Source: Methylophilus sp. 42
GTDB lineage: Bacteria > Pseudomonadota > Gammaproteobacteria > Burkholderiales > Methylophilaceae
NCBI RefSeq assembly: GCF_000384155.1
Contig: NZ_KB913031.1
Location: 2,410,960 to 2,474,959 of the forward strand
Length of the DNA stretch: 64,000 bases
Direction: 5' to 3'
Shown: positions 1 to 64,000 of the stretch, one piece after another
Layout of the letters: each line of letters begins with the position of its first letter
How positions within the stretch are numbered: position 1 is the stretch's first letter
Position numbers and translations under genes: made by a program
The notes under the pieces: model-generated
What the model saw: the letters and a program-made list of their open reading frames with translations, nothing else
What the model was told of the DNA's origin: nothing
Databases searched by the model: none

Positions 1-7
1 GCAGCCA

Positions 8-664
8 CTAATCAACAACCTGGCGCAAGACTCCTTGCGCCAGCGTTAACACTTCATCGGCAACCTCCGCCACTTCATCCCCCACATGGCTGACGTATAG
101 CGTTGGCAAACCAAACGTTGCAATCACCTGCTTGATATAAGGCAATACTTGCTGCTTGAGCCCATCATCCAGGCCGCTCAATGGCTCATCCATCAGTAAC
201 ACCGACGGCTGGCGCAACAAAGCACGCCCGATGGCCACCCGCTGCTTTTCCCCACCAGACAACTGGCTGGGCTTGCGTTTAAGCAAGGGCTGGATGGCTA
301 GCACATCCACCACCTCGGGCAGCACGATCCTGGCCAAGCCTGCGGGCATGCCATACCGTAAATTCTGCTCTACGCTCATATGCGGAAACAAGCGCCCATC
401 CTGGAATACCAAGCCCACTCGGCGCTGCCATGGCGGCAATTGAATCGTCTGTTTATGATCGAACCAAACATGATCACCACTGCGGATCACGCCGGAAGAC
501 GGCATCAACAGCCCGGCAATACTATGCAGTAAGGTTGTTTTTCCTGAACCCGATGCGCCCATGATTCCCAAGCATTGACCTGGTGCCAGCGCGAAGCTTG
601 CCTGCAGGTCAAATGCAGTGCTTGCCGCATAAGGCTGCTGTATCCGGATATCGACCGTAAACAT
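8..664 (-). CDS. modC: Molybdate ABC transporter ATP-binding protein, short form
   Basis: This is the ATPase of a molybdate importer, energising ModB at the cytoplasmic face. Walker A (GASGSGKT, about residues 36-43), the signature LSGGEKQ (about 136) and Walker B (LLMDEP) are all visible. From the ATG at 664, which overlaps the modB stop as TGATG, the protein has 218 residues. Typical ModC is about 350 residues with a C-terminal TOBE/Mop molybdate-binding domain, which is absent here; the stop follows shortly after the ABC domain. A longer start at 700 would only add residues inside modB. The function rests on the modA and modB neighbours, and a related tungstate importer is not excluded. 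Confidence 0.88.
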   Translation of the reverse strand: MFTVDIRIQQPYAASTAFDLQASFALAPGQCLGIMGASGSGKTTLLHSIAGLLMPSSGVIRSGDHVWFDHKQTIQLPPWQRRVGLVFQDGRLFPHMSVEQNLRYGMPAGLARIVLPEVVDVLAIQPLLKRKPSQLSGGEKQRVAIGRALLRQPSVLLMDEPLSGLDDGLKQQVLPYIKQVIATFGLPTLYVSHVGDEVAEVADEVLTLAQGVLRQVVD

Positions 665-1362
665 CAGCGCTGACTCCTGAGCAGGCGGCGCTCCAGCCAC
701 TGGCTGGCCAGCAAAGCGAACACAGAGACCAGTACACTCAACATCACCAGTCGCAGGGCGGCGGCATCCCCTTCTGGCGACTGGGTGAGGCTATAAATCG
801 CCAATGGCAAGGTACGGGTTTCACCTTCGAGGTTACCCGCAAAGGTAATGGTGGCGCCAAACTCACCCAGGCTACGGCTAAACGCCAGAATACCGCCAGT
901 GAGTACACCGTGATAAGAAAGCGGCAGGGTAATTGAAAAAAATGTTTTGACTGGTGTGGCCCCTAATGTCTGCGCGGCCTGCTCCAATAAAGGATTTACC
1001 TGCATCAGCGCCTGGCGAATAGCACGCACCATCAGCGGAAACGCCATCACAGCAGAGGCGATCACCGCCCCCCACCAGTGGAAGGTCAGTTGTATGTGAA
1101 ATTGCTCATACAACCAACTGCCAATCCAGCCGCGCCGTCCCAGCAACACCAGCAACATATAGCCTAGCACCACTGGCGGCAACACCATGGGCAGATGCAC
1201 CAGCGCATCCACAACAGCATGTCCCCAGAATTGCTTTCTGGCCAGCAGCCAGGCCATAGCGATGGCTGGCAACAGCAACACCAGCACACAGCAGGCAGCC
1301 ACTTTCAGTGACAACAGCACGATGTCGATTTCAACAGGAGACAACGACCACATAACAGTCAC
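664..1362 (-). CDS. modB: Molybdate ABC transporter permease
   Basis: Inner-membrane permease of the molybdate importer, about 232 residues with several hydrophobic helices. The EAA-type loop that contacts the ATPase is visible around QAAQTLGATPVKTFFSITLP, and the family motif SLGEFGATITFAG follows. It lies 14 bases after modA and overlaps modC by one base, so the three genes should be co-transcribed. Length and motifs match ordinary ModB/CysW-type permeases. Confidence 0.93.
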   Translation of the reverse strand: MTVMWSLSPVEIDIVLLSLKVAACCVLVLLLPAIAMAWLLARKQFWGHAVVDALVHLPMVLPPVVLGYMLLVLLGRRGWIGSWLYEQFHIQLTFHWWGAVIASAVMAFPLMVRAIRQALMQVNPLLEQAAQTLGATPVKTFFSITLPLSYHGVLTGGILAFSRSLGEFGATITFAGNLEGETRTLPLAIYSLTQSPEGDAAALRLVMLSVLVSVFALLASQWLERRLLRSQR

Positions 1363-1376
1363 AAACAGCTTGCAGA

Positions 1377-2132
1377 CTAATCGTTGAACAAGGGTTTAAA
1401 ACCGTAAGAGAGTAACAGTTTTTTAGCTTCGGCAGATTGCAGGTAATGGTAAAAAGCATTGGTTTCTGCCGCCGCCTGCGGTAATAATGCCATCGGGTAG
1501 ATAATCGGCACATGACTGTTTTCGGCAAACTCACCGGCCACTTTGACCTTGCTGGATGATTGCGCATCGCTGGCATAGACAATACCCACATCACACTCAT
1601 CACGCTCGACCAGGCTCAGCGTTGCCCGCACATCCTGCGTGCTCACCAGCCGCGTTTTCAGCTTGTCCCACCAGCCCAGGTTAGTCAGTGACTGCTTGGC
1701 ATAAATGCCTACCGGCACCGACAAGGTATCGCCCGTGCACCAATAGCCGGGGGCTTGCTGGCCAATATCGGTGTTGGCATCAGCCTTGATTGTTAACGGT
1801 TTGTTTTGCGGCGTAATCATCACCAGGCGGTTACCCAGCCATGGCTTGATTGTGGCAAGCTGCACCAATTGCTTATCCTTCAGGTATTGCATCCATTTTT
1901 CGTCTGCGGAAATAAACAGGTCGCCTGGCGCGCCTTGTTCCAGTTGTTTAGCCAGGGTGCCAGAACCGCCATAGACAGGCACGACCTGCACACCGGTTTG
2001 CTGACCATATTGCTTGACCAGCACGTTCATGACATCGGTCAAACTTGCCGCAGCAAACACCTTGATTTTCTTGTCTTCTGCCTGTGCCAATACGCTGATC
2101 AGGCACAACCCCAGCCACACCCACTTTTTCAT
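1377..2132 (-). CDS. modA: Molybdate-binding periplasmic protein
   Basis: Periplasmic binding protein that captures molybdate (or tungstate) and delivers it to ModB. A Sec signal peptide (MKKWVWLGLCLISVLAQA) precedes the typical ModA start KIKVFAAASLTDVMN, and the anion-binding GGSGTLAKQ segment and DVGIVYASDA near the C-terminus are present. I place the start at the ATG at 2132; a GTG at 2141 would add three residues before the leader. It is the first gene after the putative ModE operator, so repression by molybdate-loaded ModE is likely. Confidence 0.94.
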   Translation of the reverse strand: MKKWVWLGLCLISVLAQAEDKKIKVFAAASLTDVMNVLVKQYGQQTGVQVVPVYGGSGTLAKQLEQGAPGDLFISADEKWMQYLKDKQLVQLATIKPWLGNRLVMITPQNKPLTIKADANTDIGQQAPGYWCTGDTLSVPVGIYAKQSLTNLGWWDKLKTRLVSTQDVRATLSLVERDECDVGIVYASDAQSSSKVKVAGEFAENSHVPIIYPMALLPQAAAETNAFYHYLQSAEAKKLLLSYGFKPLFND

Positions 2133-2177
2133 TACGTCCACCCAGTTATCAATTAATCATACATATGCGATGCTACC

Positions 2178-2205
2178 ATCGTTATACCCACATATACATT
2201 ACGAT
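2178..2205 (-). promoter_or_regulatory. Putative ModE operator upstream of modA
   Basis: A 28-base imperfect palindrome, ATCGTTAT-N12-ATTACGAT, lies between the ModE-like gene and modA. It matches the known E. coli ModE pattern (ATCG.TATATA, 6-7 bases, TATATAACGAT) at both outer half-sites and in total length. Its position about 45 bases before the modA start fits repression of modABC. Assignment is by eye; binding is inferred. Confidence 0.65.
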
Positions 2206-2216
2206 AATTAAAAAAA

Positions 2217-2564
2217 TCAGTCTTTCTTCAAATGCTGCGTAATCAACTGCAATTCATCCGCGGCGGCTTGCGCCGATTTTTGTAGAATCTGCTGATAGGC
2301 CCCTATCAGTGCCTGGCCAAACTCGGTCACTTGCGCTCCACCACCATGAGAACCACCCGCTGTACTCACCACCACCGCCTGGTCAAAACAGCGGTTCATC
2401 ACATCAACCAACTCCCAGGCGCGGCGATACGACATACGCATCTGCTTGGCGGCCGCAGAAATTGAGCCATGCTGTGCAATATGTTGCAAAAGCTCGATCT
2501 TGCCTGGCCCGAGTGCGGTGTTGCCTTCGTGGTTGATTCTGATTCTAAGTAATGGCGCTTGCAT
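2217..2564 (-). CDS. ModE-like winged-helix regulator (DNA-binding domain only)
   Basis: About 115 residues with the LysR-like winged helix of ModE: GPGKIELLQHIAQHGSISAAAKQ, then MSYRRAWELVDVMN and the GGSHGGGAQVTEFG wing. The C-terminal TOBE molybdate-binding domains of full-length ModE (about 260 residues) are missing, so it belongs to the single-domain ModE/LysR-type HTH family. The scpB stop at 2573 is only a few bases upstream. ATG at 2564 is preferred; a TTG at 2570 has better spacing from the GGAG sequence. It probably regulates modABC through the box at 2178-2205, but how it would sense molybdate without a TOBE domain is not visible. Confidence 0.85.
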   Translation of the reverse strand: MQAPLLRIRINHEGNTALGPGKIELLQHIAQHGSISAAAKQMRMSYRRAWELVDVMNRCFDQAVVVSTAGGSHGGGAQVTEFGQALIGAYQQILQKSAQAAADELQLITQHLKKD

Positions 2565-2572
2565 GATCAATC

Positions 2573-3121
2573 TTACTCCAGCGGGATTTCTGTTTGCGCA
2601 AACGCCTCAAAAGGCGGCAACTCTGCCAGTGAGCGCAAATTCAAGTCATCCAGAAAATGTTTGGTCGTCGCATATAGTGATGGCCTGCCCGGCACTTCAC
2701 GTTGCCCGACCACGTCGATCCAGTCACGTTCCTGCAGTTGGCGAATCACATTAGGATTTACAGCCACGCCACGAATTTGCTCAATATCGCCGCGCGTAAC
2801 TGGTTGCCTGTACGCAATAATCGCCAGTGTTTCCATCACTGCCCGCGAATATTTCGGCTGCCGTTCCGGGTTCAAACGCAACAGATACTCACTATATTCC
2901 ACCTTGGCCTGAAAGCGATACCCACTGGCCACCTGCACCAGGTCCAGTGTTTTTTCCACCCAGTCCGCTTTCAATTCATCCAGCAGCATACGTAGCGTCG
3001 CGCGCTCCATGCGCCCGGCAAATAATTTGAGCAAATCATCGAGTGCCAACGGTTGTGGCGAAGTCAGTAACGCGGCTTCCAGAATACGCTTCATCTCTTC
3101 AATGCTGTCTGGTTCACGCAT
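2573..3121 (-). CDS. scpB: Segregation and condensation protein B
   Basis: ScpB forms the bacterial condensin complex with Smc and ScpA and acts on the nucleoid during chromosome segregation. The 182-residue length and two winged-helix domains fit; the family motif ETLAIIAYRQPVTRGDIEQI is present, as is LLEERDWI-like sequence (LQERDWIDVVGQREVPGRP). It follows scpA by 11 bases, the usual order. Confidence 0.96.
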   Translation of the reverse strand: MREPDSIEEMKRILEAALLTSPQPLALDDLLKLFAGRMERATLRMLLDELKADWVEKTLDLVQVASGYRFQAKVEYSEYLLRLNPERQPKYSRAVMETLAIIAYRQPVTRGDIEQIRGVAVNPNVIRQLQERDWIDVVGQREVPGRPSLYATTKHFLDDLNLRSLAELPPFEAFAQTEIPLE

Positions 3122-3132
3122 GAGATTACTTC

Positions 3133-3918
3133 CTAAGCCGCACTATTGGCTTGTACATAAATGGTGCCAAACGCATCTTGCTGTGTAATACGCACCAGGC
3201 CCTCTTTGGCCAGCTCCAGCATGGCTAGAAAGTTCACCACCAGCTTGGGTACACCGTCGGCCTCAAGATCGAACAACTCATCAAAACGCAGCACCTGCAC
3301 GGCACTCAGCCTGCGCAGCAGCAAGCTCATATGCTCACGCACAGAAAGCTCGGCACGCCCCAGCTTGTGGTGCTGACTCAACTTGGCACGTTTGAGCACA
3401 TTACGCCAGGCCTCTACCAAATCATCCAGGCTCACTTCCGGCGGTTTTACCAGGCTGATCTGCTGATAATAAGCTGCCGCCACATCAATCTCCTGGCCCA
3501 CTTTAGGCATCGCATCCAGCCGCTGTGCCGCCAGCTTGATCGCTTCGTATTCCATCAAGCGCCTGACCAGTTCGGCACGCGGATCCTCTTCCTCTGCCAC
3601 CTCGGCCGGCTTGGGTAACAGCATGCGCGACTTAATCTCAATCAGCATGGCGGACATCAATAAATACTCCGCCGCCAGTTCCAGGTTCACCGTCTTCATT
3701 TTATCGACATAGGTCATGTACTGGACTGTCAGATCAGCCATGGGAATATCCAGAATATCCAGATTGTGCTTGCGGATCAGATATAACAACAAATCCAGCG
3801 GACCTTCAAAGGTCTCCAGATAGACTTCCAGTGCATCCGGCGGAATGTACAAGTCCTGCGGCAGCGTCGAAAGCGGCTCGCCTTTGATTTTGACCGGACT
3901 GTGGGCAGTGAACTCCAT
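3133..3918 (-). CDS. scpA: Segregation and condensation protein A
   Basis: ScpA is the kleisin subunit that bridges the Smc heads. The N-terminal family signature is clear (VYLETFEGPLDLLLYLIRKH), followed by the helical region MADLTVQYMTYVDKM and LAAEYLLMSAMLIEIKSRMLLP. The C-terminal winged helix (VVNFLAMLELAKEGLVRITQ) is present. Length is 261 residues, normal for the family. It begins the scpA-scpB pair. Confidence 0.96.
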   Translation of the reverse strand: MEFTAHSPVKIKGEPLSTLPQDLYIPPDALEVYLETFEGPLDLLLYLIRKHNLDILDIPMADLTVQYMTYVDKMKTVNLELAAEYLLMSAMLIEIKSRMLLPKPAEVAEEEDPRAELVRRLMEYEAIKLAAQRLDAMPKVGQEIDVAAAYYQQISLVKPPEVSLDDLVEAWRNVLKRAKLSQHHKLGRAELSVREHMSLLLRRLSAVQVLRFDELFDLEADGVPKLVVNFLAMLELAKEGLVRITQQDAFGTIYVQANSAA

Positions 3919-3955
3919 GCAGGGATTGTAGCGATTTGCTGCCTGGGATTAAAGC

Positions 3956-4390
3956 TTATTCTGCATAAGGATTGGCAAAGCCGAGTGTTTGCATCACCGC
4001 GACTTCCATCGCTTCCATCAAATCGGCCTGCGCATCCACCTCATGGTCATAACCGTGCAGATGCAGTACGCCATGCACGGTCATGTGTGCATAATGCGCA
4101 AGCAGCGGCTTGCCCTGCTCCATTGCCTCTCTGGCAACGACGGGCGCGCAAATCACAATATCGCCCATCAGCATAGGCTCTTCAGTGAGCGGAAAAGTCA
4201 GCACATTGGTGGCATAATCGCGGCCGCGATATGCCGCGTTTAACTGCCGCCCTTCTGCCTCGTCAACAATACGGATCGTCAGGCTGGTTTCTACGCGCAA
4301 CGCGGCACGCACCCAACGTTTAAATTGCGCCGCAGCAGGAATATCGGCCGTAGCTGAGGCAAGTTGCAGGGAAAAATCTAATGCGGGCAT
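3956..4390 (-). CDS. ybeY: Endoribonuclease YbeY
   Basis: Metal-dependent single-strand endoribonuclease in 16S rRNA maturation and ribosome quality control. The zinc-binding motif H-x3-H-x5-H-x(2)-H is visible as HMTVHGVLHLHGYDHE, and TDVLSFP-like sequence is present as TNVLTFPL. In many proteobacteria ybeY follows phoH; here phoH lies 14 kb away behind miaB and ybeY sits divergent from tpiA. Length is 144 residues. Confidence 0.95.
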   Translation of the reverse strand: MPALDFSLQLASATADIPAAAQFKRWVRAALRVETSLTIRIVDEAEGRQLNAAYRGRDYATNVLTFPLTEEPMLMGDIVICAPVVAREAMEQGKPLLAHYAHMTVHGVLHLHGYDHEVDAQADLMEAMEVAVMQTLGFANPYAE

Positions 4391-4454
4391 AACGTCAAGT
4401 TTTCTGTAGAATATCCGTCATTATAGAAAGAAAACCCTTAAAGGAAACGGTGTG

Positions 4455-5237
4455 ATGACAAATCGCCCCAAGTTGGTGGTTGCCAATCGCAAAATGCATG
4501 GCAATTTGCCAGACAACCAGCAATTCATGCAAAGCCTGTTGCAACAGACACGCCATCACCGTGCCCGCTATGCGGTGTGCCCACCACATCCTTATCTGTA
4601 TCAAGCCCAACAAGTGCTGCAAAACAGCCATATTGCTTGGGGCGGGCAAAACATGAGCCGCCATGAAAAAGGCGCTTACACAGGCTCAGTGTCACCGCTC
4701 ATGCTGAAGGAGTTTGGCTGCACCTATGTGATTATTGGTCATTCCGAGCGCAGACAGCGTGGCCACGACAATGATGAAAGCTGTGGTGAACGTTTTGAAG
4801 CCGCCTTAAAGGCCGGGCTGACACCGATCTTGTGTATCGGTGAAACGCTGGACGAGTATGAACAGGGTGAAACTGACCTGGTGGTGGTGCGTCAACTGAA
4901 TCCGGTCATTGCGCATGTCGGCATCCAGGCGCTATCAAAAGGCGTGATTGCCTATGAACCGGTATGGGCCATCGGCACGGGCAAGGCGGCCACACCGCAA
5001 CATGCGCAGGCTATTTTGTCTTTTATCCGCGGCCACATTGAATTGCTTGATGCACAAGTGGCAGAGGAGATTTCCTTATTGTATGGCGGCAGCATGAACC
5101 CAGGGAATGCCGCTCAACTGCTCAGCATGCCGGATGTCGATGGCGGTCTGATTGGCGGTGCCGCATTGGTAGCAGAAGACTTTATCCGCATTTGCCAGAT
5201 TGCAAATGAATTAACCCCACTCAAAAGCGCGGCCTGA
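4455..5237 (+). CDS. tpiA: Triose-phosphate isomerase
   Basis: Interconverts dihydroxyacetone phosphate and glyceraldehyde 3-phosphate. The catalytic His (IIGHSERR) and Glu (AYEPVWAIGTGKAAT) motifs and the phosphate loop LYGGSMNPGN are all present. The N-terminal motif reads ANRKMHG: the catalytic Asn and Lys are kept, but the normally near-invariant Trp between them is Arg. ATG 4455 follows AAGGA at good distance; a GTG immediately before it is possible. A rho-independent terminator follows at 5279. The secG gene that often follows tpiA is not here. Confidence 0.95.
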   Translation: MTNRPKLVVANRKMHGNLPDNQQFMQSLLQQTRHHRARYAVCPPHPYLYQAQQVLQNSHIAWGGQNMSRHEKGAYTGSVSPLMLKEFGCTYVIIGHSERRQRGHDNDESCGERFEAALKAGLTPILCIGETLDEYEQGETDLVVVRQLNPVIAHVGIQALSKGVIAYEPVWAIGTGKAATPQHAQAILSFIRGHIELLDAQVAEEISLLYGGSMNPGNAAQLLSMPDVDGGLIGGAALVAEDFIRICQIANELTPLKSAA

Positions 5238-5278
5238 CAGGCAAGTATCGCTTTCAGCGATTATTGAAGCACAAATAA

Positions 5279-5304
5279 AAAAGCCGACTTTCGTCGGCTT
5301 TTCT
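5279..5304 (+). terminator. Rho-independent terminator after tpiA
   Basis: AAAAGCCGAC-TTTC-GTCGGCTTTT: a ten-pair stem with a four-base loop. The A and T runs on both sides would allow it to work in either direction, including for the lipoprotein gene reading towards it. Confidence 0.88.
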
Positions 5305-5388
5305 ACATCTAAGTAAGCTTGGATTTTAAGTGAATGCTAGATTTTAAATAAACCAGACTTAATTAAAACCAGATTACTCAAGTCTGAA

Positions 5389-5604
5389 TTACTTAGCTTC
5401 TTCAGCTGGAGCTTCAGCAGGAGCAGCTTCAGCAGGTGCAGCCTCAGCAGGAGCGGCTTCAGCAGCAGGTGCCTCAGCAGGAGCTTCAGCAGCAGGAGCT
5501 TCAGCAGCAGGTGCCTCAGCAGCAGGCGCTTCTTCAGCTGGTTTTTCACCACAAGCAGTCAAAGCCAGAGCCAACAATGCAGCCAACAATGCAGAACGTG
5601 TCAT
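5389..5604 (-). CDS. Small Ala/Glu/Pro-rich repeat lipoprotein
   Basis: A 71-residue predicted lipoprotein. The leader MTRSALLAALLALALTAC ends in a lipobox (LTAC), so the Cys should be lipidated and the rest exposed in the periplasm. After GEKPAEE the mature chain is almost wholly made of EAPAA/EAAPA units. I place the start at 5604 behind AAGGAAATAAAG; the longer reading frame to 5715 lacks a leader. No enzymatic domain is visible. Such chains are extended and may act as a spacer or envelope tether, but the function is unknown. Confidence 0.8.
   Translation of the reverse strand: MTRSALLAALLALALTACGEKPAEEAPAAEAPAAEAPAAEAPAEAPAAEAAPAEAAPAEAAPAEAPAEEAK
5400..5535 (-). repeat. Degenerate tandem repeat encoding EAPAA units
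   Basis: Short units of the type GCAGGAGCTTCAGCA (and variants, plus strand) recur about nine times inside the lipoprotein gene. They encode Glu-Ala-Pro-Ala-Ala and are prone to slippage, so the copy number may differ between strains. Confidence 0.85.
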
Positions 5605-5808
5605 CTTTATTTCCTTAGTATGTATGAGCAAAAAATTATGTACGGACAATCCCCTTGATGCAGAACCAGCCGAGTGAAAAAATTGTATCAGTAATTCATT
5701 AAAAAAAGAACGCACATTCTCTTAAAAAACATGGATTTTTTTGCGTGACAACCACATCTAGGTGTTTTTTTCACAAAAACACCCGCAAATCATTTGCTAC
5801 CAATGCAA

Positions 5809-6972
5809 TTAAGCTGCGTTTTCAGCCAGATGCACATAGCCTGACAAATACATTTCATGCAGCCATGGCAACAAGCTCACTATCGACTCCCCCTGGCATA
5901 TCGCCGGCTCCAGTTGTCGATGATTGGCAAAGGCATTCAACAAAGGCGCGCCTTCAGCGGGCGCTTGCACGCTTTCACCATTGATAAAATACTGGCCTTG
6001 CCAATGCAGCATCTGTGTCTGCAGATCCATGACGACGCCCTGTTGTGCCAGGCGTTGGGAAAACTTTTCCAGGCTGAGTTTACGATTAGGGGAAAAAACA
6101 ACATATGCCTTGGGCTCAGAAAAATACTTTGCCAGAAAAGGCCCTAATTGCTCAGTTTGCCAGGGCAAGCGGCGCAGCATGTCTGCGACATTATTCACCA
6201 TATTGACATCCACCTCCGCCGCATCCACCACTGGTTGCAAGTCGGGATCACGGTACAAGGCATCCGGCAAGCCATTCTGGCGGCACTCATCCAGGAACTC
6301 GATCGCCAGTTCCCTGGCCGCTGGGGCCCGGAAACCAATGGAGTAGGTCATGCAGTCATCATCTTCGGCGATGCCCCAGTGCGCGACATTGGGTGGCAGG
6401 TACAGCATATCGCCGGGTTCCAGCACCCACTCTTGCTCACTGACAAAATGCGACAGGATGCGCAACGGCGCTTCAGGAATCAAGCGTAAGTCCGTTTGCT
6501 GGCTGATGCGCCAGCGGCGCTTGCCTGCGCCTTGCAGCAAGAAAACGTCGTAACTATCGATATGCGGGCCAACCCCGCCTCCCGTAGGCGCGTAACTGAC
6601 CATCACATCATCCAACCTGGCTGTCGGGATAAAATCAAACTGCGACAGCAAGGCTTGCGCTTCCGGCAACACATGATTCATGCCCTGTACCAGCAACGTC
6701 CAATGCTGCGCTGGCAATGCCGTAAAGTCATCATCATCAAACGGCCCTTGCCTGACTTGCCAGCCATCACCTGCTTGCGCACGGTCGGGATCAAACTGTA
6801 TTAACCTGGCGGGCACTTCACTATCACACGCGAGCCCGGCTAGCTCTTCAGGATCTAGCAAGCCCTGGAAGTCCGGCATTGCGCCACGAATCAATAATGG
6901 CTTTTTTTGCCAGTATTCCGCCATGAACTGTGCCGGTGTTAAGCCATTGAGTAAGGTCAGTGCTTGTTGCAT
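5809..6972 (-). CDS. roxA: Ribosomal protein uL16 arginine hydroxylase (JmjC/cupin)
   Basis: A 387-residue YcfD/RoxA-like 2-oxoglutarate and Fe(II) dependent oxygenase; the E. coli enzyme hydroxylates an arginine of ribosomal protein L16. The JmjC iron ligands are visible: HID within GVGPHIDSYDVFLLQ and the distal His in YLPPNVAHWGIAED. The N-terminal MAEYWQKKPLLIRGA segment is typical of the family, and the C-terminal winged-helix part is present. It is the last gene of a minus-strand group starting with PhoR. Confidence 0.9.
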   Translation of the reverse strand: MQQALTLLNGLTPAQFMAEYWQKKPLLIRGAMPDFQGLLDPEELAGLACDSEVPARLIQFDPDRAQAGDGWQVRQGPFDDDDFTALPAQHWTLLVQGMNHVLPEAQALLSQFDFIPTARLDDVMVSYAPTGGGVGPHIDSYDVFLLQGAGKRRWRISQQTDLRLIPEAPLRILSHFVSEQEWVLEPGDMLYLPPNVAHWGIAEDDDCMTYSIGFRAPAARELAIEFLDECRQNGLPDALYRDPDLQPVVDAAEVDVNMVNNVADMLRRLPWQTEQLGPFLAKYFSEPKAYVVFSPNRKLSLEKFSQRLAQQGVVMDLQTQMLHWQGQYFINGESVQAPAEGAPLLNAFANHRQLEPAICQGESIVSLLPWLHEMYLSGYVHLAENAA

Positions 6973-6980
6973 GATTAAAT

Positions 6981-7718
6981 TTATCTAAAAGGTAGAAAAG
7001 GCGCCGTGGTAATACTTTGGGTCAGGCGCGAAATAAAACGTTGCGACTTTTCGGCCAGTGTCAGCGCCAATAAATCGGTCCGGGCGATCAGTTTGCTGAA
7101 TTCCCGCTCAAAACTGAGATTCTGCACTTCGCCCGGCAAACTATTGGTGAGTAGCAATAACTCGCCTTGTGTATTTTTGGCATTGGTCAGCTTCCATACC
7201 GCAATCTCAATATTCCTGGCCGCATTATACAAACTCTGCGGCTCTATGCTATCGGTGAGGAAAAAAGCCGATTTATTGCCATGGGCACGGAACAGCATGG
7301 ACTGTATGCCAACCACCAAGGCTAACACGCGGTCTCCGCTGTATTGTGCATTCAGGGCCAGTTTAATCGCAGCGGTATCTTGCGCACCACCCAAGGCATC
7401 GAACTGCCAGTGATGCGTGGCGACCTGCTCAAACACATAGCTGGCAATTTGTTCTGGCGTCCCCAGACCTGATTTTTGCGCCTCAGCCGGGTTGCGCTTG
7501 TACATTTTGAGCATGAGCAAGCGCAAGGTACTGACGTTTTCGCTATATTCAATATCGGCCAGGCGATCGAGGTCTGTTTTGACCAGTTGATGAAAGGTAT
7601 TGCGGTCTTGCCGCACAGGCACCGGCCGCCCATTAGGCGAATCGACATAACCGCCATCCGGTGTCGTGCTGCATCCGGCCAGCAGTAAGATCATCACACG
7701 CCAGCCGGAAAAACTCAT
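6981..7718 (-). CDS. Predicted lipoprotein of unknown function
   Basis: 245 residues starting with a short hydrophobic leader and lipobox (MILLLAGC). The start overlaps the phoR stop as ATGA, so translation is likely coupled. The body is mainly helical with no motif I recognise. Its coupling to the phosphate sensor kinase suggests an envelope role in the same transcript but proves no shared function. Confidence 0.8.
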   Translation of the reverse strand: MSFSGWRVMILLLAGCSTTPDGGYVDSPNGRPVPVRQDRNTFHQLVKTDLDRLADIEYSENVSTLRLLMLKMYKRNPAEAQKSGLGTPEQIASYVFEQVATHHWQFDALGGAQDTAAIKLALNAQYSGDRVLALVVGIQSMLFRAHGNKSAFFLTDSIEPQSLYNAARNIEIAVWKLTNAKNTQGELLLLTNSLPGEVQNLSFEREFSKLIARTDLLALTLAEKSQRFISRLTQSITTAPFLPFR

Positions 7719-9013
7719 GCAGGCAATACCCGCTGTGCCGGAAAGACAATCTGGAAACGGCTGCCCTGGCCAGGCTCACTTTCAATCTGCAAACTGGCCT
7801 GATGGTGATGCAAAATATGTTTGACGATGGACAACCCTAAGCCGGTGCCGCCAGTGTCACGACTGCGGCCGCTATCGACACGGTAAAAACGTTCCGTCAG
7901 GCGCGGCAATTGATGCGGCTCAATGCCTATGCCGGTATCCTGCACGCTGAATACGGCATCCTCGCCGCGCATCTGCCAGTAGATATCAATCTTGCCTTGC
8001 TCAGGGGTATAGCGCACGGCATTACTGGTCAGGTTACCCAAGGCGCTCAACAATTCGTTATAACTGCCGCGCAGATTAACTTTCGTCTCCATATGCAGCG
8101 TCACGGTATGCTGGCCCTGGCTCAATGCCTGTGCATCTTTCTGCAACTGCTGCAGCAAGGCAGGCATGGCAATATCGGTTTCATCTTTGAGCGTGACGTT
8201 ATTTTCCAAACGCGACAAGGTCAGCAAGTCTTCAATAATGCGCCGCATGCGCGTTGTTTGCGACTGCATCATGTCGAAATAAGGTTGGATATCCGGCGAG
8301 ACTTCACCTTGCATATCACTAATGGTTTCGAGAAAACCGCCGATGACTGTCAGTGGCGTACGCAACTCATGCGATACATTGGCAATAAAATCGCGGCGCA
8401 TGACCTCGGTTTTTTCAATGGCAGATACATCACGGCAGATCAGCAAGCGCTGCTTGCTGGCAAAGGGAATAATCTGTAATTCCAGCGTCACATCCGGGCT
8501 GCGCCAGGATTTGAGTTTAAGCGGCTCACTGTAATCTTCGGCCTGCAAATACGTCACAAACTCGGCTTGCCGCAACAAGTAATAAATCGGCTGGTTTTCA
8601 TCATGATGCCGCTTTAAACCCAGTCGCTGAATCGCAGGCTCGTTAAACCATTCAATTTCGTTACGGTTATTCAGTACCACCACCCCATCTGGCAACGCAC
8701 TGGTGGCATGACGCAGGCGCTCAAGTGTACTGCTCAGCTGACTTTGGCTGCGCGAATGGCGGCGCATTTCATGATACAGATTAGCAAAGATGTCCTCCCA
8801 GATGCCTTTGCCGTTTGGCATGAAGTTAAGGCTGGGTTTGAGCGCCCACTGGTACAGGCGGTGCGTCCAGTATAAATGTCCGGCAAGATAGGCCAGCACA
8901 CCTGCCATAAACAATAGCCAGGCAGTGTCTGCACTGGTGAACCAGCCCACCATCAGGCAACAGAACGCCCAAAACAGCAGACTCCAGAACGCTTTCCAAC
9001 GAATATCTTGCAC
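7715..9013 (-). CDS. phoR: Phosphate-regulon sensor histidine kinase PhoR
   Basis: A 432-residue membrane kinase with PhoR architecture. Two N-terminal hydrophobic segments (residues about 8-50) are followed by a PAS domain (ALPDGVVVLNNRNEIEWFNE), the HisKA box with the phosphorylated His (IANVSHELRTPLTVIGGFLE) and an HATPase domain (N box near NLTSNAVRYTP, G boxes DTGIGI and GGTGLGLSIV). PhoR normally phosphorylates PhoB under phosphate limitation. No phoB is next to it in this window, which is unusual. A PHO-box promoter is seen at 30656. Confidence 0.9.
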   Translation of the reverse strand: MQDIRWKAFWSLLFWAFCCLMVGWFTSADTAWLLFMAGVLAYLAGHLYWTHRLYQWALKPSLNFMPNGKGIWEDIFANLYHEMRRHSRSQSQLSSTLERLRHATSALPDGVVVLNNRNEIEWFNEPAIQRLGLKRHHDENQPIYYLLRQAEFVTYLQAEDYSEPLKLKSWRSPDVTLELQIIPFASKQRLLICRDVSAIEKTEVMRRDFIANVSHELRTPLTVIGGFLETISDMQGEVSPDIQPYFDMMQSQTTRMRRIIEDLLTLSRLENNVTLKDETDIAMPALLQQLQKDAQALSQGQHTVTLHMETKVNLRGSYNELLSALGNLTSNAVRYTPEQGKIDIYWQMRGEDAVFSVQDTGIGIEPHQLPRLTERFYRVDSGRSRDTGGTGLGLSIVKHILHHHQASLQIESEPGQGSRFQIVFPAQRVLPA

Positions 9014-9110
9014 AAGCTATTCTCAACACATCAATGTCGGCGATTATACGACACATCTGTCCACAGGCAATGACAGGATGATGACAGCCGCCCAGGAGCA
9101 AATAGACCGC

Positions 9111-10202
9111 TTACTCAGCCATGACCGGGGCGCTTCTTGCGTAGGGTTTGGCCAGCGGCTCGCCCACAAACACGCCTTGCATTGGCCACTTCACGCTTTT
9201 CCAGTAGGCCTCAATCAAGGTCTCGCCTGACAGGTAATGCGCCATCACAATTTGCGGATTGGGAAACTTCTGCCAGTAGTTACAGGGCTCGGAAACCGTA
9301 CCATAACTGCCCGTCACCCCTGCATCCAGCCAGCGCGACGCTGGCATCTGGTCATTGTAGCTGGCCAGTACGCCCCCTGAGGAGGTCAAATGATCGGCAA
9401 TCGCGCCGGGCAAGTAAGTATTCGTCAACATGAAATCTACCTGCTTTTGCCCGGTGAAATAAAACATGACCGCGCCCTGCTTTTCAATCGACTCCTGGCT
9501 CAAGGTATGCATGGTGAGTTTCTTGGATTTAACGGTCATGCCATCCAGCGGAAAGAATGCCTCCCGCGGCTTGGAGCGCGCAACATCGCGCGTTTTGAGA
9601 AAGTAGCCATCGGCATCATTTAAGCTGAACTCACTCAACACACCACGATCGATTAAGGCTTTGGCTGACTCTACATTGCTGATCGGCAGCAGCATGGACA
9701 AGCGGATATGGTGATCTGCCCAAGGCCGCAATGACGAGCTATTAAAATAAGGACTATCACGCCCCGGGTCACAGGTTTTACGGCACTGGTTCAAGTCCAG
9801 CCCCAGGGTCAGTGCACTGGTCAGGCTGTTACACTGCACGGCAAAGGGTGTGCGCCACACCAGGAGCAATACCTGCTGATTGGTCAGTTTGGCATCCAGT
9901 TGCGCCTTTAAAGACTCAAACTCCGGCACGGTTAGTGCATCTTTAGCATGCCTGGGTAACTCGACACCAATCAGGTTTTCTGCGGGCACTTGCCTTGCCT
10001 GCAAGTAATAACGGGCGATTTCTTCGCTCTGCGCATCATTGACGTTATAAATCACCGCCACATCTTCGGGCTTTAACAAAGAAGGCCTTAGCGGGATTCT
10101 TTTACTCACATCCACCCCGCCCGCCATGGCTTTTGTCACCAACAACACAAAACACAGTGCCATCCAGGCACTCACCTGTCCCAAACGATAACCCACACCC
10201 AT
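9111..10202 (-). CDS. TIGR03790-type exported protein
   Basis: About 363 residues with an N-terminal hydrophobic signal segment ending near KAMAGG, then EDVAVIYNVNDAQSEEIARYYLQARQVP in pieces typical of the TIGR03790 family, whose function is unknown. The listed start is the ATG at 10202 with GGAG upstream; a TTG at 10268 gives a longer but less signal-like N-terminus. Conserved features include VLLLVWRTPFAVQC and GAIADHLTSSGG. It reads towards phoR with a 97-base gap. Confidence 0.8.
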   Translation of the reverse strand: MGVGYRLGQVSAWMALCFVLLVTKAMAGGVDVSKRIPLRPSLLKPEDVAVIYNVNDAQSEEIARYYLQARQVPAENLIGVELPRHAKDALTVPEFESLKAQLDAKLTNQQVLLLVWRTPFAVQCNSLTSALTLGLDLNQCRKTCDPGRDSPYFNSSSLRPWADHHIRLSMLLPISNVESAKALIDRGVLSEFSLNDADGYFLKTRDVARSKPREAFFPLDGMTVKSKKLTMHTLSQESIEKQGAVMFYFTGQKQVDFMLTNTYLPGAIADHLTSSGGVLASYNDQMPASRWLDAGVTGSYGTVSEPCNYWQKFPNPQIVMAHYLSGETLIEAYWKSVKWPMQGVFVGEPLAKPYARSAPVMAE

Positions 10203-10310
10203 CAACTCAATACTCCATTGCAATTGCAAAGATAGCCACTCTGGCAAACAAACCAGCGTAAAATTCAATCATATCCCAGATTTAATTGATTGAAGAAAAC
10301 GAGGCAAATA

Positions 10311-11003
10311 ATGACGACACAAACAATTCTGATCACAGGAGCCAACCGTGGTATTGGGCTGGAGTATGTCAAGCAATATGCCGAAAGCGGCCAGCAGGTT
10401 TACGCCACTGTACGCGACCCGTCCAAAGCGACAGCACTACAACAACTAGCTGCCAAGCACACCAACATCCAGGTATTGGCGCTGGATGTGGGCGATGTGA
10501 GTGCCATTCGCGCGCTGGCTGGCCAATTGTCCGCACTCACTATCGATATTCTAATCAGCAACGCCGGCACTTATCCTGACAGCGCATTCGGCAAGACCGA
10601 TCCACAAGCCTGGCTACACGCATTCCAGGTCAATACGCTGACCACTTACTACCTCGCCGAAGCCTTTTTACCGCAACTGCGCCGCGCCAACCAGGCGAAA
10701 CTCATCGCCATGACCAGCAAAATGGGCAGTATGGAAGACAACGGCAGTGGTGGCGAATATATTTACCGCAGTAGCAAAACCGCATTGAATATGGTGGTTA
10801 AAAGCCTGTCTATTGATTTGCGGGAATTTAATATCAAAGTTGCAGCCTTGCATCCGGGCTGGGTGCGTACCGATATGGGCGGGCCGAATGGCTTGATTGA
10901 TACCGAAACCAGCGTGCGTGGATTACGCCAGGTGATTGAGGGATTAACCAGCGCGCAATCGGGAGAGTTTATTGCTTATGATGGGAAAGGGATTCCTTGG
11001 TGA
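10311..11003 (+). CDS. Short-chain dehydrogenase/reductase
   Basis: A 230-residue SDR oxidoreductase of the C-factor-like group. The cofactor motif TGANRGIGLEYV, the NAG motif (ISNAGTYPD) and the catalytic Ser-Tyr-Lys set (MTSKMGS and YRSSKTALN) are present. ATG 10311 follows GAGG; a TTG at 10290 is less likely. The substrate is not evident. It lies divergent from the TIGR03790 gene. Confidence 0.88.
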   Translation: MTTQTILITGANRGIGLEYVKQYAESGQQVYATVRDPSKATALQQLAAKHTNIQVLALDVGDVSAIRALAGQLSALTIDILISNAGTYPDSAFGKTDPQAWLHAFQVNTLTTYYLAEAFLPQLRRANQAKLIAMTSKMGSMEDNGSGGEYIYRSSKTALNMVVKSLSIDLREFNIKVAALHPGWVRTDMGGPNGLIDTETSVRGLRQVIEGLTSAQSGEFIAYDGKGIPW

Positions 11004-11035
11004 TTGGCGGTGAGTAGCAACGCGCAGCATTGCCT

Positions 11036-11165
11036 TTCGCCTCTAGGCGAGTGACTTTTCTTTGCTTGCACAAAGAATAAGTCACCAAAAGAAATACACC
11101 CCAGCTTCCGCTTCTTCCTTGCGCTACTCGGCGCGGCAGATGAGGCCCGAAGCAGGTGGCACCGT
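11036..11165 (+). repeat. Intergenic repeat, copy A
   Basis: Begins with the small palindrome CGCCTCTAGGCG, then GAGTGACTTTTCTTTGCTTG and AATAAGTCACCAAAAGAAA, followed by a GC-rich tail with CTTCCGCTTCTTCCTTGCG and CTCGGCGCGGCAGATG. The same order of elements occurs at 19447-19678 (same strand) and 19705-20036 (opposite strand). No credible gene overlaps it. Confidence 0.75.
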
Positions 11166-11212
11166 TAGAGCGCTTAAGTAGTATCTTGAATACTTAGCTT
11201 ATCGGCAGTAAA

Positions 11213-12358
11213 TTAGCCCTTATAAGGACTACGCTCTTCTAGTTCATCGACATAGTCCTGCATGGTGCTGGCTTCGCGGGCCAAAAAGCGCGCAACGCTC
11301 TGGTGGAAATCAGCATGGCTTAACCAGTGATAGGAGCAAGTAGTATAAGGGGTAAAACCGCGCGCCAGTTTGTGTACGCCTTGGGCGCCACCTTCAAAAT
11401 AGCGTACGTTGTGGCTGATACAGAATTGTTGCGGCTGGTAGTAACACAACTCGAAGTGCAGGCACGAAATATCGCGCAAGCTGCCCCAATAGCGACCGTA
11501 CAATGTGTCATCCCCCAGCACACATAAACTGGCGGCCACGTCTTCGCCATCCTGGCTGGCGATAAACAGCCTGAACTGTTCAGGCAGGTCACGACTGATG
11601 TGCTCAAAAAAAGCCAAGGATAAATAAGGACTACTGCCGTGCCGGTGATAAGTATTGCAGTAGCATTGATAAAACAAGGCGAGTTCCGCCGGACTGACCT
11701 CATGCCCGTTGAGTACACGGCAATGCACGCCTTGCTGAGTCACTTTATTGCGTTCCTGGCGTATTTTTTTACGCTTGTCGCGACTAAGTGCAGCAAGAAA
11801 GGCCTCCCAATCAGCGTAGCCTGGATTTTCCCAGCGAAACTGCACACCATGGCGGCGTAAGCCACCAGCCTCGGCACAGGCTGCTGCCGACGGCTCATCA
11901 GGAAATAACACATGCAGCCCGGATAAAGCATGCGCCTGGCACAGTTCACGCATCTGCGACAACATGGCTTTAACCAAGGCAATGGAGTCTGGATAATCAG
12001 GGTGGATCAGGATGCGCGGCCCGGTAACGGGCGAAAACGGAATGGCTGAAATCAGTTTGGGATAGTATTGGCCACCCGCCTGTTCGTAAGCATCCGCCCA
12101 CGACCAGTCAAAGACATACTCGCCATACGAATGGGTTTTAATATAACAAGGTGCCGCAGCAAGCAGTTGCTCACCATTAAAAACGGCTAAATGATACGGA
12201 ATCCAGCCGGTTTCCTGATCCACCGCTGCCGACAATTCGAACGCCCGCAAAAACCGGTAATCCAGCATAGGATGAGAGCCGGCTAATGCCTGCCAGGCCG
12301 TCGCTGAAATGTCCTGCAAACCACGATACCAGACAAACGATAATTGACTGATATCCAT
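11213..12358 (-). CDS. FemAB/GNAT-like N-acyltransferase family protein (COG3146 type)
   Basis: A 381-residue protein of the DUF482/COG3146 group, which has a GNAT-like fold and is common in proteobacteria. Typical family segments are visible: PYHLAVFNGEQLLAAAPCYI, the basic RDKRKKIRQERNKV stretch, and CHLHFELCYYQPQQFC-like sequence followed by FEGGAQGVHKLARGF and TSCHWL-like HWLSHADF. The substrate is unknown. Confidence 0.83.
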   Translation of the reverse strand: MDISQLSFVWYRGLQDISATAWQALAGSHPMLDYRFLRAFELSAAVDQETGWIPYHLAVFNGEQLLAAAPCYIKTHSYGEYVFDWSWADAYEQAGGQYYPKLISAIPFSPVTGPRILIHPDYPDSIALVKAMLSQMRELCQAHALSGLHVLFPDEPSAAACAEAGGLRRHGVQFRWENPGYADWEAFLAALSRDKRKKIRQERNKVTQQGVHCRVLNGHEVSPAELALFYQCYCNTYHRHGSSPYLSLAFFEHISRDLPEQFRLFIASQDGEDVAASLCVLGDDTLYGRYWGSLRDISCLHFELCYYQPQQFCISHNVRYFEGGAQGVHKLARGFTPYTTCSYHWLSHADFHQSVARFLAREASTMQDYVDELEERSPYKG

Positions 12359-12458
12359 ACGGGATTAAGCCGTGATCACACACAAATGAGAAAGTGAACA
12401 CGCCGAGGCTGAAGTTGGCATGCAGGGAGGCAAGAACTGTGACTTAACCAGGATGTTT

Positions 12459-13079
12459 TTAACTAGGGCGTTTACGGATGACAGAAGCATCTTTGCCAGT
12501 GGAATTCACCGTACTATTGGCGGGAATGACTGCGGAAGCCGGTTTGGATTTATTTTTGGATTTATCTGTGTCTGAATCTGACACAATCGCTTGCTGTGAC
12601 TGGCTTTTGGCTTCAGCTTCACGTTGCCGCTCGACCATTTGCGCATACGCATTTTCCAATTCATCCAGGGTAATAACACCGTTACCATCAAGGTCAACAT
12701 ATGAAAAATGACGCGCTACCTGCGGCAAACAGAGGGTGGCTTCTTCGCGATCCAGCGAGTCATCATTGTCGCGGTTGCATTCATTAAAACGCTGGGAAAT
12801 GCTGTCGTGCATCACCTTGCGCTTTTGTAGCATGAGCTGGTGATCAGGGTCGGTATTACGTGCATAATCAGACAAGGCCTTGCGTAAACGCGCACGGTCT
12901 TCAGGACTGAAGTTATGTTCAAGCGTCTTGGAGAGGCCCACATCGTCATTATCGACGATACGATTATCCGTCAGCCGAATAGGTAGCTTCAGATCGGCAG
13001 ACACAGGCGATGCCAGCAACATGGTCGTTGTTAGCAAAAAAACCTCTTTCAAATGTTTGTTCGCTTTACACATCCACAT
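12459..13079 (-). CDS. Exported EF-hand protein
   Basis: About 206 residues: an N-terminal signal peptide (hydrophobic FLLTTTMLLASPVSA), then a helical region and two EF-hand loops, NRDNDDSLDREE and the canonical DLDGNGVITLDE. It should bind calcium in the periplasm or outside the cell. The C-terminal third is Lys/Ser-rich and probably disordered. I chose the ATG at 13079; a GTG at 13109 lies inside a 16-base tandem duplication. Function unknown. Confidence 0.8.
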   Translation of the reverse strand: MWMCKANKHLKEVFLLTTTMLLASPVSADLKLPIRLTDNRIVDNDDVGLSKTLEHNFSPEDRARLRKALSDYARNTDPDHQLMLQKRKVMHDSISQRFNECNRDNDDSLDREEATLCLPQVARHFSYVDLDGNGVITLDELENAYAQMVERQREAEAKSQSQQAIVSDSDTDKSKNKSKPASAVIPANSTVNSTGKDASVIRKRPS

Positions 13080-13094
13080 CCAAACGTAATACCT

Positions 13095-13126
13095 TAATTC
13101 TTGTTTCACTAAATTCTTGTTTCACT
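13095..13126. repeat. 16-base tandem duplication before the EF-hand gene
   Basis: AATTCTTGTTTCACT occurs twice in a row with one differing base at the junction. It sits in the leader of the EF-hand gene and explains the apparent N-terminal extension of that reading frame. Confidence 0.85.
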
Positions 13127-13374
13127 CAAAGCTTTTTGAAAAACAATCTTTTTAAAGTAGAACCAAGCACGATTAACATGACAGATATTGCCTGACTTTA
13201 AAATCAGGCTGCCTAACATAACGCAACTCTGGTCGCGGCATCAACTGATTTAACAAAAAATAGCGATTCTTTCATCGCCATGCCTGTCAATTTCAGGCAG
13301 TCATCTTGCATCAGGATTGTAAATGCAATATTTCATCCCCTGCGCTATTTGTAACCAAGTTGTAACCACCCCAC

Positions 13375-13403
13375 TTCATGCCGGATACGGCTTGGAGTAT
13401 AAT
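13375..13403 (+). promoter_or_regulatory. Possible ompR promoter
   Basis: A perfect TATAAT at 13398-13403 lies about 110 bases before the ompR ATG, with a weak -35 (TTCATG) 17 bases upstream. The remaining intergenic stretch 13127-13374 shows nothing I can identify. The leader contains a short hairpin (GGCCTCTTGTGTGAGGTC). Confidence 0.4.
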
Positions 13404-13511
13404 GATAAAGATAAGTTTTATGGCTCAGCCATTTTGGCCTCTTGTGTGAGGTCATCCCGATGGCGGCCCGGCGCGTTAACAAAACGCACGCTTCTGTGTA
13501 AAAAGGTACGT

Positions 13512-14237
13512 ATGGCAGAACAGTTAAAAAAAATATTGATGGTTGATGATGATTTGCGTATGCGCGAACTTTTACAGCGCTACCTCACTGAACAAGGATT
13601 CAATATCAAATCCGTTTCCGATGGCAAAGAGCTGGACAAAGCCATGTCTGCCGAGAGCTTTGACCTGCTGATTCTCGACCTGATGTTGCCAGGTGAAGAT
13701 GGCCTGGCCATCTGCCGCCGACTGCGTGGTGCCAACCACATGACACCGATTATCATGCTGACTGCACGCGGTGACGAAGTCGACCGCATTGTTGGCCTGG
13801 AAATGGGCGCTGATGACTACCTGCCGAAACCGTTTAATCCACGTGAGTTGCTGGCCAGGATCAACGCCGTGTTGCGTCGTCACGAAATCACACCCAAACA
13901 AGCGGTTGAAGAAAAAAGTGCCGCGTTTCAGTTTGGTGAGTTTGTCTTTGACACCAACACACGCAGCCTGACCAAAAATGGCGTGCCGATTACTATTACC
14001 AGTGGCGAGTTCACCTTGTTAAAGGTGTTTACCGAACATCCGCGCCAGCCATTGTCACGTGACCGCCTGATGCAACTGGCCCGTGGCCGCGAGCTGGATG
14101 TGTTTGACCGCAGCATAGATGTGCAAGTGTCACGCCTGCGCCGCATTATCGAACCGGATCCAGCGCATCCACGCTACCTGCAAACCATGTGGGGCTTTGG
14201 CTATGTGTTTATTCCAGATGGCGAAGCGCCGCAATAA
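13512..14237 (+). CDS. ompR: Response regulator OmpR
   Basis: 241 residues: a receiver domain with the acidic pocket (MVDDDLRMREL), phospho-acceptor Asp in LLILDLMLPGEDG, Thr in MLTARGD and Lys in LPKPFNPRELLAR, then a winged-helix DNA-binding domain (DRSIDVQVSRLRRIIE, TMWGFGYVF). The start at 13512 follows AAAAGGT; the frame is open upstream but lacks family sequence there. It precedes envZ by 24 bases, a classic two-component operon. Confidence 0.94.
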   Translation: MAEQLKKILMVDDDLRMRELLQRYLTEQGFNIKSVSDGKELDKAMSAESFDLLILDLMLPGEDGLAICRRLRGANHMTPIIMLTARGDEVDRIVGLEMGADDYLPKPFNPRELLARINAVLRRHEITPKQAVEEKSAAFQFGEFVFDTNTRSLTKNGVPITITSGEFTLLKVFTEHPRQPLSRDRLMQLARGRELDVFDRSIDVQVSRLRRIIEPDPAHPRYLQTMWGFGYVFIPDGEAPQ

Positions 14238-14261
14238 ATTGCCTGCATTGCTCTAACTCAC

Positions 14262-15575
14262 GTGCGCCTACTGCCTCGCAGACTGCTGTCCCGCATCATG
14301 TTACTGATTGCCATTCTATTGGCCGTCAGCATCTATGCCTCACTCAAAATTTTTGATTATTTTGACCGCGAACCACGCGCAACCGCGGCTGCCTTACAGG
14401 CAGTCACCATCGTTAATTACACCCGCGCCTCACTGATTGCCTCGCATGAAAATCGCCGCCTGGCCTTGTTGTCAGAACTGTCCGGCCGCGAAGGTGTGCG
14501 CGTCTATGCTGCAGACTTTCTGGAAGACATTGAGCCGCTGCCCGTAGACCCGTTTATTAACCTGGTGGCACAAAAAATCCGCGAGCGTATGGGCGAAGAA
14601 ACCATTATCACGGTCAACCATTACGACATTCCCGGCCTCTGGATCAGCTTTAATGTGGGGCAAGATGATTTTTGGGTGGTCATTCCAAAAATCCAGGTCG
14701 ACCGCCCTTTCCCCTGGCACTGGCTTGGATGGGCCGCCGTAGTAGGCTTGCTGTCATTGATTGGCGGCTATTTGCTGACTGCCAGAATCAACCGGCCACT
14801 GACCATGCTGGTACATGCAGCCGAACGTCTGCGCAATGGCGAACCAGCGCCAAAACTGCCAGAGGATAGTGTGGAGGAGTTGCGCGAAGTGACGCATACC
14901 TTTAATGAAATGGCCGAATCGCTGGCACGCCTGGATGCCGAACGCACATTATTGCTGGCAGGCGTATCACACGATATCCGCACCCCGCTGGCACGCCTGC
15001 GCCTGGCGGTAGAAATGCTGCCAGCGGAAGCTGACTATATGAAGCATGGCATGATTGAAGATATTTCCGACATGGACAATATTATCCATCAGTTCCTGGA
15101 TTTTGTACGCGGCGTGGAAGGCGAACCCACGCGCATGATGGATATCAACGACCTGCTGCATGCGCTGGCTGAACGTCAGCGCCGCGCAGGCCGTGAGTTA
15201 AAAGTGTCACTGGGGCCTAAATATTTTATCCCTATCCGGCCGCTTGCCATGCAGCGCTTACTCGATAACCTGGTCGGCAACGCCTACAACTACGGCAAGG
15301 GTAAAGTGGAGGTACGCAGCCAGGTCATGGCCGACAAGATCGTGATCAGTGTGCTCGACAACGGCCCCGGTATTCCGCCTGAACATGCAGAGCGCTTGCT
15401 ACGCCCGTTTGAGCGTATGGACAGCGCGCGTAATAAATACGAAGGCGGCAGCGGCCTGGGCTTGGCGATTTGCAACCGTATCGCCACCTTGCATGGCGGC
15501 CAGCTGGCACTGCTCAACCGCACTGAAGGTGGGCTGGAAGCCAGGCTTTCTTTACCCATCCTGCCGAATACCTGA
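14262..15575 (+). CDS. envZ: Osmosensing-type histidine kinase EnvZ
   Basis: 437 residues starting with GTG. Order of parts: transmembrane helix (about 12-32), a periplasmic sensor with the PFINLVAQKIRERMGEE segment, a second transmembrane helix (about 148-170), HAMP linker with P-rich RINRPLTMLVHAAERL, HisKA with the phosphorylated His (GVSHDIRTPLARLRLAVEM) and HATPase (LDNLVGNAYNYG, DNGPGIP, GGSGLGLAI). Partner of the adjacent OmpR. Confidence 0.93.
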   Translation: MRLLPRRLLSRIMLLIAILLAVSIYASLKIFDYFDREPRATAAALQAVTIVNYTRASLIASHENRRLALLSELSGREGVRVYAADFLEDIEPLPVDPFINLVAQKIRERMGEETIITVNHYDIPGLWISFNVGQDDFWVVIPKIQVDRPFPWHWLGWAAVVGLLSLIGGYLLTARINRPLTMLVHAAERLRNGEPAPKLPEDSVEELREVTHTFNEMAESLARLDAERTLLLAGVSHDIRTPLARLRLAVEMLPAEADYMKHGMIEDISDMDNIIHQFLDFVRGVEGEPTRMMDINDLLHALAERQRRAGRELKVSLGPKYFIPIRPLAMQRLLDNLVGNAYNYGKGKVEVRSQVMADKIVISVLDNGPGIPPEHAERLLRPFERMDSARNKYEGGSGLGLAICNRIATLHGGQLALLNRTEGGLEARLSLPILPNT

Positions 15576-15591
15576 TTGATACGACCCGGCT

Positions 15592-16983
15592 TTACTCGTC
15601 GGTCGGTGTAAACCAGTTCAAGCGTGCGCGCAATTTCACCACTTCACCAATAATAGTCAGGCTGGGCGGCTTCAACCCAGCAGCAGCGACATCTGCGGCC
15701 AAGTTTTTCAGGGTAGACTCCACCACACGTTGCTTTTGTGTCGTGCCCTGCTGAATCACGGCGGCGGGCATATCTGGCGAAACCCCTTGTGCAATTAGCT
15801 TAGCGCAAATTTGCTCCAGCCCCACCAAGCCCATATAAATTACCACCGTTTGCTTGGGCCGTGCCATGGCCTGCCAGTCCAAATCAATCGTGCCATCTTT
15901 CAGGTGGCCAGTGATAAACAAGCAGGCTTGCGCATAATCCCTGTGCGTCAATGGGATACCGGCATAACTGGAAACACCATTCGCCGCCGTGATACCAGGC
16001 ACCACCTGAAATGGCACGCCATGTTGCATCAGGGTTTCAATTTCTTCTCCCCCGCGGCCAAAAATAAACGGGTCGCCGCCTTTGAGGCGCAACACGCGCT
16101 TGCCTTCCAATGCCAGCCTGGCTAGCAACTGGTTAATTTCCTCTTGTGGCAAAGTATGCTGGTCGCGTGATTTACCGACGTAAATCAACTCGGCATCGCG
16201 TCGCACCAACTCCATCACCTCTTTACTAACCAGCTTGTCATAGACACACACGTCACACTGCTGCATCAGGCGCAACGCCCTGAAGGTCAACAAGTCAGGA
16301 TCCCCCGGGCCGCCGCCCACCAGATACACTTCACCTCGCGTGGGCGCATCTTCACTCTGACTGAGCAACTCACCCAGCAAGTCACGCGCAGCCTGTTCCT
16401 GGCCGGACAATACGCGCTCGACCAACGGCCCATTCAACACACCCTCCCAAAATCGGCGGCGCGCAGGCATATTGGTAAACTTGGCCTTCACCTGCTCGCG
16501 AAACTCGCCGGCGATGGTCGCGATACGGCCATATGCCGCAGGCAGCATGGTTTCGATTTTACTGCGGATATGTCGCGCCAATACCGGCGCATTACCTTCG
16601 CTGGAAACCGCGATTACCACCGGGCTGCGATCTATAATGGAGCCCATGGTGAACGTGCATAAAGCTGGAGCATCCACCACATTCACCGGGATATTCAGGC
16701 GTTTAGCCGCAACCGAAACCGCTTCATTGACAGCCTCATCATCTGTGGCTGCAATCACCAGGCAAGCGCTCGTCAGTTGCCCAGGCTGAAATTGATCCTG
16801 CACGTATTGAATCTCACCCTGCTCGAACAACACGCGCAACTCATCGCACAATTCAGGCGAGATCACCATGACCTGGCCTTGCGCCTTGCGCAGCATCAGC
16901 ACCTTGCGCGTGGCGACATCGCCGCCACCAATGACGACACACAGGCGTTGTGCAATATTGAAAAAAATCGGTAAGGCTTGCAT
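15592..16983 (-). CDS. cysG: Siroheme synthase (multifunctional)
   Basis: 463 residues joining the precorrin-2 dehydrogenase/sirohydrochlorin ferrochelatase half (VIGGGDVATRKVLMLRKAQG) to the uroporphyrinogen-III C-methyltransferase half (VYLVGGGPGDPDLLTFRALR, RLKGGDPFIFGRGGEE, VVPGITAANGVSSYAGIPLT). It makes siroheme, the cofactor of sulfite and nitrite reductases. The stop lies close to the end of envZ, convergent to it. Confidence 0.95.
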   Translation of the reverse strand: MQALPIFFNIAQRLCVVIGGGDVATRKVLMLRKAQGQVMVISPELCDELRVLFEQGEIQYVQDQFQPGQLTSACLVIAATDDEAVNEAVSVAAKRLNIPVNVVDAPALCTFTMGSIIDRSPVVIAVSSEGNAPVLARHIRSKIETMLPAAYGRIATIAGEFREQVKAKFTNMPARRRFWEGVLNGPLVERVLSGQEQAARDLLGELLSQSEDAPTRGEVYLVGGGPGDPDLLTFRALRLMQQCDVCVYDKLVSKEVMELVRRDAELIYVGKSRDQHTLPQEEINQLLARLALEGKRVLRLKGGDPFIFGRGGEEIETLMQHGVPFQVVPGITAANGVSSYAGIPLTHRDYAQACLFITGHLKDGTIDLDWQAMARPKQTVVIYMGLVGLEQICAKLIAQGVSPDMPAAVIQQGTTQKQRVVESTLKNLAADVAAAGLKPPSLTIIGEVVKLRARLNWFTPTDE

Positions 16984-17110
16984 GCAGACAGTGTTTGAAT
17001 AAAAGAAGTATATTTTACCGCAGTGACCAGTTCTCCGGGGATTGATTGTTGCCTAGGGTTTCACCTGTAAATACGCTAAAATACTGTTTTTGTGAGAAAT
17101 TTAGCGTTCA

Positions 17111-18448
17111 ATGAAGCAGGAAAGCGGAAAAAAGATATTCATTAAATCGTTTGGTTGCCAGATGAATGAATACGATGCTTCGCGCATGGTTGACCTCATG
17201 CGCGAACACGACGGCATGACCCAGACCGATAATATGGAAGAAGCCGACGTGATTCTGCTCAACACTTGCTCGGTGCGCGAAAAAGCTGAAGAAAAAGTAT
17301 TCAGCCATTTGGGCCGCATGATCCCGCTCAAAGAGAAAAACCCCAACCTGGTCATTGGCGTCGGCGGCTGTGTCGCCAGCCAGGAAGGCGACGCGATTAT
17401 CAAGCGTGCCCCTTATGTCGACGTCGTGTTCGGACCACAAACCCTGCACCGCCTGCCAGAGCTGATCAAAGCCAAGCAGACCGAAAACAAACCGCAGGTG
17501 GATATTACCTTTCCCGAAATTGAAAAGTTTGACCACTTGCCACCACCACGTATCGAAGGGGCAACGGCTTTCTTAAGCATTATGGAAGGCTGCAGCAAAT
17601 ACTGCAGTTTTTGCGTCGTACCTTACACGCGCGGTGAAGAATTTTCACGTCCGTTTGAAGACATCCTGACCGAGGCGATCCAACTGGCCGAACAAGGCGT
17701 GAAAGAAATTACCCTGCTAGGCCAAAACGTGAATGCCTACCGTGTGCAATATGCAGGGATTGAAGCTGATCTGGCGATGCTGATTGAAACCGTGGCCGAG
17801 ATCCCGCAAATCGAGCGCATCCGCTACACCACCAGTCACCCGAACGAGATGAACGAGCGCCTGATTGCCTGCCATGCCAATGTGCCAAAACTGGCCAATC
17901 AATTACACCTGCCGGTACAAGCTGGCAGTGACCGCATCCTCATGGCGATGAAACGCAACTACACCGCGTTGCAATACAAAGGCCTGATCCGCAAACTGAA
18001 AGCAGCCAATCCAGCACTAACCATTACCAGCGATATTATTGTTGGCTTCCCTGGCGAAACAGAAAAAGACTTCCAGGCCACGCTCAAACTGATGCGCGAT
18101 GTCGGTTTTGATTACAGCTTCAGCTTTTTGTACAGCCCGCGTCCGGGCACGCCAGCCAGTTACCTGCCTGACGAAACCCCGCAAGCGGATAAAGCCGCAT
18201 GGCTGAAGCAACTGCAAACCGAAAACGAAACCAACGGTGATGCCATCAGCCGTGCCATGCTAGGCACCGTACAACGCGTACTGATTGACGGCCCCTCCTG
18301 GAAAGACCCTGGCTTGCTGGCTGGCAAAACCGACAACGGCCGCGTCGTGGATATCGCCGCCGATGCCCGTTTTATCCATCAAATGGTTCAAGTCAAAATT
18401 ACCAACGTCTACAACCCCCATCGCCTGGTTGGCGAAATTGTGAATTAA
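17111..18448 (+). CDS. miaB: tRNA-2-methylthio-N6-dimethylallyladenosine synthase
   Basis: Radical-SAM methylthiotransferase acting on i6A37 of tRNAs. The N-terminal MTTase domain ([17 protein letters not shown], with Cys residues also in [20 protein letters not shown] and [11 protein letters not shown]), the radical-SAM motif CSKYCSFC and the C-terminal TRAM domain are visible. Length 445 residues. phoH follows after two bases. Confidence 0.97.
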
Positions 18449-18450
18449 GC

Positions 18451-19404
18451 ATGGAAATTACCTTAAGCCCCGAAGACAACCTGATGCTGGCCAACCTGTG
18501 CGGCCCGCTGGATGAAAACATCCGCCAACTCGCCAATGGTCTTGATATTGAAATCAACCGCCGTGGCAGCACCTTCTATTTGAGCGGCACGCAAACCAAT
18601 ATGCGGCTGGGCGCGCAAATGCTGGAAAACTTTTATGCGCGATCCAAAAAACCAATTGAGTTGGAAGATATTCAATTAGGCCTGGTCGAAATCGACAAAC
18701 TCAAACCAGAAGAAGTCGCCAGCAGCGCGATGCCGGTACTGATGACACGCCGTGGCGACCTGCATGGCCGTACGCCACGCCAGGTCAGTTATTTGCAGCA
18801 AATCCAGGACCACGACATCACCTTTGGCATCGGCCCCGCAGGTACAGGTAAAACCTACCTCGCCGTCGCCAGCGCGGTGGATGCCATGACGCGCGACCGC
18901 GTAAAACGGATTGTATTAGTGCGCCCGGCCGTGGAAGCCGGTGAGCGCTTGGGCTTTTTACCCGGCGACTTAAACCAGAAAGTTGACCCTTACCTGCGCC
19001 CGTTGTATGACGCGCTGTATGACCTGGCGGGTTATGACACCGTGAATAAAATGTTCGAACGTGGCGCCATTGAAGTCGCCCCGCTCGCCTATATGCGTGG
19101 CCGTACGCTCAACCAGAGCTTTATTATTCTGGATGAAGCGCAGAACACCACGCCGGAGCAGATGAAGATGTTTTTAACCCGCATTGGCTTTGGTACCAAA
19201 GCCGTGATTACGGGGGACGTCACACAGATTGACTTGCAACGTCACCAGAAAAGTGGCTTGGTAGAAGCGCAAAAAATCCTCAAAGATGTCAAAGGCATCG
19301 CCTTTACGCAGTTTATGTCGCAGGATGTGGTAAGGCACCCGTTGGTACAGAAGATTATTAATGCGTATGAGAAGTTTGAGCAGAGTGCACAGAAAAGCGA
19401 CTAA
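18451..19404 (+). CDS. phoH: PhoH-like P-loop ATPase
   Basis: 317-residue PhoH/YbeZ family ATPase thought to act in RNA metabolism. Walker A (GPAGTGKTYLAV) and Walker B (FIILDEAQNTTPEQMKMFLTR) are present, preceded by the usual N-terminal nucleic-acid-binding region. In many relatives ybeY follows; here the gene ends at a repeat-filled spacer and ybeY is at 3956. Confidence 0.94.
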   Translation: MEITLSPEDNLMLANLCGPLDENIRQLANGLDIEINRRGSTFYLSGTQTNMRLGAQMLENFYARSKKPIELEDIQLGLVEIDKLKPEEVASSAMPVLMTRRGDLHGRTPRQVSYLQQIQDHDITFGIGPAGTGKTYLAVASAVDAMTRDRVKRIVLVRPAVEAGERLGFLPGDLNQKVDPYLRPLYDALYDLAGYDTVNKMFERGAIEVAPLAYMRGRTLNQSFIILDEAQNTTPEQMKMFLTRIGFGTKAVITGDVTQIDLQRHQKSGLVEAQKILKDVKGIAFTQFMSQDVVRHPLVQKIINAYEKFEQSAQKSD

Positions 19405-19446
19405 GCACTTCTGATATTTAAGTGTTGTGCATTTAAGCATCAAATT

Positions 19447-19678
19447 GTTTCGCCTCTCGGCGAGTCACTTTCTGATGCTTGCCCCTCAGAAAGTAACCAA
19501 AGAGGAGGGCACCCAGCCATCACGGCCTGCGGCTTCCTTGCGTTGCTCAACAAAATAAGCGGTCACGAAACTCGCCCTAGCAGCTTGCACACTACGCAAG
19601 CTGCCGCGGTGCTCAAACAGTCGCTCCCTTTCTCCTTATTTTGTCTCCGCTACTCAGCGTGATGGGATGGGATTTGTC
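19447..19678 (+). repeat. Intergenic repeat, copy B
   Basis: Begins CGCCTCTCGGCGAGTCACTTT, followed by a hairpin (ACTTTCTGATGCTTGCCCCTCAGAAAGT interpreted as a paired ACTTTCTGA/TCAGAAAGT) and then CAAAGAGGAGGGCACCC and a GC-rich tail. It resembles copy A in order and sequence and lies directly after phoH. Confidence 0.72.
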
Positions 19679-19704
19679 TCATCTAACTTGCATTGGTTTA
19701 GTTC

Positions 19705-20036
19705 GGACGATTCAAAAACCGGATTCTTTTGTTAAATCGGCCAAACGACGGCGCTCGTAGGTTTTCGGGGTCCCCATCTGCCGCGCCGAGCAACGCAGGA
19801 TTGGCGGGAGTAGTCGGCAAGCAACTGTTTGAGCTCCAAAGGAGCGAGTTTTTGATTGCCGCCCGACAAGCCGAGTAGCACAGGATACAAGCGGAAGTTG
19901 GGGTGTCTTGTTCTTTGCCTTCTTTCTTATGGACAAGCATAAGAAAGAATGTTCGTCGAGAGACGAAATAGATCGATCATAGAATAGTCTTCGCTTTGGG
20001 CAAGCAAAGAAAAGTAACTCGCCTACAGGCGAAAAA
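19705..20036 (-). repeat. Intergenic repeat, copy C (inverted)
   Basis: Read on the minus strand it begins CGCCTGTAGGCGAGTTACTT, then TTCTTTGCTTGCCCAAAG, and after an insert continues ACACCCCAACTTCCGCTTG and CTCGGCGCGGCAGATG, the same parts as copy A. It faces copy B. Short open frames across it (for example 19712-19936) read only the repeat and are not credible genes. Together copies B and C fill the 719-base gap between phoH and the transferase gene. Confidence 0.72.
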
Positions 20037-20123
20037 CGATGTCACCCAAGCCCACAAAACAAAAAATCAGAAGAATGACTTTCTTTGACATTATCTAAGG
20101 AATATCAGCCTTAGCAATATTGG

Positions 20124-20741
20124 CTATGTCGACTCAATATATGTTGGAAACTTCTGCATAATCTGCGCAAACAACGCACTTTCCAGCCAACCGTTTAACC
20201 AAGCCCGCAATTGCGGATAAGCACTACCAGCGAACCACCCAGCATCCACAGCCGCAAACTGGCGGATAAACGGAAAAATCGCCACATCTGCCATACTGGC
20301 AGAATCACCCAATACAAAGCGATGTTGCTGCAAGGCGGCCTCCAGCAGCTGCAAAAACTGCTCCCCCTGTTGCCGATAAAACACTTGCGGTTGCTCGGGA
20401 TAACGTTCGGGATATTTGTAGCGGTCCAGGGCTTTTTTAAAGTCACCATCATTGATCGCGATCAGGCGCACTATCGTGTCGCGGTCTGTGTTGAGCCAAC
20501 CTTGCGGATCACGCTGTGCCAACGCCCACAGCATAATATCCAGGCTTTGCTCCAACACTGTTCCCTCTGTCAGTTGCAATACAGGTACGGTGCCCTTGGG
20601 AGAAATCTGCAACAAATGCGCAGGCTTTTCTCGCAATGAAATTTCACGTACCTCAAGCTGGATATCAGCCGCCCACAATGCCATGCGGGCGCGCATGGCG
20701 TACGGGCAACGCCGATAGGAGTAAAGGATAGGCAATGCCAT
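20124..20741 (-). CDS. Glutathione S-transferase family protein
   Basis: 205 residues: an N-terminal thioredoxin-like domain with a candidate active Cys in YRRCPYAMRARMAL and the glutathione-binding PKGTVPVLQL and EQSLDIMLW, followed by the helical C-terminal domain (SMADVAIFPFIRQFA). The start overlaps the pyrD stop by one base (TAATG), so the two are one operon. Substrate unknown. Confidence 0.9.
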   Translation of the reverse strand: MALPILYSYRRCPYAMRARMALWAADIQLEVREISLREKPAHLLQISPKGTVPVLQLTEGTVLEQSLDIMLWALAQRDPQGWLNTDRDTIVRLIAINDGDFKKALDRYKYPERYPEQPQVFYRQQGEQFLQLLEAALQQHRFVLGDSASMADVAIFPFIRQFAAVDAGWFAGSAYPQLRAWLNGWLESALFAQIMQKFPTYIEST

Positions 20742-21757
20742 TACAGCAGCGCTTTACGGCAATCCTTAATCAGCTGCGGGCCTTTATAGATTAACCCGCT
20801 ATACAACTGCACCAGACTGGCGCCCGCAGCCATTTTTTCTTTGGCATCGTCCCCATTCAAAATGCCACCTACGCCAATAATCGGCAAACTGCCTTGCAAT
20901 GTAGCCGCAAGGGTTTGGATCACACGTGTAGACCCTGCCTTCACAGGTGCGCCTGACAGGCCTCCAGCTTCTTCCGCATTCGGCAGACCGGCCACAGCAT
21001 CACGCGCCAGCGTGGTATTGGTCGCGATGACGCCATCCATGCGGTGCTGCATTAGCAGTTCAGCAATTTCCTGCACTTGCTCAGTCGTGAGGTCCGGTGC
21101 AATTTTAAGCACCACGGGCACATATTTACCATGGACCTGTGACAGGATTTTTTGCTCAGACTTAAGTGTGGCCAGCAATTGCCCCAGCGCGTCTTTTTCT
21201 TGCAGTGCACGCAGGTTCTTGGTGTTGGGCGAAGAGATATTCACGGTGATATAGCTGGCATGGCTATACACTTTACGCATGCAGGTCAGGTAATCTTCTG
21301 CTGCCCTGTCGTTAGGCGTATCAAAATTTTTGCCTATATTGATGCCCAGAATGCCCTTGAACTTGCTGGCCTTCACATTCTGGATCAACTGATCCACGCC
21401 CAGGTTGTTAAAGCCGAAGCGGTTAATAATGGCTTGTGCTTCTGGCAAACGGAACAGGCGTGGCTTGGGGTTGCCCGGTTGCGCGCGTGGTGTAACGGTG
21501 CCGACTTCAATAAAGCCGAACCCCAGCGCAGCCATGCCGTCAATCACGGCAGCATTTTTATCCAGGCCTGCGGCCAGGCCTACCGGGTTAGGAAAAGTCA
21601 GCCCCATCACCTGCGTAGGCTGTTCTGGCAACCGGCCAGCAGCCAATGCCAGCAGCCCCAGTTTTTCAGCGCGCTTGAGCGATTGCAAGGTGAGGTCATG
21701 TGCCTGCTCTGCGTCCAGTTGAAACAGCAGCGGCTTGATTAGCGGGTAAACATTCAT
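20741..21757 (-). CDS. pyrD: Dihydroorotate dehydrogenase (quinone), class 2
   Basis: FMN enzyme of pyrimidine synthesis that passes electrons to membrane quinone. Typical class 2 features: N-terminal membrane-associating helices, [21 protein letters not shown] in overlapping parts, [15 protein letters not shown] and GGLSGAPV. Length 338 residues. First gene of a pair with the glutathione transferase. Confidence 0.96.
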
Positions 21758-21922
21758 CTGTTATTTTCCTGAAGATTTCTCAAGTAAGGCAGCACAAGCT
21801 GTATTTCAGCGCTTACTGCCTGCATCACTTTTGCGTTACATCAAAAACCATGTCAACAATAGGGTTCAAAATTATCCTCAGAATCAGTGCTTGCTAATCA
21901 TGAGCTTACAGGAGGAAACCCA

Positions 21923-22048
21923 ATGAAAATTTTGATTGATTTATTATCTACAGACTATGGTTTGATGAGTTTTATCGTGATTGCCGTTATTTTTGTAGTC
22001 ATGACCTGGGCGGGCATTTACGTCTACCTCAAGGCGCGCCAACAATAA
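21923..22048 (+). CDS. Small membrane protein, DUF3149 type
   Basis: A 41-residue protein behind a strong Shine-Dalgarno (AGGAGG). A short amphipathic start (MKILIDLLSTDYGLMSF) precedes one transmembrane helix (IVIAVIFVVMTWAGIYVYL) and a short basic end KARQQ. This matches the DUF3149 family of small proteobacterial membrane proteins of unknown role. A rho-independent terminator follows within 25 bases, supporting a separate short transcript. Confidence 0.8.
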   Translation: MKILIDLLSTDYGLMSFIVIAVIFVVMTWAGIYVYLKARQQ

Positions 22049-22069
22049 GCGCCACACGACCACTAGCAG

Positions 22070-22095
22070 AAACCCCGCTTTCGCGGGGTTTATCT
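22070..22095 (+). terminator. Rho-independent terminator
   Basis: AAACCCCGC-TTTC-GCGGGGTTT, a nine-pair stem followed by a T-rich stretch. It ends the small membrane protein gene and, being symmetrical, may also serve the large dehydrogenase gene reading from the other side. Confidence 0.88.
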
Positions 22096-22098
22096 TGT

Positions 22099-25000
22099 TT
22101 ACAGCAGCACTTTTTCAATGCCGCCATTATTGGCTTTCTGGATGTAATTTTCCATCCAGTTTTCACCCAGCACATGCTTGGCCATTTCCACCACGATATA
22201 GTCGGCTTCAATACCGGTATCATCCCCATAACGTGACAAGCCTTGCAGGCAGCTTGGGCAAGAGGTCAAAATCTTGACAGCCTGCTCAGGTGCACCGACG
22301 GTCAGGCCCATTTTTTCCATGCCTTTTTCCAGCTCTTCCTGCTTGCGGAATTTCACCTGGGTCGCAATGTCAGGACGTGCCGCTGCAAACGTGCCAGACT
22401 CACCGCAGCAACGGTCATTCAGTGCCACATCGGTGCCCATCAGCTTGTTGGTGACTTCCAACGGCTTGTAGGTTTTCATCGGCGAATGGCATGGGTCATG
22501 GTACATATAACGTGTACCAGTCACGCCTTGCAAGCGCATGTCTTTTTCCATCAGGTATTCGTGGATATCGAGCAGACGGCAGCCGGGGAAAATTTTCTCG
22601 AACTCGTATTTCTGCAACTGATCCATGCAGGTACCGCAAGACACAATCACCGTCTTGATGTCCAGGTAGTTCAGTGTATTAGCCACGCGATGGAATAACA
22701 CACGGTTATCGGCGGTGATTTCCTGGCCTTTATCATGGTTGCCCGACGCTGTTTGCGGATAACCGCAGCACAGATAACCTGGCGGCAACACCGTAATCGC
22801 GCCTACCTCATACAGCATGGCTTGTGTTGCCAGGCCCACATTAGAGAACAAGCGCTCGGAGCCACAACCCGGGAAGTAGAACACCGCTTCTGAATCTTCA
22901 GTCACCTTTTGCGGATTGCGAATGACCGGGATCATGGTGTCGTCTTCCACACCCAACATGGCGCGCGAAGTTTTGGACTGCATTTTCTTCGGCATCGGGC
23001 GATTGATAAAGTGAATCACCTGCGCCTTGATTTCAGCCTTGCCCACCGTGGCTGGCGGCGCTTTTTTATCCTTGAGCAAGCCAAACTTCTTGGCCAGGCT
23101 ATTGGCGATATTAATGGCTTTATAGCCCATGCCGATCATGGTGCCGCGCAAGAATTTAATGGTCGCCGGATCCTTAGCGTTCAGGTACAACATGCCCGCA
23201 GCGGTGCCTGGGTTGAATTTCTTTTTACCCTGTTCGCGCAGGAAGTTACGCATCTTGACCGACACATCGCCGAAGTCAATATTGACCGGGCACGGCTTTT
23301 CGCAACGGTGGCAAACCGTACAATGGTCGGCCACATCGTTGAACTCGTCAAAATGCTTGAGTGAAATACCGCGACGCGTCTGCTCTTCATACAAGAAGGC
23401 TTCGATCAACAGCGAAGTACCCAGAATTTTGTTACGTGGCGAGTACAGCAAGTTGGCGCGTGGCACATGCGTTGAACACACCGGCTTACACTTGCCGCAG
23501 CGCAAGCAGTCAGAAATATCATCGGCAATTTCGCCAATGGCAGACTGCTCCATGATGATGGACTCTTGCTCCAGCAAACCAAAGCTAGGCGTATAGGCGT
23601 TTTCCAGCCCGGAACCCATCAACAATTTGCCTTTGTTAAAGTGGCCTTTCGGGTCTACCTTGTTTTTGTAAGCGGCAAAGGTATCAATGGTGGCCTGGTC
23701 CAGGAACTCCATCTTGGTGATACCAATACCGTGTTCACCGGAAATCACACCATTGAGGCCACGTGCCAGATCCATCACACGTGCCACGGCAGCGTGTGCG
23801 TCCTGCATCATGCCGTAGTCATCGGAATTGACCGGGATATTGGTGTGCACGTTACCGTCACCGGCGTGCATATGCAGCGCAATAAACACGCGGCTCTTCA
23901 ATACGGTTTTCTGGATTTCATCCAGCTTGTCGAGAATTTTCTGGTATTCACGGCCAGCAAAAATATCGGCCATTGGGCGCTTCAGCTCACGCTTCCAGGA
24001 CACACGCAAATCATATGATTGCACGGCGCGGAACACGTTGTCATATTGCGTAAATGCTTTGCCAAGCTCGCCCAGCACGGCCACAGGCTCATCCAGCGTA
24101 TTCAACAGTAAACGCCATTTGGCACGCACGTCGCGCAATAATTGCAGCGCAATATTCTGCTTGGATTTCACGCCTTCAGGGTCAGCATTGCCATCCTCAT
24201 CCGGCTGCAGTGGCAGATCACCTGACACAAACGCTTCCAGTGCATCGACCAGGCGCAATTTATTCTGAATCGACAGCTCGATATTAATACGCTCAATACC
24301 GTCAGAGTATTCGCCCAGGCGTGGCAATGGAATCACCACATCCTCGTTAATTTTAAAGGCGTTGGTGTGACGCGCAATCGCCGCCGTGCGTGAACGATCA
24401 AGCCAGAATTTTTTACGCGCATCTGCCGAAACGGCAATAAAGCCTTCACCGTTACGCGCATTACACATACGCACCACGGCGGACGCCACTTCACCGACGG
24501 CATTCTCGTCATCAGAGGCGATATCGCACAACAACACCATTTTCGGGCGTTGCTGACGCGCGGCTTTGGTCGCATAACCCACGGCCTTCACATAGCGCTC
24601 GTCCATGTGCTCCAGGCCAGCCATAATTACGGCCGGGTCTTGCTTGGCGGTTGCATCCAGGTAGTCCTTAATCTCGACAATCGCCGGTACCGCATGTGAC
24701 ACATTGCCAAAAAACTCCAGCGCAATGGTACGCACATGCTTGGGCATGCGGTGCAGAATAAAGGTCGCGGAAGTAATCAGGCCATCGCAACCTTCTTTTT
24801 GCACGCCAGGCAAACCAGACAGGAACTTGTCAGTTACGTCCTTACCCAAGCCAACCTTACGGAAGCTAGGTCCTGGAATCGAGAGGATTTCTGGCTCAGA
24901 CAGCAGATTCTTGAAATCAATGTCGTAGCGGCTGATTTTAAAGCGCGCCATCTCGATATCATGAATCTTGCCCAGGTTATGATCCAGACGCTCGACTTCC

Positions 25001-25968
25001 AACCAGGTGGCGTCAGGCGTCACCATACGCCAGGAGGCGAGGTTATCCAGTGCAGTACCCCATAGCACAGCTTTTTTACCACCAGCGTTCATGGCCACGT
25101 TACCGCCGATGCAGCAGGCATCCGCAGAGGTTGGGTCGCAGGCAAACTCCAGCCCAGCCGCAGTGGCTGCGTCCATGGCGCGGCGTGTCACCACCCCGGC
25201 GCCACACTCAATGGTGGCCACCTGGCGTGAGACACCAGGCAAAGTGCGCATTTGCACGCCAGTGTGCTGGTCCAGTTTTTCGGTATTGATGACTGCCGAT
25301 AACGGTGTCAGCGGCACGGCACCTCCGGTATAACCCGTACCACCGCCACGCGGGATAATGGTTAAGCCTAATTCGATACACGCACGTACCAGATAGGAAA
25401 TCTCGGCTTCGGTATCCGGGTTAATCACCACAAACGGATACTCGACACGCCAGTCAGTCGCGTCGGTCACATGTGACACACGTGCCAGGCCATCAAACTG
25501 TACATTGTCTTTGCGCGTAAATTTGGTCAGTTTGGCCAAGGCTTTTTTACGCAAATCGGCCGTTTGCTTGAAATCATCGGCAAATTTTTCAACCGCCTTG
25601 GTGGCTGCAGCCACCAGCTTTTGTACTTTATCGTTACCGCCGCTACGCTCATTAATCGCAGAGATACGGTGGTACAAGGCTTCAATCAGCGCCTTGCGAC
25701 GTTTTGGGTTTTCCAGCAAGTCATCTTGCAGATAAGGGTTGCGTGATACCACCCAGATATCGCCCAACACCTCAAACAACATGCGTGCACTACGACCCGT
25801 TTTACGCTCTGCGCGCAAGGTATTTAAAATCTCCCAGATTTCTTCGCCCAGAAACCGAATAACGATTTCGCGGTCAGAGAAGGAGGTATAGTTGTACGGG
25901 ATTTCGCGTAAACGCGTGAGAGGAGTAGAATTGTGCTTTAACAAATCTGCGTTGACAGGTGCGTTCAT
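22099..25968 (-). CDS. FAD/FMN and 4Fe-4S oxidoreductase fusion (DUF3683, D-lactate/glycolate dehydrogenase type)
   Basis: A 1289-residue fusion. The N-terminal 140 residues match DUF3683. A FAD-binding type 4 domain follows ([19 protein letters not shown]) and an FAD-oxidase C-terminal domain with the [16 protein letters not shown] and [10 protein letters not shown] motifs. Then come two 4Fe-4S motifs ([11 protein letters not shown] and [12 protein letters not shown]) and two CCG domains ([33 protein letters not shown]). The layout matches the Dld/GlcD flavoprotein fused to a GlcF-like iron-sulfur part, so it probably oxidises a 2-hydroxy acid and feeds quinones. The exact substrate cannot be read from the sequence. 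Confidence 0.9.
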
Positions 25969-26063
25969 TGATAATTTATCAAAAACAAAAGCTAATTATA
26001 CCACGCCGTATTCGGCACAAACACGGTACAGCCGCCAGGGTTTTTGACTAATCAGGTTTTCAG

Positions 26064-26570
26064 ATGTCTACATTCAAATCTAAGTTTAAAAAATGGGTAG
26101 TGCCACTGGTCGCGCTGGCCCTGTTTGCAGGGCTGGCCTTGGCTGTAATGCAAAAACCGCAAGCGCCCGAGGTCACCTTCACCACCCTGAGTGGCGAAAA
26201 AATCAGTATGGAATCGTTGCGCGGTAAAACCGTGCTGGTTAATTTCTGGGCCACAGATTGCCCGGGCTGTATCAAGGAAATGCCAGACCTGATCAACACC
26301 TACCAGCAATACAAAGACAAAAACCTGGTGGTGATTGCCGTCGCCATGCCTTACGACCCACCCGCGCAAGTCGCCAATTACACCAAAGAAAAAAACCTGC
26401 CTTTTACCGTCATGCATGATGGCTACGGCGAAATGGTGAAAGCCTTTGGCGACGTCAACCTGACGCCCACCACCTTTATTTTTGACGCGCAGGGCAATCG
26501 CCTGCAAAAAACCATAGGCGAACTCAACTTTACCGAGTTACGTCAGCTATTAGACAAGGAAGCCAGCTAA
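26064..26570 (+). CDS. TlpA-like thiol:disulfide protein
   Basis: 168 residues: an N-terminal membrane anchor (about 12-30) followed by a periplasmic thioredoxin-fold domain. The redox motif is WATDCPGCIKEMPDL, and the cis-Pro is in NLTPTTFIFD. It probably reduces periplasmic disulfides, perhaps in cytochrome c or metal-centre assembly. The stop touches the following hemJ-like gene (TAAATG), so they are co-translated. Confidence 0.88.
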   Translation: MSTFKSKFKKWVVPLVALALFAGLALAVMQKPQAPEVTFTTLSGEKISMESLRGKTVLVNFWATDCPGCIKEMPDLINTYQQYKDKNLVVIAVAMPYDPPAQVANYTKEKNLPFTVMHDGYGEMVKAFGDVNLTPTTFIFDAQGNRLQKTIGELNFTELRQLLDKEAS

Positions 26571-26981
26571 ATGCTGTGGGTTAAGGCGTTCCACATTATT
26601 TTTGTCACCAGCTGGTTTGCAGGCTTGTTTTACCTGCCGCGCATTTATGTCAATCTGGCCATGGAGCAGGATCCACAAGCCCAGGCCAGATTACTGCTGA
26701 TGGCACACAAGCTTTACCGCTTTATGCAACCATTGATGTTACTGGCGCTGGCTTTTGGCCTATGGCTATGGTTAGGTTATGGCTTCAAAGGCGGCTGGCT
26801 GCATGCCAAGCTGACACTGGTGATTGCGCTGATCGGCTACCATCATTATTGCGGCAGACTGTTAAAACAATTCCGCGCACAGCAAAACCGCCACAGCCAC
26901 GTCTGGTTCCGCTGGTTTAACGAAGTGCCGGTAATGCTATTGGTTGCCGTGGTTATTCTGGTCGTGACCAAACCGTTCTAA
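26571..26981 (+). CDS. hemJ: HemJ/CopD-like membrane protein
   Basis: 136 residues with four hydrophobic helices. The N-terminus LWVKAFHIIFVTSWFAGLFY contains the conserved His of HemJ, and the conserved Lys is in WLHAKLTLV. HemJ is the heme-containing protoporphyrinogen IX oxidase used by bacteria lacking HemG/HemY. The family is often called CopD, so the symbol is an assignment by motif and length, not proof. Confidence 0.78.
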   Translation: MLWVKAFHIIFVTSWFAGLFYLPRIYVNLAMEQDPQAQARLLLMAHKLYRFMQPLMLLALAFGLWLWLGYGFKGGWLHAKLTLVIALIGYHHYCGRLLKQFRAQQNRHSHVWFRWFNEVPVMLLVAVVILVVTKPF

Positions 26982-26985
26982 GCGC

Positions 26986-27732
26986 ATGCTGGACGCGCTG
27001 CTGCAATCCGAATGGTTGATACGCATGCTGGACAAGTCTGGCAAGCATGCCGCGCACAAGCTGTTCGCACTCTTCAACATTCTCGATGACCTGCTATCCA
27101 GCCCGATGGCGCAATTGCCAGCCAACACGACAACAGACATTAACCCGCCTGACAGACTGCAATACTACCTGACCGCCCAGGCACAACTGGCAGGCGCCAG
27201 ATTGCCGGACATGCTGGCCAATCAGTTGTATTTTATGGCGCGCAGTGCCTGCCAGGAAAAATTGCTACATCCACAATCCAGCGCCCTGCAACATGCCAGG
27301 CAAGCTGCGCAGGCACTGCTTGATGTGCAAACCAGACGCGAAATCAACTGGCTAGCCATCCGCAACTATGGCGTGGTCATCGTGACATTATTGTTTGGCG
27401 TCATCGGCGGATATTATTGGCACATGCAGATCACGCCAGTACCCGCGCTGCAAGCAAAAGCGCCAGAATACTCGCCGCCTGCGCACCCTCTGTCACACGA
27501 AGCCAGCCCCTCTGAAACCGCTGCCATTTACAGCCGCCTGGAAACCATGAAGCACGGCGATTGCCGCTTGCTGGAAGCGATTCAGCTGCCAGAGCGACTG
27601 AAAAGTATATATATCGAAAACATCATCAATGGCCATGTCACCACCAATCGCGATGAGCAAGTGCTGGTCAACCAATTGCTGGACCAGGTGAAATGTAATT
27701 ACACCCCCAAGCTGATGCTGAACTCCAAATAA
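26986..27732 (+). CDS. Predicted membrane protein of unknown function
   Basis: 248 residues, four bases after the hemJ-like gene and probably in its operon. A helical cytoplasmic part is followed by one transmembrane helix (about 125-143, YGVVIVTLLFGVIGGYYW) and a periplasmic C-terminus with ETMKHGDCRLLEAIQLPERL, ending after the TAA at 27732. I recognise no family; a Cys in HGDC and one in QVKCNYTP may form a disulfide. Confidence 0.72.
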   Translation: MLDALLQSEWLIRMLDKSGKHAAHKLFALFNILDDLLSSPMAQLPANTTTDINPPDRLQYYLTAQAQLAGARLPDMLANQLYFMARSACQEKLLHPQSSALQHARQAAQALLDVQTRREINWLAIRNYGVVIVTLLFGVIGGYYWHMQITPVPALQAKAPEYSPPAHPLSHEASPSETAAIYSRLETMKHGDCRLLEAIQLPERLKSIYIENIINGHVTTNRDEQVLVNQLLDQVKCNYTPKLMLNSK

Positions 27733-27758
27733 AAAAAGCCGTCGCAATCACGACGGCT
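27733..27758 (-). terminator. Rho-independent terminator of the SRPBCC gene
   Basis: AGCCGTCG-CAATCA-CGACGGCT at 27737-27758. Read on the minus strand the stem is followed by a run of T, so it terminates the SRPBCC gene; it also lies at the 3' end of the plus-strand gene. Confidence 0.85.
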
Positions 27759-27778
27759 GATCATTCACATTTGCCCAA

Positions 27779-28276
27779 TTACTGGAATAATGTTTTTAGC
27801 TGATTCAAACCACCATCGTAAACGCCTTTAATCGTATCAGAAGCCGCTTTTTCGTCAGCCGGCGCTTTTGGCAAGAAATGACCTTCCCACACCACCACAG
27901 ACTTGCCGTCGCCATTGCTGTGCACACTCACGGTAGACGCGTATTCATTCACAGGCAACACGCTATCGGTGATTTTGTAAGAATAGCTTTTAGATTTGGC
28001 ATTGTAGGCCGTCAATGTTTCGTTAATTTTGCCGCCATCCTGCAAGGTTAATACGCGCTTGGCACCGGCATGGTTATTTTTACCAGAGACAATTTCAGTT
28101 TTGGCCACGGCCGGATGCCAGGCGCCGAGATCGCCAAAATCAGCGACTTTTTTCCAGACCACATCGACTGGCTGATTAAGCTCCACCGACTTGACCACAA
28201 ATAACGGCTCCGCCGCAAACGCGCTGCCTGCAGCCGCCAATAATGTTGCTAATACCAATGATTGTAGTTGACGCAT
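27779..28276 (-). CDS. Exported SRPBCC/START-like protein
   Basis: 165 residues with a Sec leader (MRQLQSLVLATLLAAAGSAFA) and a polyketide-cyclase/SRPBCC fold: VVKSVELNQPVDVVWKKVAD and FGDLGAWHPAVAKTEIV. Such proteins bind hydrophobic ligands. The start at 28276 follows AGGAGAAC; a longer frame to 28306 has no leader. It is divergent from a TetR gene, and the intergenic region carries two matching operators, so it is probably the regulated target. Confidence 0.88.
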   Translation of the reverse strand: MRQLQSLVLATLLAAAGSAFAAEPLFVVKSVELNQPVDVVWKKVADFGDLGAWHPAVAKTEIVSGKNNHAGAKRVLTLQDGGKINETLTAYNAKSKSYSYKITDSVLPVNEYASTVSVHSNGDGKSVVVWEGHFLPKAPADEKAASDTIKGVYDGGLNQLKTLFQ

Positions 28277-28310
28277 GATGTTCTCCTGTTGTGATTGATT
28301 GTCCATAAAA

Positions 28311-28332
28311 CTATACTATACGGTATAGTATA
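28311..28332. promoter_or_regulatory. TetR operator 1
   Basis: Contains CTATAC-N6-GTATAG (28311-28328) inside a perfect ten-base inverted repeat around 28322. It overlaps the likely -10 of the SRPBCC gene. Confidence 0.8.
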
Positions 28333-28389
28333 TTTAACACGACAATTAAAACTAAATCAATAGGATTTATTCCTTGCGCCTTGGCTTAC

Positions 28390-28411
28390 CTCTATACAAG
28401 GCGGTATAGAG
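28390..28411. promoter_or_regulatory. TetR operator 2
   Basis: CTCTATAC-AAGGCG-GTATAGAG. The core CTATAC-N6-GTATAG (28392-28409) has the same half-sites and the same spacing as operator 1, 81 bases away. It lies immediately upstream of the TATAAT of the tetR gene. Confidence 0.8.
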
Positions 28412-28414
28412 TGC

Positions 28415-28420
28415 TATAAT
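28415..28420 (+). promoter_or_regulatory. -10 element of the tetR gene
   Basis: A perfect TATAAT six bases before the ATG. If used, transcription starts at or just before the start codon and the mRNA is leaderless, since no Shine-Dalgarno fits in the gap. Confidence 0.6.
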
Positions 28421-28426
28421 CAAAGC

Positions 28427-28993
28427 ATGAATACTTTAAAGCAAAAGATTCTTCAGGTTTCCACTGACCTGTTTCAGACGCGCGGTATCAATTCCACTGG
28501 CGTGGATACGATTGTGGCCGTGGCCGGCACCACCAAAATGACGCTTTACAAGTATTTTGAGACCAAGGAAGAACTGATCCTGGCCGTGTTGCAGCAAAGC
28601 CATCAGGACTTTCAAAACTGGATGAATGAAAAACTGGGTGGCCTGGGTGGCAGCCCGAATGAAAAAATCCAGAAACTGTTTGAATTCATTGAAGAATGGG
28701 TGACTTCGCCCTCCTTCACCGGTATCGCTTTTATCAAGGCCTCGGCAGAATTCCCTAACGAAGAAAACCGCATCCACCAACTGTCTTCGCAGCAATCGCG
28801 CGAGTTTCGCCAGTTCATCACCAAATTAGCGCAAGACGCCAATATTAAAGATGCCGAAGGGCTGGCACTGCAACTGTCCATCCTGTTTGAAGGCGCCGTA
28901 CAGGCCGAACAAATCAAGCGTGGTTCCGGCGCAATCAAATCGGCAAAAAAAGCCGCCAAAACCTTAATCGACATGGCCATCAAACAATCCTGA
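28427..28993 (+). CDS. TetR family transcriptional regulator
   Basis: 188 residues. The N-terminal helix-turn-helix is clear: QKILQVSTDLFQTRGINSTG and IVAVAGTTKMTLYKYFETKEE. The C-terminal ligand-binding part ends in LIDMAIKQS. It is divergent from the SRPBCC gene and should repress both itself and that gene through the CTATAC-N6-GTATAG sites. The ligand is unknown. Confidence 0.93.
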   Translation: MNTLKQKILQVSTDLFQTRGINSTGVDTIVAVAGTTKMTLYKYFETKEELILAVLQQSHQDFQNWMNEKLGGLGGSPNEKIQKLFEFIEEWVTSPSFTGIAFIKASAEFPNEENRIHQLSSQQSREFRQFITKLAQDANIKDAEGLALQLSILFEGAVQAEQIKRGSGAIKSAKKAAKTLIDMAIKQS

Positions 28994-29078
28994 GCCTCAT
29001 CAGGCTTTCAGCACTTGCCAGCCGCCTGTCTGGCGGCAATAATAGCCTCACTTTCAATTAAAGACTTTAAGCGGATTC

Positions 29079-30047
29079 ATGAACATTCTTATTTGCGGTT
29101 CACTGGCCTACGACACCATCATGGTGTTTCCTGACCAATTTAAAAACCATATTCTGGCGGACAAAATCCACAAACTCAGCGTTGCCTTCTTGGTGCCGGA
29201 GATGCGTCGTGAATTTGGCGGTACCGCGGGCAACATCGGTTACAACCTGCAATTGCTTGAAGGCCAGCCACACATCATGGCCACCGTGGGCGATGACTTT
29301 GCGCCTTACCAAGCCTGGCTGGAACAAAACAATATTGACCCGCGGCATATCACAACAGTGGCAGGCACTTATACCGCGCAGGCGTTTATCACCACTGACA
29401 TGGATGACAACCAGATCACAGCTTTTCACCCAGGCGCCATGCAGCATGCACACGCCAATAGCGTGAATGATGCGCGCGACATCAAGCTGGCAATCATTGC
29501 GCCAGATGGCCGCGATGCCATGTTCCAACATGCCAAAGAATGCCACGATGCGGGTATTCCATTTATGTTTGACCCTGGCCAGGGCTTGCCAATGTTTAAT
29601 GGCGAAGAACTGTTGCATTTTATTGAAATGGCCGACTATCTGGCGGTGAACGATTACGAGTCACAAGTCATCCAAGACAAAACAGGGCTATCATTAGAAC
29701 AACTGGCGGCTAAAGTAAAAGCGCTGATTGTGACCTTGGGTAGCGAAGGCTCACATATTTATGCCGATGGTCAACGCCATGATATTCCATGCGTTAAAGC
29801 AGAGTCTTTGGTAGACCCGACTGGCTGTGGCGATGCTTACCGTGCCGGCTTGTTATACGGCATTGTGCGCGGTTGGGACTGGAAGGCTTGTGGCCGCCTG
29901 GCATCCACCATGGGCGCCATCAAGATTGGCAGCCGCGGCGGCCAGAACCACCAGCCAAGCAGGACAGAGATTGAAAACATTTATAGCCATGCACTGGTAC
30001 AGGATGCGCTCAAAGAAGACCCATCCCTGCGCCAGACTGCCAGCTAA
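29079..30047 (+). CDS. PfkB family carbohydrate/nucleoside kinase (adenosine kinase-like)
   Basis: 322-residue PfkB-fold kinase. The N-terminal ICGSLAYDTIMVFPD, the GGTAGNIGYNL motif and the C-terminal PfkB signature DPTGCGDAYRAGLLYGI with the catalytic Asp are present. The layout resembles adenosine kinase-type members. Substrate specificity cannot be assigned from the sequence. Confidence 0.9.
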   Translation: MNILICGSLAYDTIMVFPDQFKNHILADKIHKLSVAFLVPEMRREFGGTAGNIGYNLQLLEGQPHIMATVGDDFAPYQAWLEQNNIDPRHITTVAGTYTAQAFITTDMDDNQITAFHPGAMQHAHANSVNDARDIKLAIIAPDGRDAMFQHAKECHDAGIPFMFDPGQGLPMFNGEELLHFIEMADYLAVNDYESQVIQDKTGLSLEQLAAKVKALIVTLGSEGSHIYADGQRHDIPCVKAESLVDPTGCGDAYRAGLLYGIVRGWDWKACGRLASTMGAIKIGSRGGQNHQPSRTEIENIYSHALVQDALKEDPSLRQTAS

Positions 30048-30118
30048 GCAATGTGCATTAGATATAAGTGATTTACGTTAAATAGTGAAGTGATGTGTGT
30101 AAATACTAGGAGAGAAAA

Positions 30119-30577
30119 ATGACAACACGCGTATTAAAATGGATGACTGTCGCAGTGATCGCAGCGGTATTAGCGGCGTGCGCCAGTTCAAACTCTGGCA
30201 ATGTGTATTCACGAGACGAAGCGCGTAAAGCACAAACAGTCAAAACCGGTGTGGTGGAAAGTGTACGCTCCGTGAAACTGGAAGGCACCAAGTCACCTGT
30301 CGGGACCATTGCCGGTGGCGCCATTGGCGGTATCGCGGGTAGCTCGGTCGGTGGCGGCAAAGGCAGTGCGATTGCTGCCGTGATTGGCGCAGTCGCCGGT
30401 GGCCTGGCGGGCTCTGCCGCAGAAGAAGTGGCAACGCGTAAAAATGCTTACGAAATCACAGTCAAGCTGGATGGCGGCGGTTTGGTCGCCATTGTGCAAG
30501 AGGCTGACGAGCAATTTAACGCGGGTGAGCGTGTGCGTATTGTTGAAAGTGGCGGCACCTCCCGCGTTTCTCACTAA
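30119..30577 (+). CDS. Glycine-zipper outer-membrane lipoprotein (SlyB/Pcp-like)
   Basis: 152 residues. The leader ends in a lipobox (LAAC), and the middle is a glycine zipper (GTIAGGAIGGIAGSSVGGGK and GAVAGGLAGSAAEE). The C-terminal part EITVKLDGGGLVAIVQEADE and VRIVESGGTSRVSH matches SlyB/Pcp lipoproteins, which span or line the outer membrane. A strong terminator follows. Confidence 0.9.
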   Translation: MTTRVLKWMTVAVIAAVLAACASSNSGNVYSRDEARKAQTVKTGVVESVRSVKLEGTKSPVGTIAGGAIGGIAGSSVGGGKGSAIAAVIGAVAGGLAGSAAEEVATRKNAYEITVKLDGGGLVAIVQEADEQFNAGERVRIVESGGTSRVSH

Positions 30578-30597
30578 GCGCGGAAATAGCTTCATTT

Positions 30598-30630
30598 AAA
30601 AGAGCGACCATGGGTCGCTCTTTTTTATTT
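30598..30630 (+). terminator. Rho-independent terminator
   Basis: AGAGCGACC-ATG-GGTCGCTCT followed by TTTTTATTT. It ends the glycine-zipper lipoprotein gene. Confidence 0.93.
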
Positions 30631-30655
30631 AGCGCGAGCAGTTTAGTCACTGGCG

Positions 30656-30711
30656 GCGTCACACAACTGTCACACCAACGTCACCAATCGTTCATGTGAC
30701 ACTCCTAATAT
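30656..30711 (+). promoter_or_regulatory. PHO box promoter of olsBA
   Basis: Four 7-base units at exact 11-base spacing: GCGTCAC (30656), CTGTCAC (30667), ACGTCAC (30678) and CGTTCAT (30689). The PhoB consensus is CTGTCAT repeated every 11 bases. The last unit ends ten bases before a -10, TAATAT (30706-30711), the spacing normal for PhoB-activated promoters that lack a -35. An extra GTCAC lies at 30646. Confidence 0.85.
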
Positions 30712-30741
30712 CTCGCTAAACCTCAACCAAGGAGTTGCGTG

Positions 30742-31530
30742 ATGTTAGAACGCCATCTGCAAGAACACGGCACATACCAGGCAGAAATTCAATCGCCAGC
30801 CGACACCACCCGTAAGCCAGCCTCAACCCTGAGCGTGGCACTGGCCACCAGCGCAGAAGAGATCATGGAAGCACAACGCCTGCGCTACCAGGTGTTTGCT
30901 GAAGAAATGGGCGCACAAATCAAAGGCCAGCAAGGGCTGGATGTCGATGGCTTTGATGCATTTTGTGATCATTTACTGGTGCGCGACGATGCGACCCAGC
31001 AAGTCGTTGGCACTTACCGTATATTGAACCCGATGCAAGCCATGCTGGCAGGTGGTTACTACTCCGCTGGCGAGTTTGATTTAAGTCGTTTGGCCCCGCT
31101 GGCGGACCGCACGGTAGAAGTCGGCCGCGCCTGCGTACATGCGGACTATCGTAGCGGCGGCACCATCACTATGCTGTGGGCAGGCCTGGCCAAATACATG
31201 ATGGCGCGCCAGTATGAGTACATGATCGGTTGCGCCAGCATCTCCATGCACGACGGTGGCCATACCGCGGCGTCCCTGTTTAACAACTTGCGTGACGACT
31301 ATTTGTCGCCTGCAGAATACCGAGTGTTCCCGCACAATCCATTACCGATTGATGCCCTGGATCAATCCCTGACCGTCGCTTGCCCGCCACTGGTCAAAGG
31401 CTACTTGCGACTGGGCGCCTATATTTGCGGCGAACCAGCCTGGGACCCTGCTTTTAATACGGCAGATATGCTGGTATTGTTACCCCTGTCTCGAATGAAT
31501 CCCAGATATGCTGCGCATTTCTTGAAATAA
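30742..31530 (+). CDS. olsB: L-ornithine N-acyltransferase (OlsB-like)
   Basis: 262-residue GNAT-type enzyme that transfers a 3-hydroxyacyl group from acyl-carrier protein to ornithine, the first step of ornithine-lipid synthesis. Family segments: EAQRLRYQVFAEEMGAQI, DHLLVRDDATQQVVGTYRIL, EVGRACVHADYRSGGTI and MIGCASISMHDGG. The ATG at 30742 follows AAGGAG; a GTG three bases earlier is also in frame. olsA follows and a PHO box precedes. Confidence 0.9.
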   Translation: MLERHLQEHGTYQAEIQSPADTTRKPASTLSVALATSAEEIMEAQRLRYQVFAEEMGAQIKGQQGLDVDGFDAFCDHLLVRDDATQQVVGTYRILNPMQAMLAGGYYSAGEFDLSRLAPLADRTVEVGRACVHADYRSGGTITMLWAGLAKYMMARQYEYMIGCASISMHDGGHTAASLFNNLRDDYLSPAEYRVFPHNPLPIDALDQSLTVACPPLVKGYLRLGAYICGEPAWDPAFNTADMLVLLPLSRMNPRYAAHFLK

Positions 31531-31546
31531 CTTGCCACAAACCTCA

Positions 31547-32281
31547 ATGATCGTTCGCGGGTGGCGTATCACCCGCATCACACTGCATGTCCTGACAGGT
31601 GTCACCTTAGCCGCCATTGTGTTGCCAGTGTGCAACCGCTGGATGCGGCTCGGCCTGATTCAATGGTGGTGCAAGCGCCTGTTGCACTGCTTTAACCTGC
31701 GCGTGACTACCAGCGGCGAATTACCCGATATCCGCACCCACGGCGTATTGTTTGTGGCCAACCATATTTCCTGGTCAGATATTCATGCCATCAACAGCAT
31801 CATCCCGGTGCACTTTGTCGCCAAGCTGGAGATCAGGGACTGGCCAGTCTTTGGTTACCTGGTCAGAAAGTCCGGCACCATTTTTATCAACCGTACGCGC
31901 AACCGCGATGCGGCGCGTGTGGTGAATATTTGCAGCCATGCGCTCAAATTGAATGACAATCTATGCGTGTTTCCGGAAGGGACTACCACCGAGGGCCTGA
32001 GTGTACTGCCGTTTAAAAGCAGCCTGATTCAGGCGGCTATTGAAGCCAACACCAAAATCATCCCGGTAGCTATTCATTACCCACTGCCTGATGGCCAACC
32101 GAACCTGGACGTAGCTTACGCTGGCGACACCTCGATCATCGAGTCGATGAACGCCTACCTGAAAATGCAGCAACCGACGGTGCACTTGCATTTTGGTACG
32201 CCAATTGCAGCCAGCGGACAATCACGACAACAGCTGGCTCAACAAGCACACGCGCAGATTACCGCAACATTATTTGGTTAA
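31547..32281 (+). CDS. olsA: Lyso-ornithine lipid O-acyltransferase (PlsC family)
   Basis: 244 residues, PlsC-type acyltransferase. The catalytic HX4D motif is NHISWSDIHA, followed by the acceptor-binding GTIFINR, FPEGTTTEG and IIPVAIHYP motifs. An N-terminal transmembrane helix is present. With OlsB it should complete ornithine-lipid synthesis at the inner membrane. ATG 31547 is chosen over a TTG at 31532. Confidence 0.9.
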   Translation: MIVRGWRITRITLHVLTGVTLAAIVLPVCNRWMRLGLIQWWCKRLLHCFNLRVTTSGELPDIRTHGVLFVANHISWSDIHAINSIIPVHFVAKLEIRDWPVFGYLVRKSGTIFINRTRNRDAARVVNICSHALKLNDNLCVFPEGTTTEGLSVLPFKSSLIQAAIEANTKIIPVAIHYPLPDGQPNLDVAYAGDTSIIESMNAYLKMQQPTVHLHFGTPIAASGQSRQQLAQQAHAQITATLFG

Positions 32282-32294
32282 ATGGCCGGCTGAC

Positions 32295-33662
32295 CTAGCG
32301 CAGCCATTGCACCAGCATCCCCACCACTGCAGACGCAGCAATCACGGCAATCACATTCAGTTTAAAACGCGCCAGCGCCAACCAGGCCACGACGGCCAGG
32401 CCGATGGCTAGCCAGTCTATACCAGGGAACCATGTGCTCTGCAAAAACACATGGTAAGCAAAAAACAGGGCCAGATTTAAAATCACGCCGACCACGGCAG
32501 CGGTAATGGCACTCAGTGGTGCCGTGAGGCGTACATTGTCACGTGTATTTTCAATCAGCGGCGCACCGCTAAAAATAAATACAAAACTGGGCAAAAAGGT
32601 GAAAAAAGTCACCACCGTCGCCGCCAAAAAACCCGCCAGCAATGGCCCATCTGCTGCCAGTGCCTGGTTGAGCCAACCACCAACAAAACCGACAAAGGTT
32701 ACCACCATAATCAATGGGCCGGGCGTGGTTTCGCCCAGGGCAAGACCATCCATCATCTGCGCCGGGCTGAGCCAGTGGTAATGATCCACGGCGCCCTGAT
32801 AGACATAAGGCAAGACGGCATAGGCACCGCCAAAAGTCAGCAAGGCCGCTTTGCTGAAAAACCAGCCCATTTGCGTCAACGCCCCCTGCCAGCCGAAGTG
32901 CCACCACAAGCCAGCCATCACCAGCAGCCAGAGTACCGCCCCCGTGACTGCAATGCGCACCATGCCCAGCCAGCTAAAACGTGCATGTGCCGGTGTGGGC
33001 GTGTCATCATCGATCAGGGCACGGCCAAAATGATGCGTGGCTGCACCATGGCCGCCCACGGTAAAGAGTTTGGGAGCCAGATGCCCACCGATAAAACCCA
33101 GGCTTGCCGCGGTCAGCACGATCAAAGGAAACGGCAATTTGAACAGGAAAATCGCCACAAAGGCCAAGGCAGAAATCGCCCACATGACGCGGTTTTTTAA
33201 CGCGCGCGTGCCAATGCGGTAAGCCGCAAACAATACAATCGCTACCACCGCCGGTTTAATGCCGTATAAAGCACCCGCCACCGTCGGCACGTGACCATAA
33301 GCCATATAGACCCAGGCCAGTAACACCAGCATAAAAAACGAAGGCAAGACAAACAGCACGCCGGCGATCACGCCGCCCCAGGTGCGATGCATGAGCCAGC
33401 CAATATAGGTGGCCAATTGCTGCGCCTCCGGGCCAGGCAAGACCATGCAATAATTGAGCGCATGTAAAAAACGTTTTTCAGATATCCAGCGTTTTTGCTC
33501 GACCAGGTCATGATGCATGATGGCAATTTGCCCGGCCGGGCCGCCAAAACTGATCAGGCCGAGTTTGAGCCAATACCAGAAAGCCTGCCTGAGCGACACT
33601 GGTGCAGGTGATGTGTGTATGTCAGTGGAGGAAGTCATATCAGAAGAATGATGTGCGTGCAT
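32295..33662 (-). CDS. chrA: Chromate transporter, two-domain ChrA
   Basis: 455 residues with about 10-12 hydrophobic helices and two homologous halves. The first half has the CHR signature FGGPAGQIAIMH and the LPGPEAQQLATYIGWL motif; the second has FGGAYAVLPYVYQGAV and GETTPGPLIMVVTFVGF. ChrA exports chromate using proton or sulfate gradients. No chrB regulator is next to it. Confidence 0.94.
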   Translation of the reverse strand: MHAHHSSDMTSSTDIHTSPAPVSLRQAFWYWLKLGLISFGGPAGQIAIMHHDLVEQKRWISEKRFLHALNYCMVLPGPEAQQLATYIGWLMHRTWGGVIAGVLFVLPSFFMLVLLAWVYMAYGHVPTVAGALYGIKPAVVAIVLFAAYRIGTRALKNRVMWAISALAFVAIFLFKLPFPLIVLTAASLGFIGGHLAPKLFTVGGHGAATHHFGRALIDDDTPTPAHARFSWLGMVRIAVTGAVLWLLVMAGLWWHFGWQGALTQMGWFFSKAALLTFGGAYAVLPYVYQGAVDHYHWLSPAQMMDGLALGETTPGPLIMVVTFVGFVGGWLNQALAADGPLLAGFLAATVVTFFTFLPSFVFIFSGAPLIENTRDNVRLTAPLSAITAAVVGVILNLALFFAYHVFLQSTWFPGIDWLAIGLAVVAWLALARFKLNVIAVIAASAVVGMLVQWLR

Positions 33663-33826
33663 AAGGCCTCATTTCATAGGATAGTGCTCACGGCCGAGCA
33701 TGACCCAAGATTTGAGCAGTCCTTGGACGCAAAGCGTCTTGAAGCGGGGAGGCTGCTGAATCCCCAGTGCGCATCATAACATGTTGCGCGCGATTGGCCA
33801 TGACGGCTGTGACAAGCATGACGCCT

Positions 33827-34588
33827 TTAAACGACATAGGCATCTACGCCCGTTTTTAAAATCAGTAGCACCACCACCAGCATAAATACCCTGCGCACCA
33901 GCCCGGCACCATGCTTGAGTGCCAGTGCAGTCCCCACCAGGCTACCCGCCACATTAGCCACGGCCATAATCAGGCCGACCTGCCACCACACATGACCAGT
34001 TGCGGCCAGCATCAGCAGTGCGGCAAGATTGGTGGTCGCATTCAGCACTTTCGCCGCGGCAGAGGCATGCAGAAAGTCTTGTCCCAGCCAACGCACCAGC
34101 AGAAAAATAAAGAAACTACCGGTGCCTGGCCCGAAAAAACCGTCATACCAACCGATCCCGGCCCCAATCGCCAGGGCCAGCCACAAGCGTGCGCGAGCAC
34201 TCTGGCCTCTCGGTGCATGATGCAGGCCAAATTGCGGAGATTTTAAGGTGTAAACCAGCACCAGCAGCAATACCCAGGGCAGCAATTTGCGCAAGAATTG
34301 TGGATCCGTCCAGGTCAGCGTCCACGCCCCCAGGCCTGCGCCAATAAATGCCACTAGCGCAGCGGGGACCAGCCAGGCCCAATCCAGCTGCACGCGATGG
34401 CTATAGCGCCAGGCGGCCACGGTGGTGCCAAACACACTGGAACATTTATTGGTACCGAGCAGTAAGGCAGGCGGCAGTGACGTATACGTCGACAGCAGCG
34501 CAGGCACGGTGACCAGCCCGCCGCCACCGACCATCGCATCCATGACTCCGGCCAGAAAGGCGGCCACCACGACCAGCCACAACTCCAT
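33827..34588 (-). CDS. TSUP family (TauE/SafE) membrane permease
   Basis: 253 residues, about eight hydrophobic helices. The family start VAAFLAGVMDAMVGGGGLVTVP and GIGWYDGFFGPGTGSFF motif are visible in parts. Such permeases move sulfite, sulfonates or related anions. The ATG at 34588 is chosen because it starts at the TauE fold; the longer frame to 34762 lies inside apaH. Confidence 0.87.
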   Translation of the reverse strand: MELWLVVVAAFLAGVMDAMVGGGGLVTVPALLSTYTSLPPALLLGTNKCSSVFGTTVAAWRYSHRVQLDWAWLVPAALVAFIGAGLGAWTLTWTDPQFLRKLLPWVLLLVLVYTLKSPQFGLHHAPRGQSARARLWLALAIGAGIGWYDGFFGPGTGSFFIFLLVRWLGQDFLHASAAAKVLNATTNLAALLMLAATGHVWWQVGLIMAVANVAGSLVGTALALKHGAGLVRRVFMLVVVLLILKTGVDAYVV

Positions 34589-34602
34589 CACAGGCGTGCC
34601 AA

Positions 34603-35442
34603 CTACTCGCCAACCGTGCCTGCTGGCCGGTCGCGCGGATCTAAGGGCACTTGGGTAAACGCACCTGTTTCCAGCGTATAAGCCGTCAGCTGTCGTCCCC
34701 ACAAACAACCTGTATCCAGCGCAATCACGCCCTCGCCCTGATACAAACCAAGCGCTGACCAATGTCCGAACAGGATGGTTTGACTGGCTTGCGCCGATTG
34801 CCGCGTAGCGACTTTGAACCAGGGCTGATAGCCAGCCGGAATATCCTGCACCTCGCCTTTGAAGGCAAATTCCATCACCCCAGTGTCATCGAGCAAACGC
34901 ATGCGCGTCAGGGCATTGGTAATCGCGCGCAAGCGATCAACACCGGTTAAGCGATCATCCCAGGCGGCAGGGTGGTTGCCATACATCTGCTGCAAAAAGC
35001 TTAAATAATCTGCTGACTGCAACACAGCCTCAACCTCGACCGCCAGCGCCCTGGCCTCTGGCAAGGTCCATTGTGGATAGAGCCCGGCGTGCAGCATGGC
35101 AAAATCGTCTTCCAGCACCATCAGCGGCTGTTGGCGTAACCAGCTGAGCAAGGCGACGCCATCATCGGCAGAAAACAATGCTGTCAGCGTATCAAAGCGA
35201 TGCGGTGGCCGGATATGATGTGCCACAGCAATTGCGTGCAGGTCATGGTTACCCAGCACCAGCCGCACATGCTCGCGGTGCGTGTATACCCAACGCAACA
35301 CCTCCAGAGAGCCGGTACCGCGATTAATCAAATCGCCTACCAGCCACAGGCTGTCACGGCCAGGCTGAAAGTCCACCTGTGCCAGTAAATGCATCAGGGA
35401 GTGGTAGCAGCCCTGGATATCCCCAATTGCGTATCTCGCCAT
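34603..35442 (-). CDS. apaH: Symmetrical bis(5'-nucleosyl)-tetraphosphatase
   Basis: 279-residue metallophosphatase that hydrolyses diadenosine tetraphosphate to two ADP. The metal motifs are GDIQGCYHSL, LVGDLINRGTGSLEVLRW and LGNHDLHAIAV. The C-terminal LDTGCLWGRQLTAYTLE is typical of ApaH. A divergent promoter is not apparent. Confidence 0.96.
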   Translation of the reverse strand: MARYAIGDIQGCYHSLMHLLAQVDFQPGRDSLWLVGDLINRGTGSLEVLRWVYTHREHVRLVLGNHDLHAIAVAHHIRPPHRFDTLTALFSADDGVALLSWLRQQPLMVLEDDFAMLHAGLYPQWTLPEARALAVEVEAVLQSADYLSFLQQMYGNHPAAWDDRLTGVDRLRAITNALTRMRLLDDTGVMEFAFKGEVQDIPAGYQPWFKVATRQSAQASQTILFGHWSALGLYQGEGVIALDTGCLWGRQLTAYTLETGAFTQVPLDPRDRPAGTVGE

Positions 35443-35475
35443 GGATTCTACTTTGCCAGAAAAACGAATTCACCA

Positions 35476-35504
35476 ATAAAAAAGCCGCTTGAATCAAGCG
35501 GCTT
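35476..35504 (-). terminator. Terminator of the cytochrome c5 gene
   Basis: An eleven-pair inverted repeat AAGCCGCTTGA / TCAAGCGGCTT (35482-35504), with a run of T following on the minus strand. Confidence 0.85.
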
Positions 35505-35520
35505 CTCACATTCACAGCAA

Positions 35521-36024
35521 TTACTTCTTCAAGCTGGCAGGATCAAACTTTGCACCAGCCTGATTTGCCATATAAGCCACGGCATCTGCCACTTCATGAT
35601 CACTCAGGTCAGCCGCTCCGCCGCGTGGTGGCATGCTACGAATGCCTTCTGTCGCATGTTTTACCAGTGTCTCATAGCCTTGCGCAATACGTGGACCCCA
35701 GTCCCCAGCATTACCAATTTTTGGCGCACCCAATGCCCCTACGCCATGACAGGCCACACAAGTGCCTTTCACAATTTCTTCACCACTTTTTTCAACGTGA
35801 GCGCCAGCAGCTTCAGCCACTTCAATGGTCGCCACCGGTTTGATATTGGCCACGACTTTTTGCTCGACTGCGTCAGTTTCTTCTTTGGAAGGTGCGGCTT
35901 TTTCACTGCCAAACACGCCAAACAGGTAAGCCAGTAGCGAGACCAGCAAAGTGAAACCAACAATGGCACCTGGAATCGCAATAATTAACTCTTTAATGCT
36001 TGAACCTTGTTTGTAATCCGACAT
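35521..36024 (-). CDS. Membrane-anchored cytochrome c5-like protein
   Basis: 167 residues: an N-terminal transmembrane anchor (IPGAIVGFTLLVSLLAYLFG), a linker, then a class I cytochrome c domain with heme motif CVACH and axial Met in GIRSMPPRGG. The sequence is close to cytochrome c5/c555. It may carry electrons to a terminal oxidase. The start at 36024 gives the membrane anchor directly; the longer frame to 36111 adds no recognisable sequence. Confidence 0.9.
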   Translation of the reverse strand: MSDYKQGSSIKELIIAIPGAIVGFTLLVSLLAYLFGVFGSEKAAPSKEETDAVEQKVVANIKPVATIEVAEAAGAHVEKSGEEIVKGTCVACHGVGALGAPKIGNAGDWGPRIAQGYETLVKHATEGIRSMPPRGGAADLSDHEVADAVAYMANQAGAKFDPASLKK

Positions 36025-36121
36025 ATCCGTATCCCGTTGCGTTAGAAAAAATATCCCCGCGATTATAACGCAGAACGACTGGACAGGAAACGCGCGCGCG
36101 GGCTTTTCCATGTACCTAAAA

Positions 36122-36153
36122 ACAAACAGCCGGGCATGTTGCCATGCCCGGCT
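36122..36153 (-). terminator. Terminator after the PEP-CTERM protein gene
   Basis: AGCCGGGCATG-TTGC-CATGCCCGGCT (36128-36153), followed on the minus strand by a T-rich stretch. Confidence 0.88.
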
Positions 36154-36174
36154 GAATGTAGTCAGAATGTCCGA

Positions 36175-37659
36175 TTACTTCTGACGACGACGCATGGCAG
36201 CCATCGCGACCAGGCCCAAGCCCAGCATTGCAGCAGAGCCTGGCTCAGGCACTGCACTGATACGGAACAAGGAAGTCGTGTTGGAACCTTCGTTGGCAAA
36301 TGCCAGGAAGATAGAGCCGTCTTTTTCAAAGGCGACCAGGCCTTCTGGCGCCAGATCACCATCAGACACGATCATGTCGATAAAGCTGACCTTGGTCGGG
36401 TCAGTAATATCAAACAGCGCAATCGCGCCTTTCAGGGTTCTTTCCAGACCCACCGCAGCAATGGTGCGGCCACCCAGTGTGAACAGGTCTACGCCTTCTG
36501 GCTCCACACCTTTGTCACGGCTACGGCCATCATCATAAATACCACGTGCAAACGCTTCTTTATCGAGGATATCGCCACTGTCGTACACCAGGTTGCCATC
36601 AGCATCACGGATGCTGAAAGAGCGTGCGCCTGCTGCGTACAGATCGCCTGGAGATGAATCAGTATTCGACACGCGGATATTGGCCAAGTCGCCAGTCGCG
36701 CCCAGTGAACTGGCAGCAGAGCGGTCACCGTCATCTTCACGGAAATCACCTTCGTTAGCTGTCACCAGGTAAGTATTGCCAGCCACGTCGTAGGTCGCAA
36801 TCCCATCAGGCATGTACAAGCCCTTTACGTTAGCGCTGATAAAATTAACGCTGCCATTATTGAGCGGGTCGATACTGTTACCCGGCTGACTGAAGTCTTT
36901 CGCGCCCAGGCCCACCACTTTTGTGAAAGAGTTTGTGTTCAGGTCCAGGATACCAATCGCGTTGGCTTCTTGCAGCGTGACATAGGCTTTGCTGCCGTCA
37001 GCACTTACTGCAATATATTCCGGCTCGAAGTCCATACCGGTGTTGGTGCGGATATGGCTGCCAGAAGTTGCCACACCGGCCAAAGTGGCCGTCGCAGCCA
37101 CAGTGCGGCTGGTCACATCAATAATTGTGACGCTACCGACCGGGTCATTGGCAGATGCGCCATAGACGCGTGGTACGCTGTTGCCGATACGTGAGCCATA
37201 GACATTTGGCGTGCCTTCGTTGGCGACCAGAATTTTGCTGCCATCTGGAGTGAATGTCAGCATGTCTGGCAATGCACCCACGGTGAATGTGTTGGTGCCT
37301 GCGGCCAGGCTTCTGCTGGAAGTGTTATACAACTGCACGATACCAGCATTGGTACGTGTATTGTTTTCAATGGCAAATGCAGCCATGCCGTTACTGATGC
37401 TCACGCTGTTGATACTGCCATAAGCACTGGTATCAATGCGTTGCAGCAAGCTACCGGTGTGCGCATCTAATACGTCTACCCCTTTTACGCCAGCCACCCA
37501 CAAAGTGTTGGTGGTCGCATCAAAGGCCGGGATTTCAGACAAATAGCCACCACCACTGTGGGCAAATGTCCACTCTTTGCTAATTTGGTACGTTGTTGCC
37601 GCTTGTGCCATGCTCATGCTACCGAACAGCAAGCCCATCATTAAAGTCATTTTTTTCAT
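36175..37659 (-). CDS. Exported beta-propeller-like protein with PEP-CTERM sorting signal (choice-of-anchor I type)
   Basis: 494 residues with a Sec leader (MKKMTLMMGLLFGSMSMAQA). The body has repeated blade-like segments (PDMLTFTPDGSKILVANEG, EYIAVSADGSKAYVTLQEAN, TYLVTANEGDFREDDGD), as in the choice-of-anchor I family. The C-terminus is a PEP-CTERM signal: VPEPGS, then a hydrophobic helix (MLGLGLVAMAAM) and RRRQK. This is recognised by an exosortase and sorts the protein to the surface. No exosortase gene is in the window. Confidence 0.87.
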   Translation of the reverse strand: MKKMTLMMGLLFGSMSMAQAATTYQISKEWTFAHSGGGYLSEIPAFDATTNTLWVAGVKGVDVLDAHTGSLLQRIDTSAYGSINSVSISNGMAAFAIENNTRTNAGIVQLYNTSSRSLAAGTNTFTVGALPDMLTFTPDGSKILVANEGTPNVYGSRIGNSVPRVYGASANDPVGSVTIIDVTSRTVAATATLAGVATSGSHIRTNTGMDFEPEYIAVSADGSKAYVTLQEANAIGILDLNTNSFTKVVGLGAKDFSQPGNSIDPLNNGSVNFISANVKGLYMPDGIATYDVAGNTYLVTANEGDFREDDGDRSAASSLGATGDLANIRVSNTDSSPGDLYAAGARSFSIRDADGNLVYDSGDILDKEAFARGIYDDGRSRDKGVEPEGVDLFTLGGRTIAAVGLERTLKGAIALFDITDPTKVSFIDMIVSDGDLAPEGLVAFEKDGSIFLAFANEGSNTTSLFRISAVPEPGSAAMLGLGLVAMAAMRRRQK

Positions 37660-37755
37660 GTGTTTACCCTCTCCTCAAAATTCCAGAGAGCATAGTCACC
37701 CAACATGACAAATCCTTGACGCTGGCATGTCAGAAACATGGCAACGGACTACAGA

Positions 37756-38895
37756 CTACAGTCTGGCATAAGCGTAGTTTTGCGGATAAACCACTTTCTC
37801 GCGTGCATCAGTCCAGATAATGTCGCAATTGTCATCATCCATATGCACCATGCGGCCATTGCGGTCGACACAATACTCGCCGCACACAATGCGGTCTTCA
37901 ATCGCATAACCCTGGGCAATACGCGTGTAATCAAACAAAATCGAGCGAATCACCGTGCTGTCGCGCTGGATATGGCAACCAGCGTTAATCCAGGTCGGGC
38001 CGATAATCCGGGTATTTTTATCAATACGCGAACCGGAGCCGATATACACCGGCCCCTCAATCTGCGTGTGTTCCCAATCAATATGCACATTCAGCCCTAC
38101 CCACACACCAGGTTTGACCTGCTTGCCCGGAATCGGCATCGATGGGAAAAAACCCTGCATCATTTGCTGCATCACCAGCCAGTAATCGCTTACCACGCCA
38201 ATATCAATCCAGTTAAACGGATGCTGGATCGCGTAAAACGGCAGGCCGCGCTGCACCAATAAAGGGAACAAATCCGAGCCAATATCAAACTCACTGCCGG
38301 AAGGAATCAGGTCTAATACTTCAGGTTCGAAAATATAAATACCGGTACTCGCCCAGTTGGAGCGCGCCTCTAACTGGCTAGGCTTCTCCTGAAAAGAAAT
38401 GATACGGCCTTCATTATTAGTCACCACCACACCATAGCCAGACACCTTATCCATAGGCACCTGCATGGTCACCAGGCTCGCCAACGCGCCTTTTTCCTTG
38501 TGCTCTTTCACCGCCCGCGTAATGTCCAGGTCAATAATCGCATCACCGCACAATACAATCGTCGTGTCATCAAAAAAGCCACTAAAGTCCTGGATCTTGC
38601 GCATGCCTCCGGCAGAGCCCACCGCATGTGGCACGATCTTGCCGTCGACAATATCGCCCTCAAACGAATAGCCAATATTCACGCCAAAACGATGGCCATC
38701 TTCAAAGTAATCCTGAATCTTCTGGTGCAGATAACTCACATTCACCATGATATCGGCTACGCCATGCATGGCCAGATGCTCGATCAGATACGCCATCACC
38801 GGCTTACCCAACACCGGGATCATCGGCTTAGGCAATTCATACGTCAGCGGACGAACACGTGTGCCCTTACCCGCGGCCAAAATCATGGCTTTCAT
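37756..38895 (-). CDS. NDP-sugar pyrophosphorylase (mannose-1-phosphate guanylyltransferase-like)
   Basis: 379 residues. The nucleotidyltransferase domain begins MKAMILAAGKGTRVRPLTY with PKPMIPVLGKPVM, then IVLCGDAIIDLDI. The C-terminal half has the left-handed beta-helix repeats (VWVGLNVHI, VYIGSGSRIDKNTRIIGPTW). Such enzymes make GDP-mannose or dTDP/UDP sugars for surface glycans; the exact nucleotide cannot be fixed by motifs alone. Confidence 0.86.
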   Translation of the reverse strand: MKAMILAAGKGTRVRPLTYELPKPMIPVLGKPVMAYLIEHLAMHGVADIMVNVSYLHQKIQDYFEDGHRFGVNIGYSFEGDIVDGKIVPHAVGSAGGMRKIQDFSGFFDDTTIVLCGDAIIDLDITRAVKEHKEKGALASLVTMQVPMDKVSGYGVVVTNNEGRIISFQEKPSQLEARSNWASTGIYIFEPEVLDLIPSGSEFDIGSDLFPLLVQRGLPFYAIQHPFNWIDIGVVSDYWLVMQQMMQGFFPSMPIPGKQVKPGVWVGLNVHIDWEHTQIEGPVYIGSGSRIDKNTRIIGPTWINAGCHIQRDSTVIRSILFDYTRIAQGYAIEDRIVCGEYCVDRNGRMVHMDDDNCDIIWTDAREKVVYPQNYAYARL

Positions 38896-39040
38896 AGTGC
38901 AATACCCTTAAACAATCTTAATATTTCCTCAGGCAAGCATAGCCCCGCACTATGACAATATTATTTCAGACGCGTAGTTGTGCGCAGCAGGCAAGAAGAG
39001 AAAATAGACGGCACGCGCCAAGCCAGCGCGACTTATTTGC

Positions 39041-39046
39041 TATAAT
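39041..39046 (+). promoter_or_regulatory. -10 element of the tRNA-Arg gene
   Basis: A perfect TATAAT ten bases before the mature 5' end of the tRNA. The -35 region is not convincing. Confidence 0.6.
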
Positions 39047-39055
39047 GGCAGGATT

Positions 39056-39132
39056 GCGCCCGTAGCTCAGCTGGATAGAGTATTGGTTTCCGAAGCCAAG
39101 GGTCGTGGGTTCGACTCCCGCCGGGCGCACCA
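39056..39132 (+). tRNA. tRNA-Arg (anticodon CCG)
   Basis: A full cloverleaf of 77 bases with encoded CCA. The acceptor stem GCGCCCG pairs with CGGGCGC. The anticodon loop TTCCGAA in the stem TTGGT/GCCAA gives CCG. The T arm is GTGGGTTCGACTCCCGC. Confidence 0.96.
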
Positions 39133-39143
39133 GTCAGAAAAGC

Positions 39144-39178
39144 AAAGCCAAGATAGTGATTACTAACTTGGCTTTTTT
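39144..39178 (+). terminator. Terminator after tRNA-Arg
   Basis: AAAGCCAAG ... CTTGGCTTT at 39144-39152 and 39167-39175, followed by more T. It separates the tRNA from the remnant downstream. Confidence 0.8.
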
Positions 39179-39203
39179 AACCGCTTGAAAATATTCAAGA
39201 CTA

Positions 39204-39253
39204 GCGGACTTTTAATCCGTTTGTCGTGGGTTCGATCCCCGCACACCCTACCA
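39204..39253 (+). pseudogene. 3' half of a tRNA-Lys (anticodon TTT)
   Basis: Anticodon arm GCGGA-CTTTTAA-TCCGT, T arm GTGGGTTCGATCCCCGC, acceptor 3' strand ACACCCT, discriminator A and CCA. The matching 5' acceptor strand (AGGGTGT) and D arm are absent upstream, so it cannot fold into a tRNA. Confidence 0.85.
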
Positions 39254-39335
39254 AAATACAAAAGACGGCTCGCAGAAATGTGAGCCGTTTTTCTTTTCTC
39301 AATGCCGAACGGCTACTCAGAGTTTTAGATTTCAG
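39214..39335 (+). repeat. Direct repeat, left copy (tRNA-Lys 3' end plus terminator)
   Basis: Contains the tRNA-Lys 3' portion, a hairpin ACGGCTC ... GAGCCGT with TTTTTCTTTT (39265-39297), and a tail ending GATTTCAG. A diverged copy is at 40650-40758; the two bracket phzF. The rest of 39336-39449 holds nothing I recognise. Confidence 0.85.
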
Positions 39336-39449
39336 TTTTTCACTATTTTCAAGCAAGCAAAGTTTTAGCAGTTTTTCAGAATTCCGGTGTTTCAGGATTT
39401 TTGAAGTGACGAACGTTAATACAGGATCCGAATGTTAGGTGGCAGTACA

Positions 39450-40325
39450 TTAGATGGTTAGTGTACCTTGTATGCATGTTAGTGAATTACCACCAACCTG
39501 AATCACTGAATCACTAATGGACAACTGCAAAAAACCAGCCCGGCCAATAGCAGCACCTTGAGAGGCTATAAGGTCTTTCCCCAAAAGTTCTACTTGACCA
39601 GTGGCACGAATGTAAGCAGCTACAGCACCGTTACCACTTCCACACACTGGGTCTTCATTCACACCATGAGCTGGCGCAAAAGCTCTCACCTCAAGAGACG
39701 CAATAGAATCTGCTTCATACTCTCCAAAGATTACGACTCCAGTATATCCATGTGCACTGTCTTGAATCTTCATCCGCTGTAGATCTGGTTTAGCTGCCAA
39801 GACATCCTTAGCGCTCGATAATTGAGTAACTAACCAGCGAGCACCCACATCAACCAACATAGGTTTGCTGTCCGACTTCAAGGGACATCCTAAGATAGCT
39901 TCTAGCTCATCATGCTGGCTGACTGTTAATTGAGATAACTTAGGCTCAGGTAAATCAAAAGCAATGCTCTGTTCACCTTCAGAATCTACAGTCACGGTCA
40001 GTTTGATTAGACCAGCTTCGCACTCCTGAATCACCACACCTTCACGGTCATGAATAATCCCAGCTTCTAGCAAGGCATGAGCAGTGCCTAGTGTTGGATG
40101 ACCAGCGAATGGCAGCTCAGCATTAGGTGTAAAGATACGCACTCGATAATCAGCTTTAGCATCACTTGGAGTCAGTACGAAGGTGGTCTCGGATAGGTTT
40201 GTCCAGTTGGCTATTTGCTGCATTTGAATGGTCGTTAAGCCATCACCTTCAAGAATCACAGCAACAGGATTCCCTTTGAATGGTGTCTTTGTGAATACAT
40301 CAACTTGTTTAAATGCAACTCTCAA
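39450..40325 (-). CDS. PhzF family isomerase/epimerase
   Basis: 291 residues of the PhzF/diaminopimelate-epimerase-like fold. The N-terminus (VDVFTKTPFKGNPVAVIL) and the general-acid Glu in NLSETTFVL are typical, as are ELPFAGHPTLGTAHAL and DPVCGSGNGAVAAYI. Many such proteins have unknown substrates; no other phenazine gene is here. Its base composition is more AT-rich than its neighbours, and it lies between the two tRNA-Lys remnants, which suggests acquisition. Confidence 0.9.
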   Translation of the reverse strand: MRVAFKQVDVFTKTPFKGNPVAVILEGDGLTTIQMQQIANWTNLSETTFVLTPSDAKADYRVRIFTPNAELPFAGHPTLGTAHALLEAGIIHDREGVVIQECEAGLIKLTVTVDSEGEQSIAFDLPEPKLSQLTVSQHDELEAILGCPLKSDSKPMLVDVGARWLVTQLSSAKDVLAAKPDLQRMKIQDSAHGYTGVVIFGEYEADSIASLEVRAFAPAHGVNEDPVCGSGNGAVAAYIRATGQVELLGKDLIASQGAAIGRAGFLQLSISDSVIQVGGNSLTCIQGTLTI

Positions 40326-40649
40326 TTACTTTTCCTGCTTACTCCTTAGAGCTTGTAATTATGCCCTAAGTGTATAGTTATATGATCGAGCCTTGTAATG
40401 CAATCATCAGTGCCGTTTTGAGTTACACAAAAGCAACTGGAGGAGAAAGTGTTGATGCTCTAAATTTGGCTATACAATTCTTGATTGACCCTTTGAATTA
40501 GGTTTTTAATCTGTTCGAGTCCGTAGCTAAAACGTAACTTAATTAGATTGAAAGTGACTGAATGTAACTAATTTAGACTAAAAATACAAAGTTGCGAGCG
40601 TTGTAAGTCATTGATTAATAATAGTTGTAAAACCGTTTAGCTTTCTTTC

Positions 40650-40758
40650 AATCCGTTTGGCGTGGGTTCGATCCCCGCACACCTTAATATAAAAGACGGC
40701 TTGCAGAAATGTGAGCCGTTTTTCTTTTCTCAATCCTGAACAGCATTTCAGATTTCAG
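40650..40758 (+). repeat. Direct repeat, right copy (tRNA-Lys 3' end plus terminator)
   Basis: AATCCGTTTGGCGTGGGTTC then GATCCCCGCACACCTTA, a hairpin ACGGCTT ... GAGCCGT with TTTTTCTTTT (40696-40729), and a tail ending GATTTCAG. It matches 39214-39335 with small changes and has lost CCA. Confidence 0.83.
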
Positions 40759-41049
40759 CATTTAGTTATTTCTGCAGTTTTCACGTTGACCATCTTCAAG
40801 CTCGTTCCGAAACTCACACCATCTGTTGCCCCAAGTCTAGTCATAATAGTCTGGTTGATACGATGGTAATCTCGATGGCGTTCGTTGGCCGTTATGTTGG
40901 CTTGGCGTGGAGGTAGGAATTTTTCCAGCCACAGGGGAAGATATTGTACAGGTCGTTGTAGGGCAGCCCTTTTTAAGTTATGTTTAACCAATGATCTCGT
41001 CAGCCATATGAAATTGGTTTAAATTCGCATACAAACTGGGGGAATAAAA
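40759..41049. other. Non-coding remnant between phzF repeat and yccF
   Basis: No gene is convincing here. A 25-base stretch near 40941-40965 differs by one base from the 3' end of the MOSC gene (near 41970-41994), and its plus-strand frame reads GEDIVQVVVG before a stop. A minus-strand frame (40755-40991, 78 residues) matches no family I know. Confidence 0.5.
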
Positions 41050-41445
41050 ATGCGCAGTATTGGTAATTTTCTTTGGTTCATCTTTGGCGGCTTTTTCATG
41101 GGCCTGGCCTGGTGGTTCTTTGGTATTTTGGCGTTCATAACGATCATTGGCATCCCTTGGGGAAAAGCCTGTTTTGTCATTGGCCAATTTACCTTCTTAC
41201 CATTTGGTCGAGAAGCAGTGAGTCGCAACGTGTTAAATCAGAAGGATGATATTGGTACCGGTGTACTTGGGTTTGTTGGAAACGTCATTTGGTTTATCTT
41301 TGCCGGCGCATGGTTGGCAATTGGTCATCTGGTTTCTGCACTTGCTTGCTTCGTCACGATCATCGGCATTCCTTTTGGTATTCAACATCTAAAACTTGCT
41401 GTCATTTCACTCGCTCCCATTGGTAAAACAATAGTGAGTAAATAG
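41050..41445 (+). CDS. yccF: YccF-like inner-membrane protein
   Basis: 131 residues with two copies of the YccF domain. Each has hydrophobic helices and the signature ITIIGIPWG or VTIIGIPFG. Family members are small inner-membrane proteins of unknown function. A GGGGGAAT-like ribosome site precedes the ATG. Confidence 0.88.
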   Translation: MRSIGNFLWFIFGGFFMGLAWWFFGILAFITIIGIPWGKACFVIGQFTFLPFGREAVSRNVLNQKDDIGTGVLGFVGNVIWFIFAGAWLAIGHLVSALACFVTIIGIPFGIQHLKLAVISLAPIGKTIVSK

Positions 41446-41472
41446 CTTTACCAACAATCCACACGAGCATTC

Positions 41473-42048
41473 ATGCAAACCGTTACCCTGCGTCAATTGA
41501 CTCAACATTTTAGCCAGCATGGGCGGCTGGATGCCATTTACTTGCGTCCTGGTCGTGGCCAGCCTTGTTTGCTACAAGATCAAGTGCATGCCACTGCCAA
41601 CCTTGGATTACAGGGAGATCGCGCAAGTTTGCGCCAGTCATCGGCTCCGAATGGAAGTAAACGACAAGTAACATTGCTGCAAGCAGAGCATTTACCAGTG
41701 ATAGCAGCGTTCACGGGTCACTTACAGATTGATCCGGCTTTGCTCAGGCGTAATTTGATTGTTTCCGGCATCAATCTGCTGGCGACAAAATCGCTATTTA
41801 AAGATCAGCCATTGCATCTATTGATCGGTAATGTAGTGTTGGAGATAACAGGCCCTTGTGAGCCCTGCTCAAAAATGGAACAAGTGCTAGGGGCAGGCGG
41901 TTACAACGCTATGCGCGGCCATGGCGGTATAACGGCGCGCATTCTGCGCGGTGGTCTGTTACATACTGGAGATACTGTACAGGTCGTTGTAGGGACTGAC
42001 ACTGATACACCTCAGCAATCCTCCCTATCCCTTTTCGGCAATGACTAG
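41473..42048 (+). CDS. MOSC domain protein
   Basis: 191 residues. The MOSC (molybdenum cofactor sulfurase C-terminal) signature is visible: ITGPCEPCSKMEQVLGAGGY with the conserved Cys, then NAMRGHGGITARILRGG. Such proteins bind sulfur-carrying ligands or act with molybdoenzymes. A link to the mod genes 40 kb away is only suggestive. Confidence 0.86.
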   Translation: MQTVTLRQLTQHFSQHGRLDAIYLRPGRGQPCLLQDQVHATANLGLQGDRASLRQSSAPNGSKRQVTLLQAEHLPVIAAFTGHLQIDPALLRRNLIVSGINLLATKSLFKDQPLHLLIGNVVLEITGPCEPCSKMEQVLGAGGYNAMRGHGGITARILRGGLLHTGDTVQVVVGTDTDTPQQSSLSLFGND

Positions 42049-42247
42049 CAATAGGTTTCAACTGTCACTCAATCCAACGAAGTCTTAATTGACCAGTGCC
42101 CACTTTCATATTCTCGACAGATGGCCAGTTAATTAGTGGTGATGTATATCCGTGCTCCTTACTATCCACACTCTCATAAAAACTTAGCTAGGTGTTTCCT
42201 TGTATTTCGCCTATAGTCACCGCACATTATTTGATGAAGGACGCGGT

Positions 42248-42499
42248 ATGAAAAAACTATTAGTCACTGTTCAGCTGGAAATGGATGTACCTGATACTTG
42301 GAATCTGGTCGAGCACCCGGACGATGTGCAAGCAATTAAGCTTGAAGATGGGCGATTTATGTACATGAGCTTTTTGCCCATGTTTACCACAGATGCCAAT
42401 GCGGGGGCAGAATGGTCTAGCGAGTGCACGGATGCATTCAGTGATGAGATTTTGGACATGGTGGCGGATGAAGAAGTGTTAATGAAGTTTGAGTCTTGA
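42248..42499 (+). CDS. Small acidic protein of unknown function
   Basis: 83 residues from the ATG at 42248, after GAAGGACGCGGT. Acidic, no leader or membrane segment, with EDGRFMYMSFLPMF and DEILDMVADEEVLMKFES. No family recognised. Confidence 0.65.
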   Translation: MKKLLVTVQLEMDVPDTWNLVEHPDDVQAIKLEDGRFMYMSFLPMFTTDANAGAEWSSECTDAFSDEILDMVADEEVLMKFES

Positions 42500-42573
42500 A
42501 TCGCCATTCATTCTCTATTTTTTCACCAGCCGATGGTGAACTCACCACACCTCAACTGAAGCAGCCTCCCGAC

Positions 42574-43449
42574 CTAATAAGCACTTGCGGCACTGACTGA
42601 AAAACTGCCTGGCGCCTTCAGGGGCCGGGTAGGTGTGAATGTTGGTTTTAAGAATGTATGAATCGCAGCCGCTAAACGTTCAGGCTCATCATATGGCAGC
42701 CCATGCCCAACATCAGGAATTAACTTGTATTGCAGGTCTGGGTTGAGTACGTGTAACTCACGCGCGGTTTCAGTAGAAACAATGCCTTCGCTGCCAAGCA
42801 CTAACAGGGTCGGCACATAAATATTCCGAACCAGTTCATCAAACTCCGGGTGTGGCGGAATCAGCACATCGAAAGCACGCGGATTGGTGCGGAACCTGGC
42901 TTGAACCATATGTTCCAGCAGCTCAGATGAGCGATAGCGATATCTGGCTTTGGCTTCTTTAAACAAGTCTGTTTTGCTGGACCGCAATATCTGGCGGTGC
43001 TGTTTAACCGCCTCACGCTCATCCAGCTGACCTTGCCACTCAGGGCTGATAAATGTCGGGTCGGTCAGCACAATGCCTTCAATCGCAAAGCCTAAGCGGC
43101 TGGCAACCATGGCGGCGGTCATGCCGCCCATTGAGTGGCCGAGCAGGTAAGGCGATTGAATGTCTAGCGTTCTGATCAGTTCGATCACGTCATTGGCGTG
43201 GTCTTGATAGGTGTATCCATGCAGAGGAGCACTTGACTGACCATGGCCGCGCGCATCCGGCATGATGATGTCAAAGTGGTCTTCAAGCTCACGTGCCAAT
43301 TGTGACCAGCACGCGCCACTCGCGGTGAGATCATGCAGCGCGATCAAGGTGGGCTTGTTGCCGCCTGTTCTTAAATAGTGAATATTGATGCCGTTTGCCC
43401 GGCACACGGCATTCGTCCAGTTGGCTGAAATAATGTTTTTACGGGTCAT
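42574..43449 (-). CDS. Alpha/beta-hydrolase
   Basis: 291 residues with the alpha/beta-hydrolase fold. The nucleophile elbow is GHSMGG (Ser), preceded by HDLTASGACWSQL and PDARGHGQSSAP, and a catalytic His in PDVGHGLPYDEP. The enzyme could be an esterase, lactonase or related hydrolase. Its start lies two bases after the stop of the UmuD-like gene, so the pair is one transcript. Confidence 0.9.
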   Translation of the reverse strand: MTRKNIISANWTNAVCRANGINIHYLRTGGNKPTLIALHDLTASGACWSQLARELEDHFDIIMPDARGHGQSSAPLHGYTYQDHANDVIELIRTLDIQSPYLLGHSMGGMTAAMVASRLGFAIEGIVLTDPTFISPEWQGQLDEREAVKQHRQILRSSKTDLFKEAKARYRYRSSELLEHMVQARFRTNPRAFDVLIPPHPEFDELVRNIYVPTLLVLGSEGIVSTETARELHVLNPDLQYKLIPDVGHGLPYDEPERLAAAIHTFLKPTFTPTRPLKAPGSFSVSAASAY

Positions 43450-43451
43450 GA

Positions 43452-44072
43452 TTAAAACTTTCTGAAAGAACCGGTGACGACACCCCAGATGGCGAACTGC
43501 ATTCTGCCCTGGATGAGGATGGGTTCATATTTACCTGAGGAGTTGGCCGGCAATAGCTTGGGATCACCATTCTTCTGTTTGGCTAAGGTCTTGATGGTGA
43601 ACTCGCCATCAATCATGGCCAGCACGATGTCACCTATGGAGGCCTGCTTTCTTTTATTCACAATCGCTTTATCGCCGGGTAGCAAGCCCGCTTCGATCAT
43701 CGACTCCCCCTGGATCGTGACAAAAAAGGTATTTGCCGGGTCATCAATCAGATAGCCATTAGGGTCCATACGCGACTCTTCATCGCTATCTGCCGGCGAT
43801 GGCAAACCAGCGGGCACCTTGGACTGATACAGTGGCAGGCTTAAGTTATCCAGCTCTTCACATAGCTGCGTAAACTCCGCAATACTATCCAGCTGGCCTT
43901 CCAGTTGTTGAAGGCGTTGCTTCTTCGCATACGCCTCCAGAAAATTGGCGATGACCGGCTTTTGGCTGTCAGGCACACGGATGACACTGGTATTTTCCTT
44001 ATAGGTACCCGTCCCAAGCTTGCGTCCTGAACCAGGCCGTTTGCCACCATTTTTTTTGTCTTCACTGTCCAT
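43452..44072 (-). CDS. Extended UmuD-like S24 peptidase (LexA family)
   Basis: 206 residues. The C-terminal half is UmuD-like: a cleavage-type AG in VPAGLPSPAD, catalytic Ser in IQGESMIEAGLLPGD and Lys in DGEFTIKTL. The N-terminal 105 residues replace the short UmuD arm with a basic segment (GGKRPGSGRKLGTG) and helices that may bind DNA. Acinetobacter UmuDAb is a similar long form that acts as an SOS repressor. No umuC is adjacent. The promoter carries tandem repeats, possibly its own operators. Confidence 0.82.
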   Translation of the reverse strand: MDSEDKKNGGKRPGSGRKLGTGTYKENTSVIRVPDSQKPVIANFLEAYAKKQRLQQLEGQLDSIAEFTQLCEELDNLSLPLYQSKVPAGLPSPADSDEESRMDPNGYLIDDPANTFFVTIQGESMIEAGLLPGDKAIVNKRKQASIGDIVLAMIDGEFTIKTLAKQKNGDPKLLPANSSGKYEPILIQGRMQFAIWGVVTGSFRKF

Positions 44073-44075
44073 GGA

Positions 44076-44118
44076 TTTTATTGTAACAACAATCAGTTTT
44101 TATTGTAACAAAAATCAG
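44076..44118 (-). promoter_or_regulatory. Tandem operator-like repeat of the UmuD-like gene
   Basis: Two copies of TTTTATTGTAACAA-CAATCAG (second copy AAATCAG) at 44076-44096 and 44098-44118, directly before the start codon. Each contains a partial dyad ATTGT-AACA-ACAAT. It would block initiation if bound. Confidence 0.55.
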
Positions 44119-44237
44119 ATTATTTTATGTAAATAGTCTGACATCACCCGAGAACGGCAAATCAAGGCTGCAAAATGGTCAATGCGATGACAGCCAGCCC
44201 CTTTCAACAGGGGCCCGGCTGCGAGGTTTCACGATCA

Positions 44238-44612
44238 TCAAAAACTGAAAATCGTGTACCCGTCATGTGATAACTGGGCAATGCTTGGCAGCCCCGAGGT
44301 TCCCGGCACACTGTTATCCGTCACCAGATTAAAACCATTCGCCTCAGCATCCTCGCGCGCACCGAAGACATCGGCGCACCCGCACGAAACGCCAACCGTC
44401 ACGTCAGAAACTGCGGCATATAGTTGATAGAGCGGATGGCCGACTTTAGTCAGATGGCTGACCCAGCGCGTGCCGGTGCCTTGAAAATAAATAGCGACGT
44501 CTATGTTGTTTTGCTTGAAGTCGTAGGCGGCTGCTAGGCCATTGAATGCGCGGCCAAGTGCCTCTTCGCCGCCGTGTGTTGGGTCTGAAAAAATAATGAT
44601 AGCTGCTTTCAT
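44238..44612 (-). CDS. DsrE/DsrF-like family protein
   Basis: 124 residues from the ATG at 44612 behind AAAGGAG. The DsrE fold is seen in MKAAIIIFSDPTHGGEEALG and VSCGCADVFGAREDAEANGF, with two adjacent Cys residues. The family includes sulfur-transfer proteins and general small-molecule binders; the role here is unknown. Confidence 0.82.
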   Translation of the reverse strand: MKAAIIIFSDPTHGGEEALGRAFNGLAAAYDFKQNNIDVAIYFQGTGTRWVSHLTKVGHPLYQLYAAVSDVTVGVSCGCADVFGAREDAEANGFNLVTDNSVPGTSGLPSIAQLSHDGYTIFSF

Positions 44613-44723
44613 AGTGATCTCCTTTGATCTGGTCATGTCATTGATTGACAGCCGGATTCTAGGTACAGAAGGCAGCAAGAAAAACTACTCAGGGGGAAAT
44701 GGATTGTTTCGCCTAGCGTAAGA

Positions 44724-45644
44724 TCACTTGGGATTTAAGGTGGGATGGCTGCGTAAATTTTCGACCATCTCGTCTATAAAGCTACGGACTTTGGAAGAGC
44801 CTAATTTGTCTTCCCGGTGCACGACATGTACCGGCCAGGGGGCTTCTTCAAAAGTTTCAAGGATCAGTCGCAATGCCTTATTTTCTACTTCACTCCATAC
44901 CTGATATGAAAGCAATCGCGCGATACCTAAACCACCTGCTGCAGCGGCTAAGGCCGCATCATTGCTGGTGACGGTCAATCGCGGATCCATCCTCAGCAAT
45001 AAAGGCTCGCCATTAGATTGCTCACTATGAGATCGAAAATGCCACTCAGTATGCGGTGAAACGGCGCTTGATGAGATGATGGAATGCTTTGAAAGGTCAG
45101 CAGGCAGCTTGGGCGTGCCGGACTTTTCGAGATAAGCGGGCGATGCACATAACACACGCCTGACCTCCCCCACTTTGATGGCCCGCAGCCCGGAATCAGG
45201 CAAGTGACCAATACGGATCGCCACATCCATGCCTTCATCCACCAGGTTGGTCACGCGGTCGACCAAATGCGCAATGATTTTGACCTGCGGATAGCGTTGC
45301 ATATAGTCAATAATGCATGGCATGACGAACATGCGGCCGAACATCACCGGCGCCGTGATCGACAGCGTACCGCGTGGCGTGGCATTACTCTCGGCGACGG
45401 CCTCATTCGCCTCTGCGATACTCACCAGGATGGCGCGTACATGCTCGTAATACTGGCGGCCTGCGTCCGTGAAGCGCACATTGCGCGTCGTTCTTTGTAA
45501 CAGCCTGGCGCCTAACTGCTCCTCTAGGGCAACCACAGCACGCGTCACCGCCGCTGGAGAAATATCCAGCTTGCGTGAGGCTGCCGCAAATCCGCCCTCT
45601 TCGGCCACGCTCGCAAACACACGCATTAAGTGAAACTGGTCGAT
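44724..45644 (-). CDS. LysR family transcriptional regulator, possible non-ATG start
   Basis: About 306 residues. N-terminal helix-turn-helix: MRVFASVAEEGGFAAASRKL and ISPAAVTRAVVALEEQLGAR, then the LysR substrate domain. Homologues begin MDQFHLMRVF; here the first codon of that segment is ATC (45642-45644), seven bases after AGGAG, while the next ATG (45626) is 25 bases from it. The ATC start is a guess. It is divergent from the PNPOx-like gene, its likely target. Confidence 0.85.
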   Translation of the reverse strand: MDQFHLMRVFASVAEEGGFAAASRKLDISPAAVTRAVVALEEQLGARLLQRTTRNVRFTDAGRQYYEHVRAILVSIAEANEAVAESNATPRGTLSITAPVMFGRMFVMPCIIDYMQRYPQVKIIAHLVDRVTNLVDEGMDVAIRIGHLPDSGLRAIKVGEVRRVLCASPAYLEKSGTPKLPADLSKHSIISSSAVSPHTEWHFRSHSEQSNGEPLLLRMDPRLTVTSNDAALAAAAGGLGIARLLSYQVWSEVENKALRLILETFEEAPWPVHVVHREDKLGSSKVRSFIDEMVENLRSHPTLNPK

Positions 45645-45747
45645 AGTATTTCTCCTGATGAAATAATGTATTGCAGCTAGCCCTGATTCTCTCATTCGCA
45701 TTATTGACTAGAATTTGTCCATACGTAAACAAAGCCAGGAGAAAATC

Positions 45748-46383
45748 ATGACGACACATTTGCTTGCAGATTTCGCGTCCCCCAGCGATATCGCGTTCAC
45801 CCCGGCGGTGAAAGCCAGGCAAGAACAACATGGCTCAAGAGCGGGCTATGCGAAATTCGAGAGTACGCGCGGCTGGGAGTCCCGTGTCACGCCTGTGCTT
45901 GCCGACTTTATTGCTGAGCAAACCAGCATGTATATGGCTACCGCCAATGCCCAGGGGCAACCTTATATGCAGCATCGCGGCGGCCCGCGTGGTTTTTTAC
46001 ATGTGCTCGACGAGCAAACACTGGCCTTTGCGGATTATGCCGGTAACAAGCAATACATCACTGCGGGTAATCTGGATGAAAATCCGAAAGCCCAGCTATT
46101 TCTGATGGATTATGCCAATGCGCAACGCATCAAAATCTGGGGAGAAGCTAAAGTGGTGACAGACGACCGTGACTTGGCAGCTCGCGTCTATTCGCCGGAT
46201 TATCAGGCAAGGGTGGAGCGTGTGATTGTGTTTACGATCAAGGCCTGGGATGCGAACTGCCCTAAACATATCCCCAAGCTGTTGAAAGTAGAGGATGTCA
46301 TACCAGCGATTCAGGCGCGTGATCAAAAGATTGCCGCTTTGGAGGCGCGATTGAAAGAGTTAGAGCAGAAACTCGCGGGGTGA
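45748..46383 (+). CDS. Pyridoxamine 5'-phosphate oxidase-like flavin-binding protein
   Basis: 211 residues with a split-barrel flavin fold. The N-terminal region and FIAEQTSMYMATANAQGQPY, with HRGGPRGFLHVLDEQTLAFA and AGNKQYITAGNL, match the PNPOx-like family. The C-terminus is a coiled helix (QKIAALEARLKELEQKLAG). ATG 45748 follows AGGAGAAAATC. It likely binds FMN or F420; the substrate is unknown. Divergent from the LysR gene. Confidence 0.87.
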   Translation: MTTHLLADFASPSDIAFTPAVKARQEQHGSRAGYAKFESTRGWESRVTPVLADFIAEQTSMYMATANAQGQPYMQHRGGPRGFLHVLDEQTLAFADYAGNKQYITAGNLDENPKAQLFLMDYANAQRIKIWGEAKVVTDDRDLAARVYSPDYQARVERVIVFTIKAWDANCPKHIPKLLKVEDVIPAIQARDQKIAALEARLKELEQKLAG

Positions 46384-46418
46384 TAAGCGTCAGTGTTATA
46401 TCAGTCTGCGCTTCATGA

Positions 46419-46449
46419 TTGAATGGCTGCGGGAAACGCAGCCATTCAA
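46419..46449. terminator. Strong hairpin between convergent genes
   Basis: A perfect 13-pair stem TTGAATGGCTGCG / CGCAGCCATTCAA with a five-base loop, placed between the PNPOx-like gene and the convergent DUF6232-like gene. No clear T run follows on either strand, so its action as a terminator is uncertain. Confidence 0.55.
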
Positions 46450-46464
46450 CAACTTAAAGAGTCC

Positions 46465-46842
46465 CTAGCTGGCATCGCCTCTTAAAGCAATCGCTACATT
46501 CAAAGCTGTGAGCACGTTTTCTGCGTCCAAGCTGTTTTCGCTGACTAATGCCTGATGTTCACCTGCTGGCGTGTGGATGACGATTGAATATCTGGGCGTG
46601 GCTAAAAACCACAGCACACCGCCATAAATGATTGAAAAAATACCCACCAGCGGCAAGCTGCCACTGCCGAACAACAGCGCCAGGCCACCGAATAGGCATA
46701 CGCGGGCAAAACCAAGTTGCGGTTTGAGGATTCTGCGCTCTATCGTGGTCACGCTTTTAATGGCGATGGTTTTACCGTTAACAATAAAGCGACTGTTACT
46801 CACGCTGACGCCTTGATGGCTGAAATAGATTGCTTCTTCCAT
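46465..46842 (-). CDS. DUF6232-like membrane protein, paralogue 1
   Basis: 125 residues: an N-terminal part with VSVSNSRFIVNGKTIAIKSV, two hydrophobic helices (about 44-78, FGGLALLFGSG and IFSIIYGGVLWFLA), then YSIVIHTPAGEHQALVSEN. It resembles the protein at 47407-47865 along its length. Function unknown; the pair may have arisen by duplication. Confidence 0.78.
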   Translation of the reverse strand: MEEAIYFSHQGVSVSNSRFIVNGKTIAIKSVTTIERRILKPQLGFARVCLFGGLALLFGSGSLPLVGIFSIIYGGVLWFLATPRYSIVIHTPAGEHQALVSENSLDAENVLTALNVAIALRGDAS

Positions 46843-47005
46843 AGCGCATCTCCATTGTTATCAATGAATAAAATTTTAACACGAAAATATCAATAATTAA
46901 CTATTAATAACAATTTAGCGGGGCTTTTTGGTGACCAGTAACCGCTATACTTGCCTTGAATAAGGTGCAAACCCTGTGCTGGCACAGACATATAAGGATA
47001 GCGAT

Positions 47006-47395
47006 ATGCATCAAAAAACGTTTCTGGCAAAAGATGGCCAGACTTATACCCTGAATCTCAACGAAACAGGCGAGGAAATTGTTGTCTTACTCGATCACGA
47101 GCAGGTCGGTGTGATTGATTTTCAGTTTAGCAAAGGCATACAAGGTGCCGAGAGCTACCTGATCACCGTGCTGGACCTGGAAAAGTGCAAACGCAAAGGC
47201 ATAGGCGAAGCCTCACTCAGGTTTCATCAAGCCGTTTTCCGCCGTCCGTTAAGGGCCAATGGCGACATTCGGGAAGGCAGGCAATCGCAAGAAAGCCAGC
47301 TGACAAAAGAAGGCAGCGGCTTTATTGGCCATATGCGCGCCAAAGGCGTGATCGAACTGATCGATTTTCACGGCGCCTTCAGTGAAGACGAGTAG
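47006..47395 (+). CDS. Protein of unknown function between DUF6232-like paralogues
   Basis: 129 residues from the ATG at 47006 behind AAGGATAG. Soluble, with FLAKDGQTYTLNLNETGEE and VLDLEKCKRKGIGEASLRFH. The latter resembles the acetyl-CoA loop of GNAT enzymes only loosely. No family assigned. It is flanked on both sides by minus-strand DUF6232-like genes. Confidence 0.65.
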   Translation: MHQKTFLAKDGQTYTLNLNETGEEIVVLLDHEQVGVIDFQFSKGIQGAESYLITVLDLEKCKRKGIGEASLRFHQAVFRRPLRANGDIREGRQSQESQLTKEGSGFIGHMRAKGVIELIDFHGAFSEDE

Positions 47396-47406
47396 CAAGC
47401 ACCGCC

Positions 47407-47865
47407 TCACTCAATCAGTGGCGGTGACATCGGTGGAAAATCCGTATGCGTGACGTGAGATGATCCTCGCACAGGCACAGAACCACTCACCGCAGACACG
47501 CCTCGATTAATCAAGGCAGCATCCAGCGCCCGAATAACCTGCTCAATATAGCTGCTATTGTGATCTTTCAGTACCTTATGCTCGCCCGTGGCAGTCTTTA
47601 TCACCACAACATAGCTCGTTTTGACAAACAGCCACGTCATCACACCAAGCGCGATTAAACAACCGCCCACGACAAATAGCGCGCCTTCGGTCAGCAGAAA
47701 TAATAATCCGATAGAGAGGATGAAAACCGCCAGACTTCGCGGCGGCTCAACCACGCCCAGCCGTACTGAAATGATGTCACGTATATTGTATATATAACCG
47801 CTCGCGATAAAGCGGCTGTCGCTGATGATGACACCACCATCGCTGAAAAATACTTTTCTATCCAT
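47407..47865 (-). CDS. DUF6232-like membrane protein, paralogue 2
   Basis: 152 residues with the same layout as paralogue 1: VFFSDGGVIISDSRFIASGY, two hydrophobic helices (VFILSIGLLFLLTEGALFVV, LIALGVMTWLFV), then YVVVIKTATGEHKVLKDHN. A Pro/Ser-rich C-terminal tail is extra. Function unknown. Confidence 0.78.
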   Translation of the reverse strand: MDRKVFFSDGGVIISDSRFIASGYIYNIRDIISVRLGVVEPPRSLAVFILSIGLLFLLTEGALFVVGGCLIALGVMTWLFVKTSYVVVIKTATGEHKVLKDHNSSYIEQVIRALDAALINRGVSAVSGSVPVRGSSHVTHTDFPPMSPPLIE

Positions 47866-48209
47866 GGCTTGCTCCTTTAGAGCTATCTAGACGGGGGCGA
47901 GTCAGGGATGAAAGAGCAGCAATCACGAAGACACCCACGCACACTGCGTGTTACGTTGTGAATCTATACGACTCAAACGCATGCCACTGAAGTAAAAGCG
48001 CTACTAGGGAAGCACGAGCAAGAGGCTTAAAACGACAAATAAAGACAATGACTTAAGTGAGAAGACCTCAAACGACCACAAAGAGGAGAAGGTAAGACGA
48101 TATCCGAGAGGGTTTCAATTCACTATACGCCCATGCAAGATGTCATGTGCATTATTTTCATACGTTAAGATGACTGGCAGTGGCATGTCTACCCTGCCTC
48201 AATAATGAT
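47866..48209. other. Intergenic region without recognised features
   Basis: 344 bases between a DUF6232-like gene and the end of the GGDEF reading frame. I see no convincing gene, hairpin or repeat. Confidence 0.5.
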
Positions 48210-49280
48210 CTACACTGTTTCAACCATAAACACACCATTTTTACCGTTTTTCTTGGCGGTATACATGGCCTTGTCCGCTTGCCGGATAAGCTCGGTGGGT
48301 TGCGTTTCCTGAGAATGCTCACTGGTGTAATAAGCAATACCAATACTGACGGTGATATTTAAGGTCACCTGGTTAAAGTGAAATGGTTCTGAGATCGTAT
48401 GCAGAATTTTTTCTGCAATTCTGGTCGCGTCAGAAACTTGACTGACCCCTTCCAGCACAATAATAAACTCGTCACCGGCATAGCGGGCAACCGTGTCAGA
48501 CTGACGCGTGGACTTATCTATCCTGTTGGCAACCTCGCGCAACAGCATATCGCCGACATTGTGGCCATAAGTATCATTCACCGATTTAAAACCATCCAGG
48601 TCAACAAACAAAATAGACAGCGTAGTTTGATTGGCTTTGGCACGTTGCACCGCAATAGGCAGTATCTCTTCCAGCTTGCGCCGGTTGGGCAGGCCGGTTA
48701 AGGGGTCATTGCGGGCTTCGTTTTTGAGTAGACTTTCCAGTTGTTTTCTATCGGTAATATCCCTGAGAAACGAGGTAAACAGCGTTTGATCATTGATCTC
48801 CAGCACATTCACCTGCAACTCTATCGGGATACGCACGCCATCTTTCCTCATCGCTTCAAGCTCGATGCGCTTGCCCATCATGTCTGACTGTTTTTCCAGT
48901 GCAAACCGCCGCATGCCTGCCTGATGTGCCTGCTGCAACTCATTAGGAATAATCAGCTTATCCAGCTTGCGACCGATCGCCTCCTCATCGCCCCAGCCGA
49001 ATATATGCTCCGCCTGCTTATTCCAGGCTTTGACAATGCCTTCTGCATCCATGCACACGTAGGCGTCGTTGGCGTTATCTAAAATGGTGCGCAGCTCTAA
49101 CTCTGCATTTTGTAACAGCTGCTCCGAGGCCGCTTTTTCCTGATAGGCCGCCAGCATGGATTTGTTTGCCTGTTTAAGCTCTTCAGTACGCTGGCTGACT
49201 TTCTCTTCCAGCGTTTTACGTAACAAGGTCAGCGCCGCTTCTGTTTCTTTGGCACTTTGGATATCTTTGACAATCGCCAC
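48210..49280 (-). CDS. PAS-GGDEF half of a split diguanylate cyclase
   Basis: 356 residues from a GTG at 49280. A coiled segment (LEEKVSQRTEELKQANKSML) is followed by a PAS domain (LDNANDAYVCMDAEGIVKAW) and a GGDEF domain with AGDEF in place of GGDEF, plus DPLTGLPNRRKLEEILP and FVDLDGFKSVNDTYGH. It is in frame with the gene upstream (49329-50108); only a TAA at 49329-49331 separates them. The split product may be inactive or act separately in making c-di-GMP. Confidence 0.78.
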   Translation of the reverse strand: MAIVKDIQSAKETEAALTLLRKTLEEKVSQRTEELKQANKSMLAAYQEKAASEQLLQNAELELRTILDNANDAYVCMDAEGIVKAWNKQAEHIFGWGDEEAIGRKLDKLIIPNELQQAHQAGMRRFALEKQSDMMGKRIELEAMRKDGVRIPIELQVNVLEINDQTLFTSFLRDITDRKQLESLLKNEARNDPLTGLPNRRKLEEILPIAVQRAKANQTTLSILFVDLDGFKSVNDTYGHNVGDMLLREVANRIDKSTRQSDTVARYAGDEFIIVLEGVSQVSDATRIAEKILHTISEPFHFNQVTLNITVSIGIAYYTSEHSQETQPTELIRQADKAMYTAKKNGKNGVFMVETV

Positions 49281-49328
49281 AAAATAATCGAGTTCGCCCG
49301 CGGGGTTTAACTGCTTGGTGACAGTCAG

Positions 49329-50108
49329 TTAAACCCACACCGGCTCACCACTTTTTTTCACGTATCTTTTTTCAAGCTGATAACGATTTAACTTACCGGC
49401 GACTAATTGATCCAGCAGATTTAAATCAGTGTTTAAATCCTCAGGCAAAGTAATATCCTGAAATGTCAGCGGCAATAACTCCGCCTTGGAATAGTCAACG
49501 ATTCGGCATAACTCTTCGTTCACTTCTAACCAACTGCCGTTTGGCTTCACCATGGCAATGCCAATGGCTGCATTTTCAAATAGGGTTTTAAATTTGCTTT
49601 CAGAGCTTTGAAGCGATTGTTTGGCTGCCAGCATGCGCTCACGGAACTGCAACTCACGCGTCGCAAGATGTGCCAGGTCATTCAGCGCAGCCAACTCTTT
49701 TTCAGTAGGTTTTTTAGGTTTTTCATCAATGACGCATAGTGTGCCCAGCGCATAACCTTCCAGGCTTTTGATCGGGATGCCGGCATAAAAACGGATATTG
49801 GGGGCATTCAACACCAGCGGATTTTTGGCAAAGCGCTCATCGGTCAGCGCATTCTCAACAATCAGCTGCTCACCGCTTTCAACCGCGTGCGTGCAAAAAG
49901 AAATATCGCGTGCGGTTTCTGACACCTCAACCCCGTGTTTGGACTTAAACCATTGCCGATGTTCATCCACCAGTGAAATCAGCGAGATCGGTGTATCAAG
50001 AATGGTCGAGGCAACCCTGGTAATGGTGTCGAAAAAATCCTCAGGCGCAGAGTCGAGCAGCCCTAGGGCGTAGAGTTTTTCTAATCTTCGCTGTTCATCA
50101 TTCACCAT
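49329..50108 (-). CDS. GAF-PAS half of a split diguanylate cyclase
   Basis: 259 residues from the ATG at 50108 (a longer frame runs to 50156). A GAF domain ([45 protein letters not shown]) is followed by a PAS domain ([31 protein letters not shown]) that stops at the TAA where PAS sequence normally continues. The next codons read LTVTKQLNPAGELDYFVAIV, the expected remainder of the PAS domain, so the stop is a nonsense mutation rather than a real gene end. Confidence 0.75.
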
Positions 50109-50245
50109 TTTTGTACTCACATATTGAGCGGCATTCAATACCTGAAATAACGTCACGCCAACGATAAAATTAACGCTTTTTAGCTAAAAATCTTTGCGCA
50201 AATACTGAACATAGCAAGAAACGCAGCTCCATGCCAGCAACAGAT

Positions 50246-50271
50246 GTAAAAAAACGGGGCAATTGCCCCGT
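50246..50271 (-). terminator. Terminator of the small cytochrome c gene
   Basis: ACGGGGC-AATT-GCCCCGT at 50254-50271, with a run of T following on the minus strand. Confidence 0.88.
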
Positions 50272-50293
50272 CAGAATGGATATCAACCATTTT

Positions 50294-50641
50294 TTATAGA
50301 GAAGTAATCCACTGCACCACTTCTTTGAATTCCTCATCGCTCAATTTGCCAGCATTAGGCGGCATAGGCAACACGCCCCAATTGCCACGTCCGCCTGTTT
50401 TAATTTTTTCGATCAATGTCGCCTGCACATCCTGGCCTTTATATTTGGCAGAAACATCTTTAAATGCCGGGCCAACCTTGCGGCTATCGACATTGTGGCA
50501 AGCCAGGCAACCGCCTTTGTCTGCCAGTGCCGCACCATCAGCCCAGGCTGCTTGTGAGGCCAAACCCAGCGCTGCGACAAACAGCAAACTGGTGAGGGTG
50601 GTCACGGGTAACCATGCTTGTTTTGATTGAGTGTTCATCAT
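50294..50641 (-). CDS. Periplasmic class I cytochrome c (c551/c552-like)
   Basis: 115 residues with a Sec leader ending AWA and one heme site CLACH; the axial Met is in VLPMPPNAGK. Its place directly after mauN on the same strand, and the lack of amicyanin, make it a candidate electron carrier for methylamine dehydrogenase, though azurins do this in some Methylophilus. The start at 50641 gives a normal leader. Confidence 0.88.
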   Translation of the reverse strand: MMNTQSKQAWLPVTTLTSLLFVAALGLASQAAWADGAALADKGGCLACHNVDSRKVGPAFKDVSAKYKGQDVQATLIEKIKTGGRGNWGVLPMPPNAGKLSDEEFKEVVQWITSL

Positions 50642-50747
50642 GAAATCCAGTGTATTTGGTAAGAGAATTCTAATGGTCAGCGCGGGCGTCTGATGGCAAA
50701 AATCGGCATCACTTGGCATCTGCGTCATACGGTTGAAACAAGCACGG

Positions 50748-51596
50748 CTAGTGCTCACTCACCACAGAAATGCCTTTGAACTCGCCCTGTTTTTTAAAGC
50801 TGAGATTCATCGCTAAAGCCCCCGTCGAACACTGGTCCAGGCAAGCCCCGCAGCGGGTGCAATCACCTGACGTGACAAAAGCCGCTTTCTTCGCTACCAC
50901 AGGTGCCAGCACATGTGGCTCCGGGCAGACCTTGATGCATTCAGCACAACCGTGACAAGCCCCCAGCTGGGTAGCTTTGACGCGTAAACGACCCATTCGC
51001 CCCAGCTCGGAATAAAACGCACCGACCGGGCAAATATGGCTGCACCAGCCACGGCGCGTCACAAACACATCGAACAGGAAAATACTGGCTAGCACCGTTG
51101 CGCCTGCGACTGAACCCCACATCAGTTCGCGCTGGAACAAGGTGATCGGATTGATCGTCTCCCAGGCCAGGGTGCCGGAAAGCAGTGACAGCAGCAGCGA
51201 TAACCCCAATATCGCCACGCGCAGGTTTTTTGAGAGCGTGAAATTGCTTTTGATATTTAACTTTTGTCGTACCCAGTAAGACAAATCCGTCACCAGGTTA
51301 ATCGGGCATACCCAACTGCAGTAAATGCGCCCGCCCAGAAGCAGGTAAAACACGGCCACGATAGCCACACCGATCAGCGCTGCCTTGCCCAAAGGAGCAC
51401 CAGCGAATAGTGATTGCAGCCAGATATAAGGATCCGTCAGGCCAATACCGAACCAGACGCTGGAGGACAGATTGCCTTGTGCAAAATAGCCACCGGCTGG
51501 CAATTCAACGGCAAAAGCGGCAATAATCAGTAACTGAATGATACGCCGACTGAACAGCCAGCGATTGCGGTAGAGCATGGCTTGCAGACGTCGCAT
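50748..51596 (-). CDS. mauN: Ferredoxin-type protein MauN
   Basis: 282 residues, a NapH-like membrane iron-sulfur protein of the methylamine cluster. Four to five hydrophobic helices carry two CxxxCP loops (CSWVCPINLV, CSHICPVGAF) and end in two 4Fe-4S motifs (CHGCAECIKVC, CTRCGACLDQC). MauN is thought to supply electrons in cofactor maturation. The ATG at 51596 lies four bases after the mauM stop; an upstream start at 51632 would overlap mauM. Confidence 0.9.
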   Translation of the reverse strand: MRRLQAMLYRNRWLFSRRIIQLLIIAAFAVELPAGGYFAQGNLSSSVWFGIGLTDPYIWLQSLFAGAPLGKAALIGVAIVAVFYLLLGGRIYCSWVCPINLVTDLSYWVRQKLNIKSNFTLSKNLRVAILGLSLLLSLLSGTLAWETINPITLFQRELMWGSVAGATVLASIFLFDVFVTRRGWCSHICPVGAFYSELGRMGRLRVKATQLGACHGCAECIKVCPEPHVLAPVVAKKAAFVTSGDCTRCGACLDQCSTGALAMNLSFKKQGEFKGISVVSEH

Positions 51597-51600
51597 AGGC

Positions 51601-52281
51601 TTACCAGCGGCCCACCGATTGCGCACCTTCAACGCCTAAACCCAATTCACGCGGCAACACGCGTATGGCCGCCTCAGATAGCACGCAGTGTTTTTCACAG
51701 GTGCCGCAGCCGGTGCACTTACTGCTATCTACCGTAGGAATCTGCAATACACCGCGTTCGTTTTTAATCGGCTTTAACGAGATGGCTTCCCCAATAATCG
51801 GGCATACGCGCACACAAATACTGCAGGTAAGGCCTTTGTAATTGAGGCAGGTCTCATGCCCGACCAGCACCGCGACGCCCATATCAGCTTTTTTGATATC
51901 AGTCAGCAAGGGACTGAGCGCTCCCGTCGGACAGGCACGCGCACAAGGGATATCGGGACACATGCGGCAAGGGTCATTGCGGCCGACAAAATAAGGTGTG
52001 CCGGTGGGCGCCGGATCACTCCAGCTGGCCAGGTGCAAAATGTCATAGGGGCAGGCTTCTACGCACAGACCACAGCGGATACAGGCGGCATTGAACTCCA
52101 GCTCTGGCAAGGCGCCTGGTGGCCGCAGCACGTTGGCCGCACGCGCCGGACGCGAATCCAGTACCGCTTTGCCAAACATGGTAATGACGGTCGCCGCGCC
52201 TAACTGGCGGAAAATCTTGCGAAAAACCTTACGCCGTTCAGGCTCAGCGATTTCGGCTGCTACAGATATTTTGTCGGCCAT
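51601..52281 (-). CDS. mauM: Ferredoxin-type protein MauM
   Basis: 226 residues, NapG-like. A twin-arginine-like leader (RRKVFRKIFRQLG) is followed by four 4Fe-4S motifs: CIRCGLCVEAC, CRMCPDIPCARAC, CSICVRVC and CTGCGTCEKHC. It works with MauN in electron transfer. The start at 52281 overlaps the end of mauL by 38 bases. Not strictly essential for methylamine growth in studied strains. Confidence 0.9.
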   Translation of the reverse strand: MADKISVAAEIAEPERRKVFRKIFRQLGAATVITMFGKAVLDSRPARAANVLRPPGALPELEFNAACIRCGLCVEACPYDILHLASWSDPAPTGTPYFVGRNDPCRMCPDIPCARACPTGALSPLLTDIKKADMGVAVLVGHETCLNYKGLTCSICVRVCPIIGEAISLKPIKNERGVLQIPTVDSSKCTGCGTCEKHCVLSEAAIRVLPRELGLGVEGAQSVGRW

Positions 52282-52780
52282 CGAGAATCTCCTGACGAGT
52301 GAACCTAGGTAAGTCAGACTTAGAAACAGAAGAAGACGTGTTCGCCGCATTTATAAGCAAATTGGCGCGAATAATCGGATGTATCCAGCATTGCAGCACA
52401 AACTCGCCTTTGGCATCCGCTGGCACCTGCCAGTGTACGGTGGTGCCCGGGGTTTGCACGCCCATATTCACCATGGTTCCGTCCGGGTAAGTCACATAAA
52501 TACTGTGCGAAATATCTGAACGGTTGCGGATGGTAATGGTGTCGCCTGGCTGTGGTACAAAATCCACAGGCGCGAACTCATGGTCAGATAGCGTCATGGC
52601 ATGACTGGTAATGATGTGATTATTCGCACGGCTCATGGGCGCATGACTGGGCGTGCTACAGCTGGCCAGGTAAAACGCCAGCAATATGAGCAAGGCATAC
52701 ATGCCAATCCAGGTGGAGAGTTTGCGCGATATATTCATCATTAAGGGCACATGCGTTTTCATCTGTTTTTTTGCCATCAT
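52244..52780 (-). CDS. mauL: Methylamine utilization protein MauL (cupredoxin-like)
   Basis: 178 residues. An N-terminal membrane or lipoprotein signal (MYALLILLAFYLASC, with LASC as a possible lipobox) precedes a cupredoxin-like domain: FVPQPGDTITIRNRSDISHS with a candidate His, and FVLQCWIHPIIRANL with Cys and His as in copper sites. The role of MauL in methylamine dehydrogenase formation is not well defined. Confidence 0.88.
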   Translation of the reverse strand: MMAKKQMKTHVPLMMNISRKLSTWIGMYALLILLAFYLASCSTPSHAPMSRANNHIITSHAMTLSDHEFAPVDFVPQPGDTITIRNRSDISHSIYVTYPDGTMVNMGVQTPGTTVHWQVPADAKGEFVLQCWIHPIIRANLLINAANTSSSVSKSDLPRFTRQEILDGRQNICSSRNR

Positions 52781-52789
52781 TCAGGATGA

Positions 52790-53797
52790 CTACTGTGGCA
52801 TCATCGGCGCTTGAATATTCAAGGCACCACCATCCAGGCTTTGGATAAACGCAATCAGGTCACTTTCTTCCAGATCGGATAATTCAAACTTCTGCATATC
52901 CTTGGAAAGACTCTCACGCTGAATGGCTTCACTTTTGTAATGCTTGATCACTGTTTTCAGGCCACGGATGGAACCATCATGCATATACGGCCCTTCAATC
53001 GACAGGTCACGTAAAGACGGGGTTTTAAAGGCATGCTGCATCAAGGTCACCTGCGCGGGTACTTTGGCACCACGACCTAAATCTTTGCTTGGCAAGCCGA
53101 TGTCATGAAAACTGTCGTCGGTAAACCGCCATGCGCTATGGCAAGCGGCACAATTAGCTTTATTTTTATCGTTAAACACGACAAATCCACGCTTGGCCTG
53201 CTCACTGATGGCCTGCTCGTCGCCTTCTACCCAGCGGTCAAACGGCGCCGGATTCGACACCAGCGTACGCTGGAAACTGGCCAGTGCCTGCGTGATGCGC
53301 TGCTGGTTAATACTGTCATCGCCAAAAGCCTGGGTAAACAAAAGTCGGTAACCCTGGATTTGCTGTAAACGCCCCACCAGGCTGGTGAGGTCAAAATTCA
53401 TTTCATGTGCCGTGGTAATCGGCAACACAGCCTGCGCTTCGAGGGTCGCTGCACGGCCATCCCACATGAGTGCACTTAACCAGGCACTGTTTAATACCGT
53501 CGGCGTGCGACGGGCATTGCTGACGCCTTCTGCCTGCAACGGCAAGTTGCGGCCATCACTCCAGCGCTGGTCTGGTGAATGACAGGTGGCACAAGCCATC
53601 CCGCCTGACCTTGAAAGGCGCTGATCGAAAAACAGGGTTTTTCCCAGCGTGGCTTTTTCCAGGGTCAGGGGGTTAGACAGGGGTGATGGAATACTGTCTG
53701 GCCGCTTGAATTTTTCCCTCGGAGGAAGATCGGCGGACCAGGCAGTATTCACCACCATCAGCGTGCTTATGATTAGAACCCAGTTTCTAAACCACAT
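52790..53797 (-). CDS. mauG: Di-heme enzyme MauG
   Basis: 335 residues with a Sec leader and two c-heme motifs, CATCH (in [13 protein letters not shown]) and CAACH (in [12 protein letters not shown]). MauG oxidises the precursor of methylamine dehydrogenase to complete the tryptophan tryptophylquinone in MauA. It belongs to the bacterial di-heme peroxidase family. It lies between mauA and mauL, the normal order. Confidence 0.95.
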
Positions 53798-53840
53798 ACT
53801 GATTTTTCTTTAACAACAAGCGCTAATATGCGTTACGCAA

Positions 53841-54404
53841 TTAGCTTGCTTTACCCACGATAGGTGAGATGGTGCAGTGATACGTCATCGCATCATTGTC
53901 AGCACCAAAGCACCAGACGATATCGTTGTTGAACTCTGGACGGTACACCGGCAATTCACCTTGTGTGTTGACGCAGTTACAACGGCCGCAAGTCTGTTTA
54001 CCACAGCAATCGCGGTAGGCAATCAGGTAAGTCTGCTGATCACCCGGGTTGTAACAACTGGCCACCCATGAGCTTGGTGACAGGCTGCTGCCTGGTGGGC
54101 AAGAGGTCAAGGTACCGCCGCAGCAGTCACACAGGTTGCCGTCAATCGTACAATGGCGCCAGTAGTCACACGCTTTAGGATCCTTGTCCTGCGGCTTGAA
54201 GCCGCTTCTGGTCAGGTTGCCAGTGGTAGCTGCCTGCACTTCACCACCCAGGCGTGAGCGGCGGTCTACCGGCAACAATGGCAACAAGGCAGAACCGACC
54301 AGGAAGCCACCCAGGCGGCCGATAAAGCCACGGCGGCCGGTTTTGCTGGCGGTGGTCCGTGCCAGCTTCTCAATTTTTGAGTCAAACCCAGTTTCTTTTT
54401 TCAT
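53841..54404 (-). CDS. mauA: Methylamine dehydrogenase light chain
   Basis: 187-residue precursor of the small subunit. A twin-arginine leader (TGRRGFIGRLGGFLVGSALL) precedes the Cys-rich mature chain (CDCCGGTLTSCPPGS, CCGKQTCGRCNC). The two tryptophans that form the quinone cofactor are in SSWVASC and DIVWCFG. It oxidises methylamine to formaldehyde and ammonia with MauB in the periplasm. Tat export fits the tatABC genes nearby. ATG 54404 follows AGAGAG. Confidence 0.96.
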   Translation of the reverse strand: MKKETGFDSKIEKLARTTASKTGRRGFIGRLGGFLVGSALLPLLPVDRRSRLGGEVQAATTGNLTRSGFKPQDKDPKACDYWRHCTIDGNLCDCCGGTLTSCPPGSSLSPSSWVASCYNPGDQQTYLIAYRDCCGKQTCGRCNCVNTQGELPVYRPEFNNDIVWCFGADNDAMTYHCTISPIVGKAS

Positions 54405-54443
54405 TTCGTTTACTCTCTCCGTAATCAAGACGTGAACCAGCGC

Positions 54444-55079
54444 TTAATGCACTTTGTTCGCGGTCACTTGTTTAAATTTAGGGGCAGTGTTTTCATCCTT
54501 GAGGTAGTTCTGCAAGGTTGAATGGCCATGACGGATAGTCTCGAACAGGCTTTCTACATGCTCTCGGGTATTGCACAGGCCTTTAGCCAGGATTTTGCCG
54601 TCTTGATCCAGCAGCACGCCGTAAGGCACTTTTGATACCTGGTAGCGCATGCCAATCTCGGCAGAAACCACATACAACTCACCATCCAGCGGGTGATCTT
54701 TGAGGAACTGGCGGTGTTCTGCCTGGGTACCATCACTGATCAGCACCACATCTGTTTCTTCAATCGCCGCAACAGAGCGGATGATAGGCAACAGCTTCTG
54801 GCAGATCGGGCAGGAGGGGCCGGTGAACATCAGCAGGCTAGGACGACCTGGGGTGATGGAGCGGCCAACCAGGACAGGCTCGCCGTCGAAGGTGTTCACA
54901 TTGAAAATCGGTGAACGTTCGCCGACATCCGGACCGTGGTCTATCATCATGGCGCCCAGCGGTGCTGAACGTTCATGTAACAAACCAATCTGACGGATCA
55001 CGCCCAGCATTAATGCTGCCAATGCCAAAAATGCTCCCCACAACAGCACATTTGATGCAATCAAGATTCCACTAGTCAT
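54444..55079 (-). CDS. mauD: Methylamine dehydrogenase accessory protein MauD
   Basis: 211 residues: one N-terminal membrane helix (about 6-28), then a periplasmic thioredoxin-like domain with the redox motif [12 protein letters not shown]. It probably forms or isomerises the disulfides of MauA. It overlaps mauE by eight bases. Confidence 0.93.
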
Positions 55080-55644
55080 TTGAATTTCCTTTATAGATTT
55101 CTAATTTATGTTTGGTCGCTGGAAAGCCAACCATCAGGTCTGCCGCCATGTAAATCAGTGACAGCATGACGGCCGAAGCCAATGCAGTCAGGGCTGATTC
55201 CACGCTGATGCTCGCTATCTCCAACGGCACCGCAGCGACATACAAGCTCATTCCAGCCAGGGCCAAGGCTCTCAGCACGTGAAACATGCCGATACGGCTC
55301 ATGCTGGTCGGGCGGCGTACACAACCACAATCAATGTGGGTGCGGCCACGGCCGACATTCACCGCAATGGCGAAAGAGAACAGCATGAACAGCCCGGCAG
55401 CCACACAGGCGGCGACTGTGCGCAGTGACGGCACCAGCAAGGCGATTGCGCACCCCAGTTCCACCCATGGCAATAACTTGGCAAAAGGTGCGACCAGAAA
55501 CCCTGGCAAAAGCTTGTAGTTGGCCACCACGCCCAGGAACTCATCCTGACTGCGGAGCTTGGGAATTGCTGCTGCTGCGAGAATCAGCGCCACAAACAAT
55601 GACGCGAATATCGCAACGGTAGGATCATTCACCATCGAGTCCAT
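55072..55644 (-). CDS. mauE: Methylamine utilization protein MauE
   Basis: 190-residue inner-membrane protein with four or five helices and the DoxX-like segment [20 protein letters not shown]. It contains a Cys pair (IDCGCVRR) that fits partnership with MauD, like a DsbB/DsbD-type partner. The ATG at 55644 is seven bases after the mauB stop; the TTG at 55665 is not needed. Confidence 0.92.
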
Positions 55645-55651
55645 ATCGATC

Positions 55652-56869
55652 TCACTTATCCGCAATGAAAATCATGGAAGGTGCACGGCCCAGTTCATCA
55701 ATACTGGATAAGGCCTTGCCGCTCACAGCATCAAAAGTGAACAGTGTTTTCGCTTCTTCAGACACCGCGTACAAGTACGGCTTCTCATCCTGGCTCACAG
55801 CGATAGAGTTAATTTCATGCTTCAACTCGATACGACGCAGGCGTTTGCCGGAGGTCGCATCAACCACAAACACATAGCGGCTAGGCAATTTGTGCGTCCA
55901 TTTTTCGCGTTGGTCTGCCAGCAAATACAGCTCATTACGTGCTTTGTGGTAAGTCAGGGTTTGCCAGCCACCTGGACGCCATTTGTCCGCTTTTTCCTTG
56001 TCGGTGAACACTTCAATTGGCTTGATGAATTCGGCACCGTTCTCAGATAATTTCGCCTGAAAAATCTTGCCTTCGTACGTCGGCCAGGCCAGGTGGTTAT
56101 TTGAGTTTGAGTAGTAAGGGTTATTCAGCAGATACTCTTTTTCAGTATGGAATACCTTGGTTGGCTTCTGCTTGGTAGCGCCCTTGTTGTCATAGGTGAA
56201 CTGCATCAGAGAACCATCTCTACAGTGCATGAAGAAGTTCTGGTTTGCCGTTGGAAAAATATGGTAACAATCCGGCACATTCATGATTTTCACGAAGGCT
56301 TTTTTCTCCAGGTCCACCAGACCGACACCAGGTGAAGGTGAGAACTGCTGGAACAGCAGGTGCTTGTCATCCACACTCAAGCCCGCCGTACGCTCGAACA
56401 CACCGGTCAGGAAACGGCCTTCAGGAATATCGATATCGGCAATCGGCTCATGCGTTCTGGTATCAATTAACTCCAGATAGTCATCACGCTTGCCACGTGC
56501 CACGCGGGAATACATGGTATTGGCGATGGCTAAAAACTTGCCATCTGACGCCACCATGACGTTAGGCAATTTACCGGCATCAGTCATGCCGAGCAGCTTG
56601 CTGGATTTGCCATCTATCGAATAAACAGTAGATGTCATATGGAAGTTACCTGGATCCAGCACATAGACGCGCTTAGCATCACTGGGTGGTGCAATCGAGA
56701 TAGAAGTCTCGTCCTGCAACTTGGCAGTGATCTCTGAACCGAGCTGGTTTGGCGTTGCATCCGCCATGGCCAGGCTGCTGGATAGCATGAGTGCGGCCAA
56801 AACCAGCCCCCCCGCCAAGCCTGTCGGCTTAGCTTGACGAATCATCGATGGATGATCGAATGTTGTCAT
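55652..56869 (-). CDS. mauB: Methylamine dehydrogenase heavy chain
   Basis: 405-residue precursor. A Sec-type leader ([17 protein letters not shown]) is followed by a seven-bladed propeller chain: [40 protein letters not shown] and [19 protein letters not shown]. It forms the alpha2beta2 enzyme with MauA. The ATG at 56869 follows a strong AGGAGGATTT site. Confidence 0.96.
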
Positions 56870-56930
56870 AAATCCTCCTAATATTTTTAAATGGATAGAA
56901 CTTGCTATTGCGTCTGGTGTTGCTACCGGC

Positions 56931-57788
56931 TTACAGCATCACCAGCATTAAAGCTGCTGAAGCGATCGCCAATAACAGGAAACCATCAACTTCAACTGCA
57001 CTTTCCTGCCAACGGGCCAACCAGGCTTGAACCGACTGATCCTTAACAGGTAAGAAGTTAACTGCCACTGGCAAGCAGCGACCGATATTGAATACGGCGA
57101 TCACGGCAATGCCTGCCTTGACACCCCCACTGAGCAAAGCCACGCCAGTGACGATGTACAGCATCGGCGTTTGCACATAAGTAAGGTAGTTCATGCCCAG
57201 CGAGAAGCCATACAGCAGGCCAATCACAGAGGAACGGAAGCGGAAACGTGCATCATGTGGCACTTGCGCACGGCGTTGCGGATAAGGCATTTTCAAAAAG
57301 CCGAACTGGTGCAAACCGTAACCAATCGCCAGCGCTGCCAGGCCGATCACCGAGTACTGCAATGGCACGTCGGCAAACAACAACCAGCTGATACCACCCA
57401 GCGCGCCACCGAGCACCACAGCACCGATGGCATAGCCCACGGCATGCGTGAAAAAGGTAGGCGCCCAACGGGCAACCGAGCCGAATGAGTAGCGGCCTGC
57501 CGGTCTCAATAAACTTAAACTTGAGTAACCGCAAGGAGACCAGGTAGACAGCAAGCCGCCGACAAAAGCCAGCAACACAAACAAGCCAGTGAGCGCCATC
57601 TCCACCGACATCGCGCTATGCATGACGCGACCGGCAAACACACCGGCGGCAATCGCGGTGAGCATCATGATGAAGTGCGTACCGGTCGATTGTGATTTTG
57701 AAAAATGATACGCATCAGGGACACAGGTCTCAGCTGCGTAAGTTTGGGACGCATGACTGATGGCAGCAGTCCCTATGTTCATACTCAT
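56931..57788 (-). CDS. mauF: Methylamine utilization protein MauF
   Basis: 285-residue inner-membrane protein with several helices. Motifs include LSTWSPCGYSSLSLLRPAGR, SFGSVARWAPTFFTHAVGYA and LGMNYLTYVQTPMLYIV. MauF is required for stable methylamine dehydrogenase. The ATG at 57788 is behind AAAGGAGG. It is the first gene of the operon. Confidence 0.93.
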   Translation of the reverse strand: MSMNIGTAAISHASQTYAAETCVPDAYHFSKSQSTGTHFIMMLTAIAAGVFAGRVMHSAMSVEMALTGLFVLLAFVGGLLSTWSPCGYSSLSLLRPAGRYSFGSVARWAPTFFTHAVGYAIGAVVLGGALGGISWLLFADVPLQYSVIGLAALAIGYGLHQFGFLKMPYPQRRAQVPHDARFRFRSSVIGLLYGFSLGMNYLTYVQTPMLYIVTGVALLSGGVKAGIAVIAVFNIGRCLPVAVNFLPVKDQSVQAWLARWQESAVEVDGFLLLAIASAALMLVML

Positions 57789-57837
57789 ATTTCCTCCTTT
57801 GGCCTGTTGGCCTAAGCTTTGTTTTGAATGAAGCATG

Positions 57838-57868
57838 AATATAGCGATCTTGTTTAGCGGGCTTTAGC
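57838..57868 (-). promoter_or_regulatory. Possible mauF promoter with repeated GCTAAA
   Basis: On the minus strand GCTAAA-GCCC-GCTAAA (57863-57868 and 57853-57858) has a ten-base period and lies on or just upstream of the -35 position of a -10 TATATT (57838-57843). Direct repeats at one helical turn resemble an activator site, perhaps for the AraC-type protein at 59385. Confidence 0.4.
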
Positions 57869-57934
57869 AAAAATCGGCATATCCCTTTTGTGAACGTTTT
57901 ATGAAGGCCAAGTCATGCCAGTTTTTACTATTGA

Positions 57935-57986
57935 GAAAAAAGCCCCTTCCTTATGAAGGACATGTCGGAGATATCTGGAAGGGGCT
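57935..57986 (-). terminator. Terminator of the TorF-like gene
   Basis: AGCCCCTTCC (57941-57950) pairs with GGAAGGGGCT (57977-57986) around a 26-base loop, with a T run on the minus strand. It separates the outer-membrane protein gene from the mau operon. Confidence 0.72.
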
Positions 57987-58038
57987 ATAAATCGTGCACA
58001 GCCGGCCTGGCAAGCCAGCTGGCGGGCTAGAACGCGAA

Positions 58039-58881
58039 CTACATATTCAGGCGGATATAGCCAAAAAACTTGTTCTGGGCGGTTTTATAGCCATCCGCAG
58101 CGGTGTACCAGTCATCGTTGGCATCAATCGCCACATAACTGACACCGGCGTTCCAGCCTTTCACACTGCCGATGCTGAAATCTTTATTGAGGCCAACCGA
58201 ATAATCGGTGTAATTGCCGATGTAATAGTTTTTAACCACCTGGTGGCCGACATGAAACACACAGTTGATGCCGGTATTGGCTAATGGTGTGGTGTAACTC
58301 GCCTCTACATAGTGACTGCCTTTGGAGCCACCCTCGCCCATCTCGTGATTGCCTATCATGGCGTGCCCCATGGATACCGTGTTCACACCAAACCAGTCTG
58401 TCAGTGAGTGTGAGTATTTGAGATTGAACTGATGGTAATCGACAGCGATATTGGCTTCTGCCACATGCGGATGCTGGCCGACATAGTGCCGGTTTTGCGG
58501 ATAGTAATACTCAATAAAGCCTGCGGTCACTGTGGCATCGTTAGCAAAGGTTTTTTTAAAGCCGCCATACAGATCGATCTCATAGGTATTGCCATAAATC
58601 GCATCTTTATTGACATTGGTATAGCCCAAGCCCAGAAACCAGCCACTATCATGTGAATAATCCACGGCCGCCTGAAACGCGCCACGGCCACGGCCATACG
58701 AAATGCCTCTGAACAAATAATCGCTATAAATGCCCACATTGCCATTGAAATGATGCGGGGATGCAGCTGGCTCAGCCTGACCGTCTTTACCCAGACCAAT
58801 CACCTCTTCTGCGTGTGCCTGGCTGGTAAGCAGGGCAAATAACAAGCATGCGCCAAACTGGCGCTTTCTTTCCTCGTGCAT
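58039..58881 (-). CDS. TorF-like outer-membrane protein (TIGR02001 family)
   Basis: 280 residues. A Sec leader (LLFALLTSQAHA) precedes a beta-barrel: GNVGIYSDYLFRGISYGRGR is the family start, then alternating strands and a final aromatic strand ending KFFGYIRLNM. Such putative porins have no assigned substrate. Its place next to the mau genes may suggest substrate uptake, but this is only a guess. Confidence 0.85.
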   Translation of the reverse strand: MHEERKRQFGACLLFALLTSQAHAEEVIGLGKDGQAEPAASPHHFNGNVGIYSDYLFRGISYGRGRGAFQAAVDYSHDSGWFLGLGYTNVNKDAIYGNTYEIDLYGGFKKTFANDATVTAGFIEYYYPQNRHYVGQHPHVAEANIAVDYHQFNLKYSHSLTDWFGVNTVSMGHAMIGNHEMGEGGSKGSHYVEASYTTPLANTGINCVFHVGHQVVKNYYIGNYTDYSVGLNKDFSIGSVKGWNAGVSYVAIDANDDWYTAADGYKTAQNKFFGYIRLNM

Positions 58882-59384
58882 AGATTTCCTCTCTCATCGC
58901 TCTTTGATTTTTTAGTGTTGATTAACAACCAGGCTAGAAAGAAAGGCGGGGAAATGAAGACGCGCAACCGTGTGTCGTGACTGGTGTTTTGTAACATTGT
59001 TTGTCATGATGCAAACACCACGGTCACTCGTGGATATCCCCCTGCCTAGCACTAGCGGCTAGTTGATTCATTTCAATTTGAAGCGATGTGACAATAGCGG
59101 CGATGCAGAAAGCGATGTAGCAAGAATTGGCAAAGCTGCGGAAAAATGCAGAAAAAGCATGCGTGTTTTGCCGTTTATTGCTATCCATCTGGACATTTCC
59201 GCTCTAAAGTGGCACTGACAGGCAGTTTTTCTGTCATAAAAAATAATAAAACCGGGTGTTTAAGGCCTAAAAAGCAATAAAAATAATAAAAAACAATGAA
59301 TTTAGTCCGAATATTTATATAAATGGACTTTCATGGATATCCCCACCGCACTCTCTAAAGCGGTGAATATCAGGAGCGATTAAA
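58882..59384. other. Long AT-rich spacer between TorF-like and AraC genes
   Basis: 503 bases without a gene. It contains an 8-base inverted repeat TGGTGTTT/AAACACCA (58982-58989, 59013-59020), an 11-base direct repeat TGGATATCCCC (59031-59041, 59334-59344), and an A/T-rich block near 59235-59300. The direct repeat lies just before the araC-type gene. Promoters for both genes must be here, but I cannot place them. Confidence 0.55.
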
Positions 59385-60395
59385 ATGGGGTTTAGAGAAA
59401 CAATACTGGGGCTGGACCAGCTGGTCAGCCCTGACTTTCACTTGGTGAAACGCAATACTGGTGATGTGCTTGAACAGGCTGATGCTTTGCCGTTTTGGTC
59501 GCAAGACTATACGCAACTGAGCAAAGGTGTTTTTTCAGGGGCAGTGAACAGTGTGAGCTGTAATGGGATTCAAATTTTCACTGAAACCATGAACCGGGCG
59601 GTGGACCAGATTGCCAGTGCACCGCAAGACTCTTATGTGATCGGGCTCACCACGGTGGTCGAAGGCGAAGCCAGTTGGGGATTGCTACCCGTGCGGGTCA
59701 ACTCACTGATTACGCTGGATAAAAATGCCGAGCTGTATTTCAGGACATCGACCATTTCAGAAATTACCGTGGCGGTGATTCCGGCCAAACGGCTGGAAGC
59801 CTATGCAGAGAAAATAGACTGGATGAATTTTGGTCAGGTCATGGGCGCGATCAAACCGGTGGAGTTATTACCGGCAAATGTGGCCAAGCTGCTGCTGAGC
59901 ACTTTGCATTATGGTTTGCAATTTGGTGCCGAACAGGAACAGAACCTGGACAACCGGCAAAAATGGGAAAGCTTTGAAGAAGACCTGATGTCAGCCTGTT
60001 TGCATGCGCTATTCCACGCCAGTGAAAATACGCACCCGCATTTCGACTACCGTATCCCACGCTATATTGTGAACCGCGTCCGCAGCTCGACTTTAACCAA
60101 TCCCGGCTTTCCGTTGACGATAGAGGAATTGTGTAAGGTCTTGAAAGTGAGCCGCAGAACACTCAATCACGCCTTTATCCGTGTGCTGGGCATTACGCCA
60201 GTGACCTATATGCGCAATGTGCGTTTGCAACGTATCCGCATTGAGTTGCTCAATGCCTCAAAAGATGTTTCGAGCATCGCGCATGTGGCCAGCAAGTGGG
60301 GGTTCTGGCATATGAGCCTGTTTTCACGCTATTACCGTGAACTGTTTGGCGAGTGCCCCATTGATACCTTACAAAGAGCAAGAGGCCAAAAGTAG
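59385..60395 (+). CDS. AraC family transcriptional regulator
   Basis: 336 residues. The C-terminal two helix-turn-helix motifs are typical: LTIEELCKVLKVSRRTLNHA and VSSIAHVASKWGFWHMSLFS, with RVLGITPVTYMRNVRLQRIR between. The N-terminal 220 residues are a sensor domain without a recognised ligand. Being near mau it may be the methylamine-response regulator, but no direct evidence exists. AGGAGCG precedes the ATG, and a terminator overlaps the stop. Confidence 0.9.
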   Translation: MGFRETILGLDQLVSPDFHLVKRNTGDVLEQADALPFWSQDYTQLSKGVFSGAVNSVSCNGIQIFTETMNRAVDQIASAPQDSYVIGLTTVVEGEASWGLLPVRVNSLITLDKNAELYFRTSTISEITVAVIPAKRLEAYAEKIDWMNFGQVMGAIKPVELLPANVAKLLLSTLHYGLQFGAEQEQNLDNRQKWESFEEDLMSACLHALFHASENTHPHFDYRIPRYIVNRVRSSTLTNPGFPLTIEELCKVLKVSRRTLNHAFIRVLGITPVTYMRNVRLQRIRIELLNASKDVSSIAHVASKWGFWHMSLFSRYYRELFGECPIDTLQRARGQK

Positions 60396-60408
60396 GCCTC
60401 TTTTTTTC
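60381..60408 (+). terminator. Terminator of the araC-type gene
   Basis: AGAGGCC-AAAAGTA-GGCCTCT followed by TTTTTT; its left half lies inside the last codons. Confidence 0.9.
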
Positions 60409-60432
60409 ACATCGCCTCAATCATCCATTCAT

Positions 60433-61185
60433 TTAAGTGCCGGGTAACGCCGCCAGCGTTGCGCGATTGCGGCGGTAAATCAACACACGAGCTACCAGCA
60501 ACCCCAGCTCATATAACAGCCATAACGGGATGGCGAGCATGCACTGAGAAATGATATCGGGCGGTGTAAAAATGGCACCAATCACAAATGCACCAACAAT
60601 CACATAACCACGGCTTTCTTTCAGCGTATTCAATTCGACCAGGCCCATATAGGCAATCGCCACTACGACAATCGGGGTTTGGAAAGAGACGCCAAATGCC
60701 AGCGTGATGGAGATGAGGAAGTCCAGATAATTACCGATTTCCGTCATCACAGCCACCCCCGCCGGGGCGCTGCCAATAATAAATTTGAACACGACCGGAA
60801 TAACGACATAAAAGGCAAAACAGGCACCGAGCATAAACAGTGACAAACTGGCCAGTACACCCATCACGCTAATCAATTTCTCCTTGGGATACAGGCCGGG
60901 CTGCACAAACTTCCATAACTGGTACAAGGTATGGGGCAGGCTCAGGACAAAGGCCACATACAAGGCAATTTTGAGCGGAATCATGAAAGGCGACGTCACT
61001 GAAGTCGCAATCATCTTGCCGCCTGCAGGCAGTTGGCTGAGCAATGGCGCCACAAAAAACTGGTGCAGTTCATTGGCAAACGGCAAGGTACACATCGCTG
61101 CGAGCAACAAGCCAATCAGGATACGGATACACCGCGTACGCAGCTCGTAAAAATGGCTGAGGGTATCGTGTTGTGTCATATGCAT
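60433..61185 (-). CDS. tatC: Sec-independent protein translocase TatC
   Basis: 250 residues, six transmembrane helices. Family motifs: HFYELRTRCIRILIGLLLA near the N-terminus, LPHTLYQLWKFVQPGLYPKEK and AFGVSFQTPIVVVA. It recognises twin-arginine leaders, such as that of MauA. Starts one base after the tatB stop. Confidence 0.96.
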   Translation of the reverse strand: MHMTQHDTLSHFYELRTRCIRILIGLLLAAMCTLPFANELHQFFVAPLLSQLPAGGKMIATSVTSPFMIPLKIALYVAFVLSLPHTLYQLWKFVQPGLYPKEKLISVMGVLASLSLFMLGACFAFYVVIPVVFKFIIGSAPAGVAVMTEIGNYLDFLISITLAFGVSFQTPIVVVAIAYMGLVELNTLKESRGYVIVGAFVIGAIFTPPDIISQCMLAIPLWLLYELGLLVARVLIYRRNRATLAALPGT

Positions 61186-61536
61186 TTATTTGATAGTCAC
61201 AGGCTCTGCCTGCGCAGACTCAACATAAGCCACCTCGGTGACAGGCACTGGCTTGGCAACAGGCTGCGCAATGACCATGTCTTCAATTTCGGCATGCACT
61301 TCCATCAGGCTGGCCTGCATGCTCAGCAGTTTCTGCTGCGCATCTGCTGTGGCTTTTTTCATGGTATCCAGCGCCACCTGCCGGTCAATATCCTGCTTGA
61401 CCCCAGAAATATAGCGCTGCACCCGGCCATACAGCAAGCCATAGGTCCGGGCCAGCTTAGGCAACTTGTCCGGACCAATCACAATCAACGCCACCACCAC
61501 GATGACGATGATTTCGGAAAAACCAACTTCAAACAT
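61186..61536 (-). CDS. tatB: Sec-independent protein translocase TatB
   Basis: 116 residues. N-terminal helix [20 protein letters not shown] with [11 protein letters not shown], then an amphipathic helix and a charged tail. Overlaps tatA by eight bases. Confidence 0.93.
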
Positions 61537-61702
61537 GCTTGGATTGGTCTTCTATCGCCGCGGGCTGTTCATTCATGGCTTCTTTAAAGCTTTTAACTGC
61601 GCCACCCACATCGCCGCCCAGGTTACGCAACCGCTTGGTGCCAAACACCATAGTCACCACTGCCAGCACAATCAGCCAGTGCCAAATACTAAAACTTCCC
61701 AT
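61529..61702 (-). CDS. tatA: Sec-independent protein translocase TatA
   Basis: 57 residues. [20 protein letters not shown] helix, then the [20 protein letters not shown] amphipathic segment. The start at 61702 follows AAGGAGACTTGAA; the longer frame has no TatA features. First of the tatABC genes. Confidence 0.94.
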
Positions 61703-61983
61703 TTCAAGTCTCCTTAGATTGTGCATGCAATCATCCGCCATAACGCGCACCCGGGTTAGTAAAAACTGGCATGACCTGCATGAACCTCGTACAGGCATAT
61801 TAGTCAATACTGTTGCCAAGCAAACAGCCGATAGTCGTGCAGTGTTTCATTCACAACACCTGAAATCATCAAGCCTTCGAAGCCCATTGTTTTGATTAGC
61901 AAAAATCATGGCACGAAGTTTGATTAGTCTTTCAGTTGGATCAGGGACAACCCTGGTCATAGCGAAAGAATAGAGAGTTAACT

Positions 61984-63741
61984 ATGCAAAACGTATGGCG
62001 TGCCATTCAGTTTATTCCCGAATATAAAGGGAAAGTCATTGGGGTGATCCTGGTCGGTACCGCATTGGGATTTATCAATACCGCCACCCCGTATTTGTAC
62101 AAGATGATTGTTGATGTCATTGCACACCTGCTGTCAGGCACTATCACTCAGCAACAAGCCACCTGGAGTGTGACCGTATTACTCGGGATATTTTTTGCCT
62201 TGCGCCTGGGGGTGGTGATATTCGGCGCGATCCAGAACAAGCAGGCCGATGATTTGTGGCTGGATACCGTGAGCACTTTCCGCCAGCGCGTGTTCGATAA
62301 CATGACGCAAAAATCGATTGATTACTTTGAAAAAACCCGTGTCGGCGAAATCATGGATCGCTTTGGCACCATTACCAGCATCACCATGTGGCTGTCTTCG
62401 CTCACTGAAGGCACCCTCTCTGGCATCCTGCAAATGCTGTTTATCATCACCGTGCTGCTGGTCAAGGCGCCCGTCATTGGCCTGATCATGGCCGGGGTGC
62501 TGGCCATCAATTTCTGGGTGTCTTACCGCACCGTAGGCTGGACACACCAGTATCGCCGTGGCTGGCAAGCCCTGGCAGGCCGGATGACCGGATTGCTGGC
62601 AGAAATGGTTGGCAACATTGCCACCGTACGCAGCTTTGGCGGCGAACCGGCAGTGAAACAACGCTATGACACCACCCAGGCCGAATGGCGCGTGGTGCGA
62701 GACAACCTGCATAAAACCCAATGGAAGTCAGAACAAGGCCTCAATGTGGTGAATACGTTTGGCGTGTTTGCCGCAGTAGCCCTCACTGTCAATGGTGCGC
62801 TCAAAGGCGCTTACACCACAGGTGATATCCTGCTGGTGCTGACCTTGAGCCAAAGCCTGATCAGCACTATCGGCCCGATTGCCAGACAGGTAAACCAGGC
62901 CAGTGAAATCGAGAGTAGTGCCGAGCGGTTGGTGGAACTGCTGGATGTAGAAGCAGAACACAGAGACAAACCTGATGCCATCGTGCTGGAACAGTTGGAA
63001 ACCATCACTTTTGACCAAGTCACTTTCCGTTACCCTGGCAAAGAAACCAGTGCTTTAGATCAAGTGTCGTTTCATCTCAATGCGGGCCAGACACTGGCAC
63101 TGGTCGGCACCAGCGGCAGTGGCAAAACCACCATCGTCAAACTACTGATGCGCTTTTATGACCCGACCGAAGGCCGCATCCTCATTAACGGCATAGACCT
63201 CAAGGATTACCAGCAACGCAGCATCCGTGCCGTGATGGGCGTGGTATTGCAAGACGTCGCCCTGTTTAATGACAGCATAGGCGAGAACATTGCCTTTGCC
63301 AGACCGGGTGCGACTAACCAGGACGTGATTGCCGCAGCGGTTGCAGCACATGCTGACGAATTTATACAGCATCTGGATGACCAGTATGAAACACGGGTCG
63401 GTGAACGCGGTATTAAACTGTCTGGCGGCGAAAAACAACGCGTGGCGATTGCCCGCGCCATTCTTAAAAATCCGCAGCTGATTATTCTGGACGAAGCCAC
63501 CAGCGCACTGGACTCTGAATCAGAACACCTGGTGCAGCAAGGCCTGGAGCAGTTGGTGTCAGGCCGCAGTTCCATCATCATCGCGCACCGTCTGAGCACG
63601 GTCATGAATGCAGACATGATCCTGGTATTGCAACACGGCCATATTATCGAAAGAGGCCATCACGCCGAGCTGCTCGCCGTGCAAGGGCTGTATGCACGAC
63701 TATTTTCACTGCAATCCAAAGGGCATCTGGCCGTTGCCTGA
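61984..63741 (+). CDS. ABC exporter with fused membrane and ATPase domains
   Basis: 585 residues, a half-size exporter likely to form a homodimer. Six transmembrane helices (about 20-300), with the coupling-region segment DYFEKTRVGEIMDRFGTI. The ATPase has Walker A (GTSGSGKTT), signature LSGGEKQRVAIARAIL and Walker B (LIILDEATSALD), plus HRLST. Similar to MsbA and lipid/multidrug exporters; the substrate is unknown. Confidence 0.92.
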   Translation: MQNVWRAIQFIPEYKGKVIGVILVGTALGFINTATPYLYKMIVDVIAHLLSGTITQQQATWSVTVLLGIFFALRLGVVIFGAIQNKQADDLWLDTVSTFRQRVFDNMTQKSIDYFEKTRVGEIMDRFGTITSITMWLSSLTEGTLSGILQMLFIITVLLVKAPVIGLIMAGVLAINFWVSYRTVGWTHQYRRGWQALAGRMTGLLAEMVGNIATVRSFGGEPAVKQRYDTTQAEWRVVRDNLHKTQWKSEQGLNVVNTFGVFAAVALTVNGALKGAYTTGDILLVLTLSQSLISTIGPIARQVNQASEIESSAERLVELLDVEAEHRDKPDAIVLEQLETITFDQVTFRYPGKETSALDQVSFHLNAGQTLALVGTSGSGKTTIVKLLMRFYDPTEGRILINGIDLKDYQQRSIRAVMGVVLQDVALFNDSIGENIAFARPGATNQDVIAAAVAAHADEFIQHLDDQYETRVGERGIKLSGGEKQRVAIARAILKNPQLIILDEATSALDSESEHLVQQGLEQLVSGRSSIIIAHRLSTVMNADMILVLQHGHIIERGHHAELLAVQGLYARLFSLQSKGHLAVA

Positions 63742-63776
63742 GCCTAACTTCAACCCCACTTTATGGTGATTAAAAA

Positions 63777-64000
63777 ATGAGCACTTCTTTATATCAATTA
63801 TCCGTCCCGACCTTTATTAAGTTTCTCGGCAATCTGTCCCATATTCTGGACAAAGCCGCTGCGTTTGCCACAGAAAAAAAGATAGAACAAAGCGTGCTGC
63901 TGGAAACCCGCCTCTATCCCAATATGTTTACCTTTGGCCGCCAATTGCAGCGCGTGGCGGATCATGCCACCAGCTACTCCGCCAGACTGGCTGGCCTGCC
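63777..64000 (+). CDS. DUF1993 family protein (partial, runs off the window)
   Basis: First 74 residues visible. The sequence SLYQLSVPTFIKFLGNLSHI and SVLLETRLYPNMFTFGRQLQ is typical of DUF1993, a DinB-like helical family of unknown function. The ATG at 63777 lies behind TTTATGGTGATTAAAAA without a clear ribosome site. Confidence 0.85.
   Translation, partial: MSTSLYQLSVPTFIKFLGNLSHILDKAAAFATEKKIEQSVLLETRLYPNMFTFGRQLQRVADHATSYSARLAGL

Follow-up and report, generated by a model that had tools for sequence, protein, structure and literature searches.

A probable PhoB-activated promoter before OlsB/OlsA-like aminolipid genes in Methylophilus sp. 42 and other Methylophilaceae

Described systems and the OlsB/OlsA-like genes of Methylophilus sp. 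42

Control of olsB by the phosphate regulator PhoB is already known from other bacteria, and the olsBA site described here is a further example of it, not a new type of system. In Acinetobacter baumannii, a Pho box is reported to precede olsB, as it does here, and the aminolipids formed under phosphate limitation are reported to need PhoR (PMC11828411). According to the passages of that article on olsA, however, this gene has no Pho box and does not respond to phosphate, whereas olsB and olsA adjoin behind one promoter in the locus studied here, with four repeat units rather than the two of the consensus (PMC11828411). Within Burkholderia s.l., Pho boxes were predicted before olsB with a position matrix in 21 of 43 genomes and, with a refined matrix, in all 43 (data not shown there), and ornithine-lipid replacement at low phosphate is stated for P. 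xenovorans (also data not shown there) (PMC7814305). Further cases of phosphate control of olsB or OlsF lipids through PhoB/PhoR are cited in these works (PMC11828411, PMC7814305). The gene with the predicted Pho box is thus the same; the scope of that study is Burkholderia s.l., and that of the present one is the Methylophilaceae and their four-unit arrays (PMC7814305). The work on the phosphate-stress lipid of Sinorhizobium meliloti (Geiger 1999, cited in PMC7814305 and PMC11828411) resembles our case in the PhoB dependence of phosphorus-free lipids and differs from it in the lipid, which, from the title of the 1999 paper, is the betaine lipid DGTS.

Another form of lipid renovation uses PlcP and Agt, a phospholipase and a diacylglycerol glycosyltransferase with Pho boxes (PMC4796936, PMC8528852). 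Here too, a phospholipase C gene and an Agt-like gene lie beside pst, but a search for a relative of the PlcP-like phosphoesterase of small-genome Methylophilaceae gave no better match than an LpxH-like frame, and the genes near pst instead encode a Zn-phospholipase C (PF00882) and a calcineurin-like phosphoesterase of another sort. Published work assigns PlcP transcripts to Methylotenera (PMC9239053), and the Methylophilaceae as a family therefore do not lack PlcP. A literature search of limited depth found no published report of phosphate-controlled ornithine lipids in this family, and term searches found no mention of ornithine or phoB in a paper each on a transcriptome, on genome streamlining and on Methylophilus comparative genomics in this family.

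We analysed a stretch of 64,000 nucleotides from Methylophilus sp. 42 (contig NZ_KB913031.1), hereafter referred to as the window, whose first letter is position 1 (Table 1). The OlsB-like and OlsA-like frames adjoin, with 1 base between the longest frames, and the next gene (32295-33662) is convergent to them. Translation of olsB may start at GTG 30739 or at ATG 30742, the latter being better placed for the AAGGAG sequence, and that of olsA at TTG 31532 or ATG 31547. The preliminary description of this DNA had named the pair as the ornithine-lipid genes olsB-olsA. The OlsB and OlsA models are indeed the best-scoring NCBIfam families for both genes, well above OlsF and GlsB/GlsA, but the scores fall below the curated cut-offs (OlsB 191 of 320 and 179 of 350; OlsA 135 of 300 and 132 of 300). 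We therefore refer to the genes as OlsB/OlsA-like, and we infer that ornithine is the likely amino acid acylated by the OlsB-like enzyme. A search for a solved structure for the OlsB-like protein gave only LasI (E 0.0013).

Table 1. Features of the window around the olsBA promoter and phoR; Pho-box scores are matches at the 14 scored positions of the E. coli Pho box CTGTCATNNNNCTGTCAT (quoted in PMC8528852 and PMC11828411)
Feature	Position	Strand	Basis or remark
phoR, phosphate sensor kinase	7715..9013	-	TIGR02966, 428 bits (cut-off 334)
Pho box CTGTCATCATCCTGTCAT	9070..9087	-	upstream of phoR, 14/14
Terminator-like hairpin	30598..30624	+	after glycine-zipper protein gene, upstream of olsBA promoter
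Pho-box unit 1, GCGTCAC	30656..30662	+	sequence; TCA core invariant in window and L010-L019
Pho-box unit 2, CTGTCAC	30667..30673	+	sequence; TCA core invariant in window and L010-L019
Pho-box unit 3, ACGTCAC	30678..30684	+	sequence; TCA core invariant in window and L010-L019
Pho-box unit 4, CGTTCAT	30689..30695	+	sequence; approximately at the position expected for a -35 hexamer
-10 hexamer, TAATAT	30706..30711	+	sequence; 10 bases past unit 4
olsB-like N-acyltransferase gene	30739..31530	+	PF13444; best NCBIfam OlsB, 191 bits (cut-off 320)
olsA-like O-acyltransferase gene	31532..32281	+	PF01553; best NCBIfam OlsA, 135 bits (cut-off 300)

The scores under the cut-offs leave some room for a variant that is compatible with our preferred explanation, in which the operon is controlled by PhoB but has another product, the OlsB-like enzyme acylating lysine, glutamine or glycine. 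The olsB route of Acinetobacter, which is reported to yield 'OL and LL' aminolipids (PMC11828411), the second of which we read as lysine lipid, also speaks for it. However, given the top scores of the OlsB and OlsA models, well clear of the alternatives, we consider this variant rather unlikely.

The promoter array and its probable reader

The array before olsB, which is read directly from the sequence, consists of four 7-base direct repeats with an 11-base period and 4-base spacers. AAGGAG and the two possible olsB start codons follow downstream of the TAATAT hexamer, and the hairpin separates the olsBA promoter from the gene upstream. No TTGACA-type promoter was found by a consensus scan of 30560-30800. 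The claims that olsB-olsA is preceded by four 7-base units at exact 11-base intervals, and that the last ends ten bases before a TAATAT -10, were both confirmed, and the layout of a PhoB-activated promoter recognised in them is seen in the repeats, their period, the distance from the last unit to the -10 and the lack of a proper -35. A TAnnnT sequence stands at an equal distance from the array in L010-L019, the ten closest named loci of relatives, and in most of a further 70 loci (L020-L089), where the register is the one that the matrix selects. In several of the latter, L069-L071 and L075-L079 among them, the matrix can be read one unit either way, and a training-free pattern was therefore chosen for the headline count of arrays given below. 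A fifth unit is present in Methylotenera mobilis 13 (L021).

The site looks like the promoter of an apparent two-gene unit, and we consider it highly probable that it is a PhoB-activated promoter of an OlsB/OlsA-like two-gene operon. According to the mechanism that we propose, PhoR would phosphorylate PhoB when phosphate is scarce, and PhoB would bind the four in-phase units head to tail. With unit 4 in the place of the -35, it would recruit RNA polymerase to the TAATAT -10 and activate the predicted co-transcription of both genes. An amino acid, most likely ornithine, would then be N-acylated by the OlsB-like enzyme, and addition of another acyl chain by the OlsA-like one would yield a phosphorus-free aminolipid to replace phospholipid.

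The preliminary description had placed PhoR at 7715 and found phoB absent from the window, which is correct: PhoB (TIGR02154, 355 bits, cut-off 296) is encoded elsewhere in the genome (G000:C1:2592932-2593606, minus strand), about 150 kb from olsB and about 173 kb from phoR. The phoR gene, with its 14/14 box directly upstream, stands apart from phoB, and each of the two genes has its own box. Among 150 family genomes, 140 have a PhoB match at E 1e-75 or better, and 134 of these matches exceed the cut-off. As a separate observation, phoB lies at most 15 kb from olsB in 20 of 38 genomes with coordinates entered by hand; this is not so in the four of these genomes that belong to the window's genus.

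We built a sequence-only profile (R1) from 36 olsB arrays of L020-L089, none of them titled Methylophilus; the other 34 of these 70 loci were left out because they scored below 38 or were more than 85% identical to a kept locus. Genus was judged by record titles, and some of these arrays may come from the window's GTDB genus under other names. Up to E 10, the search of the whole 2.97 Mb genome with R1 yielded nine matches. First in rank was the phoB promoter (E 0.0014), followed by a PAP2-family phosphatase gene (0.014), the DUF47-Pit operon preceding pstSCAB (0.07) and an OprP/OprO-type porin (0.15), with the olsB site of the window only fifth (0.37). The remaining matches were a LuxR-type regulator (1.5), a dehydrogenase site (2.8), a small ORF (4.3) and a type II secretion pseudopilin gene (5.3). 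The frames beside the match at E 2.8 look, by eye, like short-chain dehydrogenases. Pho-box-like sites, two of them at 11/14, precede the LuxR-type regulator gene (L193, G000:C1:2346219), and a weak one (11/14) precedes the type II secretion pseudopilin G gene (L196, G000:C1:2356467).

The literature consensus gave scores of 14/14 for phoR, 13/14 for oprP and 12/14 for phoB, pstS and phospholipase C, and the motif is common to the phoB, phoR, pstS, DUF47-Pit operon and OprP-type porin promoters of the same genome. Since the motif trained on olsB leads to the phosphate regulon, PhoB is the most likely reader of the olsB array. The same ranking, with the phoB promoter recovered first and other phosphate genes after it, and the 14/14 Pho box of phoR weigh against binding of the array by another regulator of the OmpR/PhoB family, such as the OmpR encoded at 13323-14237, in which case osmotic or envelope stress, and not phosphate, would control the lipid genes. 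The OmpR site pattern also differs from the olsB array. We regard control by such a regulator as very improbable, although ten places in the genome, PhoB among them, match nearly the whole PhoB model, both OmpR and EnvZ are encoded within the window, and the ornithine lipids of Vibrio are reported to be induced by low salinity as well (PMC12186959).

Conservation of the array in relatives

On the match to the E. coli consensus alone, the olsB site is not beyond chance in the window. The three boxes that overlap within it match at 10, 10 and 9 of the 14 positions, and 10/14 is reached at 26 sites on the plus strand and 38 on the minus strand, 64 in total. The four-unit consensus sum is 19 at the olsB array, whereas some other places in the window reach 20-21, and other unit spacings give sums of up to 20. 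Judging the site by this consensus alone was therefore discarded, as the score fails to separate it from chance. A genome-wide scan with a strict pattern of three YGTCA units, one mismatch allowed, found five sites, and none in the reversed control. Two of the five are the olsB site and the promoter of phospholipase C near pst; a third precedes an ORF of 100 aa that has no Pfam match, a fourth is at position 37706 within the window, and the fifth is downstream of an integrase-like frame (G000:C1:1599439; L157, 7438-7466). The last has TGTCAC repeats with 11-base spacing that match the three-unit pattern exactly, and we took it as not phosphate-related, since there is no phosphate gene nearby in surroundings judged by eye only.

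The array stands out from chance because it is conserved. Of 81 regions upstream of olsB in Methylophilaceae (the window and 80 named loci, these being the best 80 among the 244 relatives found), 70 contain the pattern TCA-N8-TCA-N8-TCA-N8-T[CA]A, where mononucleotide shuffles lead one to expect 0.005, and this strict four-unit pattern is missing from the other 11. Among the window and its ten closest named loci (nine titled Methylophilus and one Methylophilaceae), the mean pairwise identity is 0.86 for the units, with TCA cores at 1.00, 0.83 for the -10, 0.73 for the spacers, 0.67 for the ten-base gap, 0.68 downstream and 0.29 for the 40 bases upstream, a flank that is at random identity. The repeat units are thus kept in relatives, a point that the preliminary description had left to be checked. 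The number of regions with a phased array and the invariant TCA cores beside a random upstream flank allow us practically to dismiss four look-alike units arisen by chance, without function, in a C/A-rich leader, even though 64 window sites score as well by consensus alone. The idea that a lipid swap under phosphate starvation is likely in this methylotroph gains support from the array kept in relatives and from the motif before phosphate genes, both of which point to PhoB control at the level of sequence.

An OlsB relative was found in 122 of 150 family genomes. Nine genomes of the small-genome genus g14 had an OlsB match, and in each of the eight loci fetched from this genus the array is degenerate (scores 11-15); in genus g16, six of seven olsB genes have no array directly before them. 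Array scores at five further divergent loci were 12.3 (G005), 28.3 (G011), 0.1 (G031), 8.3 (G018) and -14.8 (second olsB copy of G021). This second OlsB-like gene (L216, G021:C4:1507706-1508392) is 64% identical to the first, lies about 6 kb from it and has no array.

Four g16 loci have an 11/14 box about 0.9 kb upstream of olsB. In two of them (L247 and L248), olsB begins 14-16 bases after a calcineurin-like phosphoesterase gene, and the box lies 31-43 bases before the phosphoesterase; the box of L248 recurs in L249 and L251, again about 0.9 kb from olsB. Displaced Pho-box control of olsB in g16 is only suggestive, because each of these stretches of 8-10 kb contains one to three further 11/14 sites. 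In G074, an 11/14 site lies closer in, and in G065 the upstream DNA was covered to 500 bases.

At the level of the order, an OlsB relative was found in 54 of 80 genomes, 51 of them outside Methylophilaceae. From these 51, we fetched and examined 27 olsB upstream regions, of which 12 have a box of at least 11/14 (0.1 expected) and eight have the pattern TCA-N8-TCA-N8-T[CA]A (0.05 expected).

A possible wider set of Pho-box lipid genes

The olsBA promoter may belong to a wider set of lipid genes, which is newer but less certain than the promoter itself. We tentatively suggest a membrane-renovation regulon of Methylophilaceae, driven by PhoB and of uncommon composition, that would comprise OlsBA, a PAP2 lipid phosphatase, an Agt-like glycolipid synthase and, in the role that PlcP usually has, the PF00882 Zn-phospholipase C. 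These genes would be scattered over the window's genome, each with its own Pho box, and gathered in one island (olsB-phosphoesterase / olsA-PAP2-agt) in genome-reduced relatives. We hold this to be possible but somewhat doubtful, because only one of 30 loci has an array directed at agt and the query used for PlcP is itself only a putative PlcP.

In the window's genome, genes for the PF00882 phospholipase C and a calcineurin-like phosphoesterase are divergent from that for a GT4 glycosyltransferase, beside pst (L155, 7589-11020; G000:C1:1139589-1143020). The best match of this Agt-like glycosyltransferase is monoglucosyl-diacylglycerol synthase (155 bits, cut-off 400). The four-unit array in the spacer between phospholipase C and agt points at phospholipase C (score 20.1), and, in the 30 glycosyltransferase loci, arrays scoring at least 10 are found on the phospholipase side in nine and towards agt in one. 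The phospholipase C gene was found in 46 of 67 loci searched, many of them overlapping one another, and in none of the seven loci L247-L253. Relatives of the glycosyltransferase (E 1e-80) and of PAP2 (E 1e-20) were detected in 54 and 49 of 60 family genomes, respectively. The agt and PAP2 genes lie within 6 kb of each other in 42 of the 47 genomes with both, and the window's genome is one of the five in which they do not. In 30 of 51 genomes, the distance between agt and pstB is within 10 kb.

The PAP2 phosphatase gene of the window's genome (L189, G000:C1:1127911-1128545) has a Pho-box-like array that is stronger in many relatives: arrays scoring at least 10 precede the gene in 20 of 30 loci, and the score in the window's own genome is 6.7. 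As background, four of 267,610 positions score at least 10 in stretches of this genome, a rate to be read with the differing base composition of the genomes in mind. By consensus, 11/14 is reached in seven of the 30 PAP2 loci (about 0.3 expected).

Among 38 genomes with hand-entered coordinates, seven, all of g14 or g16, have olsB and agt at a distance of within 6 kb, as have none of the 31 others. Two small-genome relatives, G013 (L252) and G015 (L247), have olsB, a calcineurin-like phosphoesterase gene, olsA, PAP2 and agt in one island, the order in L252 being olsB and the phosphoesterase gene, then the divergent olsA, PAP2 and agt. The island of L247 also contains a UDP-glucose 6-dehydrogenase-like gene and a second glycosyltransferase gene, which could serve glucuronosyl lipid synthesis. 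The phosphoesterases of L252 and L247 (PF00149, calcineurin-like) are 50% identical, and we provisionally call them PlcP-like. A query of this type found only an LpxH-like frame in the window's genome at E 0.001 (30% identity, E 5e-5), and this phosphoesterase has just a short motif region in common with the phosphoesterase near pst in that genome.

Among the methylotrophs of fresh water, Methylophilaceae are common. The conserved, probably PhoB-read switch before their aminolipid genes predicts an exchange of phospholipids for phosphorus-free lipids at low phosphate in this family, which would alter both its phosphorus demand and the lipids that it leaves in sediments. If the wider gene set proves true, lipid renovation in bacteria may also proceed through phospholipases other than PlcP.
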